This document shows, piece by piece, positions 1 through 64,000 of a DNA stretch of 64,000 nucleotides. This stretch comes from Heliocybe sulcata (Eukaryota; Basidiomycota; Agaricomycetes; Gloeophyllales; Gloeophyllaceae). Both the position numbers and the translations under genes were made by a program. Location of the stretch: contig ML213509.1 of NCBI GenBank assembly GCA_004369045.1, positions 316,858 to 380,857 of the forward strand, in the 5' to 3' direction. Every line of letters starts with the position of its first letter. The stretch's first letter is position 1. The notes under the pieces were generated by a model. It made no database searches. It was not told the origin of the DNA and saw only the letters and a list, made by a program, of their open reading frames with translations.

Positions 1-12
1 ACATGATCAGTC

Positions 13-50
13 CCGTCCCGGTCAAAGTACTCCGTCCCGGTCAAAGTACT
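13..50. repeat. Perfect tandem duplication of a 19-bp unit
   Basis: The unit ccgtcccggtcaaagtact occurs twice head to tail at 13-31 and 32-50. It sits at the very edge of the window, so the array may extend further left. No function can be assigned. Confidence 0.85.
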
Positions 51-1256
51 GCTGTCCCTCGGGCGGCCACTGCCGGATTCCCGGGCTGAAGTCAAATGCA
101 AGATCCAAAGGTCGGACCCGGAGAACTGCGTCTGCAAGAATGCCCGCACAGCCCAGTCATCTACATGGGTTGTAACATATCATAGTTGAATAGCCTGCAG
201 GCATATGCCAACACTCCTCTGAATCATCATGAATAAATTGACATTGACGTCCTTCACCTGTGTCTTAGACCCCGCTTTGGCCGGCCTATCGGCCGCCAAA
301 CCGAGGTTGATTGGGTCAATACCCTGACTTGTAGCCTTGAGCATGCTGATATAAATCCTTGTTCACCACAAGCTTGGGATTAAACTGACATGTCATTGAC
401 AATAAATATCCACATACTGTATTTGTGTAATGAGTTTCCCGACCTGAATGCATGATGATGATCAGGCAGCACTATCCAACTCGATCCACTGCTCCCGGCG
501 CAATGTACCTTTTCGGGACGCTAACGCCGAACTTGCCGGGATGAAGTGATCGAGTTACTGCGCCAAAACTGGTAATACCCCCTAAAAGCGAGTGTCAAAG
601 TGGAGCCCTATAGGCCTCTGCACCGAAAGGATAACCCGATTCCTAGGGAATCGGAACGACGCCCGCACACGCCTAAAGGGTCATCCAAATTATACAGGCC
701 CAGCTGCAAAGAGAACTTTGTGGGACCGTAAGGGGGAGAAGCGTGGCGGACCAAGCTAAACACAGAGTATATAGCCGAAGGCATTCTAACCAAATAATGT
801 AAGTACCCCTATTGAGCAAGTGTCAAAGTGGAGCGCCATAGGCCTCTGCACCGAAATGATAACCGATTCTAGGGAATCGGAACAAATAGACTAGCAATTC
901 TTCGAATTTCAATTCTGACAGACCTTGCTAGTCGCAAAGTAACCCTTCCTGGACTTACGAGCGCGGCGGGTAACGACAGGTTGACCTGTGGCTTCTGATG
1001 TCGACATCCCTCCGGCTCTGGCGTATACGCACTGTAGACGCAAAGCACAAGAATCTACTGCAGTCCGAAGTAACTGCTGTTGTGGCCATGTCGCTAAAGT
1101 TCTATCGGCATGATCCACTTCTTGAAGGGAGGGAAGCGCTTCTATGAGGGTCACTCCAGAGGTGCCCACACGCAGGTCCGAAGAATGGGTCCCAGTTATA
1201 ACGCACGATGAATACAGTTCCGTGCCTTAGACCGTTACAGTCAAAACATATTCCAC
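51..1256. other. Non-coding stretch with one pair of long direct repeats
   Basis: No open frame here has a recognisable product; the two minus-strand ORFs of 61 and 86 codons look like chance frames. The only structure I see is the direct-repeat pair listed separately (571-657 and 799-883). The last few hundred bases must hold the promoter of the Dabb gene starting at 1257, but I see no clear TATA element. Confidence 0.5.
571..883. repeat. Pair of ~86-bp imperfect direct repeats, each with a short palindrome
   Basis: Copies lie at 571-657 and 799-883, separated by about 140 bp. They differ at a handful of positions by substitution and small indel. Each ends in a palindromic core; in the first copy this is ccgattcctagggaatcgg at 636-654 (8-bp arms, 3-bp centre), and the second copy keeps the palindrome with one base lost. 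The arrangement could be a local duplication or the remains of a small non-autonomous element. I do not recognise the family. Confidence 0.8.
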
Positions 1257-1718
1257 ATGGTCGTCTATCACATAGGTACGCGAATATCTGTCCTCACGCG
1301 CCCAGCTGCAGATCCAACTCGGTTTAGTCCTCGTTAAATTCCAACCGGGCGTGACGGAGGAAACGAAGAAAGCATGGCGAGAGATGGCGAGCCAGCTTCC
1401 GTCTCAGGTACCCCAGATAAAGAAGCTGGAGCAGGGGAAGAAGATTCCGCACCCATTCGATGCTGGTTGGGAGGACGGTGAGTTCATAGAGGACATCGGA
1501 TAGGAGTGCTGAAGTGACAGCCTACCATAAGGTGTTGTCTTCCACTTCGACAATGAGGCGGATCTCAAGGCGTACTTTCCCCATCCCGACCATCAGGCCT
1601 ACCTAAAAGCCTGTGCAGCTATCCTTGCAGGTAATGCATGTTTATGCTCTGACAAGTGCACTGCTAACGTGGTACCATTTGTTGGGCAGACCGGATATGC
1701 TTCGACCTTGAAGTATAA
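1257..1718 (+). CDS. Stress-responsive alpha/beta-barrel (Dabb) domain protein
   Basis: This is a 98-aa protein built from four exons: 1257-1275, 1328-1477, 1532-1630 and 1690-1718. Introns are 52, 54 and 59 bp, all GT-AG, and every junction keeps frame. The product opens MVVYHIVLVKFQPGVTEE, carries the typical Dabb core with PSQVP and a W-x-x-G-x-V-F-H-F strand, then LKAYFPHPDHQAYLKACA, and ends FDLEV. Dabb proteins are small dimeric beta-barrels of the ferredoxin-like fold; some bind small hydrophobic ligands or act as cyclases, but the substrate here cannot be told. The length equals a single-domain family member. The first exon is only 19 bp, so simple ORF scanning misses the gene. It is convergent with the phospholipase D1 gene, whose stop lies 156 bp away. 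Confidence 0.85.
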
Positions 1719-1873
1719 ATCTTCGATTTTAGACAATGCGTGTATTAGGTAGTACAGTGAGTGTTTGGCTTATGAAGATTCCATGCAAAAATCCGGTAAA
1801 AACAAACGAATGAGAGTCCGCGTGCGCGAATATGTCCAAGATAGCCATTATTAGAGTCGTAATGTGGGTATCC

Positions 1874-4800
1874 TTAGTCGTAGATAGGCATAGGTAATAA
1901 CCTGTGAGTATAGGGTTAGAGGGACTTCCACGTGCGGTATGAGCCATCAAGACACACCTATCCGTATTAAACAAGAAATTATTGGCTATATCTTCACCCT
2001 CTAAGAAGCGAGTGGGATAAATCACTAGCAAAAGACGTCAGGTAACCGTCCAGCCGCAGCAAATATCAACACTCACCAAGATGGCCATTCAGTTCACCCA
2101 GCAACTTCTCCATCTCCTCCCGTTCCCACTTCTCAAACGGCTCGTCGCCCTTCGCAGGTTTCCGTGATTGCTGTTGCGGCGCGTCCTTCGTCGGGGTAGT
2201 AGCGGACGCCTGATTCTCAGACCCATCTCCGACTCGCGTCGCACTCCCTTCAGAGGTGCCATCTCCAGCGACATTGTTTGCTGTCTCCGTCGGAGGCCCG
2301 CCTTGATCGCCACCCAGAGCGTCGGCATCCCCAGCCTCAGAAGGCATCCTAGCAAGGGGCTCTGAGCTTTCTGTTTCCTTCACCTGTAAGCGTCATGAGC
2401 TGTCCCATCGTAATGATTCATCAACATAACGATGGAAACGCACAGGCTTGTTCAGCCTCTCGTGATGAGCGACGAACTCCTTGTATTGCTTCCAAGTTGT
2501 GACCATATCATCAGGTACGGCATGGAACACCTTGCGGTAAATCTCCGTCTACAGAAGGCCATTAGTTGTTCCGCATACCGGCAAGACACATGCACGACGA
2601 ACGTTATGAACAGCGGAGGCAACCCAGACGTTCTTCCAGAACTCGTCACGTATAGGATCCTCAAGGCCATCAGGATCGACCGAGGGTCTCGGAGTAGGCA
2701 ATGTCCACTTGCTGTTGAGCTGGGCAGTGAGATGTTGCCGCAGAATGGACCGTGCACTAGGGGCTTCTTTCTCTTCCTCATCAACATCGTCCTCGTTGCC
2801 AGAGGGCGCTGGCGGCCCATCGTCCTCTTTCGGTCCATGATGAGCCTCTGCGGGGGCACCATAGAGCTCTCCCTGGTCAACACGTGCTTGAGGCGGTTCG
2901 CCATCAGTGTCAGCCTTGTCCCCCTTGCCCTCTGTTTCCAAGACTTCCTTGATAGGTTTACCGTTTGCTTGGTTTTCCGGGGGCCTGCGTTCCATGATGG
3001 TCTGCTCTTCCAGGGTCGGCACCTCAGCACTAGCGAAACCACGTTCCTGTTGACCGTTTCTCGTGTATGTGGTACGCTCATTGTTCAGCTGCGCGTCGTT
3101 AGCAGTCGCGTCGAGCTGGCCAGTCTTCAGACCAAGTTTACGAAGCAGTCTAGCGGCGTCCTTGGAGTACGCTTCCTCCGTGCCATGAATAGCTGATTGG
3201 GGAGATAAGGCAGAGTATGCACGAGATAAAAAGCTCCCGCTGACCTTGTTCGACCTCGTCAATCGTATCGTGGATGAGACTACCTCGCTGTGGCTTCTTC
3301 AAATGAGTGAATGTTTTCTCGGTACCGTGTTCCTGCTCGGATTCCGGATCCCAGGCTTCCTGTTCATGCTCAGCCTTGACTGGTTCAGAAGCCATGAGGT
3401 CGTCTTCGTCCATCGCATCCACGTCCACGCCGAGGTGTTCCCGCATTAATCGGACGCGCAGCGTATGAGCGAAACGACCAACTTTGTACGGCTGGCCCGC
3501 CATAGTACTGAATCGTGCGTGAGTTACGTTTTGCAGACGTATGAAGGGGGCTTACCTGTCTATGAGATCCGTATCGCGAATGACGGCTGCTATCTCAGAG
3601 TCTCGGTCGCCTCGTTGAGAGCGTTCGTTGATGTTGGCGCTTCCAATTATCACCAGGCGATCGTCGACGATACAGACCTAATCCAGAGTTACTCTCTTGC
3701 CCTTCTACGTTGAGATCTCAATACGGACCTTTCCATGGATGTAGACCTAAACCAGAAAGCGTGAATACATAGCCGAGCAGGCATGGTAAAGAATCGTACC
3801 AGTTCCGTCGTGAGCACATCTCCACGCAGCTTAGCCCAGTTACGAAGGGAGAAGAAGCTAATATAGTCATCAGGCTATTCTTCCGTCAGCACAGGAGAGT
3901 AAACGGACGACGGGTTGCCGCTTACGTTGATATCTTCTTTGCGGAGTCGGGCGTATATAGAGTCTGGCCCGCGGAACATCGTCCTGTTCTGGCACTCTAG
4001 AATGATGCGTACCTAACGGAGGTGAGCCATCCGACTTGTCCAATCGTACTTGTTGAGTGAGTACTCACTGCACTGGCGTCGCTATGGTCCACGGGGAAAG
4101 AAAATCCTGGGAGCAAAGGGACCATTATACATGCCCTCCACGGTGTACCCTCTCGATGTGCGCGGATGATTCGATGAACAAGGGCATCTCCGATCTTGTT
4201 CTCTATCTTCACATCATTTACAGTGGTGCTGCAATCACATGAGTCTAAAGAGCCATTATCACGAGACACTCGTACTCACGACGTGATAAAAAACTGATTC
4301 TCGATGTAGACGAAGTGGTCCGACAATTGAATGGCTATAGAGCAGGGTGAAGCAAGCGCTCAAGATAAAATGGCATGACTGACCTTTCAAGTACGCGTTC
4401 TGAATGGAGCGCTCGATCCGACTTGGGGTTCCGAGCGACCACGGCCCTGCAGATCTGCAAATCTGCATCTCCAAAGTACCAGTCAAGCCTAGCTGCGTCA
4501 ACTCTCCTGGCCTGAACTCCGGAGGGGGAAGCAGGAAAGGCATCTCCCGGGAATGGTTCTGTTGCGATAGTTAGATGGGCACTTTCGACATTACGGATGA
4601 TCAACCTTAATCCTCAGTAGCCAGTTCCACCTAGGTGACGGATGAGTCACAAAATACACCCTCTGGATCGATATTCTCACCTCTGTACGAAGTGCCGCGC
4701 AAGATCTCTTGCCGGTTGCCCAACAACTTGCATACCCACATCGTGCCTGAACATACATTGATCAGTAAGAATCCAAGGAACTTGCCACGGAGTACTTACC

Positions 4801-7800
4801 AAGGCATTCGAGGTACTTTAGTCCGATCGTACATATCCTCGTCGGGTTTGTCCAATGTGTGGAAATCGCATATGCGAGCGTTGCTATAATCCTTGCCTAC
4901 GACATAACATTAGCTGGTAAATCTATGGTCTCTCCAAACGCATACCTGGCCAGATTTCAGTGCCGTCCTGGAATTCCGCATCATCCACGAGCACGTGCTG
5001 CGGGGTATCCCACCTAAGTAGGGGTCAAATTGTGTCGAGTATTTGATGTCCGTGGCTGCTGGCTCTCACCGTCCGAAGCACAAGTCAACACCGCCCATGA
5101 AGGCAATGGCTTGGTCGATAACGCACAACTTCTCGTGCTATCAAGCCAGTCAGAAACAGTAATCAAGGTATGCAGAGCACTCACGTGCGCCCAATAAAAT
5201 GTTCCTGTCTGGAAATGGGACGGAGATCGCTGCACCATGATGTTCGGATGCAGAGCCGTCAGCTTCTGCTTTGCGTAACTAGAAATGCGGTGAGCGATAC
5301 GTGTGAGCACAAGGCGACACTGGGCTCACTTGCTATCCGTCGGCGTTGTGCGACTCGATACCTCTTGGCTAGGCGCTCGTTATATCACACATATCAAATC
5401 GGATGCGCTGAACTCACTAAAGGATGACGTAAATCTTGACACCCTCTCTAGCCTTTCGCTCAAGGAGCTTGTCAAGACGATACTTGCCCATATGCGGCCG
5501 CCTCATCTGCAGCTCTACAGCACGCAAACAGATCAGTACGCTCACAACTCCAGTCAGTGGAGCACTGACCAGGGGATAGCCACCAATCATGAATATATAT
5601 GGTGTCCTTGGCCAGAAGGAGAGCTCGAGAGAGGTTCCACATGTAGTCACGCTAGGATGGACAGTTGAGCAATAGACCGCGGCAAGAACGGGAGACCTCA
5701 CTCCATCCACCAACCACTGCGCCGCCACGTTCAATCGGATCGGCGCAAAGCTATCAAACCGATTACTCCCTGTATAATGACAATGAGCAGCAGCCTTCTC
5801 TAGCCCCGCAATCCACTGCAGCATCTGCCTCTACGTCCAATACATGAGCATGCATACGCTTGCTTGTTGTACCAACGTACCTCATTCCGCGGATACAACT
5901 TCAGCCGCATCTGGCTATTCTCAATGTAAAATGTATGCTTCGAGACCTCATTGTCCTTCCTCTTCTTCCTCTTCTCCGCCTCCTTCGGGTCCGCAGGCGG
6001 CCTCAGCAAGTTGTCATTTACATCATGCGAGTCGGGGTCGATCAGGGGATTCGTATTCGTCGAGGGGTCGAGGATGGGCGTCTGCGATCTGGAGGAGGAG
6101 GATAACGATGACGAGGAGGAGCCAGAGGTGGTGGAGCCTGAGCGCGCCCGGCCGTTAGGGACGGAAGCTGCACGCGTACTTTGCTGATCCTGATCGTGAC
6201 CCTCCCCATTCTTCTGTCCTTCTGTGGGGTGATGGCCATGGTGATGATGGTGGTGGTGGTGCCCGATATGCAGCACCTTCGACATCCCCTTCTTGATCGT
6301 CCCAAAAACCGAGTGACGATCACCGTCACCATGACCATCGTCATGTTCTCTCTGCACCTTCTCCTTTACCCCACCAAACGACAACACATCGTCCATCTCC
6401 GTGCCTCCGTGCAAGAGATTGAATCCCTGCCTGTAATACCTCTTCGGCCGCTCAATCTTGAAGTCCGAATCGAAGCAGAAGACATCCCAAACATCCAGCT
6501 GCGATGTAAATTTAGTGGGCACATTTGTTCACTTCTATGCGTCATGCTTTGAGGAACTCACCTCCCCCTGCTCCTTCAGCACCACTAAATAACTCTCCCT
6601 CACTGCACACCACCGATGTTCCCTCCTCTCCTTCCAGCTTGCGCCCTTCCTCCCAAAGCCTCCGCCCCTTCCTCCTGCAGTCTCAATCCGGAGGTATCCC
6701 GCCTTGTACTGCGCCCCGCCCGACTGCGATAATGCGATACTGAGGGCACTGATCTCGAGGAAGCCCGCGAGGCGGTTCGCGGTCGGATGGAACATCTAGG
6801 ATAGACATGAAATCAGGGCAAGCGGAGTAGGTAAGGGAATGCGATAGGGACTCACGACTGCTCGGATGACACCAACGAGGTAGCTTTCGAGCGCCTGGCG
6901 CTGCATCCTCGCAAACTCTGCCCGCCCAACATCGTGTCCTTGCGTCCTCAGAAACTTAAAGTACGGGAGGCCTAATCAAGTTATTAGCGCCAATCTAGCT
7001 TCGCAATGCCGAGCTTACTTACTCGTCTTAGGGAAATCCGGCATGGTCTCCACATTCCGATTGTACGCATTCGAGAATGTGTAATGCGTATGCAAGCTCA
7101 CGAAATCCCTCAGCTGCCTATACACCACCCACCTTGCGGCTCCATTTGCATACTCGCACTCCACCCTAAATACAGCCTTGTGGCCATGCAGCGGGTGCAG
7201 CGAATCCGTGATGCGTATCTTCAAGCGGTGCAACAGCACCGGCACCCTGCGCTGATCCTTTTCGTCACGTTCGAACCACAGACGGAGCATCAGCGGCGCG
7301 AGTCCGGAAACCATGAGTTCATCCGTGATGTTGACGGTGTGCGGGGCGACGACCGAGGCTGCGGGGATGGCGTGCGCGCCGTGTTGAGAGGCGATGTTAG
7401 GCAGGAGGGAACGTAGGCGCCGCCAGGTGGGTGCGGAGGGACGGCGAGTATTGGGCTGTATGTCGTCCTTGATCTGGGGGAGAGATTGCGAGCGGGGGAC
7501 GTGTGAGCGAGGAGGGCGAGGTTCGGCTGGAGTGGTTTTCCGTTTCTCAGCTTTGTTGTCTTGCGAGTCTTGGGGTTGACTCCCTTGGCCGTTCTCGTCC
7601 GCTCTTCCGTCCTTCTTGGCGCTGGAGTCGGGTGCAGGTTCGTCCATGCGAGGGGAGTCCTGGATCCAGCTCTTGAAGTTGTTCCACCCCCCGTCAAAGA
7701 TATTACTATCCCGCCTTCGTTCCCGGTCCCTCTTCGAGAGGAGCTCGCGTTCCTTGTCCCGCTGCTCCGGGTCGTTGTAGTCAAGAGCACCTCTGAAATC

Positions 7801-8499
7801 GTCCTCTGGTCGAGGAGAGAAATAGCCGTCTTCCTCCGGTATACCGCTCTGCATTGTTCCCTGTAGCGATGGATCTCCGTCCTCCTGGCGCGAATTAACC
7901 CTTGAAGGCTGCCGAGAGTTCGGGAGCGAGAAATTGTATGACATCGAGCCTGGAGGGCCCGTCCTTGCCGATGGTGTGCCAGGGGGAGGATTCTTGAATG
8001 CAGATGGTGCACGCCTCCGCGTACTAGCCGCGCTTGAGCTGACAGAGTCCTTCTGCTTGTGGGCGTGTGTTGACAGGACAGGAGATCCTGGCTTGCTGAA
8101 TTCGCCTTCATGATGGCCACCTTGAGGTAATATCTGAGAAGGCCTGCGGGGACTCGTCGTGTGTGTGGAAGTGACAGGCGAGCCGGGGTAGCTGCCGTCC
8201 TCGAAACGGGTCGAGTTATTCGGATTGTTACGCTGGCTGCCTGGTATTGAGATCACAGAGGAGTTGCGTTCGTGGTCGGACGTGAAAGGTTTGGGTCCGT
8301 CATCGTGCACGGCCTGTCGATTGTACTCTCCTTGCTCTGTCTTGGACCTCGCGCCAGTGTGTTCTTCTATGCTCGGCTCTTCTGGCTTCGATACGCCATT
8401 CGTAGTGTTGTGGGACGAGTTTGCTCCGCCAACGTCCACGCCACTGCTGTGCTGCTCTGCCTTGACAGCGTCTCGGACAATGTCTGCTATGTTTGCCAT
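1874..8499 (-). CDS. Phospholipase D1 (PX-PH-HKD type, Spo14-like)
   Basis: This enzyme hydrolyses phosphatidylcholine to phosphatidic acid and choline at membranes. The protein starts [16 protein letters not shown] at 8499. It has about 330 disordered Ser/Pro-rich residues, then a PX domain (roughly 7020-7280) and a PH region (about 5800-6900). The first HKD motif ([20 protein letters not shown]) lies near 5068-5137, with its catalytic His codon at 5135-5137. The second reads [20 protein letters not shown] and its His codon is at 3735-3737; an intron splits it. The C-terminus [17 protein letters not shown] is followed by a small last exon ending LLPMPIYD and a TAA at 1874-1876, as expected for fungal PLD1. 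The gene has many short introns and exact internal boundaries were not all resolved. A His-rich tract interrupts the PH-to-HKD linker at 6229-6261. The SAP-domain gene diverges 396 bp upstream. Confidence 0.93.
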
Positions 8500-8895
8500 C
8501 GCGAGAGTGCAGAACTAGCAGTCAGACACCGCGTCGTCGTAGAGGTTGTAACAGCGACAGAGGAGAAGAATGCTTGGAATCTAATTCTCTGTAGCCATAT
8601 AAGAGTTTCGTGACGAGGCCGCCTCGACAACCCGATGACGTTGCTGGGGGAACACGTTGATACGATTCCTCGGTTCCTGGGCGCTTCTTGCGCTGCAAAT
8701 GCTGTACATGTGGCTGTGCGGACCTGTGACCATCAAGTTCCTGGTTCTGCTCTGTGAATATTCGCTAGGCTGTTACACTCCAGGAAGGAGAAGCAATCAG
8801 AGAATATTCGTGAAACGTGAGGCTTGAGGGTCTGTCTCTACGCTATCTCTAAACTAACACTCCAAACTAACACGACGAACACTAGTACTACTGCC
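8500..8895. promoter_or_regulatory. Shared divergent promoter region of PLD1 and the SAP-domain gene
   Basis: These 396 bp separate two divergent start codons and must carry both promoters. I see no convincing TATA box near either start. The stretch just before 8896 is rich in short ctaac/cactcc runs. No other feature is visible. Confidence 0.45.
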
Positions 8896-11762
8896 ATGGC
8901 TACTTCTACCAACGACTTGAACAAACTAACAGTCGCTCAGCTGAAAGCTATATGCAAGGAGAAAGGCATCTCTGGATATTCAAAACTGAACAAACCCGCG
9001 TTGCTCCAGAGGATAGTCGACTACAACAAGTCTACAGGTTCCGGGACTGCTTCTGCGACTCGTGCAATTGAACCGTCTCAGCTGTCGAATGGTGTTGTCC
9101 ATGACGATCTAGCCGAATCTAGTTTGTCATCGGCGACTGTCTCTGCATCAGAACATGCTGAACCTCACACTGTGCTGTACGTGCGATCTACGGGGTCGGT
9201 TCAGTTTCCCATCGCAGACTTTCTGATCACAAGGAAGCAGCCACCCTCCGGCACTTCTATCTACTGATACTCATGTCGTCGAAGAGCCCAGGAAGACAAC
9301 ATCTACACGCAAAGGTAGACGTTTAGTTTCTGAAGCTCTGTCTACGGCTCCTTTATCAGCAGGAATGCCGGGCGTTCCTCTGACTCCTGCTCAAGCATCT
9401 GGACTGGATCCTGCGCATACAACTGCCCCTCACTCAAGAACCATCGACCGTGCTCCTATTCCAGGGGAATTACCAGTCTTATCTCAGCCTCCACCTCCAG
9501 AGCGACGCAAGAAGCGGCCCATCACCTCTAACACCGAGATCTCCGCCCCACAAAGCAAGAAATCCAAGACGACAACCAACGCGCACGGCACTACGGAAGC
9601 AAAGGCTCTAACACCTCAATTAAAATCTCAGAATGTAATGGGACCTCCGTCTGTGCGATGTACAGAGTCTAGCCTTGCCCCGCCTGGATCCCTGAACACT
9701 CCGAACTCGAGTTCGATACCTCGGATCCCAAGTGAACACGGGGACACGGAGGCTAGGAATGCCGCTGGTACTCAGATGTCTCAGACAACAGTGAAAGCTA
9801 CTCCTAGTGCTGCTCAGACTCCTGGCCCCAGTGCCGCACTTATACCCATGCCTGAGTCGATGCAGGCCAGCGTTGACGGAGCCCAGGCTGCTGTTCCCAC
9901 TATACGACGCAGGACAAGACCGGTCGACTCAACCTTCGATACCTCCGGCACCCGGAGCAAGGAAGCTAGGAAGGCCACTGATACCACCGAACAGGAAGCT
10001 ACCGGACGGGAATCGACAGTTCGGAAAGCAACGGGACCTTTACCTACGTCATTATCGAAGAACTCTACTAAGTCTGCCCTCCCTTCTTCTGAACCGCCGC
10101 AGGCTCAGGCTAAGCGCATGGTCTCCGAAGCTAGGAAGGCTTCTCGTACTCAAGGCTCTGTCGTGCAGCCTTTGGAAATTCCTCACTCTGGTAAATTTCC
10201 TGCTGTATCTGGCTCCATAACTCCTTCAAGAGCCGCGCTAGCCATCGTGCAGGACAGATCCCAAGCTGTTGCACCCCAGTCTACCGAACAGGTCTCAGCC
10301 GTCAAGACTCTCCCACCAGCCCGAAAGTTCAAACCCTTAGTCTCGTGCAAAGCCGCTGTTCCATCTCTCCTCAGCCCTCAGCAACCTCGTCCAAGCGTCT
10401 CATCTCTCAACATTTCATCCGCGGAAGAACTCTTTCTTTTTGCCTCTACCCCTTACCCCATCCCCGCCTGCCCGCGCATAACCCTCCCCCCTTCCCTATC
10501 CCAGCGCAAACGCGTGCATATTTGGGCACTCTTCCTCTCCCTCGTGCCTTCCTCGTCTCTCCACACATGCACCCTCGTCTCAAAAATGTTTCGCTACGCC
10601 ATATACCTCTCTGCGCTGGCCATCCTCCAGCGCGATTTCCCGGGTAAGCGCCTGGAGCATGTATTGAGCAAGTACGCGAGGGAGGCGAAGATGACGAGTT
10701 TCTGGCCATACCTCCGCGAACGCCGTCGGGAACGGAGCCGGTGGGAGGACGCGTACCGCGAAAGCTTCCTGCCTGCTTTTTTCGAGGGAGCCCAGCCGAT
10801 CTCCGAGCGCATGTGGACGAGCCCCGAGGACGACAGGCAGACTGGTGTTGCGCTGCGCTTTGTCATGACGAGGCTCTGGTTCGCGATTTCCATAGGAAAG
10901 CTTCAGCCGAAATGGGGCATTGTGACATCGGCAGAGACGGTAGTGGACGACATCTGGATGGTGAAAGTGCAATACTCAACAAGTCCTGGTCACGAAGAGA
11001 CATTCTACATCCTTGAGCCAACCTGCGAGGTTATCGGGCGGCCCTCTCACAGCTCAGGCAGCAATCCCGAGAGCGGTGGACTCCCTGTCCGGGCGGACTG
11101 GTCTGCATATATCGACCGATTTCGATCTGGTGATGGCGCGAACGGAGGGAATTCAATCTTGAGCCGACTTCGCTGGGAAAACTATGAAGAATACGACGGA
11201 GGTATCAGCAAGCTGTGGCTTAACCGAATTGAGAGTGAAGGGGAGGTAGGCAGGGCGAAGCGCTTGGTGGCGCAGCGATACGTCCTTGCGTGCGTGGTGG
11301 CGAATAGGTGCGTATGTTAGTCGATGAGTGGCATTGGCTGATTATCTTCCTATTGCGGGATCAAGTATAAGCGGCCAATGGATGTCGTCTACGCAGATGG
11401 CACAAGATTTCGCGGGACTGAGCGCTGGCGGCACGGGCGGCCCAAGGCACGGCCAGACGCAAGTGAACCTATACCTTCCCTTGCAAGTCTCTCTTTGTTC
11501 TTTTCATCCTCCACTGACTCCTTCGGTTCGCCTTCATCCTCGCAGTCATCACCATGTCGAGTCCGTCCACTTCACTACCCCCGGCTCCAGCAGGCAGTCC
11601 ATTCACAGAGCCGTCGCTGTCGTCCAGACGCCTGCAAGAGAGTACTTCGTCCTGAGGGATAATGGTATGCAGATTGGGTGCGAGGAAGAGGGCGTAGGGG
11701 AGGTGTGGATGCAGGCGCTGGGGTGTGCAGCTTCAGGGGTGAAGAAGTGGAATGGGCAGTAG
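8896..11762 (+). CDS. SAP-domain protein with conserved C-terminal region of unknown function
   Basis: The start at 8896 lies in a strong ccATGg context. Residues about 10-43 form a SAP motif (LTVAQLKAICKEKGISGYSK), a helix-extension-helix fold that binds DNA, so a nuclear role is inferred. A 64-bp intron at 9177-9240 joins the first exon in frame to a long second exon. Residues of roughly 120-480 are low-complexity Pro/Ser/Thr/Lys-rich. From about 10450 a compact, Trp-rich region begins (LSKYAREAKMTSFWPYLRER, then VALRFVMTRLWFAISIG), predicted globular but not recognised. A second intron starts at 11308 (gtgcgt) with acceptor at 11365 or 11371. After it, the frame that stays open to 11762 ends VWMQALGCAASGVKKWNG. 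A competing frame also looks coding for about 100 bp, so an extra intron near 11487-11545 is possible and the 3' end is provisional. Confidence 0.7.
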
Positions 11763-14386
11763 GTGATATCAGCGTGATTGCGTTGTATACCTGGTGTACG
11801 GCGTTCGAAAATAAACGTTATCGTCGAACATCAGGGATGACGATTCATGAGCACTTAAGCATATCCATGGAGGTCTTAGCCTTCTGCTCGTCTAATAGGC
11901 ACACTAGTCTTCGCAGGTGATGTGGCGAGATCGTTTGGTATAGGGACAGTCAAGTCAAACCAAGTCAATGCAAACACATGTGTATTCTCAGGGCCCACTG
12001 GCACTCTGTGCGTAGACAGCGCTTAGCAGGACGACCATTGTTGCTATTTACTTATGACCCGTACGGTTTGCAGAACCTGCTCTGCGGCTCGCACAATGCA
12101 GCAAATGGTTCGTGAACGCAAGGCTAACCCAAATTCCGAGTTCTTCTGCGAAAGAAGACAATTAGCTCGGCAATACGTGTCTTACGAATTGACTGACTTT
12201 TGCCCGCAACAGATCTCCAAGGACGTGAAAATATTTCTGCACGCCTTGCAGAGGTAGGGAATGCAGTCATCCCAATCCCATTCTCCAGCAAATCCCTCAT
12301 GGGGATGGTCTCTTCATGACTGCGAACACAAAAAGTCACTGAGTGTATGCCCTGCCTTCAGAACAGCGTGGGTCACCTACAGTAAACCCGTTAGCGGGCT
12401 TGCTGCAACGGTAAACATGAGGGGACTTAAGACTTCCGCCACTTCAAACCCGGAACTTCCGTGCGCAGGCGCGAAGGCGGCTGGGCAGGACGCCGTAGGC
12501 ACATTCATTCTCGAGGCAGTGAGCTCTGACGCACTCCATGTATTCAACTAAGATATATTTGGTGTCGGTCCACTCTGCGATGAGATCAGATGGCAGAGAC
12601 GACTGGGCAGCTACAAATAGCTACCTTGGCTAGTGAGGGGTTTCATCCTCTTCAGTAATCCATATTCGCACAACTATTTTCTGTGTCCCATTACTCCCAT
12701 ACTGGCGCTCCGGAGAATAACTGAGTTCTTCGAGGTGCGGTTATACTTCTAGAACTGAGCGAATAATTCGCCATCAAGAATATATTACTCACGCCTTCGC
12801 TCTGGCGTCTCGGAATATTGAATCTTCTTCCCGTGATAAACTGTGCTGTTGCTGCCATTCCCACATTTTGTGAGCATGCTGGAGAAACCCCAGAAGAAAT
12901 TAATCTGAGCGCGCATCCATTTTTGCATCAGCCGCGCTGTCTGCAGTCGGACTATGTGCGCGTTTTCCGTGTCGAGGAGGATGTTGGGCATGATGGTGGG
13001 CGCCAATTGCAAGATGAGCCACAGGGAACAGAACGGGCGGCGGCCACGCCGGGATGAACGGGGGTCGCGGATCACGTGATCCTAGGCTACAGTAAGACCC
13101 TGATCACCAGTTTCCACATGCATGCCACATCGTTTTGCCTTCCTCCTGCGAGTCGCCACTATCCCTCCATACGTGGGTAAGATTCCTTCCAAAAGGCTTC
13201 CGATTCAATTCATACTTACACTCCTCTATCTTACCCCTCCATCTAGCGTTTGTTGGCGGATCGGACAACCACGGTGGCACAACGAGTATGTATCTTCCGC
13301 ACGACATTTTCCGCTGCAGTCGAATCTTCGGAATGTTGCTACTCGATTATCTTGGTGCTTTAGCACTCTTCCCAATTCTCTGTGCTGATCTTGCCTGCAG
13401 GTCGTCTTCCGACACAACATACGCCAGTGCCACATAGAACTTGGACGCCACACCGACTACCTGTACCCGGACACAGATAAGGTCTCTTCCATTTTTTGTT
13501 CCATATTGCGTAGCTAAAAGTGCTACGTTACTGCATGCAGGTATCCCGACATGTCTGTCGCTTCCGACTACGTCCAATACTGGATCACTGCGTGAGGTCT
13601 TCCCTAACCTCCCATTGACTTACCAGGAGCTCATGACCAATTTAGTCCTGAAGATCGGCCTAAATATCAACCAGAACCAGAGTACGCTCATTATACAGGC
13701 ATATATGCGCATCAACTGATCCTGTCAGGCCCGAGATCTCCTCTGCACGCCCTGTGGATAACATTGAAGACATACCAGAGGTTACCTATCGAATGTGGAT
13801 ACCGCCTAAGACTCGTATTCCGTGATTATATGTCACTTATCCCGTGCGCACTGTGGCTGATCATGTCCAATCAGGGTCGGAGTTAATGGTATGGCGCAGC
13901 ACGGCAGGTACGTTCACCCCCATCCATATGCCACCCCATTTCCCCATCTCCACCTTGACGATGAATTGCTTCTAACAATTAATTGCTTCTAAGTGGAGCT
14001 GGGTTCTTCAAACAAGCAGTGACGGTGAACTCGTACCCTGTACCGTCTAGGTCTCGAGCCACGGTACGTCGAATCTTGTCAAAGGCTCACCGCGGTTGTT
14101 CTGTACTTAATGGAGTTCTTCTATCCGGCAGCGTGCAAGCTCACGCGCTGTAAGCGCCAACTCCAGATATAGGTCTATGTCTTTTGATCGAGAGGAATCG
14201 GTCTCTGACACATCCGAAGGACGGGTAGGTCGTGTAATGTTGCTCCATGTGGACCGGACCTGCCTCGATAAGACTACTAACTTTATAATACTCTCAGCAT
14301 GCAAAGGGTTCGTCCTCTTACAGTCTACGACGTAAGGAGCGGTCAAGCCTTTCACTAGGTATGATCCTTTAGCTGCTGAGTGGCAG
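11763..14386. other. Intergenic DNA with weak coding-like fragments
   Basis: No complete gene can be supported. Two places look more coding than background. On the minus strand, 12785-13075 is an open frame with no family resemblance I can name. On the plus strand, about 13122-13900 holds fragments separated by plausible introns (for example one ending cttgcctgcag near 13401), including GRHTDYLYPDTDK and later ARPVDNIEDIPEVTYRMW. They do not join into a clean frame. This may be a decayed gene or one with an exon pattern I could not solve. The rest, 11763-12780 and 13900-14386, shows nothing. Confidence 0.35.
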
Positions 14387-14947
14387 ATGTCTGACGCTCC
14401 AGCTCAAGGCCTCAGAAAGACTGCGTTGAAACGGGACTCTTCCGTAGTCATCAACGAAGAAAAATGCCATTCTCCTCGTCCGTTGCACACGTGCGCAAGG
14501 CTCGCAAAAAGTGTGCCCGCGATACCATGCTTGTGGGGGGACGGCTGCGAGGCGAAAGTGCACGTGCACGGGCTCTGCATCAAAGCGCACGTCGAGAAAA
14601 TGCACTTGAAGAACACTCCAAGTTCCAAATCCGAGATGATCGTCAACTGCAGGTGGGAGTCGCACATCCCAGGCCGCGGGTGCGGCGAAAAGATCAAGTG
14701 GCAGAGCTTCCCGCGGCATGTCGAGGCGGAGAAGCACTTGGGGTTGAGCAGGAATTGCCCGGTGTGCGAGGACAAGATTGGAGATCGGACGGATGCGATC
14801 AAGAGACATCTGAAGGGAGGGTGCAAGGGTTGTCAAGCTCCGGGGTGCACCTATAGGATGTCGAAAAGGGAGATAGCTGCTATTCAGCCTGGGCTTGATC
14901 CGGAAGAGTGGAACCAGCACATCTGCCCCCATCCTGGAAGGAAGTAA
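14387..14947 (+). CDS. Small zinc-finger-like protein, unassigned
   Basis: This is an intronless 186-codon gene, unusual in a neighbourhood where nearly every gene is split. The product has three successive Cys/His-rich blocks. The first is around CLWGDGCEAKVHVHGLC followed by HVEKMH. The second is NCRWESHIPGRGCGEKIKW then FPRHVEAEKH. The third is RNCPVCEDKIG then AIKRHLKGGC. Each has a C-x(n)-C pair followed by His residues, like degenerate C2H2 fingers with unequal loops. A nucleic-acid or protein-binding role is only inferred. Basidiomycete genomes carry many such lineage-specific finger proteins. The start at 14387 is the first ATG of the open frame. Nothing else in the sequence suggests a pathway. 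Confidence 0.65.
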   Translation: MSDAPAQGLRKTALKRDSSVVINEEKCHSPRPLHTCARLAKSVPAIPCLWGDGCEAKVHVHGLCIKAHVEKMHLKNTPSSKSEMIVNCRWESHIPGRGCGEKIKWQSFPRHVEAEKHLGLSRNCPVCEDKIGDRTDAIKRHLKGGCKGCQAPGCTYRMSKREIAAIQPGLDPEEWNQHICPHPGRK

Positions 14948-15166
14948 TAGACCATCGTTTCAATTTAGTCTCGGACCATACGCATAAGAAGTCATATCGC
15001 AAAGGAATTGAGTGCGCGAGATGGTAAGAGTGAAATCGGAAAGCAGAGCCACCCATCAGCGGATTCTGCCGACACCGTGACGCGCTTCATCAATGCATGA
15101 TCACTCTTGGTCCTGGACATCATAGTCGCCTTCCCATTCTTTACTGCTTGCTCCAGCTTTCGACGG

Positions 15167-16291
15167 ATGGCCGTCATGGATAAGAACAGCAACGATGCTG
15201 ATCCGGAAGTCTCGCGTCTCTGGAACCTCATCATGGAGCTCTCAGACCAGCTCGCTCATAATCGAGATACGACGATGCAGTTGCAGGCGCAGTTGGGCAA
15301 TGTTAAAGTCTCTGTTCCGTATTTTTTCACGCGGACTACCTGGTTAATATGGAGGATATCAGGCGCAAGCAATCAACTCCCAGACGGGCTTTGTGTTGCG
15401 GAGGTCAGTCGCGTTCGATAGTCAGGCGAAGTGTTACTTAGAGGCTGAAAGGGCGCAGGTTCAATATGGATAAATCCAAAGGTAACGCATGGCATTGCCA
15501 GCAACCTTTATACGTGGATCTCTGAGAAGGACACGATCATCCAGAGGCGTACGAAGCCGAGCTCGAACGCATGAACACCGCTATGGCCGCAGACAATCAA
15601 GCACTGCAATACGACAACAAGCAGCTCAGCGGCCTAATAAAAGAGTACGAACAGACGCTTGAGTCGGTAATGAGCACTTTCCGAAATCGTGCCGTACGTA
15701 CAGCCCCCGGCCTCCGCTCAATCAACCCTCTGACGTGTCTGCCCGGCCTAACAGAACGAAGTCCAAGATCACGAGCTGGCGTTAATCAAGGAATACGAGG
15801 CACAGCTCATCGCCCGCGAAACGGAGGACCTTGAACAGGAACTGGCAACAAGCACGGCCTTCTCAGAAGCGCTCTCTCGTATATCGAATCTCCTCCGGCT
15901 CACCATGCGTCAAATGAACGGCGAGGACGCGTCTCTGATGCCTCCGGACTATGAGCGCGACCGCATCACCGGCGGAGAACTGCACCATCCGATGCTCGAT
16001 GGGGAACCGGACGAGGAGCCTGCATCGCTCGAACAGGCCGTCGCCGACTGGGCCTTGGACAGGGAGGCGGAATTGGCCAGGCTGGAGAAGGAGAATGAGG
16101 AGTTGAGGAGGCTGGCGGGGCTGCTTCCGGACGCGCCGCTTCGGCCTCCCGTGCACCAGAGGACGGATTCGGAGGGCTCAAGCTTCTTGTCCAGTTTTCC
16201 GAGATTGCAGAAGAATATGCTCGGAGGGCCGCCGGGGTCAGTCGGGCCCTACGGGACATACAAGAAACCGAGGCCTCCGGGGACGGGCTGA
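15167..16291 (+). CDS. SIKE/FGFR1OP2-family coiled-coil protein, probable STRIPAK subunit
   Basis: Exons read by eye join as: 15167 to about 15307 ending LQAQLGNVK; a short exon AQAINSQTGFVLRR; a tiny exon FNMDKSK; then EAYEAELERMNTAMAADNQA onward; and a long last exon to the stop at 16289-16291. The central heptads (NKQLSGLIKEYEQTLESVMS and the following IKEYEAQLIARETEDLEQEL) and the late ELARLEKENEELRRLAGLL resemble the conserved parts of metazoan FGFR1OP2/SIKE. In fungi the same family is represented by SCI1 of Sordaria and Csc proteins of fission yeast. These are small coiled-coil subunits of the STRIPAK phosphatase-kinase complex, which controls cell fusion and septation. The C-terminal about 60 residues are Pro/Gly/Ser-rich. 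The family call rests on heptad pattern and recognised phrases, not on an alignment. Confidence 0.6.
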
Positions 16292-17254
16292 GACTGATTG
16301 GGTTCCGCGAGTCTAGTCGCTTCAGGAGAGCGTTCAAACGTGTCTCTGTCAGGGATGAAGTAACGAGGTTCCGTGCAATTTGCTTCCGACTGTCATGGAT
16401 GGTATTGTCCTCTAATGTCTTGCTGCTGCACTGCGTTGGTGGCGATGCATGGCAAGGGTCGTCTAGAATGAATTTCTCATTTACCTGGTTCAGTATTGAG
16501 TATCGAATATTGAGTATCGAATATTGAAGCTTGAAAGCACGCCGTCCGGTCAGAAAACGGCCACTCCCGAGTGGGCCCCAGGGCGGATTCTAGAATGCAT
16601 TCTCCGACTTTCGTGTGGTTTTCATTTAGAGCTGCCTTTACAGGCAGCTTGGGCTCGGAATGGAACGTAATAATACACGGCTACTGGATGTCCGGACGGC
16701 TACGGTCAGAATTCGATGGAAGGGTTCTGCAATATACAGAATCCAAAACACGAGTGCGATGCTTTCGGGGGTCGTAGGCGGCAGTCCTGAGTGGATCTCT
16801 GAAAACCGACAGGGCATATGGGCATCGTGGCGTAGATATGCATGGGGTAAAAGGCCGTAGCCGAGCCGGTCATTAGCATTATGAAGACGGAACTAGAGTG
16901 TAATGGACAGGCAGGCACAAGCAGAATGAGTATAGTGATGGTGTTACCGTGAAATGATTTACCGGCCTAGTCCTTTAGTGGATCGGTCCCGCACGCGGTA
17001 GCCTGCAGCACTTGTTTCTTGCCTTAGCCGCCGGTCAGCAAGGTTAACAACGGCCGTCCTGTCCCCCTCGCCGTCTATGTCGACGAGCAGCGCGTCGCAG
17101 AGGTCATGGGTAGACGACGAGCTCAGGGTGAGTTCCCTTCTCACGATGATGATGGGCACAGGCGCCTCTGCCTTCCATCTGATGAATTCTGCGCGAACAC
17201 GGGTTATTAACCTTCGGCTGACAGCGTTACTCTGCCCAGTCGCCGACACTGGGC
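16292..17254. other. Intergenic region with a small tandem repeat
   Basis: No gene is supported; small ORFs on both strands lack any recognisable product. A 14-bp unit, attgagtatcgaat, is repeated perfectly at 16495-16508 and 16509-16522, followed by a partial third copy. The promoter of the PH-domain gene must lie at the right end. Confidence 0.5.
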
Positions 17255-20200
17255 ATGTCCGCCTCGTCCAGGCCAGCGTCCCCCAGCATCCCCTTGGCGC
17301 GCCCATTTCGACCCTTCTCACCCACCGCCGACCGAAACAATCCTTTCGCGGACATTTTCATGAGCGGGAGACTGCGAACATCTTCGTCGGCGGGACAGCC
17401 GAGGAAAAGTGGCAAGGGCAAGGAGAAGGAGCCTACCGAGTCCATGGACTCCAACTCCACTGGCTATGGTACGTTCTCATGCTGTATGCGCTGCGTAATA
17501 GCATATATGCTGAAGTCTCGTCATCAAAGACCCGGACCCGCTCGCAGCACCGTATGGCGCGTCTCCATACGCCAACTTCGAGGCCGTCCGCGATACCCGC
17601 CCCGAAATCCCCCCTCACTTCCCTAAAAGACATCGCCACAGCATCCTTGGCGTCGCTTCTGACGCATTAAACTTCAAATTCGGGAAACGGCATAAGTCGA
17701 TAAGGCAACCGCCGCAGCCAATGGTGCTCTCGGAGGTCATCGAAATAACCGCCTCTCGCCGCGACGAGGAAGATGAGGAGCGAGAGCGCCTGCGAGACGC
17801 GGCTGCTCAGTCTATTGGCCTTGGTCCGGACTTCGTCAATTCTCACCACCGCGAAGAAAGCCTGAGCCTTGATGAGGACGACGACGACGACGAAGAAGAT
17901 GGCAGTATGATACCGCTGGACCAGCGGACGATGGACCGTCGTACAGCAGGCGGTGCCTCGACACACGGCTCGACTTTGTCTGTATCAATGTCAATGTCTT
18001 CGGGTCCGTCACAACCTCTAGGACGTCGTCGGAGAGGGGGGTCTCTTGCTCTTTCCACACAGTCTCAAATTAATGCGAGTGGAACACCTGGTCCCTCGGT
18101 TCCACCATTCCCTAGTACAGTTTCGTCTCTCAGCCCATTCGTGCATATGTCCTCCACTCTACCCAAGCACTATCCACCACCTTCCCTCCTCATGCTAGCT
18201 CTATCAAAACAATGGCGAAACAGATTTATAATTCTGTCTTCTCCCGCCTCTCGCCAGCAGCGCACGGGCGGCACTCCCCCAGTTTCCTACTTGCACCTCT
18301 TCAAGTCACCTGAGGGCAACGAACGGGAGCTCGAGCGGCTTGAAATCAACGAGGACAGCGTTGTGTTCATCGCTGATGAGGAAGTCGGCGGTCGCGGATC
18401 TGTAGTCAAGGTCGGCGGCATGGATGTAGGTGCTAAGCGCAGAGAACTCAACGCCGAAGAGAACGGCCAAACAATGTGGCTGCTCCAAATTTCTGACTCT
18501 ACAGAATCGCAGAACTGGATAGCCGCTATCAAGACCGCCATCCTCGCTCAGAGGTATTTGCATTTCTGTCTTATTTGCTCTCAGGCCGTGGATTGACTTC
18601 GTCAAGATCTCTGTCTAAAGGCTTAGGTATTCCCTCGCACTCGTTTTCCGGGCCAGAACCCCGCGGCGATATGGACGTCATGCTGTCGATGAGGGCGCAA
18701 GGGTTGCTTCCCTCGCCCGTGAAGTCCGAGTTTAGCGCCAGCCCACCGCGCTCGCCGCCCACTACAATGACCAGTGTCCTTAACGCAAACGACGCGAACG
18801 GCTCTATTGCAGCATCGCCCACCGGATCATTACGTGGCCACCCAACTCAGAAACCAGTGCAGACGAACGCTGTCTCGGCACTCAAGGGACTTTTCACCAC
18901 ACGCCCGAGATCGCCGTCGCGTGCAAGCCGTACGACGAGCATAGACTCCGATCGTGATACTACAGAGGATACCTTCAGCTCGATGGGCAACAACCTGCTC
19001 AGCATGCTCCGGTCGAACGGGCACGCGGCCGCAGAAAACACAAAGACGCCCGTGTCGTCTCCGAAGCTCCTGCCGATATCCTCGCCGCGGATACCGCCTG
19101 GGCCGATCCTCACGCCCCTGGAGCGGAACTTGCAAAGGAAGATCGTGCAAGACCGCGAGAAGATTGTGCAGGATCGCGAGTCGCTGGAGTGGTCGTTCTC
19201 GGATGTGGGAAAGGAGAACCAGACCCGCCGGTCGTCCGCTGGGTCGCCGTCGCTGCAGCCTCCACCGCGGAAGAGGCCGTGGACGTTGTCATCCGCCGTG
19301 AGCTCAACGCAGGAGCAAGGCACATTTTGTTACAACAATGGAAATGCCAGCATGAGCTTCGGAGTTGGACAGCCAAGTGAGGCGGCAAGCCGCACCCCTG
19401 GCAGTCCCTCCTTATCGGTTTTCTCAGGAGGTAGTGCAACGCCGGAGCAGAAGCCCAGAGCACCTTCGCTGTCATCAGTATCGACGTTCAATTCTGGCGA
19501 GGGCTTGGACAGGTCCAGTTCATTGAATGTCAAGCGCTGGTCGCGGCAAGGTGTTCTGCCCAAACGCTTAACACCGCCCTCGGGTCCTCCGCCTGCTCCG
19601 CCGACGGCCGGCACGGATGTTCAAAGACCGAGGGCACAGACGCTGCACCCATATGCTGCAGAGCGACCGCCCAGCCGATCCTCGTCTCTGTACTCGCCCT
19701 CAAGCCCGCAGAGCTTCGTGTCTGCCATGCCTACATTTGCCAAGCGCGCCTCCAGCTCCTCAGGCCATAGCATCTCCGTTTACAGCAATAACACATCAAA
19801 TACAAGTGCTATCAACATCCCAAACCGTCCTATACCTTCGGGCCGGATGTCCTTGCCTCCTCCCCCAAGACCAGTACCCAATACCGCACTACCGCCTACT
19901 CCCGCTGAGGAGACTGAAGGACGGCCTGGCTCGGCACCGGTGTCCAAATCGTCTTTCCGAGACTCTTTCACTTCTCGGGCGCTCAGGATTTCTCTCATTC
20001 CTCCACGGGTCCCGCCACCGTCATCTGGATTGCCACCGCGGCCTTATGAATCATCTTATCGGTCTCACCGTAGAAGTTCCAGCAGCGGGAGCAACAACGG
20101 ACCTCCGCGGTCGCTTTACTCGATACCCGGCTCTCCAATACCCACCGGTCCTCCATACCCTCCGCCAACAGGGCCACTTCCCTCGCCGCCTGCGTCGCCT

Positions 20201-20806
20201 ACGTCTATTTCTCGTCATCATTCTCTCAAGCAGCGTTTGCGCATACTCAGCGCTCCTACCGCTCCCAGTCCTTTGTCTAATCCACCAGCTACACCAGTGA
20301 CTGCCGCCCTTCGACCTGCGACACCTACCACACCTATTGGCGAACCTATTACAAAGCACCAGAACGACCCTAATTTCCTTCGAGACGTAGATGCATCCAA
20401 AGATGCCACGATTAGCGCTCCCGCTCCCGCTTCATCCGGTCTTGCACCCGTGTCAGATGAACCGCCTGCGCCCGAGTCATCTGATTTGACGGAAATCACG
20501 TCGCTGTCACCCCCGCCCAGACGTGCGTCACGACCCATGCCTACGCCCGCCTTGCGAATTGACTCCTACGAGCCTGCGCAAACTTTGCCTGAGGAAGCAT
20601 TGGTCTCATCGGGTCAAGCTGTGTCCAGGTCCATTACGGAGTCACTCTCGCCTCCATCTCCCCCACGTCGCAGTTCTGATCAAGATATCGCCCTGGACAG
20701 CGACGATACACACGATGAATCGCGAGATCAAACGGCCAAGGATTCATCTTTAACGCTGCTGAAGCAGCACGGTTCTACCGTTTCTCTTGGTATTGTTAGT
20801 ATATAG
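17255..20806 (+). CDS. Large Ser/Pro-rich PH-domain protein
   Basis: The start at 17255 opens MSASSRPASPSIPLARPF. An intron begins near 17468 (gtacgt) and the next exon resumes with DPDPLAAPYGASPYANFEAV. A PH domain lies about 18170-18553: it begins LLMLALSKQWRNRFIILSS, has a YLHLFKS strand, and ends with the helix TESQNWIAAIKTAILAQ. The next intron, 18554-18606, joins AQR in frame to SLSKGLGIPSHSFSG; a nearer acceptor at 18584 would give an early stop. The remaining 730 residues are disordered and Ser/Pro-rich with many PPxP-type stretches, suggesting SH3 or WW partners. PH domains bind phosphoinositides or proteins at membranes, so a cortical or signalling adaptor is inferred. The exact family is not recognised. 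An acidic run (DEDDDDDEED) lies near 17870. The gene converges on Prp8 with a 192-bp gap. Confidence 0.75.
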
Positions 20807-20998
20807 CGTCAAGGATTATCTGGTATGATCTACTTCCCTCTTCATGTAACATTTGATTTTGTGGTCTGGCGCATATTGTTGTACGAGTAGCGCATCTATC
20901 TCAGTATTAACTATCGGAGGTTTAATGGCAAGAGTACGCCTCATTGTAGCATGAATTACATTTTGGAATCTAGAAATACACTGCATTGCAATAACACA

Positions 20999-28754
<7,756 letters not shown>

Positions 28755-29323
28755 CGTCGACGATGGGGGTGGCGACGATGAGAGTGTGTTTGGCTGAGTA
28801 AATACGAACAAGTCCGCGAAATGTTTGTCCCTCATTAGACTCCGTCTTAGTCAGTTCGAATCGACGTTAAATTAATATAAGCCGCGCAATCTACGGATCT
28901 CACGATCACATGGAATTGCCTCCAATATTTCAAGCAGCGTCTAACAATTGCGGAACGCCACCACTTCTTTGAATAGAGAGCGCTGGATTGTACAGCAGAA
29001 TAATGTAGTTAGAGGTGCATGTCACGGTCAAGCCACGAATTCAATACGAAACGGTGCAAACAAGAAAAAACACAGTCCGCGATGGAGACCAGTCGGGAAA
29101 TGGAGTCTTAAGGGAAGGACGAGCTACCATTAAACTGCTGCAGAGAGGTACCTGCGTCGTACAGGCCAGACTTTAATGACATGTGCCTGAGCCAACCCGC
29201 CCATAAAGGTCCGCAGAGAGCAGAAAATATTATCAGGCTGAGGATTTGACGACTGTACGTGAATTGATTGCTCTGCATGCATGACCATGTCCGTGACAGA
29301 CGCGCTCGAGTGTTCGCTTATAT
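28755..29323. other. Intergenic: Prp8 promoter and capping-protein 3' flank
   Basis: These 569 bp separate two minus-strand genes. They contain the Prp8 promoter and the 3' end of the capping-protein transcript. A short poly-A-rich patch lies near 29060. I see no gene. Confidence 0.5.
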
Positions 29324-30578
29324 TCATTGCGACTCCCCGAACACTCCCTTGCTAGCTGACAACTCCGCACCGAGCTTATACCCCATTACCTGCACCGAGC
29401 AATGATCAGTCTCCGTATAAGCATACACAGCAAGTGAGGGCTAACCCTATCCCAGTCAATCTTTGAACGCGTCAAAGGCAACGCACGGCGCAATGCCTTA
29501 AACGTCTTCTCGCTCATCTCCGTGTACGCGTCATTCAGCGAGGTCTGATACTTGCCCTCCTCGTCCTCTATGAGCGCGACCAGCTTTGGCGCAGATGTAG
29601 AAGGGCTGGAGGGTGTTATAGCGGGAGGGAGGGGGATGGTGAGGTTGTGGGTTGTCTCGAGTTGCACCTGCGAGACGTCAACATCGGTCAGTTCCGGTGA
29701 GATAATGAGAAGGACATACATTTCCTTGCTCGTAGTAGTGCACATTCACGAGGATCTTGCCTGACACGACCTCCTGTTCCAAATCGATAGTGTAGGCTGA
29801 CCGCCATCGCCCAGCCCTGTAACCCATATTACGCTGAGATCGTAACAACCGGTAGGTGAGGACGCACCAGAAGTTTGTAGGGTTGTACTTGTTGGCAACA
29901 ATTTGGACTGTAAACTTGCTCGGGGACCCAGGGGTAGCAAACACGGACGCCACACCTTCGTGGAAGTGCGAATTGAGATATGTAAGGGTCGAAGACTCCA
30001 GAGCGGCCCTGCATCATCAGTGAATAGTGGAAGAGGGATGAGGACGGGCCAGATTTATACCTGAAAGGTTCCGGCTCTGTATCTGGCTCCATTGGCTGCG
30101 GGTCGGACGCTTCCTGGAAACGTACGAATAGTAAGGTTTCGGAGGGGGTCTGAGCAGAGGCTACCGACCAGACTCAAATGGTCGAATCTAAAGCTCGTCT
30201 TGGATCTTGGATCCAAGAACCTGTCTTCTTCACCGTCTACCTTCGCTGCCTCGCTTATAATAGACTGTGTGTGTATGAGCACAGCATTCACCAGTGTAGC
30301 ATCCCATCACTCACCTGGTGCTCGCTCCCTGGAACATCTGCTATGATGAACTGGGCTAAGTTGTACTCCTGCAAGGCGGGCAGGACACCCTCCTGCAGAG
30401 AGTCATCGTCCGAGATGATGTTTCGTACGTCTGGTCATCGATAGGTCCTGCTCCGTGAGATGAAGGATGGATGCAATGAGGGCAGAGAGACCTTGCCATT
30501 GAGCACGTCGTTGATCTCTCCAGGCGGCGACTGGAGCAGGAACTTAGCGGCAGCCTGTATGCGTTCAGCAGAGTCCAT
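29324..30578 (-). CDS. CAP1: F-actin capping protein subunit alpha
   Basis: The alpha subunit pairs with a beta subunit to cap barbed ends of actin filaments. The first exon reads MDSAERIQAAAKFLLQSPPG from 30578 and matches the family N-terminus. Further exons give SIISEAAKVDGEEDRFLDPR, the FHEGVASVFATPGSPSKFTV block, AGRWRSAYTIDLE with VNVHYYEQGNVQLETTH (the conserved actin-binding beta-sheet region), and a Pro/Ser-rich insert. The C-terminal helix region is YTEMSEKTFKALRRALPLTR. The last exon ends KLGAELSASKGVFGESQ with TGA at 29324-29326. At least eight short exons are needed. Its start is 173 bp from the divergent mitochondrial ribosomal protein gene, so the two probably share a promoter. 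The symbol follows yeast usage. Confidence 0.93.
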
Positions 30579-30751
30579 GGTTGCTGGCTGCAAAGGTGTG
30601 GTGGGACACTATAATAGTAAGTAATAACCGACTAGCATAAGGAGCAGCAAGAGTATTTATAAGTAGTGTTACTGTGAGAATATAGCTCTGACTGTGGGAG
30701 ACCTCACAATATCTATTCGTTGATCTTCACGGCTTTGCCTTCATTCACGCC
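30579..30751. promoter_or_regulatory. Compact bidirectional promoter, capping protein alpha / mL58
   Basis: Only 173 bp separate the two divergent start codons. The interval is AT-rich with tatttataag near 30654 as a possible TATA-like element for either side. No other motif is convincing. Confidence 0.5.
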
Positions 30752-31318
30752 ATGAAGCCACACTTTCCTGTCTCCCACTTGGGAGGTCTGCGACGTTATG
30801 CCACGAAGGTAACTCCTCGAAAATATATGCCAGCTGAGCGGCCCCCGTCCAAGTACTCGGATCCGCTCTCGACGAGCTCAAACGCAGTCGACACCCAGCT
30901 GGAGAGCAACCTGACCTTTATTCACCGCCCACCCCCGTCACAACCATCGCCCTTCTCGTATACGACCAACCCAGTTTCTCCTTTACTGCGCTCACCAAGC
31001 GAATACTCCCCAGAGGGCGTTCCCCCATACATCAGACCCTCAGCGGAGAAGCAACCGCACCCGCGCATGAGTGACGAGGACCTCGCGGAGCTGAAGAAGC
31101 TTAGGCTACAAAACCCAAGGAAGTGGACGCGATCAGAACTCGCACGCAAGTTCAATTGCTCGGCGCAGTTCGTTGGGATGGTGACCAAGGTACCGAACGT
31201 ACTGAGGAAGGAGATACGGCGGGAGAAGGCTGCGAAGGATGAGGAGGCCAGGATGAAGTGGGGCCCGAGGACGAGGTTGGTGAGGGAGCTTGCGAAGAAG
31301 AAGAGGGAGTTCTGGTAG
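30752..31318 (+). CDS. MRPL20: Mitochondrial large-subunit ribosomal protein L20 (mL58)
   Basis: This is a single-exon gene of 188 codons. The N-terminus MKPHFPVSHLGGLRRYATKV is basic and hydroxylated, consistent with a mitochondrial targeting peptide with cleavage near RYATK. The C-terminal half carries the MRP-L20 domain: MSDEDLAELKKLRLQNPRKW, then the helix-turn-like SELARKFNCSAQFVGMV, then a highly basic tail KWGPRTRLVRELAKKKREFW. Those features are diagnostic for fungal mL58, a component of the mitochondrial 54S subunit. Length is normal for the family. It converges on the SET-Tad3 gene with a 117-bp gap. Confidence 0.9.
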   Translation: MKPHFPVSHLGGLRRYATKVTPRKYMPAERPPSKYSDPLSTSSNAVDTQLESNLTFIHRPPPSQPSPFSYTTNPVSPLLRSPSEYSPEGVPPYIRPSAEKQPHPRMSDEDLAELKKLRLQNPRKWTRSELARKFNCSAQFVGMVTKVPNVLRKEIRREKAAKDEEARMKWGPRTRLVRELAKKKREFW

Positions 31319-31435
31319 CCCGTTTGCATCGCAGATCATGAGGTCGGTATGTCTCAAATGTATCGCGCCGCGAAATGAAATATTCCAGGCTAGGCTACCA
31401 CATCGCTCTAGCGCTGGCGCCGTACACCGTCCTCG

Positions 31436-33261
31436 TCACGCATCCACCTCCTCACCAACGCCCTTCTTCGCCTTATTCCCTCCCTTCCACACCCCAATCC
31501 CGAACCGATGATTTACGCCCTCCAAGCGAGGGAGACACGCCGCGCCTCCACATCCGCCCGTCCTCTCCATAGGGTACAAGTACATTACCTCCTTCACTCG
31601 CGAATGTAAAAGCGCCATGCTGCACATGATGCAGGGCTCATGGGTCGTGAAGAGTGTCAGCGACGTAAGCAGATAGTGCATGCCATTGGAGCGTGAGGGT
31701 GCTGCTGTGAGTGCGTCCGTTGGTGCTAGACCAGGCGTGAGGGTCGATTCTTTTTGGAGTTCTCCTCGAGTGTCTGAAGTCTCAGAGGAACTGCTAGCGC
31801 GGTGATCCGCGATAGCCCTGACCACGTTGATCACGGAGTGCTTCAATGGGTGCGCAAGACTCTTCCTAGTGTCAGACGCAACGAAATCCCTCCTTAATCC
31901 GTCGTCTGCAGTACTTTCGTCTTCCGATGCGAAGTAAGGTATCGGAACGTACGCCGCTATGGGCAGCTGCAAAACGATGAGCATGGTGAGACCATGTCGA
32001 CGCGACTCTGGCGATACTCACCTCGCCATTGTCCTCCGCTTCCCTAGCAGCTCTCACCACCCTCCGCATCGCGTCGCATGCCCACCTCACTTTCCCTCTC
32101 TCCCACAACTCTGGCTCACCCTTCCTTCTAGGAGCGTAGACTGTCGGCCACAGGCTCGATTTGACTTTGCATGAGCTCAGCGTTAAGGCGGCAGTCTTTG
32201 GTACGTCTAGTACATAAGGCTCGGACAACGGAGACTCGAGGACAGGAATCGGTGGTGGTGGTTGAGTGTCATGGTGAGGTGAGAGGAGTACCGAGGTAGT
32301 GTTGGGTGGGGAGGGGAGCTTGCGCACGCGTTTGAGGTGGGAATGGAGGGGGGTGTCGAAGGAAGTTTGTTTGAGCCATCTGGAGGAGGAGACTTCAGCA
32401 CAGATTGTCCATAGTAATGAGCGTAGTGACTTACTTTAGCACTGCATTGGTCTGGCGCGGATCGGGAAGGTCCACGACCCATACCTTTGCTAACTCGATC
32501 AGAACCAGCGGTCAGCAAAAGATAGAGAGGAATGAAAAGGTGCGCTCACTTGTCTGGACCTGATCCACGGTCTCCTCCTCCGGATCCTCAAACAGCTTGA
32601 GCCTTTCGAACGGCAAATCCTCCTCGTCAATCACGTCACAAGGATCACCGTCCGCGAACGTGAATATATCCTTCCCGCTACCCTCGTTCACCATCCCCTC
32701 AGCTTCGATCTCAGACAGTCCACCCCACCCATCTTCATTAGTCCCTGGCTCAGATGGCGCTGGAGGTGTACCGTCGGTGTTCTCGAACCGCTGCTCATGT
32801 CCGTAGAATATGCAGAGCTCCTCGTCCGGGGCGACGGCACGCGTGGTCGTGTACCGGATGGAGTCCGTCTCAATATCGGCGGTGTAAGAAACATTAGGAT
32901 GATCGGAGTGGTTGAATAGCGAGCCTGCCTGGGCCTTGAGTAAATAAAACAGCGCGACAGGTGCAGGATGAGACGCACCCAAACCCTGGGCTAATGCCAT
33001 GCGTCCATCAGGCCATTTGAGCGGGTACTGGTCGAGCACAGTGTGCTTTCCGTAGGCATTGTACTCATCCTTCGTGAATAGGAGGACTGGGGAGATTTCA
33101 AGGACGGTTTGCGCGTCGATCTGTCGTTCCGCTGTAACCACATCGCATGAGCTCTTGATTTCTGCAGCACAGGCAGACTACGACGCACCGAATACTCCCC
33201 TGCCTTTCCCCTCTGAATATCGTACATGGCTGGGTGCTTTGTGGCGAGATGCTGATGACAT
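31436..33261 (-). CDS. SET-domain protein fused to tRNA A34 deaminase subunit Tad3
   Basis: The start MSSASRHKAPSHVRYSEG is at 33261. A 57-bp intron joins GKGRGVF in frame to AERQIDAQTVLEISPVLLF. The SET domain continues through HTVLDQYPLKWPDGRMALAQ, SLFNHSDHPNVSY and EELCIFYGHEQRFE, as in small SET proteins such as fission-yeast Set7. After EEETVDQVQT, an intron ending gttag joins in frame to TKVWVVDLPDPRQTNAVLK, the standard N-terminus of Tad3/ADAT3, then LHSHLKRVRKLPS. The deaminase part has HSV where active deaminases have HAE, and TTHEPCIMCSMALLHSR with the zinc-binding Cys pair. The Glu-to-Val change is the hallmark of Tad3, the structural partner of catalytic Tad2 in making inosine at tRNA position 34. 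The Tad3 part has no in-frame ATG of its own near its start, which supports one polypeptide. The stop is at 31436. Confidence 0.82.
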
Positions 33262-33517
33262 CCGGCAAACCGTCCGAACTCGCGCGTGATGGGACGTCGA
33301 TTTCGAGCGCGTCTCAATATGGTAATAAAGCTTCTGGATGCGGAAGTTTTGCTCCGTGAAGTCTCTGTACTTCTGCGCTGTAATCTTAGAAGATGTCGCC
33401 TAAGGAAGTACGACAAGGCGGCTGTATCCATGAGATCAGAACCATCCCAACTTATGTTACAAATAGTGATATACAAGCCAGCGCCGCTGCTAGCACACGT
33501 CTACAAGGTTACACCTC

Positions 33518-35414
33518 TTATAATTTGGCTTTCTCGCCTCCGAACTGCGATTCGGTCACACCCTTTCCCATCGCTGCAGTAGACGAGACACCACCAGTAA
33601 CAGTCTTCAGCAGGTTATCCATGTAGTCGGCGCCGCTCCACTAGAAGCCGTGTATCAGCCCAAGAATATCTCCAGTGCAACGATAGGGATGCGTACCTTC
33701 TGGTGGGTCAAGACGTCGCAGCCGATCTCTCGCTCTCTACGCTGGACAAGTTCCACATACGCCTTCATACCCTCCTGTGCATAAGCACGCGCGAAGAGGT
33801 CGGAGATGTAGGCATTGGAGTGCAAGCCTCCGAGCTAAAAGCAGTCACCGTCAAATACGAGCGAAGCTCACAGAAATTATCGACTCACAGTGATAAACTG
33901 CCACACAAACCCAAGCTTGCCAAGTTCCCAGACGTACCCCTTCATATCATCCGAGCCTAGCCCGGCTGCGTCCCAGTTGAACGACGGACTCAGATTGTAC
34001 GCGAGCCACTGCTTGGGGTACACAGCGTGGACACCATGAGCGAACTCCTGCGCCTGCGCCAGGATAGGCTTCTTCGTCTCCATCCAGAGCAGGTCTGCGT
34101 ACGGTGCGTACGCAATCGCGCGGTTGATGGCGCACTGCGTGCCGCCCTGGTAGCGATAGTATCCCTCGCGGGTGCGCGGAGCCTCCCAGTCGAAGTAGGG
34201 TACGGACTTGAGACCGAACTCCTTCTTTGCGATCTCGATGGCTTGAGGATATGACACGTGCGCCACGCGGGACGCGAACTTCTCGAGGGTCTGCTGTGAT
34301 GCACGAGTTTGGTCACGGAGGGCGTTGGCCAGGACATCGGAGAAAAGAGCGAGGTTAGCAGCGGCTATCCACTCATCTTCGACAGCCTGCAGAGCGTCTC
34401 CGGTCTTCCCGGCCGCGTCGGCTTCATTCATCACGACCACAAGTGGCCGCAAGGATGGATTCGTCGAGCCCAGGATGAAGGGGTGGTCACGCTCGTCGAC
34501 ATTCGTCGTGATGAGCGTCGCTGCCTCCGAGTCCGTCCGCGCAATGACGAGATTATCCACGCCCATAACATCGAACTGCAGGCGAATCGCGATCAACCGG
34601 TTGATGTGCTCCTGGATCGGCACCAGAACTTTGCCAGCCATATGCCCGCACTTTTTCGTGCCCGGCGCCTGATCCTCGATGTGGATTCCGGCGGCGCCCT
34701 TCTCCACGAACATCTTCGCGAGCTTCATGACAGCCGTGAAGCCACCGTGTCCCGTGTCGGCGTCGGCGACGATTGGGCGGAGATAGTCAATAACGGGGGT
34801 GCGGCTGAGCTCCGCTTCGGACATGTTAGTTCGGGCTTCACGTTGCTTCCTGTCATGGAAGAGCTGCGCCATGAAGAGGTGTTCGACTTTGTTGGGGACG
34901 GTGTTTGAGGGGTAATCTGAATAACACCAGTCAGATACATAACAGTAACAGGTACCAATCATACCAACCTGCGAGATCTGGCCCGGGTTCATTCGTACTT
35001 GAAGCTGTACTTGACGATTGCCAACCGGAAACATATACCGTTTCAAGGTACTTGGCCATCTGGGTTACTTGCACGGGATCAAGGCTATGGGGATCTTATT
35101 AACAAAACGCCTTATTATGGAATCATCATACGCACGCGCCGTAGGTATGTGATGGAGTACCCTCCTTGAACCGTTTCGATAAGATGGCCCATAACTTCTT
35201 GGCCTGGATGTTTGACGGGTACTGGATGGGGATGGTTCCTCGCTTGGATACAACTTGGGCTGCGGTGTACGGTCTCTTGACTCGAGAGAACCGTTCATTC
35301 TGTCGACACTGTTAGTCTCAACATACTCTTCCATGTAACAGATTTACAAACCTTCCACCAGTTCTCCACCTCCTTTACTTCAGCCTGGAAAGCGACTCGT
35401 TCTTGGTGGACCAT
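33518..35414 (-). CDS. Isocitrate lyase (glyoxylate cycle)
   Basis: Isocitrate lyase splits isocitrate into glyoxylate and succinate, allowing growth on acetate, fatty acids or ethanol. The start [20 protein letters not shown] is at 35414. Spliced exons then give [20 protein letters not shown], the fungal phrase [30 protein letters not shown], and the catalytic [11 protein letters not shown] near 34640. Further on, [20 protein letters not shown] and [20 protein letters not shown] follow. The protein ends [10 protein letters not shown] with TAA at 33518-33520. The last three residues AKL fit a peroxisomal PTS1 signal. The pattern matches glyoxysomal isocitrate lyase (AcuD type) better than mitochondrial 2-methylisocitrate lyase, which would carry an N-terminal presequence. 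Introns are short. Confidence 0.94.
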
Positions 35415-35867
35415 CTCGGGAGCAGCAACAAAATGCGGAAAGTTAGCCAAAGGAATGCGGGGTGTTGTATAATTCCATGACAGCTTATATGTTGGGCCCA
35501 ATATGTTCTTGTGTATGACGCTCGAACCAACATGTGATTAGGCTTAGCCCGGAGAAGACCGATTGCGGGGTAACGAGCTGCACGCCGGCTAGCCATCATG
35601 GCGTCCGTCTCCTCCGCATCCTTGATTCTAGGCGGCGGATGAGGAGTTTGGACCGGCCGCGCTTCCCCAACATACCCCGCGTCGGGCTATAGAAAAGCCG
35701 CACACGCCGAGCTTGCTGGCGTTTATACGCTCTGCTGCCTTTTGATTGACAGACGAACCCGGTCTAAATCCCTAGCGCCGCTGGTATCGAACTCTACAGA
35801 CTCGAGAACATGGGTAGATGGTCTGGAGGAGGCCGGGCGCAATAGCGGGCGAGTTGAAGAGAGGAGT

Positions 35868-36744
35868 ACGGTTGCCCCAGAGGCTCAGGTCTATAATCGA
35901 GTGATCGACCACGTCTCGCCCTGACGGCGCCTGCCGGGGTCCCTGTGTGACTTGACACGGTGCTGTTTCCTCCGGCTTTACTCACATTTTGTTCTCTAAA
36001 ATGTTTATATGGCCGCAGTGGCGGTCAGCTAAATAGAACCAGATTTTCTTCACCGCTCGCAGTGCGTCCGCCACCCTCAAGGTTCATCTACGAATGCCGG
36101 CGCCTGCGACTTATGCCCAATTGGTTTACGACTGGAGAAAAAGACCGGATTTTTTTTTTCTGCAGATATGCTCTAAGTCATTGTGCAATACAATGAGCGA
36201 CACTTTGAACCTTAGAGCCCTTAGAGTAACATGTGTGAGACCTTTCTGTATGGCTGAACGTTTGGTCTACAAGACCGGTTACCCGGTCACCGGTCACAAA
36301 CGGCATATGTCCAAATATTGGTGAAGAAAAGACTGGACGCTCATTTTGTCTTTGCAGATATCCTCTAACTCATTCTACCATATGATCATTCGCGGCCCTT
36401 TTGCACCTTACTCGTCGACATACGTCCAATTGGTCCATAACTAGAAGAAAACTTTGGGCGCTCGTCTTTTCTTCGCAGATATGCTATAACTCATTATACA
36501 ATGCGATTGGCGGCCCTTCCGAACCTTAGAATAACATCCGAGACCCCTTTCTCCATGGCCGAACGTTATGGTCGCCAGTCACCAATTGAACTTGAACAGG
36601 GAGACCTCATTTATGCGCAGATAACTTCCAGCGATCGGGCAGTCTTGAACCCGTGGGAGCAACATCAGTCACAAAGGGTGCCAGGACCCCAGAGGTAGCG
36701 GTGCGGCCGATGGCATTATAGACCTGAGCCTCTGGGGCAACCGT
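35868..36744. repeat. Perfect 30-bp inverted repeat enclosing ~820 bp
   Basis: The left arm at 35868-35897 begins acggttgccccagaggctca and ends ctataat. The right arm at 36715-36744 is its exact reverse complement. The arms are internal relative to any obvious target-site duplication, and flanking bases do not extend the match. The span could be a non-autonomous DNA element with internal arms, or two independent insertions of a short repeat in opposite orientation. Confidence 0.85.
36116..36590. repeat. Three diverged tandem copies of a 115-200 bp module
   Basis: Copies begin near 36116, 36311 and 36425. Each has, in order, a ccaattggt-like start, a gaaaa-rich patch, a pyrimidine run ending in gcagatat, then ctctaactcatt-like sequence. 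The outer copies also share gaaccttagag and a segment around tggccgaacgtt. Divergence is high, so the array is old. The repeats are not coding in any frame. Confidence 0.65.
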
Positions 36745-37331
36745 AGAGGAGAGGCTCGAGCAGGAGCAGGCGATCTTGGACGCCTTCCATATCTGGCAAA
36801 TGTCATGCCACGCGATCAGAGTCTCCTGACCCCCTCCAAGCATTGACTTGTGCTAGGCCAACTCACTTGCTACACAATCACCGAGACCCTTGAGCCTATT
36901 CCATTAAGTTTCTAGCGGCATGCCTTGCAGTGGTTTCTCTAGCCTTCACCCCTCCTGCCGGTTGTTGCCCTCAACTTCATACTCTAATGCCGACGATTCT
37001 TCCATTATCCGACCCCGCACAGCATCTGAGACCTCGGCTGGAAGACATGCAATTTGTAGTGCTTTCGTGCTCCAGGGCGTCACAGGTATCCTTCTCATCT
37101 ATCTTGCGGATGACTCACATTGGAGACAAGTGTTCCCCTCGAAAACTCAGTCCAAGGGTGGGACAAGTTAGATGAGGGGAGCTCGTTTCTCAAGATCGAA
37201 GGAAATTGTCGCAACTTAGGGGGTTCCTAGCAGAGGATGGTCATGCTTTCAGAGAAACCCCTACGCACCGACACCAACATCCTTAACATTCTCTGACGGA
37301 TCAGAACGAGGCATACCTTCATCGCCCATCC

Positions 37332-39185
37332 TCAACGCCTATCTCCATCGTACACCAACCCCGCCAACCCATACCTAACCACAAACGCCGTAACACTTCC
37401 CGCCACTTGCGTGCCCATCAATACCTGCACCAGTCTTTTCTCATTCATCGGGCCCAGCCTCACCAGAAAAACATTCAATATCGTCAAATTCGTGCACTCG
37501 AGGACCTGGCCCGTGCTTGGGTGGGTTGTAAGCTCGGTCAACCCTAGAAGCGACAGGCCACGTAGGACGAGTGTGGACAGATGGGACGGGGAGCGCTCGA
37601 AGAGCGCTTTTGAAGGATGTAGGAGGTTGGCGTTTCGGTCGAATCTTAGATAAATATATAGTCCAGGTGAGATTAGATTTCCAGTAGGACAGGAAATGAG
37701 TCGTCACCTGGGCACACGGTGGCGCGGACACGGCACGAGGCCGAAGAGCTGCGGGCAGGAAAGCACAAAATTGAATATCTGCGGGAGGAAGAAGAGTAGC
37801 AGCGTCTTAGAGAAGTGCGCTTGGATGCCGACAACCGCGAAGGCCATGCCGGTTACGTAGCAGAGGGTGTCGCCTGGAAATACACGCGCCGGGTACCTGC
37901 ATAGTATTGCGCCTCAGTAAATCCCCATCTCGCTCTGGCAAATGGGCTGTGCATACACACCAATTATGATACATGAACCCTAGACACACTCCTACGAGCG
38001 GCAGCATGAAATACAAGCTAAACAGATGTCTTTCCACGAGTTGCCGGCTGCCATACGCCATGCCCGCCGCCCATACTCCGCCCACTTCGACCTCCTTCTG
38101 GCTCCCGAGCAGGTGCAGCGGGATGCGAAAGTCAACCGGCCAGGGCAGGTAAAGCAAGTCGTTCAGGATGACGGAGAGCGCGATTATGAGGGCTTGTGAG
38201 ACTTCAGAGCCGTTGATCCCAGCCAGGATATTGATACTGTTTGTGGAGAAGGTCGAGAGGAGGGACATGTAGAGATAGTAAAGCGGACCTGGGAGTAAGC
38301 GTGTGAGATTCCAGGGGTCACGAGAAGCACTGGGGCGGAGGGCGCACCGAGGTTTACGAGGGTTCGTCGGAGTAGCGGACGAAACGGCAGAGGAACGACG
38401 ACGTGTGTGTTGCCCTGCTCGGCATAGTACACCATAAGAAGAGGGATGGAAGCGATGATGGGGATAGGGAGTTTGTGCCGCCATCGGATGTCGAAGATGT
38501 CGTCGAGGAACCCGAGCATGGTTGCCATGAGTAGGGAGAGGAGCGATGAGAGGTAGAGAGAAAGCTATCGGCGACATGAGCTGGTGTATGCGAGGGAACG
38601 ACGGACCTCACGCATTAGTCCATATGTTCTGGGTCCGGAAGGCGATCGCAGTCCGTCATAGAACATATGGCCTCTGCAGGGGGCGCAGGTCGGTGTAGGG
38701 GCAACTCACAAGATGATGAGGAAATTCAGGAACAGAGATGCCTTCTGCTGCCTTTGTAGTTGGTTGGTTGCCGGCATGGTCATTGTACCAACCCGAGAAC
38801 GGGAAGGGAATGAAGAGGATTAACAAGAGTATATAGATGGATGCGCAGACGAGACCCAAGCTTTCTGGTCTACAAGTCCGTCAACAGCTTTACTTCTCAG
38901 TCCTGTCGTAAGAGGATGTATATATTGGGGCGCTCACATTGGCGTGTCATACGTCTTCAACAGATCCTTCCCCTTCAAGTTTGCTTTCACCATGATCCCA
39001 CCCAACGCAGGTACCAGATACAGCGCGGCAAGGAACGCGATGATACTGAACCCGAGTGACGAGTGTAAAGCAGGCAGAGGCGGCACCGGGGAGAGAAACG
39101 GTCGGAATATAAGCCATACTGCTATGGGGAGGAGAGAGAGAAGGAGGACTGAAGGGAGAGGTCGGGGTTGTGGCCCGTGCGCCAT
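37332..39185 (-). CDS. ALG7: UDP-GlcNAc:dolichyl-phosphate GlcNAc-1-phosphotransferase
   Basis: ALG7 (GPT) starts N-glycan precursor synthesis in the ER membrane by moving GlcNAc-1-phosphate from UDP-GlcNAc to dolichyl phosphate; it is the tunicamycin target. Spliced segments in order include [20 protein letters not shown] (first membrane helix), [39 protein letters not shown], then [20 protein letters not shown] with the conserved metal-binding DD. Next come [20 protein letters not shown], the key [10 protein letters not shown] motif, [40 protein letters not shown], and a C-terminal helix ending [13 protein letters not shown]. About ten hydrophobic segments are visible, as the family requires. 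Upstream in-frame ATGs reach 39320, but MAHGPQ at 39185 gives a normal signal-anchor start. Confidence 0.92.
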
Positions 39186-39663
39186 CTCAAGCAGAAAGTA
39201 CACTGTACTCTCAGTCACAGGATATGCTCGGCGGCGGCGCGGTGGTGGGCATGGATCCTGTGGCGGGTGGCGGTAACTCATGGGTACATGGCAAGTCGAC
39301 GTGTCGCGGTCACGTGTCACGCTGGACTATTAACAGCAGCGCGTCGCCTCCCAAGGAACGTCTAGTGCTGAAATATCACTACCTTTACTATCTCAAGTGA
39401 CCACACATAAAAGATGAGAGTCGTCTATTATAAACTGTAGATACCGGACGCAAGAGATACTTCGAAAGCAAGCTGAACCAAAACATGCAAAAGCACAACA
39501 AGAAACCACTGGCACAACGGTTACATTCCAAAAGTCTGCATAGTCCCACACGGGTATTTGCACGACATCCTAGCTGGGGATAAGTCAGTCTCTTGCATTC
39601 TGTCAGCCTCAGAAAACAGTCCTCACCTAGAGTCATGGTCGAAGGGAATCATGTCCCTGAGGG
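39186..39663. other. Intergenic: ALG7 promoter and Rtt109 3' flank
   Basis: These 478 bp lie between two minus-strand genes. No gene or repeat is visible. The ALG7 promoter lies at the left end and the Rtt109 3' untranslated region at the right. Confidence 0.5.
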
Positions 39664-41529
39664 TCAGTCGTCCGCCTTCTTCTTCTTCTTCCGTACTGTC
39701 AAGACGGTAACTTTCGGTGCTACGACGTTCGTATCAGCCCCTTGCTCTCCAACCCGAGCAGCATCTGCCTTGGTCGGAGGGAGCGGATTATCCACTGCCA
39801 CCGTCCCGTAGATATGCGACTGGTAGGTATCCAATGACGTTTCCGGCTCCGGGAAGTGATTAGGAGAGGCCACCACCGAGTCGTCTAGTCGTGTATGACG
39901 GCGTGGCGGGGTCTTAGGAAGCGAGTCGTAAGGGCGAGAAGATGATGCCTCCGGCTCAGGCGTCTTATCTCGCGGAGAGACGCGCTTCGACGTTGGCTTG
40001 GCCGAGGAAAAGGGCTTCGCAGAAGACCGGGGTTTCGCGGACGAGAGCGGTTTCGCAGATGATAATGGCTTCATAGATACAGGAGGGACGGGGGACACGC
40101 CCTCACAAAGGCCTTTGATGGCAGACTCTAGCGACTCCGTCGCCTTCACGGCGCGCTCAAAGTCGGGGAATTCATAGCCAGTTAGCAGTGAGGCATTGAC
40201 CCGCTTGATGATCTGCGCAGACACTTGGCCTGGCTGCGGTGCAAGAGGATCCGTCGTGTTTGCGGGCATGGGAGTGGATATACCCATAACGAAAAATCCA
40301 GTCACTGCGCCTGACACGCACTCCTGTCTGAAGGACATGCGCTCCCAGAACTCGTTCGGCGAGACTTTACCGAGCTCGCCTTGGGGACTCTCCTCCTTGT
40401 CTTTCTCTGCATCTTTTCCCTTCTCGGTAGGCGCGTCGCGGAACGCTTCCTCATCCCGGGTAGACTTGGTACGCGTAAATGTCCTTGCTCTTTTGCGTTG
40501 AGGAGATCTGACGCCATCTGCGTCCGTTGTGTGGGCGATCTCGTCAATGAATCTGGACTTCGGATCGTCCTCGAAAGATGGGATGAAGAGACCTAGGTTT
40601 TCGTGCCCTTCCTTGACCTCAAAATCTGAGCAAGGAAGAGGTATGTCATCTTGGCAGTACGGATGGGTGTAGAGCCATGGCGCGGAGGGTTTCTTCCCGA
40701 CCGATGCAGAAGGTAAGGCAGCAAGGAGAGTCTGAGTAGCTTCAAGCTCATTGTATCCAGGTAAGACATAGTACAGCTTCAGTTTACTATCCTCGCCCAT
40801 CCGAGGCTCTAACTCCGCCGCTACATCGCCGAGGGTACGCCTCCACCAAGCACAGAGCTTCACGTCAGTGAGAGGATGCTTGCCCTTGTGTTCTGACGAG
40901 TTCGGGAACATGTACTGGTTCTGCGCCCTAGCAAAGAGGTGCACCCACAGGTGAGGGGCATTGATGGGTCGAGTAGCAGGATCGCCATAGTACGAGATAA
41001 AAGCACGTATCAGAGTTGCCGTAGGCGAGGGCACAGCCGCCTGCCCGGTTGAATCCAGCTTCGACACATTCAGCACTAGACATCCCGTCGCAGATACATG
41101 GTACAAGTACGCCTCGATACCTGCCACGAACACCCTTGGAGCATCTTCAGCTTTCTGCTCGGACAGCAGGACAAGGATGTCCTGGAGGTAGACCTTCGGT
41201 CTGGGGAGTGCGTAAGGGAACAAGCCGGAGTGCTTCCGCGGTGCAGACACGAGAACATGGATATGGAAGCGGCGAGTACCAGGAAGGGTCGTGAGCGCGT
41301 TGAGAAGGGCGTCGCGCAAGGACGTCCGGGACATCGTGTCGCGTACTTGGACGACGTGGGAAACGGCATCGCGTGTCTCCGTCTCGTCGTCCGCTTTGAT
41401 GGCGACCGACTTCTCTCCGACTTGGATGCGCTTGCAGCTCGCCATCTTGAACTGGTCTGCGGCTGCAGCTCTCACGGCGACAGACTGAGGCCGGCACTGG
41501 AGGCTTGAGACTGACGCGGTACTTGTCAT
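39664..41529 (-). CDS. RTT109: Rtt109-type histone H3K56 acetyltransferase
   Basis: Rtt109 acetylates newly made histone H3 (mainly K56, also K9/K27) with chaperones Asf1 and Vps75 during DNA replication and repair; it is fungus-specific and shares the p300/CBP fold. The gene is intronless, 621 codons. Recognised family segments are LRDALLNALTTLPGTRRFHI, ALPRPKVYLQDILVLLSEQ, APRVFVAGIEAYLYHVSATG, LTDVKLCAWWRRTLGDVA and IPSFEDDPKSRFIDEIA; the last holds the acidic residues near the active site. Residues after about 460 are disordered and basic, with four near-tandem SSAKP units coded at about 39997-40073. The tail ends VLTVRKKKKKADD, a likely nuclear signal. The protein is longer than yeast Rtt109 (436 aa) because of this tail and an insert near QRKRARTFTRTKSTRDEEAF. 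Confidence 0.88.
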   Translation of the reverse strand: MTSTASVSSLQCRPQSVAVRAAAADQFKMASCKRIQVGEKSVAIKADDETETRDAVSHVVQVRDTMSRTSLRDALLNALTTLPGTRRFHIHVLVSAPRKHSGLFPYALPRPKVYLQDILVLLSEQKAEDAPRVFVAGIEAYLYHVSATGCLVLNVSKLDSTGQAAVPSPTATLIRAFISYYGDPATRPINAPHLWVHLFARAQNQYMFPNSSEHKGKHPLTDVKLCAWWRRTLGDVAAELEPRMGEDSKLKLYYVLPGYNELEATQTLLAALPSASVGKKPSAPWLYTHPYCQDDIPLPCSDFEVKEGHENLGLFIPSFEDDPKSRFIDEIAHTTDADGVRSPQRKRARTFTRTKSTRDEEAFRDAPTEKGKDAEKDKEESPQGELGKVSPNEFWERMSFRQECVSGAVTGFFVMGISTPMPANTTDPLAPQPGQVSAQIIKRVNASLLTGYEFPDFERAVKATESLESAIKGLCEGVSPVPPVSMKPLSSAKPLSSAKPRSSAKPFSSAKPTSKRVSPRDKTPEPEASSSRPYDSLPKTPPRRHTRLDDSVVASPNHFPEPETSLDTYQSHIYGTVAVDNPLPPTKADAARVGEQGADTNVVAPKVTVLTVRKKKKKADD

Positions 41530-44500
41530 CCGAGAACACGTCCGGTTCGCCCTTCCGTATATTCGTGTGCTGCGGCCATATTATTACGAATCCGAATTGC
41601 GAGTATTATGGTGATACGGTAAGAGTTGCTGTGAGCTAGCCCTGACCCGTCAACGCCGTACCTGTAATCGGTAGCAGACCCTGTCATCGAAGCTGGCCGG
41701 TATCAACATGCTCTTACATTGGCAGATCAATTTGGTGCTCTCGATGCATCTTGAACGGTATTCCACGGACCAAGGAGAATAAAACTCTAATTACTTTCCT
41801 TTGGCGGACGTAGCTCGTTCGGATCAGAAGTCAAAATTTTCAGCACACATGTTCCAGGACTATCAGCCTCGAGCTTCAAGTTTTTAAGAGCCCTGCCATC
41901 CTGGTTTTCTCCTCGTCATTACCTAAGTCAGACACGTCGAGAGGAAGTCCCCGAAGTGGCTCGAGATCACCGGGGCCACACGACGAGTCTAAGCCAGTGT
42001 CTTCTGCATAAGCCTTGGGATGACCTACTTCTCAACTTTTCTAGGCCTGCCATCCGAGGAGTTACCCAACCTCGTGGAGCATTTTGGGTTAAGTCTCAAG
42101 TTTATACTTTGTGAAGCTCAAGCGTCATGATGTAGAAGCTTCGTCTGAAATGCTGCTAGCCCTTTTGACACAGCATGCTTGGGCATGCTCCATCTCCTCG
42201 AAATTCGACGAACCGTGCGGGCAGGGTTGGTATCCGGGTGCTGGATGAACCTCGGTTCATATGTGCAAGCCCCTGCTTTGTATAAGGTAAGTAACACTTG
42301 GCGGCTACATTGTCTCCGTTTCTCCGCGAACGAAACCGAATGCTCATACTTCGGCAACCGCTTTCTTGCTCCTCGTGTATCATGCGTCACTCCAGTCGGA
42401 CCTTGTAGGGTGCTAGCTCGGGTCGTCAAGTCTCAGAGGCTGAATTTATTCTTCGGGCCGTGACGAGCACCCTAACCCATCCAAAAGCTAGTATGCGCCA
42501 CGTATGCCAACGCGATTACAACTTCTGGATGTTGCGAAGTCTCGGCCTCGGTAACTCGATACCAGCTGCAAGGGTTTGTCCCTGCTAACTCCTGCGCCAT
42601 GGACCACTAACATAACTCCATGTTGTGATGTTCTTTTCTCAAGGTTATACTTCTCCCCTTCCCTCCAAGGGCTCAGAAGGTCCGTATCGGGCTTCATGTT
42701 TCCGGAATCTTCGATTATGGCTGCCTATGCGAATTTAAAGTCAGCTGTCAATCTCTCTCAGGCTATAGACGCTTCGACGCTAACTGGACTCGACATGCTC
42801 CAACGCCAGGACTTCTGCTCGACGCCAATTACACTCTGCCTGCTCCAACGCGAGAACGGCATTGATGCGAACAGTTTCACCGCCAGTATGTCGGGATCAT
42901 ATCGAGTATGACACGATCTATGTCCTCATGGCGATGTGTCGTGCCCAGAGAAGACGTCTTAAGCGTGCCGTACGTTCCTTCATGGTGACATCTCTACAAA
43001 TCTTTAAATATTACTGGAGATGTCCTTGATCTCGGTCGGTTGCAGGATGTTTACTGGCGTACGGCGACTAGGCGGATACCCGTGATATCACGAAGTGCTC
43101 CCGGATTCAACTGCTGTGTGTTCTCATCTCATGATGATTAGAGAGTTCTTGTCAATCTGCCTGATTGACCTGACAAGTGCAGTACTGTGCTATCTTGAAC
43201 TGGGATGACTGCGCACCCATACGTCTCGATCCAGCCCGAATCTGCACCCGTATGTGTCAGCGACCTGCGAATTCGCAGCTAACCTCTTTTTGGCTTAGGA
43301 AGTCCCGGACTTCCACGATACATGAGATTATCCACCGTGGAGGCTGTCTTCCTGCGTAAACGCTCGCTCTCATGCATGCCAGGCGCCGTAAGCCTTCCCC
43401 GATCTCGCTTCGCGGGCGCTCCGGGCCTAATAGGCATCATCATATTCTTCGTGAAGAACCGCTTTCTCGCAGCATCATCGCTCCAAGGCTCGTTGGTTGT
43501 CCAGCCTATCCCAGAATCCCGCATCTGACCGCGTGACCCGATCATGCTGTGAGATCCCAGAAACAACGTCAATCTGCTGTATCAAGGCGCGTTGTTGTTC
43601 TTCATCAAGAGATCAAGAGACTGCACGAAACAATCAGATTAGGCTGTCCCGCAATGCCGTGGGTCTCCTACGAAAGTCGCCCTGGACATGAGATTATAAC
43701 GTACATCGTGTAGGGTGCACCGCCAGGGCCGCGGCTGGAAGCAGAACAAGGAAAGGGAAAGCGAGAGGGTCCCTGGCCTTATGCTCAAACGGTGGTGGCG
43801 CTTGTAGTGTGGCTATAAGTATAACTGCCAGCGCCTTGTATTTGGTACGCTTCTGGTCCCAGGACCTATTCAGAGTAAGTAAATGTACTGACCTGCGTAT
43901 TGGTGGGACCCGATCAATGGTGAGTAGGCACGTAGATGAGTAAGTTGATGACAACCTATGATGTCCGGTTTTCCTGATCAACGGCGGTCAAGGAAAAGTG
44001 CAATTCCACCTAGTTAGTGAGTAAGGGTGACCGATGCAGGATTGGTCCACGCTCCGCAGCCAAAGCATGAATGAGACAAAGCGACGACACGTTCGAGTTA
44101 GGAAGACGAGAAGGCGGGCGGGATACGAACCTACGTACGCCTTCTCGGTGTCTGCATGGGAGCTTCATGGAGATAACGGGCTGTTTGTTCCGAATGCTAT
44201 TGGGTGCGAATTGGGGATTCTAGGTGAAGAAGGAAGAGTGGTACGTACGAGAGCACGAGGCAGCAGTTGCATTACGGACTAACGTGAATAGCCGATGTAT
44301 TTCCCAGCGAGAAGCAGCCACAAAGCTGCCGCAGTCGACCTGTTAGCCACAGGCAGGATTAAATGCGGCAGAAGCATGATATAGTCCAATAGAGAGTGGA
44401 TGTCTAGTATATTCTGTCGGTTAAGCGCATGAGGCGTACCTTTCGGCTTGAGCCGTCGGACTGTCAGGTCCAAGAGGGAGAGCCAGGTGGTCCGCGAGGC

Positions 44501-45492
44501 ACAAGGACGTGGTTAAGAGCATCTCTCCCAGGTGATAGATGGGGAACCTACCTGAACACCTCTATGACTGCCAAGAGTGTTGAGGGCAAGACTGCTCGAA
44601 CCCTAAGAGAATAGAAACCGTTGACAGACGCTCATCGTCTTCAAGAAGGATCCGCCACAATCAGTTTCATGTGGTACCTTCATGTGCGACTTTTCCAATG
44701 GCGTGGCGCAAACCCTGACCTCTACGAATGCGAGGCGTATGAAGACACATGCTTTGCGGTTCTCAAGACCGAGCGTAGGCCATGTTCGACCCTAGCTATT
44801 TCCAAAAGCCCCAGTTCTCTCGAGGATTTTCATGTGAGTTTAATAGAGTATGCATAGCGTTGCTCCAAGACGATCATAGGGTCCACGTACCACAATTTAT
44901 TTGCTCGGTGTCTTTGAGAGTGCGTCCGACCGGAGAAGGGCCGGAACCCGAAGCATTGCAATGGAGAGGCGAGCGGAAAGCCGTAAAGGGAGTCATCAGC
45001 GTCGGTGTCAGCGTGAAACAGGTTCCCCAAGCGAGAGATGGTGGCCATGCGCACCTATAAAGCCGCTTCAAGTGTATCGTCCATACGGTAGAAGTTGATT
45101 CATCAGAAATCTTCCCGCCAGTGGATGTTCGGGGGTGTCAATGATGTCTCGGACGCGCCGCTCGTTTGAAGCAGAACCGGAATGTCAGACTGTCAAAGAA
45201 AAGATCGTATAAGGGAGGGAATCAAGCAGCTTCCGCAGGCGTTTGATTATTCTGATCGAAGGGTGTATTACGCGGAGGACTATAATAACAATTAACGGCA
45301 TCCCCTTGGTCGGTTCCATTGCTCCTATCAAGGTTGAATTCGCATCTGGTCTGTTACGATTATTGCCGGTGCTCTCCTTCTGTCCACCACCTCAACGCAG
45401 CCGGTCGTTGGGTCAGCTGTGTCTTTCGTACCTTTCTCTTATTTCTCCTCTTTATTTTTCTTTCAAACTTAACGTCCTGGCACGACTCGTCA
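41530..45492. other. Long gene-poor region with possible membrane-protein relic
   Basis: No intact gene is supported over nearly 4 kb. On the minus strand, 43279-44480 contains several coding-like pieces bounded by plausible splice sites. One is LLDYIMLLPHLILPVANRS with a following hydrophobic run (44279-44473). Another is hydrophobic, LAFPFLVLLPAAALAVHP (near 43694-43860). A third is SGIGWTTNEPWSDDAARKRF (43279-43572). They resemble a multi-pass membrane protein, with a faint likeness to fungal wax-synthase-type MBOAT proteins, but I could not join them. The intervals 41530-43270 and 44480-45240 show nothing convincing. Confidence 0.3.
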
Positions 45493-48014
45493 TGTCCATC
45501 AACCACGCCAACATGGCCACACACGCTTCACAATCATTACCTTCATTCGCGCAGGCCTTCAGCTCTCCTTCGTTAAACAGCATCTCATCCGGCAGCAACG
45601 CGCTGCCCCCCATACAGAGCCGCCTGCCCTCAATGTCGGAGGAGGCGACCCATCGTCGCGTAGAATCACCAGCTCAGGACGAAGGCGGGCGCAACACTGC
45701 CGAGAACAGTCCTCCGAAGCGTAGCAACCTCAAGAGAGCGCACCCAGGAGTAGCTTCGGGTTCCGGTAAGCGCGATAACGAGAATTCGGACTCCGAGTAC
45801 GTCCTTGTAATGCTTTCCGGGAGTAGTTGATGTACGTATCATCTCAGGAGACACCGCTCACCGCGATTGGTCCGAATTAAAGAGGAACAAGAACATGACC
45901 CAGCAGACCGCCATTCACCTGCATCTAGCCATTCCAACCCACCGTATCGCAGATCAGCGTTAACACTGAATACTACCAGTGTCCCACCCCCGGCCAGTAC
46001 ATATCCCAATCCCCCCAAAAGACGCCGCGTCACTATCAGCGGTACGCATCCACTAAACACGAACATTCAACGCCCGGGCTCTGAGCATGCTACCCCCATC
46101 TCGCCTGTTGTAATGGGCTTTACCCTCAATCGCGACGATCCCGCAGCTATCGAACAGGTGCGCTCCATGCTTTCTGTGAAACAGAAACAGAAGGCTCTGA
46201 TCGAGCAGAGGAGGGGTAGTGTTGCCGGCGTGATGTCTGTTCCCGGTAAGAGCTCCGGCCCCCCTGCGGTCAACGTCGTCAACCCGCTGTCTGTCTCAGA
46301 TGAGTCTGGGCGAAATAGCCGCGCCAAGAGCACACAGATTGGCCGTAGTCCTCCTACTGCCTTGTCTCAACAAGCAGGGCCAAGTACGCCCGGCAGGCGT
46401 GCAACCATAGCCTCTTCTACTGGGCCGCCTACCCGGCGCAGTCCACTCCAAATGCCTCCGTTGCAGGCTTCAACACACGCACAGAATCCTAGTCCTCCTA
46501 CGGCCCCACCTCAACCACTGCACACAGAACGTTTGAGTCCCCCCATCCGCTCAATTCCGACCGAAACCACTCAGTCGTTCACCGAATTGCCAGGTGGAAC
46601 AGCTGCCCCTAACGCGCTTCCCCCACCACCGATTAGCTTTGCGCGGAGGCGCGCCGCTCAGCTGGGCGGCGTAAAGAAGAAACCAGCTGATATCATCATC
46701 AGCCCTCGCGATCCCGCCTCGTATCAGCCGGCAATCCAAAGTGCTCCACCTATCCCTCGTGCCAGCCAGCAGGCTGGATCCTCCAACTTCCGCATGGCGT
46801 TGCCGAGCCTTCCTCCTGCCATGGCGATAGGTGCGCAGCAGACGCGCCGGATAACAGCCGGCCAAGTCCCTCCTACGCCAACAAGACTCGGAATGCCCAG
46901 CACTGCAGCTCGTGCCGGACCCTCTTCTCTCACCGCGGGCCCTCGCTCGCCGCAAGGCCCAACCGTGCCCATCGCGGCGACGCTCGTCCCGCCCACACCG
47001 ACCTCTCTCGCGCACCCGCACTACGCGGCGGAGAAGTCCGCGTTCCTCGCACCGTTTGAGGGGTTTTATGATGCTCTTGCGGACTCGAAGCAGCTGAAGG
47101 GTTGGTTGGGTGAGCAGCTGCAGAAGAGCCAGGCGCTGGTACGGGACATGCAACAGCAGCAGGAAAGGATGGAGCAGGTGGTGGAGGCAGTGGTGGAGAG
47201 GAGAGTGGGGGCGATGAGGGAGGAGGTTTATGGACTGAAGAGAAGGGTCGGGGAGTTGGAGGAGGAGTTGTACGCGATGAAGGGAGGGTCTCTGGGCTCC
47301 AGTCGGATGTCGGTCTCGCAAATGCCAGTTGCTGTGCCTATGAGCAATAGGCCAAGGGGTAAGCAATATAGTGGAGAGTGTGTCTACCAAACTGACGGTA
47401 TTTCATAACCAGTACCCGCACAGGTGGTGTCTGACACCCAGTACACCTTCCCACCCGTGGCGGAACTGTCGAGTATCCCCCGTAGGCCGGACCTCGTCAG
47501 GAGGCCTTCCTCTACGGGCAGGTCATCAGCAGGGGATTTTGCCGATGCGCGAAGCCTTGCCGGTTCGGAGCGAGGCTCGCCGGTTGGCTTCGATGTGAAT
47601 AAACGTGTATCGGTCTCTGCTATGCGGTACGAACCTCCCCCCTCGCAGCCTGTCCCCGGACCGTCGCGTGACTCTCATGGCTTCCAAGCGTACTCACATC
47701 ATGGTGGTGCCTTTGGCCGAGGCTCGCCTCACTCCCGTTCGCCCATGATAAACGCAAAGGCTGCTGCTCCGCCGCCTCTGCACAGGAGCAATTCGTTTGG
47801 CCGCGGAGGACACACTTCCCAGCACGGTATGGAATGGGAGCGCGAGAGAGGAATGGGTGGCAGGCCGTCTTCTCGCCATCGTCGCACGTCTGACGAAGGG
47901 CCGACCGGTGAAGGAGCTCGGGTTGCCCAGGCGAGGCGGGATTCCATGGCCATGGTCACCTCGCCTCCTGGCAGCCGGCCACGTTCTCCAGAATCTATGG
48001 ATGAAGGATCATGA
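45493..48014 (+). CDS. Disordered Ser/Pro-rich protein with C-terminal coiled coil
   Basis: The start MSINHANMATHASQSLPSFA is at 45493. An intron at 45797-45847 (51 bp) joins DSE to RHRSPRLVRIKEE in frame. A second intron starts near 47359 (gtaagc) and, using the ataaccag acceptor, joins RPR to VPAQVVSDTQYTFPPVAELS; the later acceptor would give a stop. The product is about 800 residues. Residues near ENSPPKRSNLKR and PNPPKRRRVTISG look like nuclear localisation signals. A conserved-looking block is DDPAAIEQVRSMLSVKQKQK. Around 47090-47280 a coiled coil occurs (LQKSQALVRDMQQQQERMEQ and the following heptads). The rest is low complexity. I do not recognise the family; a nuclear regulatory role is only inferred. 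Confidence 0.7.
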
Positions 48015-48728
48015 CCCGTACGACCCCTAAGGCTCGGTATATTGGGACTCTGAAGCTCGGGTTTAGGTCGACCTCTCCTCTCACTTTTATTTATTATGTC
48101 GGGTTTGTTGATATGTGCATTGCGTAGAATTGGTATGTATTTTTTAGGCTCTGAGTGTGTCCCTAGCGTTACGGAAGTAGCAGTATCGCCAAACGAGTGA
48201 AGGTGCTGTGCCACATTTTGCCGTCCCTGCCCTCAAGCAGTCACGTGACATGCAAGAACCGAAGCTCCCGCCACCGCGGCTTCACTGGTGCGCCATAACA
48301 CGGCCGATTCACGTTCTCCTTTCCCTTCTTCCTTGCTGACGACTCGGCGGCACAGTGGCAAACACTGTCTTCTTCTCTACAGGCTGCGTACAAAGACAGC
48401 AACATCTCCGCTGTGTAGACCGTTCGAGTCTGGTCAACATTCTTTCTTCCGATTATAAAAGGAGGCCCTCCATTTCCCTCATTGTCAGACGACTCTGGCC
48501 AACTATTTCAGCCAACTCAGCGAATCTTATCCGTCGATTCTATCAGCGGATTGTATTCGACTGCAACAAGCGAGTTCTTTAACTTTTTGCTACTATCCTA
48601 TCATACTCACCCAGCTCTATATTCATTTAATGGACTCTTCAGGATTCCTTCGAGAGTGTATGCCGTCGCCAGGGCCCTGCCCTCTCCCACATGGAGAAGG
48701 AGCTCTCTAGCGGAAGTCTCTAGGAATA
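48015..48728. other. Intergenic, nothing recognised
   Basis: About 700 bp between the disordered-protein gene and the decayed protease-like gene. Pyrimidine-rich tracts (tttcccttcttcc near 48320) are the only visible feature. No gene is supported. Confidence 0.45.
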
Positions 48729-49810
48729 TGCCTGGAGCCTCTCTTCAGCTCGCTCCCCTCCCTACGTTATCTCCGAGGTCGAAGCCAACTTCTACTATTC
48801 GGGGATCTCCCCCTCCCCCCTCGAAGCTAATCTACCACACGTCTAAGGATCCTTTCCTCTTGCCTACGGGACCAGAGGGATAGCGTCGCTTGAAGGGACT
48901 CTGTCCGGTCTACGATCATGAGCTCTGCGACAAGTGGGAGGACATTGGTCCAAAGCTTCGTGACCTTCTCGACAAGCATCAGGTCCGATTGTCGACCGTC
49001 GGCGTCGTCCGTTTCCGCACGGTGCCGAATTAACAAACGCCTGCTGCTGTCAGTGCCGTCGTGATTTGGTCGGCGTTCTTCCCCATTCTTCCACCGGTGA
49101 GGATGTACATAACTCAGCCAATGACATACTCGAAGGCGAGGGTATCACAACTGTCGACGTCGAATATCGTGGCTCGGTATTCCGCACAGCTTCACCAAGG
49201 ACGTTTGCGTCGTCAAGCTTGACAAGGATCGATTCTTGCCTAACTTTAGGGGCAACGTTATCGAACTGGGTGTGTACAGATCCTTTTCACTAAAAGCGTC
49301 TGGTCTGACCCTTTATATTCAAAGATGGAGATCTGCTTCCCCAATCCCGTGCTCAAGATACTATCCTGCCACGGCCATGAAGTCCGGGTTCGAGTGGCTA
49401 GACGATCGCCTACTCGAGCTCAGGGGCATCCTCCCGGATGATCGCATGCACCATCCCGACAAGAAGGACCACGACGGCGAAAACTGCCTCTTCGTTATCA
49501 AGCGCGGCCTCCCCACGATTGGACGTGCCACTGGATGCTGCTCCTATGCGCGCGAGTACTTCCCCAACCAGATGCCCCGGGCCTCGACTGAATGGGCTGT
49601 CCTCCCGTACGACCACAAGTCGCGCGCGTTCTCTGAGAGCGGGGAATCTGGGTCGATGATATCCTACGGCACTGTCGAGTTTGGTGGGCTCATTACTGGC
49701 GGGTGTGGCGAGACGGACTCGTCGGATCTCACTTATGCCGCACCGATGTTCTGGCTGTGGCCCATCATCCAGGCCAAGTTCCCCCATGCGACTTTTGTCC
49801 GGTCTTTAAC
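48729..49810 (+). pseudogene. Decayed member of a basidiomycete serine-protease-like family
   Basis: The open part starts MPGASLQLAPLPTLSPRSKP at 48729 and runs to HTSKDPFLLPTGPEG, where a stop follows at 48882. Matching sequence continues after it: CPVYDHELCDKWEDIGPKLR and LLDKHQVRLSTVGVVRFRTV. It then shifts frame to VGVLPHSSTGEDVHNSAND and VDVEYRGSVF, and shifts again to VVKLDKDRFLPNFRGNVIEL. The 3' part, KSGFEWLDDRLLELRG to LITGGCGETDSSDLTYAAP, is open and contains GESGS, in the place of the chymotrypsin-like GDSGS serine motif. Compared with family members as I remember them, the central third that would carry the His region is missing. So there is an internal deletion plus at least two stops and two frame changes. 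The family is multicopy in mushrooms and its biochemical activity is not established. Confidence 0.65.
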
Positions 49811-50508
49811 TAGGTTCGTCTCATTTACGACTCCTTCCACCATTTTTATTCTCCTCTTTGGCTCCTTCTTTCTTGACGCCCATTATCTTTTAGTGGGTTG
49901 TAACTTGTGGTACAGCCGGTCGCTTTGACCGTTGGATCGCGGCTAGGCTTTTGCGAAATGCACAACAGGACTGACGCATTTCAATGCTCAATTTAAAGCA
50001 GAAACTCTGATCACTATAGATTCTATTATGTGTTTGTCGCCTCTATCAAGTTGTGCGCCACGGCGCGTCGCGCATCCGCGGGACTGCCCACGTGACCGCG
50101 GCGGATAACGCGGTGGGTTTCTGCCGTGCACCTTGCATTCGTTTCTTTCTGTCTGTCTTCATGAAATCAAATACACCCTTTGAACATGTAACATCTGAAT
50201 AGTTGTAATTGTACCCCACCCCTCGCGTCCTGTGCGACGCCTGAAAGGTGTTTCCCAGCTACAGGCGATGTATAAACCCTTCGCGCTGACACACCGCGCC
50301 CGCGCGAGCCCGTTTATTCAGTGTGCTAGTACCTCTTTGGTCGACATTCTCTTTATCAATCGGCATATGTCGTGCTTTGCTTTCTAATCGTCACCGCGGC
50401 CGCATCATTACTCAGCAGTAGCTTGTGATATGATAATGATAGCTCTTCGCAATTGCATCATAAGCACTATAAGTGTGACCAGCTGGCCTGGCGATATTTA
50501 AGCTGGGA
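49811..50508. promoter_or_regulatory. Upstream region of the glutathione transferase gene
   Basis: No gene is visible. A TATA-like tataaa stands at 50271-50276, about 240 bp before the start codon, preceded by GC-rich repeats of cgcggc/gcggat type. Its distance suggests a long 5' leader, a 5' intron, or that it is not used. Confidence 0.4.
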
Positions 50509-51560
50509 ATGGCGAGCTTGTTCTCCATCTCTAACCGTCTTCGAACCACCATCCGCCATTTCTCTACTGAACTACCCAGAATGTCCAAGCCCATCCAGCT
50601 TTACACCGCCAGGACACCGAACGGCTTTCCCATCACCATCCTCCTCGAGGAGCTGAAGGCCAAGTATGGTCTGGATTACGAGTACGTCTTCAATTCCTAT
50701 CCCAAATGAACGCCAGGACCAGACTTGACGCTTTCCGGTAGTTATCAGTCAATTGATATCATGAAGAACACGCAGAAAGAGGATTGGTTCATCAAGATCA
50801 ACCCGAACGGACGTATCCCCGCTATTGTCGACCGTGCCCGCGGTAACTTCAATGTCTTCGAGACGTCGGCGATTCTGTTGTACCTGGTACAGCACTACGA
50901 CAAGGAACTCGAGTTCGGGTTCGACCCCGTGAAGCAGCCCGATGACTACAGTGAGGAACTGCAGTGGCTGTTCTTCGCGCATGGTGGCATTGGTCCCATG
51001 CAAGGCCAAGGTATGCGCATATACCTACTCGTTTGCATACTCAGTTGGGATTAATTTACTTTTGTTCAGCCAACCACTTCAACCGCTACGCCCCGGAGGA
51101 TATTCCCTACGCCAAAAAGCGTCAGTATTGTCACGAGCCGTGTTATTGTGCGAGAATCGGTCCTTACCTGGATTATGCTGAAAGGATATCTCGACGAGAC
51201 CAAGCGCCTCTACGGCGTCCTCGAGATCCGCCTGAATCAAGGTCGCGAATGGCTCGCTGGGCCGGGCAAGGGCAAGTACACCATCGCCGATATCAAAACC
51301 CTTGCATGGTAAGCCTCACTTGCCCACCATACTAGCAACTAAGAAACCTTGCGCTCATTCACTTGCACACAGGGTAAGAATCCACGCTCACACCGGTATC
51401 CCCACCCTCGACGAGTGGCCGAATGTCAAGGTAGATGCAGGTCCATCTCCGACAATCGTATGCGCCGCTGACTCGGATGCTTCTTCGTTTGCAGGCTTGG
51501 GTCGAGCGTGCGGAGGCAAGGCCCGCTTTCCAGGCTGGTGCCAACGTCCCCCCTGCTTAG
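50509..51560 (+). CDS. Glutathione S-transferase, Ure2/GTT type
   Basis: The enzyme conjugates glutathione to electrophiles or reduces disulphides. The first exon reads [20 protein letters not shown] before [17 protein letters not shown] at 50581; the 24-residue extension could be a mitochondrial leader, or translation could begin at 50581. The thioredoxin-fold half includes [13 protein letters not shown] (cis-Pro) and [14 protein letters not shown]. Exons then give [20 protein letters not shown] and [20 protein letters not shown]; the intron at 51121-51184 between them is needed for frame. The all-helical half has [19 protein letters not shown], the N-capping region of the GST C-domain. The last exons give [18 protein letters not shown] and [20 protein letters not shown], with TAG at 51558-51560. 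Length without the leader is about 230 aa, normal for Ure2-type fungal GSTs. Confidence 0.92.
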
Positions 51561-52202
51561 TAAAGGTGATTGGATGAGGTTAAAGAGAAAGCGTGCAGTC
51601 GTTGTAAGAACCAGAAGCTATGTTTATATAGGAGAAGAAATGGAGGATTCTATGACATGAGGGTATGAGCATCGTCGGGTACGGCATTGCGCAATGTGGG
51701 CATGGGACAGCTCGGCCTCGGGCAGGTATTTCTCGCTCTTGCTCCAATTTTCAGCGGGGCATACCCGGTTTCCCAGAGCTAACCTTTTCCTGCAAGTCTT
51801 CCAACACGCCCTTCCAAATAGAGCAACATACTCAATTATTTGAAGAAGGTGTAGCTGAGAAGCAAGGATAATCCGTCTCATGTGCAGCGGTCTGTAAGCC
51901 AGAATGTCTACGCCGGCAGGGATTAGACTCCAAGGTGTAGGTACGGTGGCAATGTCCCGGGTATGTACTATCATATACAGAGAGAGAGGATAACTTCAAA
52001 GGAGAGTCGTTTCAAGCAGACTGAGAAGTGGCAGAAGACTGTCGCTGGGTCACTGGCGGCGATGAGGGGACAGGCGGAGAACTTGAGGGGCCGGCATGCC
52101 CTGAGCTTGGCCTGGTATTGTGAAGCATGTCTCTTGAGTCAACTCGCGCGGATAACTGTCCTCACAGTGAGTACGGATCATAGGGAGGCCAACAGATGAG
52201 AC
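51561..52202. other. Intergenic, nothing recognised
   Basis: About 640 bp between the 3' ends of the convergent GST and DUF6534-type genes. Short ORFs on both strands have no recognisable product. Confidence 0.45.
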
Positions 52203-54382
52203 CTACATGACTCGCGTCCTCCGTGACCTGCGTCGTGACGGTCTCCACTGCGATAGAAAGCGGCATCGGAGGTCGCTACTAAAAGCCTCAGCTATATTCC
52301 TCAATTGCGCTCAGTGAAGACAACGTACCTTGCTGAGCATCATGAGGTCCCCGTATCTCAGTCCCGTAGAGTGCAGCGAGACCGACCTTGGCGCATGGTC
52401 GTGATGAAATTCGAGGTTCGAGAGCTCAACGAAGGTGCCTCGCTGCCTGCGCGCTTTCTCGCAGATGTATTCCCGGCTGTTGAGGCTGATCACGCACATA
52501 TTGAGTATACAGAATAGAAAGGATGGAGAGGTGTTGATATGCTCACGTAGCCAAGAGAGAGTTGACGTAGCCTGAAAGACAGGTTAGCGGTCAGATAGCT
52601 CGGGTGAAAGTATGGAATAGATGAAGTACATTTCCCCAGGACCCAGAAAAAGCTTTGCCATACAAAGTTCGTAGGCATGATCGCGAACTATATGTTGACT
52701 CATGAATGGGGATGCACGGGACTTTGGCATATAACGCACAGTGATGGCGCAAGCAGTTGCAATGATGCTGTCTCAAGTGTCAGGCCTCAGGCTGTTCCTA
52801 TAGAAAACAGGCTGCGTCTTACCTGGTGAGAAGTCCAGTATTTATACTAAAGATCATTAAAGTCATGATGATAGAGTTGGTCCTTTATGCCGGTACAGTC
52901 AGCTTCAAGTTATGACAGTCCTGATGCGACTCGAAGGGGGTGGCTCACCGCTTGAATCCTGTGCGACGCTTGGCAAGGTAGTGGCACATGGACATAGCAA
53001 TCAAGATGTCTGCAGCTGCTGCACATCCGAGCCCGGTGGATGTGACCCACTGTAGGAAAGTGAGCGGACGAACTGGAAGATTTTGAGGATATTTACTGTC
53101 AGCTTCGGGTACCGATCGAAATGACGGATCGAGAAACTGTGCAGCGTCAGGGCGGACACAGCGGACGTACTTAATCAAACTCACGCTTCGACTGTGAAAA
53201 CTAAGATGGTCTCGTAAATATCACGCTGGTCATGGTACACCGATAGGCTCACCAATACCAAGGCCTGCACGACAGTTCAGCGCTAGACGTAAAGCATCAA
53301 GACACAGCACTCACTAAAATGCACGCAGGCTAGGATCATCTGCAGAGAACCGTACCGAGAAGTCAGCAATTGTCTGTCAATGTAGCCTACATATTACTCA
53401 CAATCACGCTCGTTATGATCCAGTTCTCGCTGACTAGTAGGAGGGCAGGTCACGCTCAAATTGTCACACACACATACAAAATGACTCACGTATGTAAACC
53501 CGTCGTGCAAAGTAACTTCAGTAGAATAAGCATTGCATCGCCAGATGAATAGATATGCCACCGACAATTGAACAATGATGGCGATGAGACCCTGCATGGA
53601 AAAGAAGCATCAGTACGGCAAATGATGGGAATCGAGTGATGCCCACATTGAAGTCAGCCTGTATCTTTACCGGAAGACGAGCTTCAGCTACCATCGCAAG
53701 CGAGACGCCGTGACTCCGACGACATACATTCATACTCCTAAGCATGTGAAGTCAGAGAATTAGACAGCGTACTTGCGATTGCCTGAAAGCTGCTAACCAA
53801 GTGCAATTATCCAGAGGCCCGTCCTGCCCAAAATTCGTGACCAAATACCTGTAGAGCATATATCACATCCTCTCGTTACTATAGCTCGCGTTTCTCGCTA
53901 CGAACCAATATATGGCGACCGTGCACAGTATCAGGTGGGAGGTGTCCAAGAGCCTGATATCTCGTTTTTATAATGTGTCGGTGTAAATGGTATGGACTCA
54001 CCACAATGCCAGTACCTGTGCGTTTCATCGTCAAAATTAAGGGGAAGATGCACCAGAGAAGAAGCCCGCCGACGGACCGTTGTCTTGGTTATCAATGCAT
54101 CATTGGGATACTTGCTTCTAGGCTTTAAGCAAGGAAGCCCCGGCATGCATTTCCGCTAAGTGACTTACCGATAGTACAAGTATCTGAAACATGGTTAGTA
54201 TATGACCTGTGCATGTGATGTAAGCTTACGTTTGGGTCACAGTGACTCCGTAGAAGCTGCATTAGAAAAGGACGCCGTTAGAGGAGATTAAATAGTCCGT
54301 GTGTTGATTCTTACACGGCGCTCACAACCAGAGCTATGAAAATCGCCCCGAAAGTCGTGTCCATATTCTGCAGTGCAGCCAT
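52203..54382 (-). CDS. Seven-transmembrane DUF6534-type integral membrane protein
   Basis: The start MAALQNMDTTFGAIFIALVV is at 54382. Many very short exons follow, each chosen because it restores the family pattern: LYGVTVTQT, YLYYRKYPNDALITKTT, then VLALWLLDTSHLILCTVAIY, YLVTNFGQDGPLDNCTW, GLIAIIVQLSVAYLFIWRCN, LVSENWIITSVI, MILACVHF, ALVLVSLSVYHDQRDIYETI, and LGCAAAADILIAMSMCHYLA with KRRTGFKR. The third cytoplasmic block leads to TDSIITTLMIFSINTGLLT, then FAIMPTNFVWQSFFWVLGK, YVNSLLAT and LNSREYICEKARRQRG. These match the Agaricomycete DUF6534 family, whose members are plasma-membrane-like seven-helix proteins of unknown ligand, often in clusters. The segment between NCTW and the fifth helix is not fully resolved, and the last exon, ending near 52203, is uncertain. 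More than ten introns in 2.2 kb is extreme but usual for this family. Confidence 0.72.
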
Positions 54383-55914
54383 GGCGGGGAACGCATGGGC
54401 TATGCAGGACGGCCCAGCATACTTGGTTCAATTAGCACGCCGAGGTACTTATAAGTGAGAAGGGGGGGAGAAAGCGGGCCATAATCGGGATCACGATTGG
54501 TTCTCCATGCTTCTGCCAAGGTCGAAGGCATTCTTCACGCTCGCCTGTGCCCACCATAGTAACACGTCCCTCACGCGACAACGTCGGATTCGCAAGGATG
54601 AGTGGGAGTACGTGTCGGGATGAGCAACACCATTCTCAAGCCGGAGGGAAAATATAGTCATTCCCATGCTTCCGAAATTCAGCCGGACGCCAGGTGGCGA
54701 AAGCAATTTTGAACATAGGAGGGACTGCCAGATCGACCGCAGCTGCCGACATGTGGAACAAAAGGTTCCGCTCAGTTGGAGACTCGAGAACCGGCCGGGG
54801 TGGGTGTCCCTGCTTGGTTCGCCACCACGCCAATCATACGTCTAAATATTAGGCCTACATGTTCCTGGTGTGAGTCTGCTGATGGTCTACACAGAGATCT
54901 GACTCACTTGCCTTACATCCCATCACCTGTGATCCGCGACACAGTTACTCAGCGCGTTTCGGACGGTGATTGCATATGAATCATCCAGTGGCGCAGGTCT
55001 TCAAGGAATCTTCCTCGGCGGCCTGCGGCGCATCGTGTGAGCGCAGATGCAGAAATAGGTCACCTTCACAACTTCAGAATGACAGCAGCACCAATGGTAT
55101 GGACATCAGGTGAAGGAACGTACATAAGTCTTGAGTACTGAGTCCTGGCAACACAGGGTCCAGGCGATTCAAATCGCCATGGCGCTGTGGACTTCACCCG
55201 GAAGACTTGACCGGCAACCATGCCCTTCTGCCACAGAAAACAAACCAAGGAGGAACTGAACTTCGGATCCCTGTCGAGAAGCCAGAACTGCGTCGGAGCA
55301 TGTTAGAGAGAGTCCCGGTCACGGGAAGATGGATCCAATCGTTCATTGGCCGTCGCTAGCCTGCGACCTGTGCGACTCTTTGGTAGACAGTCAGATTGCA
55401 AACCAATGCGAGCGACGAAATCCTTACCGGATTCGTGCAACAGTCCATTAGTGTCTCAGAGATTATTTCCATGGCCATGGCAAAGGAAAGTAACCCCCAG
55501 ACTGTAAAGACTTCGCTGGAGCAAGTCAGTCACATCATATTCAGCGCTCAGCAGCGGCGTGAAAAATCATTACCAATACCAAGAACTAGAAGCGATCGGT
55601 AGAACGGACAATGGCTGAGGCTGTCAGACGAAATGAAGATAGAGGGGCCTACCAAAATGAAGTAAGGGCAAGGATGACCTAGAGACGCGTGCGCTCTGTG
55701 GCAAACGCTCTATACCTTAGGCCGGCCACATCTGAAGACCATTGCCCAGGACCACAACATCACTAGCATGGGAGCGCCAATCGAGCCAATCGACTCAACA
55801 GTGGACTGTAAGAGGACGAACATGACAAGACGATGATTTATTATGCTACAGCAGGGAATAGTGCGATGAGATGAATGAGAAGTACAATATCCTAGACGAA
55901 CCGAGGTACACAGA
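54383..55914. other. Unresolved region with membrane-protein-like fragments
   Basis: About 1.5 kb upstream of the DUF6534-type gene. On the minus strand, pieces such as SIGAPMLVMLWSWAMVFRCG (near 55740-55800) and SSSLVCFLWQKGMVAGQVFR (55200-55250) look like parts of a second multi-exon membrane protein. I could not link them with in-frame introns. It may be a diverged neighbour of the DUF6534 type or a relic. The remainder shows nothing. Confidence 0.3.
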
Positions 55915-58626
55915 TCATGCGACGTAGGCGAAAGTGTCCCTTGTACCCTCCACGCGTTCGATGTATTCCTTCTCTAACAAAGTGTCTATCGCCTGCAGTC
56001 AAGCACACCAGTCAACGGAGGACGCCTGTATTCGAGAATGAGCCAGGCGTACCTTCTTTATATCGGGAATCTTAGGCGTGAAGCGGTTCGAGATCTGGGA
56101 GATCACTTCCTGGATCAGCTGCTGGTTCTTCATGGTCTTCCGCGCTTTCATGATACTGTACTCGGGTTAGCGTCCGTACGATAGCGAAGCACTAATACGT
56201 ACCGGACGATGGTAGCCTGAATAACATATTTCCTGTCCTCGTCGACGGTCTTCATGACGTCCGAGGATTCCGCCTTCACCTCCGCCTTGATCGGCTGGTT
56301 GAGGTTAATCTTGATCTTCTTCGACTTGAAGTCTACGCGAGGTATCCTCAGTGCTATGACTGCAGCACCACACCACCTTTATACGTACTAGGGTTCAAGT
56401 CGTACTGGTCTTCCTCCTCGTTGATGAGAATCTTCGCCTTGACCAGCAACGCGAGGACTTGCTTCAAGATAGGCTCTTCGATGGCAGTCGCAGTAACAAG
56501 CTCTTGCAGTGACAGGGTATCGTTGTTGTTGTACTGCACCAGCACTGCCATCTGGTACGAACTCGTCATCAGCTGGTACTTCTGGTTGAGGTAGTTCGTC
56601 CGGAGTTCATTCTTTGAATAGTTCCATAGCCAGGTCAGCTTACGACCAGAGTGCTTCGTCTGGTAATATTGCTGGAAACGGTTGTAGACAGGAAGAATTT
56701 CCTGCGGGATGTTGAAACCATGCGTAGGAGGGTTGAGTGGCCAAAAGTTGGTACCGAGGACCATGATGCTGAAGTTGATGTCCATATCATCGTGGTTCTG
56801 TTGCATACGCTCCTTGAACTGATCGGTAAGATCCTTGCTGAGACTCATATCTGGTGGCCAGTCAGTGAATGTTCGCTGAGACTATGAGACGTTGCGCACC
56901 AGTGAACATGCGTTGCAGCTTGTTCGTGTACTCGAAACCGCAGGCATCTTTCAGCTTGGTGATCATGCTCGCCTCCGCCTCATCCGATGCGGACACGCCA
57001 TGAATCAGACGCTTCGACAGCTTCGTGGTGTAGAACGTCTGGAAGACGTCCTTATCCTCGATATACTTGAACAAGACCATCTAAAACCAGGCTTAGCGGC
57101 GACATAAGTGCGCTAGCTGACGAATACCTACCACACGGTTCAAAGCGCTCTCCAGATCCTCTTCCTCGGCCATCTTGTTGTTCTTTCGTAACAACGCATC
57201 CGCATGCTTGGCCAACAATTCTGGCGATTTTGTGGTTGAGGTACCCGTAGCAGCATTGCGATTGACAAACTCTCGGCAAGCCTTGTCCAAGCTCGCAACA
57301 AACCCAGCCTCGCCCCGGAAACTCCGCTGCACCGTTTCCGAGTTCTTCTTATGAACCTGGAGCAGTGCGTCGACATAGGCCTTCGGATCAACATCAGCGC
57401 TCTCGCCGCCCTCGCCAACAAGCTTCGACACTGCAGCCAACCCTGCCTTCTTCACATGGTCCTCGAACTTCTTCCGCAGTGGCTCGAGGCCCTCGGGAAT
57501 GCGAGCGAGCAGAGCGTACATGCGCTGCAGATCCTCGTCCTTGTCGTAGTCCAGCAAGTTCTGGAAGCTCTCCCACATGAGCTCCGAGTGTTCGCGGATG
57601 AGGACATGCTCGCATTTGCTAATGAGCTTCTTGCGCGTGTCCGTATTGAGATATCGCTCAACACGGTCCTCCTCCTCGCGTAGCCGTTCCTCCGCCTTCT
57701 TCAGGTAGTCCGAGACACTGTTTTCCGCGAGGAACGCCTCCGACTCCTGCTTATAGTACTTCTCCGTTGCCTCCAAGAACGGCACCTCAAGATGATCCCG
57801 ATAGACGTCCAACGAGCCCTTGTTCGTATCGCTTTCATCAATACCGAGCGAGACGAACGAATCAACGACCTTCTTGACAAGACCTTGGTCGATTGTCTCG
57901 CCATTGCGCTGCCGCTCGATGAGACGCAGGATCGCGCCTGCAAGCTTCTGCTGCTTACTCTGCACATGCAAAAAGAAGTTTTGTTTCCACTGCACGAGGG
58001 CGAGCTGAAAGACAGGATGAGCGATACCTGAGCAGGTGAGATCAACGTTGTACGTACCGTGTAAACCGGATAGACCCCCCTTCGACCCTCGTCTCTCTCC
58101 CGCTTTACCCAATGCCGATTCAAGTACGTGAAGAGGCGATTGATATAGTTCGCACCCGTCGTGTATCGGTCCCACTCCCCTGCATAGTACCGTAATAGTG
58201 CCTCGTCTTGTAACGAGTCTGATACCTGCGCCAGACAAATCAACTATCGATCGCAGCAAATCATAGGATTCACACCTCTCGGAGACCCTTCAGATGTGAG
58301 ACGAAGTAGCGTATCAGGTTGTTGTACAAATCGGCGCCCATGAGGTTGGCACCCGCTGCCACACCCGATCTGTCAGCCCTCCCAGAGGCAAGGCGTGAAC
58401 GTTGTGACTTACTTCGACCACCGATTGCTCCCTGATCCGACGACGCACTGTGCATCCTCGAGCTCGTGCAGTAGTTGTACGCAACAGTGTACAAGCCCAT
58501 GTACTTCGAGTAAGAGACGCCCGTCTGCAGCTTGGTCATGATATGGTCGACACCCTCCTCCAGGAACCCCCACGTCGTCGCCAGGTCCGCATTCGGCGGT
58601 GGCATCGGGAACGTAGCTGCCGCCAT
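55915..58626 (-). CDS. Cullin-1 (SCF ubiquitin ligase scaffold)
   Basis: Cullin-1 links Skp1/F-box substrate receptors at its N-terminus to the RING protein Rbx1 at its C-terminus in SCF ubiquitin ligases. The start [20 protein letters not shown] at 58626 leads into [20 protein letters not shown] and [13 protein letters not shown], the CUL1-specific Skp1-binding region. The cullin repeats follow, then [40 protein letters not shown], and the cullin-homology block [16 protein letters not shown] to [16 protein letters not shown]. The winged-helix tail has [20 protein letters not shown], in which the Lys of IMKARK (codon 56146-56148) is the expected Nedd8 site. The protein ends [12 protein letters not shown] with TGA at 55915-55917. 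About eight introns interrupt it. Full length, no missing parts seen. COQ5 lies 247 bp upstream in the same orientation. Confidence 0.96.
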
Positions 58627-58873
58627 CGTTGTCGTTGGCCGTGTGTAAAGATAAGTCTGGAGGCGAGGCCGCGAGTTGGTGAATTAGAAGGATAGCGTGA
58701 CTAGTCGCGCTGGTGGCGTGTGGTGTCACGCCTGGCCGACGCTCCCTTGACTCGGACCCTTGGACGCGTGTACAGCTTGTGAGATGTTTTAGGATGTACT
58801 TGACCAATGTATCGTATACTCTACAAGAAGCTGTAATGTGTCTGGGAACCCGAGTCAAGCCGCGACGGCGGCC

Positions 58874-59908
58874 CTACACCTTGACCCCGGTATGTATACT
58901 TGCGACCCCTCCCCATAAATCTCTCCAGGCGCCACCGCGGCCCTCGAACATACCCCCGGTTGAGAATCCTGCATCCTGAATCATCTTGGCGAAGTCTGGC
59001 TGGCTGGGGAAGCGCCGGATAGACTCGACGAGGTACTGGTACGACTCGCGATCTCCGGCAAGAATGGTGCCAAGCAAGGGGATCACCGAGAAGGAGTACT
59101 GGTCGTAAAATCTGGAGAAAGCTTTACGTTACAGGACAGTCTCGAAGATACCAGATACTCACGAGCCAAGCAGAGGATTCGTCACTTTGCTGAATTCGAG
59201 ACACGCAAAGGTTCCGCCAGGCTTCAGGACGCGGTAAGCTTCCTGCAGGACCATGGGGATGGATGTGCAATTCCGTATTCCGAAGGCTATTGTGTACAAG
59301 TCGAATGTGTTGTCTGGGAACTCCTCTTTCGATAATGCCTGCGCATTGCCCTCATGGAATGACACCTGCGGAGCTTCACTTCTTCAGGCTGCAATCCACA
59401 AGCGGCGCGAGAAGACAATAGCGGTAGACGTACTGTTGTGATACATGGTCTTTTTGAATCTCCTCTCGCCCTCGTTCAGCATCTGTCTGTTGATGTCCAC
59501 CACACTCACGCTCGTCTCCCGATCAGCGTATTTCTCCCTCGCATAATCCAGTATCCTCAACGCAATGTCACCAGTTCCGCCCGCAACATCAATGCACTTC
59601 ATTGGGCCCCGCCTTCCAGGTTTCTGAGACGAGACATAATCGTCCTTCCACAGCCTATGGACGCCGAGCGACATAGCGTCGTTCATGATGTCGTACTTGG
59701 AGGCGACTGAGTCAAAAACATCTTTAACAAGAGACTCTTTGGACGTCTCTGGAACCGTTTTGAAACCAAAGTGTGTCGTGCCGGTCCCTGTGGAATGTTG
59801 AGCAGGCTCTTCGGAATGATTCTGAGCGTAGGATCTGCACGCCGCCAAGACTCGCTGTGGATGGCGCCTTAGAGTTGACCGTGTAGATACTCGGCAAACA
59901 TGTTGCAT
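58874..59908 (-). CDS. COQ5: COQ5, ubiquinone biosynthesis C-methyltransferase
   Basis: COQ5 carries out the only C-methylation step of ubiquinone synthesis in the mitochondrial matrix, using S-adenosylmethionine. The N-terminus [20 protein letters not shown] is Arg-rich and lacks acidic residues, a typical import signal. The body has [20 protein letters not shown] and [20 protein letters not shown], the UbiE/COQ5 signature. Motif I is [20 protein letters not shown]. After an intron come [20 protein letters not shown] and [16 protein letters not shown], then [40 protein letters not shown] and a C-terminus ending [10 protein letters not shown] at 58874. Length and domain order are normal. An intron follows [10 protein letters not shown] and its exact borders are approximate. 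Confidence 0.94.
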
Positions 59909-60500
59909 ATTGCGGGCTGTTCTTCAAGCTTCAGTGGAGAGTCCAGAGATCGTGCAGTGACTTGAACCTGCCCAACAAACGTACTGGGCCAATGAGCCAC
60001 AATACGGCGGTGGCGTGTGAATGTAGCAACTACGACGCCTTTGGTGTGGCTCGGGGAGGAGTCGTTGGGCTATTTGAGTTGCATTCCTCAGAGCGATGCT
60101 TGGAAGCAATTACTATCATATATGCATCATTTGTTCCAGTGGGTGGCAATCGAGGAACCAGGTATCTTCATTTTGGGGATTTAACGAGGAGCAGGCCTGA
60201 GGACAGGGGAACAAACCGGTAATCCAACGACACGATGGACGAGAAAACGGTTGTCTATGGTCGTGTCGTTACAGTATCCTCGCGCTATAGGTGGTGGTAG
60301 GCCAATATCGCGTCGCATAAATCACGATGCCACACACAGGCGCCATTAATCTGGAAAGCCTGCAAGCCGGCAAATGCCGGCGCCAGACATGTGTTTCCTT
60401 CCTCCAACCTTCCTCTACAGCATCCGTTCGACTTCAAATCCATAATCCTCAAAAAATAGTGTGCTGAAGGAGCACCAGGCTTTTGAACGTTGAACATCCA
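59909..60500. other. Divergent intergenic region
   Basis: About 590 bp between divergent COQ5 and the small membrane-protein gene. It should carry both promoters. No gene, repeat or clear motif is visible. Confidence 0.45.
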
Positions 60501-60980
60501 ATGGCCACACGTCTCTCGTCCCCGACACAGTCTATGGTCGCTGCAGCGACGCCCTCCCCGCCTCCCATAACATACGTCCTCTCCGCGCTCACCTTCAGCG
60601 CCACCACCCTCCTCTCCCTCCTCAAAGGCATATCCACGCTCATCATCACGCCCATTTACCACCTGCTCTACCGCCCCCTATCCTACATCCTCGCCCCCGC
60701 CGTCCTCTTCGTCTCGATCATCCTCGACTTCTTCGTGTGGACGCCGCTGGCCGTGATCAGGTACCTAGCAGAGCAGGCGTACCCGATCTACCTGCTCGTG
60801 GGCGTTGCCTGCATACTCGGGGTTGTAATCGGGGTGGTGACGCGGGGCGTTGCGGCGGGAACGACAAGCGTGTTTATGGACGCGACGCGGGTGGAGGTTA
60901 AGACGGAGACGCGGGAGGGGATGGTACTGGAGCCGAAGAGATCTCCCAGAAGAGGAAGCAGTCAAAGACGTTTTGCCTGA
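60501..60980 (+). CDS. Small multi-pass membrane protein, unassigned
   Basis: The frame opens MATRLSSPTQSMVAAATPSP at 60501; an in-frame ATG at 60483 adds six residues. Between residues about 25 and 115 lie several long hydrophobic stretches: YVLSALTFSATTLLSLLKGI, IITPIYHLLYRPLSYILAPA, VLFVSIILDFFVWTPLAVIR and IYLLVGVACILGVVIGVVTR. A short basic tail follows. The layout loosely recalls fungal lipid-droplet/seipin partner proteins (Ldo/promethin type), which have close-packed hairpins before a polar tail, but this is a guess. An intron near 60944 could give an alternative C-terminus (EEEAVKDVLPEMG). The neighbours give no functional hint. Confidence 0.6.
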   Translation: MATRLSSPTQSMVAAATPSPPPITYVLSALTFSATTLLSLLKGISTLIITPIYHLLYRPLSYILAPAVLFVSIILDFFVWTPLAVIRYLAEQAYPIYLLVGVACILGVVIGVVTRGVAAGTTSVFMDATRVEVKTETREGMVLEPKRSPRRGSSQRRFA

Positions 60981-63364
60981 GATGGGACGAATTTCTTGCA
61001 CATTAGAACGAATTTGTATGCTATCTACTGCGAAGGTAGGCTAACTAGTTCAATTGCAGATTATCTGTTCATATCCGCGAACCTCGGAATATTCTTCAGG
61101 TCTGGATGACCGCTGCGCATTCGTGTGTCTTAAGCCGGCCATCTCATGATGGACGATGAACATACGGAAGCTGGGTTTTTCAATTGCTCGTCAAGATCGA
61201 GCGGCAGCAGGACCCTGCAGGCCTTTGTCCCTTGCGCGAGTACGTAGCGGAAGCAACAGTGGCTAATGTCAAGCAGCATCGTGATATTACTTGGGCGGCA
61301 AGCTTCAATTGCATACACTCCAGAGCCCGGCCGAGATGTCAAAGGGATCATGGAACGTACCGTCTTCATATCTTTTACATGGATCCTGCGTCTTCATGAT
61401 GAATCCGATTGCTATCATCAAGTCTCGACCGTTTGAAACTTCTCAATACCAGCAAACTGATCGGAATCTATGATGAACTTCTCCCTGATACACTTATCGA
61501 CAAGCACCGTCACTCTGTCGTCACCAGCACCTGCGGACTGCATGGATCTTTTCATCTCGGTTATCCTTGAAGGGCGGATATTAAGACACAAGGTTAACCT
61601 ATGCCGCGAGGTCGGCGTCAGACCCTTATGTCGCAGCGCGTCGGCGAGTAGAGCAAGGCAAATCCGAAAATGATATGTCGCAGACGAGATCGCGGATCGA
61701 CAAGTACGACGGAGTCGGACAGATGTATCATTGTCGAGAAAGATGCAGGCAAGCGCCGCGCCTCGTAGTGTATTAAGCTTGTTAGAACATCGCGCACAGC
61801 ACGTTGATTCAGCAAGTCGTCGCCAGCAGCAGCAGAGAGAGCATCGCCCTTCCGCGTTTGAACGCTTGTACTGCCTCACGAAGATTTAGACTTGTGGACG
61901 CTGCAGCGTTGGGCAGCCATTTGTACTCGTTGGGTGCCGTAGGCAGATCAGCAGAGCCCAAGTACACGTTGTATCTGATGTTGAGCCGTTGCAGATCTGT
62001 CCCATACGCTGGTTTGATGGTTTCCGGAGAGTATCCACGTCTAGATGAGGCTCTGAGGAGAAGAGAACCGGGTGGAAGATGTAGACGAGTTCTTGATGGT
62101 CGGAGAAGCTATGATAGCAGAATTTACCGACATTAGTTGGGGCCAGTGCGGGGAGATGAATGACGGGACCGCAGAGGTAGGGGTGTAAAGACAGTCCAGA
62201 CAGACGCGCGGGCCTGCAGCAGGTTACTTGCGACAGGCTTAGCGCACCAGAGTATCGTACGGTTAAAGACCAGCGAATCGTAGTGGTTCCCGCTTTGCGT
62301 GCGAGAAGAAGACAGATTTGATCCTGCAATGGCGGATCTGTCTACTGCCAGCATCGCCTGCGCCTTTTTGTTGGCCAAGGGTGGTAGTCGACCTCCCCCC
62401 AGAGTCCCAATTGTCTGTCCATCTTAGCCCGGTCGACAAAAGAGCGGTAGAGCTGGGGAGAGGCAGAGCTAGCGATCCTGCAAAAGTCGTTCTTGATCCT
62501 ACGAGGACGGATCGCATCTGTCGCTATTGGCCTCTGCTTAATATCCGTCATTCAACGTTAGACTTACTGTCCGCTTGCAGAAACAAAGCAGAAGCAAGCA
62601 GGTATAGGAGCGACTATACCGGACCGTGGGCCTTGGGAAAGAACCTGAAGTCCGCCGATCTCGCTCCAAGCACTTCGACTTCTATCAGGCCACGAGGATA
62701 CTTACGCGCTGTGTAGCGGTTATCGCCCTATGGACTCGAGTCCCATGGCCAACCTTTCGTAGTGGCCGTTATCTCGCTCAACTGAAGCAGAACCGCAGCC
62801 TGCTTCTGAAGTGGTCATGGGTCACCTGAGCCGACGCTTTTTCGGCAAACAGAGCCTGGAAGGAGGAGTCTCTTGACCGCGGAAGGCCCAAGAAACTTCT
62901 AGTATCCCGATAGCTACACCTGGGTCAAGGCCAGGGAAGGCCGTCGAGGAAAATGTATGTCGGCAGTGCAGGGAGCGCTTGGGATCCCGATGCCGAAGGT
63001 TGCAGCCACAAATCCTTCACAGCTTGCGCCACAGGCTCTGTCCCTCGCCGGTGGGCAGAGACTGTGGTTTGAGGTCATTGCTCTGCGCAAATGAGTCTCG
63101 AGCCTGCGGAACGACGTGGTCTGGAGTGAATTCGGGGACGGGCTGTGGCATGCGTGGTGCAAAGAAGCCCCGATATTCGGGCACCGCCAATTACCTCATC
63201 CGACTCCTCTCTTCCGAATGCTTCCTCCTGATTCCGGTCTCAGACTCGTATAAATACCCGCCTCTCCTGCCTGCCATAGCCCTCATCGAACGGATTCGTT
63301 TCCAGTTTGAAAAGCTTACAACACACTCTACAAACACCTTTCACGCCTCTTAATCACCACTACG
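60981..63364. other. Unresolved region with coding-like minus-strand stretch
   Basis: From about 61250 to 62560 the minus strand has runs that read like protein: LYRSFVDRAKMDRQLGLWGE, TDLQRLNIRYNVYLGSADLP, APNEYKWLPNAAASTSLNLR, RAVRDVLTSLIHYEARRLPA and VTVLVDKCIREKFIIDSDQF. They lie in different frames and I could not connect them with convincing introns, so this is either an unsolved gene or a decayed one. No family is recognised. The part 62560-63240 shows nothing. The promoter of the Kre9-like gene lies at the right end. Confidence 0.35.
63249..63256 (+). promoter_or_regulatory. TATA box of the secreted Kre9/Knh1-like gene
   Basis: A clean tataaata stands about 110 bp before the ATG at 63365, followed by pyrimidine-rich and then cact/caaac-rich leader sequence. 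This is a normal spacing for a highly expressed fungal secreted-protein gene. Confidence 0.55.
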
Positions 63365-63920
63365 ATGATGTCTACGACAACCTTCACGACTTTCTTCTTT
63401 GCCATCCTCGTTGCTCTGGCCTCTGTGGTCTCTGCTGCCCCGCTCTCTATCAGGGATGTCTACGTTCCGCCTATTACCTATCCCCACGCGGGTACTGTAT
63501 GGAAGGCCGGCTCGACTCACAATGTGACTTGGTAAGCTTGCCCCCATTGATCTGTCCCCGTCAGGGTCTTACCCAGCGTACAGGGATGTTTCCGACCCTC
63601 CGGAGCACATCACCAACAGCATTGGGATGATTGTGTTGGCTAAGGATGGGCTGCAGGATTATCGTGAGCGATACTCATTCCCCGTGTGATCGTATAGTAT
63701 CTCATTCTCTTGGACAGAGCACCCTATCGCTTCCAACTTCTCTATCCTGCTCGGGCGTTACGAGGTCCACATTCCCCAGAACACCACCCCTGGCGATGAC
63801 TACGCTGTTGTCTGTGAGTATAGCGTCATACATACCCTCGCTTCCGAGATCCTAATCGTCCCTTGCGCAGTGTTCGGAGACTCTGGCAATTACAGCCCCA
63901 CGTTCACCATTGAGGCCTAA
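63365..63920 (+). CDS. Small secreted Kre9/Knh1-type (Ser-Thr-rich GPI family) protein
   Basis: The product is 130 aa from four exons: 63365-63531, 63584-63663, 63718-63813 and 63871-63920, all with GT-AG introns of 52-57 bp. Residues 1-25 form a signal peptide (FFFAILVALASVVSAAP). The mature part begins near YVPPITYPHAGTVWKAGSTH and NVTW, then DVSDPPEHITNSIGMIVLAK, LLGRYEVHIPQNTTPGDDYA and LFGDSGNYSPTFTIEA. This is the Kre9/KNH N-terminal beta-sandwich found in fungal cell-wall beta-1,6-glucan proteins and in many small secreted basidiomycete proteins. There is no Ser/Thr-rich tail or GPI signal, so it is a stand-alone domain, probably wall-associated or secreted. Two N-glycosylation sites (NVT, NTT) are visible, plus NFS. 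Confidence 0.9.
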
Positions 63921-64000
63921 ACGGTCGTCGTCGAATGTTCACGAAACTCACCGATCTCCTTTCTCATTAATCCAACGCACCCAACGAATTCCTCATGACA

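Follow-up and report, generated by a model that had tools for sequence, protein, structure and literature searches.

A gene model joining a Set7-type SET domain and the tRNA deaminase subunit Tad3 in Heliocybe sulcata

The locus and its gene model

Here, we report a gene on the reverse strand of a 64,000-nucleotide stretch of contig ML213509.1 of the basidiomycete Heliocybe sulcata (GCA_004369045.1; the window, with positions counted from its first letter) in which a Set7-type SET domain and Tad3, a subunit of the tRNA A34 deaminase, share one reading frame. The model has six exons (Table 1), and its start at 33261 and end at 31436 are exactly those of the first-pass annotation. After removal of the five introns the coding sequence is 1545 nt long and translates into 514 residues with 0 internal stops; this six-exon frame and the coding-scored linker described below bear out, at the level of sequence, the earlier proposal that SET and Tad3 are encoded as one polypeptide. 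The introns are, in order, 57, 54, 60, 55, and 55 nt long, and a CTNA motif is found in five of five, 13-26 nt from the 3' end, in a scan of the region 12-40 nt from that end that carries no chance control. Retention of intron 1, 3, 4, or 5 (four of the five) leads to an early stop and retention of intron 2 to none; with intron 3 retained, the frame stops after 212 residues, and with intron 3 spliced the junction is in frame. GC3 of the SET, linker, Tad3 N-part, and Tad3 C-part segments is 0.63, 0.61, 0.63, and 0.61, respectively.

Table 1. Features of the SET-Tad3 locus in window coordinates
Feature	Position	Strand	Content and basis
SET-Tad3 fusion gene, coding span	31436..33261	(-)	6 exons, 514 aa; spliced model without internal stop
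Exon 1	33189..33261	(-)	aa 1-25; start ATG and GKGRGVF motif (aa 18-24)
Exon 2	32979..33131	(-)	aa 25-76; SET core; Set7 alignment
Exon 3	32550..32924	(-)	aa 76-200 and first base of codon 201; FNHSDHPNV (aa 79-87), EELCIFYG with Tyr116, entire linker, start of Tad3 homology
Exon 6	31436..31966	(-)	aa 339-514; deaminase-like domain of Tad3; Pfam, PDB matches, motifs
Introns 1-5	33188-33132, 32978-32925, 32549-32490, 32434-32380, 32021-31967	(-)	all GT-AG
Intron 3	32490..32549	(-)	phase 1; in-frame stop when retained
SET domain	32785..33240	(-)	aa 8-122, introns 1 and 2 included; Pfam SET, 5h6z, Set7 identity
Acidic linker	32569..32784	(-)	aa 123-194; 23 D/E and 3 K/R in 72 residues
Tad3 tRNA-binding N-terminal domain	32022..32568	(-)	~aa 195-338, introns 3 and 4 included; mouse ADAT3 and yeast Tad3 alignments
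M153	32692..32694	(-)	sole in-frame ATG of the linker; Tad3 alone might start here

An isocitrate lyase gene lies directly upstream on the same strand, at 33518-35064 (-) (33877-35064 tested by PDB search); its last exon, if ending at 33518, leaves 256 bases to the fusion start. On the other side, a convergent open frame at 30692-31318 (+), a putative mitochondrial ribosomal protein L20 gene, ends 117 bases from the fusion stop.

The two halves and the joint between them

The first half is recognized by Pfam SET over aa 20-117 (E 4.4e-14; 53.2 bits vs a cut-off of 22.4), and among PDB entries it is matched best by S. pombe Set7 (5h6z; E 4.3e-33, residues 8-139), to which it is 48% identical over 120 gap-free columns. 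The cofactor and active-site motifs of SET domains are G-x-G, N-H-x-x-x-P-N, and a Tyr; the segments found here are GKGRGVF at aa 18, FNHSDHPNV at aa 79, and EELCIFYG at aa 110 (Tyr116), and the core residues of all three are common to the fusion and S. pombe Set7. We assign the domain to the Set7 type on the SET signature, the Set7-level similarity, and these cofactor and active-site motifs, and with the motifs kept, it is probably a working lysine methyltransferase.

The second half belongs with Tad3/ADAT3. Its deaminase-like domain matches Pfam dCMP_cyt_deam_1 (E 5e-7) and carries HPLKHSV (aa 377), EPCIMC (aa 448), and VNHRF (aa 489), i.e., a deaminase fold with PCxxC in which Val occupies the catalytic Glu position of HPLKHSV. 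The same inactivating valine is carried by FgTad3 (PMC11156358) and by mouse ADAT3 (PMC8216470; the articles cited by PMC number are drawn on here as excerpts). The T. brucei, mouse, and yeast ADAT3/Tad3 chains are among the 22 PDB-search sequences that match the fusion. An identity with bacterial TadA was rejected, the NCBIfam TadA equivalog giving 43 bits vs a cut-off of 150 and TadA chains matching more weakly. Ahead of the deaminase-like domain, pairwise alignments reveal the eukaryote-specific N-terminal tRNA-binding domain: that with the mouse ADAT3 N-domain begins at aa 198 (0 of 1000 shuffles of aa 123-345 equal its score), and the N-terminal end of yeast Tad3 aligns to aa 195-239 (1 of 1000 shuffles equals its score). 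A PDB search with residues ~172-354 alone (Tad3 N-part and linker end) did not find Tad3, so the N-domain call rests on the whole-protein PDB matches and the pairwise alignments; two unrelated proteins that matched the N-part (E 0.28 and 4.4) are attributed to chance. In ADAT3 this domain is required for tRNA binding and deamination, as excerpts of two papers state (PMC8216470, PMC9643335). Tad3 had been noted as a separate protein elsewhere, and indeed the yeast (328 residues) and mouse (317-320) Tad3/ADAT3 chains match the Tad3 half only, and Fusarium Tad3 (428 aa) is described, in the excerpt, as an N-domain plus a deaminase domain (PMC11087585).

Similarity to Tad3 starts at aa 198 and 195 in the pairwise alignments and at aa 189 in HMMER, i.e., 3-12 residues before intron 3, which splits codon 201, and hence within exon 3. 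The first-pass annotation had taken KVWVVDLPDPRQTN for the complete N-terminus of Tad3, and this has to be given up, the homology beginning upstream of the intron. It had also placed the joint at a phase-compatible intron; here the phase stands, intron 3 being phase 1 and in frame so that the two parts are not in different frames, but the joint itself is inside exon 3 and the intron is within Tad3. A better supported description is one open exon that runs from the second half of SET through the linker into the start of the Tad3 homology. Because SET, linker, and first Tad3 residues are common to exon 3, the fusion does not rest on intron 3.

The linker is open in frame, with a chance of ~0.033 for its composition, and its coding score (0.287) is the best of the six frames, the next two (0.147 and 0.081) belonging to antisense frames that are also open. 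None of 20,000 first-order random sequences with the linker dinucleotides equals this score, under a coding model whose training set was 12 long ORFs from the window; these are not proven genes, and at least some are not coding, since two pairs among them overlap. Four linker matches to oncomodulin (best E 0.038) were judged to be chance. A linker that stays open, with codon bias in its frame as far as the splice site, argues against two adjacent genes having been wrongly joined, i.e., a SET gene that ends in the linker or in intron 3 followed by a Tad3 with its own upstream exon or a non-ATG start. A SET protein of that kind would find its end in retained intron 3, but AATAAA and ATTAAA are absent between 32860 and 32380 (fungal polyadenylation signals are loose), intron 3 contains no ATG, and exon 4 contains no in-frame ATG (the one at 32482 is out of frame); we consider such a misjoining very improbable.

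In mouse ADAT3, residues 25-33 are a strand of the deaminase core ahead of the N-domain (PMC8216470, excerpt), and residues 4-12 of T. brucei ADAT3 form an N-terminal linker (PMC9643335, excerpt). By analogy, Tad3's own N-terminal strand in the fusion may lie at ~aa 178-195, in exon 3 at the 3' end of the linker. At the sequence level, however, the linker before aa 201 is not similar to yeast Tad3 residues 1-36, as 1662 of 2000 shuffles score as well, and the placement is not confirmed by this comparison.

In-frame ATGs are present at residues 1, 69, 153, and 323 and at five further places. Those that precede Tad3 are only M1, M69 (inside SET), and M153 (in the linker), M323 being inside the tRNA-binding domain; the earlier statement that Tad3 lacks a start codon of its own near the intron is thus correct for intron 3 and exon 4, the nearest upstream ATG being M153. 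As no later ATG keeps the N-domain, translation of Tad3 requires either the SET frame or M153, barring a non-ATG start. The start context of M153 is GAGGGGATGG, with G at -3 and +4, and that of M1 is TGCCGGATGT; by start-context rules, the former looks better. One locus could then yield two proteins, i.e., SET-Tad3 from the full transcript, Tad3 alone from a shorter transcript that starts in exon 3 or from initiation at M153, and a 212-residue SET protein from retention of intron 3. In Fusarium, TAD2 and TAD3 have short sexual-stage transcripts with alternative initiation, and that of TAD2 starts inside the ORF; however, both TAD3 transcripts encode the same protein (PMC11087585, excerpt). Nor is intron 3 special in this respect, since early stops also follow from retention of three other introns, and we regard the production of two proteins as unlikely, though a serious candidate. 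As a side observation, an out-of-frame stretch of 146 codons begins with an ATG at 33431 (-), 170 bases upstream of M1, and overlaps the fusion start; if transcribed, it could dampen translation from M1.

Copies in the genome and the Tad2 partner

The genome assembly (31.6 Mb in 51 contigs, possibly incomplete) was searched with the parts of the fusion, the best candidates being scored. With the Set7-like query, the three exons that encode it are the only matches at E up to 1, and Pfam SET in general has 17 genome matches listed, that of the fusion included. The Tad3 N-part matches only itself, and the C-part finds, besides itself, a single further place, C2:1917511-1917669 (E 1.2e-6, 49%), whose open frame reads HAELEAID...EPCIMCASAL...GGCGSVLGVN. 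Eight genome places match the deaminase family PF00383, and the two classified are the fusion and C2. Among the best candidates scored there was neither a second Tad3 nor a second Set7-like SET, which leaves the fusion as the sole representative of each found in the genome. The C2 gene is presumably Tad2, a name that we take from its motifs; on this motif-based naming, the separate Tad2 partner that goes with Tad3/ADAT3 is present in the genome.

In F. graminearum, both the TAD2 and the TAD3 orthologue are essential, according to the excerpt of a review (PMC11156358). If Tad3 is essential here too, the reading frame through SET must be kept, because the only Tad3 found is the fusion, and a little-studied type of SET methyltransferase would be obligatorily expressed with the wobble deaminase.

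No relative of the fusion from fungi was found in viral contigs (whole-protein, SET, and deaminase alignment queries) or in prokaryote genome contigs (whole-protein and SET alignment queries). A stand-alone SET protein on a Roizmanbacteria MAG contig (L021:4938-5345) is 35% identical to the fusion SET over 99 residues; this bacterial protein and a deaminase on an IMG/VR contig (L022) were set aside as distant.

Interpretation and comparison with known systems

We put at roughly 0.6 the probability that the tRNA A34 deaminase has the fusion as an obligate subunit and that the SET domain tethered to it works as a second enzyme. The single-copy gene would give one bifunctional protein, of which the C-terminal 320 residues would be an ordinary, catalytically dead Tad3. 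By homology, the Tad3 N-domain would grip the tRNA and the deaminase-like domain would pair with the separately encoded Tad2, which would convert A34 in the anticodon to inosine. The SET domain would be held by the acidic, probably flexible linker at the N-terminal end of Tad3, an attachment point that in mouse ADAT3 is the deaminase-core strand (PMC8216470, excerpt). The main effect is probably that two activities which other fungi carry on separate proteins are expressed at a fixed one-to-one ratio and in the same place. The first-pass annotation had offered coordinated expression, methylation of the deaminase or ribosome, and post-translational separation of the halves as possible roles, all of them hypothetical.

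A functional coupling between the two halves, i.e., methylation by the SET domain of Tad3, Tad2, a ribosomal or tRNA-pathway protein, or a histone so as to tune inosine formation, would fit the one copy found of each part and the kept SET motifs. In Fusarium, Tad3 carries stage-specific modifications and one methylated residue is E17; yet E17 is not a lysine, and the E17A mutant has no phenotype (PMC11087585, excerpt). A trypanosome methyltransferase, Trm140, works with ADAT2/3, but on tRNA (PMC6382703, excerpt). Passive co-expression explains the fusion equally well. The closest relative, Set7, is reportedly (from the title of a 2019 article by Shen et al.) a histone H3K37 methyltransferase, which again speaks against coupling, and we hold it to be doubtful. 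Just as doubtful is the broader idea that this fungal lineage has a wobble deaminase with a built-in methyltransferase, in which SET would methylate the deaminase, its partner, or nearby translation or chromatin proteins and couple methyl-donor supply to inosine decoding; if true, SAM-dependent signalling would be linked directly to the reading of codons.

A regulatory role of the fusion is possible. In Fusarium, Ame1 binds the Tad3 N-domain and Tad3 is modified at several sites; the Ame1-Tad3 interaction arose in Sordariomycetes (both from the excerpt of PMC11087585). In the H. sulcata genome, the family of Ame1, the Fusarium mRNA-editing activator (DUF726, PF05277), has matches at C1:1547505-1548596 and C3:1196620-1197713. 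As for mRNA editing itself, one review, in its excerpt, holds that on careful analysis A-to-I mRNA editing is not found in the basidiomycetes once reported to have it (PMC11156358); an older review accepts it there (PMC7306014, excerpt).

Both halves are known proteins, and their pairing is moderately surprising for its two partners. We found no description of a SET-Tad3 protein in the open-licence literature on Tad3, ADAT3, or deaminase together with SET or methyltransferase; protein-database annotation may well contain one. A co-mention of "Tad3" and "SET domain" was rejected, Tad3 there being a telomere protein and the excerpt making no mention of the fusion. Beyond its description, the fusion provides a starting point for asking about the role of Set7 in organisms other than S. 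pombe; it may also connect tRNA editing with protein methylation and could serve as a phylogenetic marker.

Gene fusions joining proteins that ascomycetes encode separately were already known in basidiomycetes. The chimeric SPDS-SR is found in Flammulina and 48 other tested basidiomycetes, with separate genes in the tested ascomycetes, chytrids, and oomycetes (PMC10051792, excerpt). Like SET-Tad3, it is a single-copy fusion of two proteins separate in ascomycetes, but it joins two metabolic enzymes and has been checked in >80 fungi and by transcripts (same excerpt); SET-Tad3 is described here from one genome. In the H. sulcata genome, a spermidine synthase (C14:48219-48799) and a saccharopine reductase C-terminal domain (C14:49393-50523) lie on the (+) strand 594 bases apart, and the unspliced locus C14:48219-50523 fits an SPDS-SR chimera of the basidiomycete kind. 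Elsewhere, C9 has a saccharopine-reductase-like place (the best match for that enzyme, with internal stops) and C2 a weak spermidine-synthase match, which do not adjoin. On balance, these matches speak for a basidiomycete genome.

Of the single proteins, S. pombe Set7 (5h6z, 5ww0) resembles the fusion in the motifs GKGRGVF/RKGRGVF, FNHxxHPNV, and EELCIxYG; its PDB chain, however, is 169 residues long and essentially the SET domain alone, to which the fusion adds the linker and Tad3. The Tad3/ADAT3 proteins (7bv5, yeast; 7nz7 and 9hmm, mouse; 8aw3, T. brucei) have, like the fusion, a tRNA-binding N-domain, Val in place of Glu, and a separate Tad2, and EPCxMC is common to the fusion and to mouse and T. 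brucei ADAT3; their PDB chains (317-369 residues) align to the Tad3 half only and are without a SET domain. FgTad3 likewise combines an N-domain with an inactive deaminase domain and has Tad2 as partner, but it is 428 aa long, its excerpted description is without SET, and its N-domain binds a separate cofactor, Ame1 (PMC11087585).
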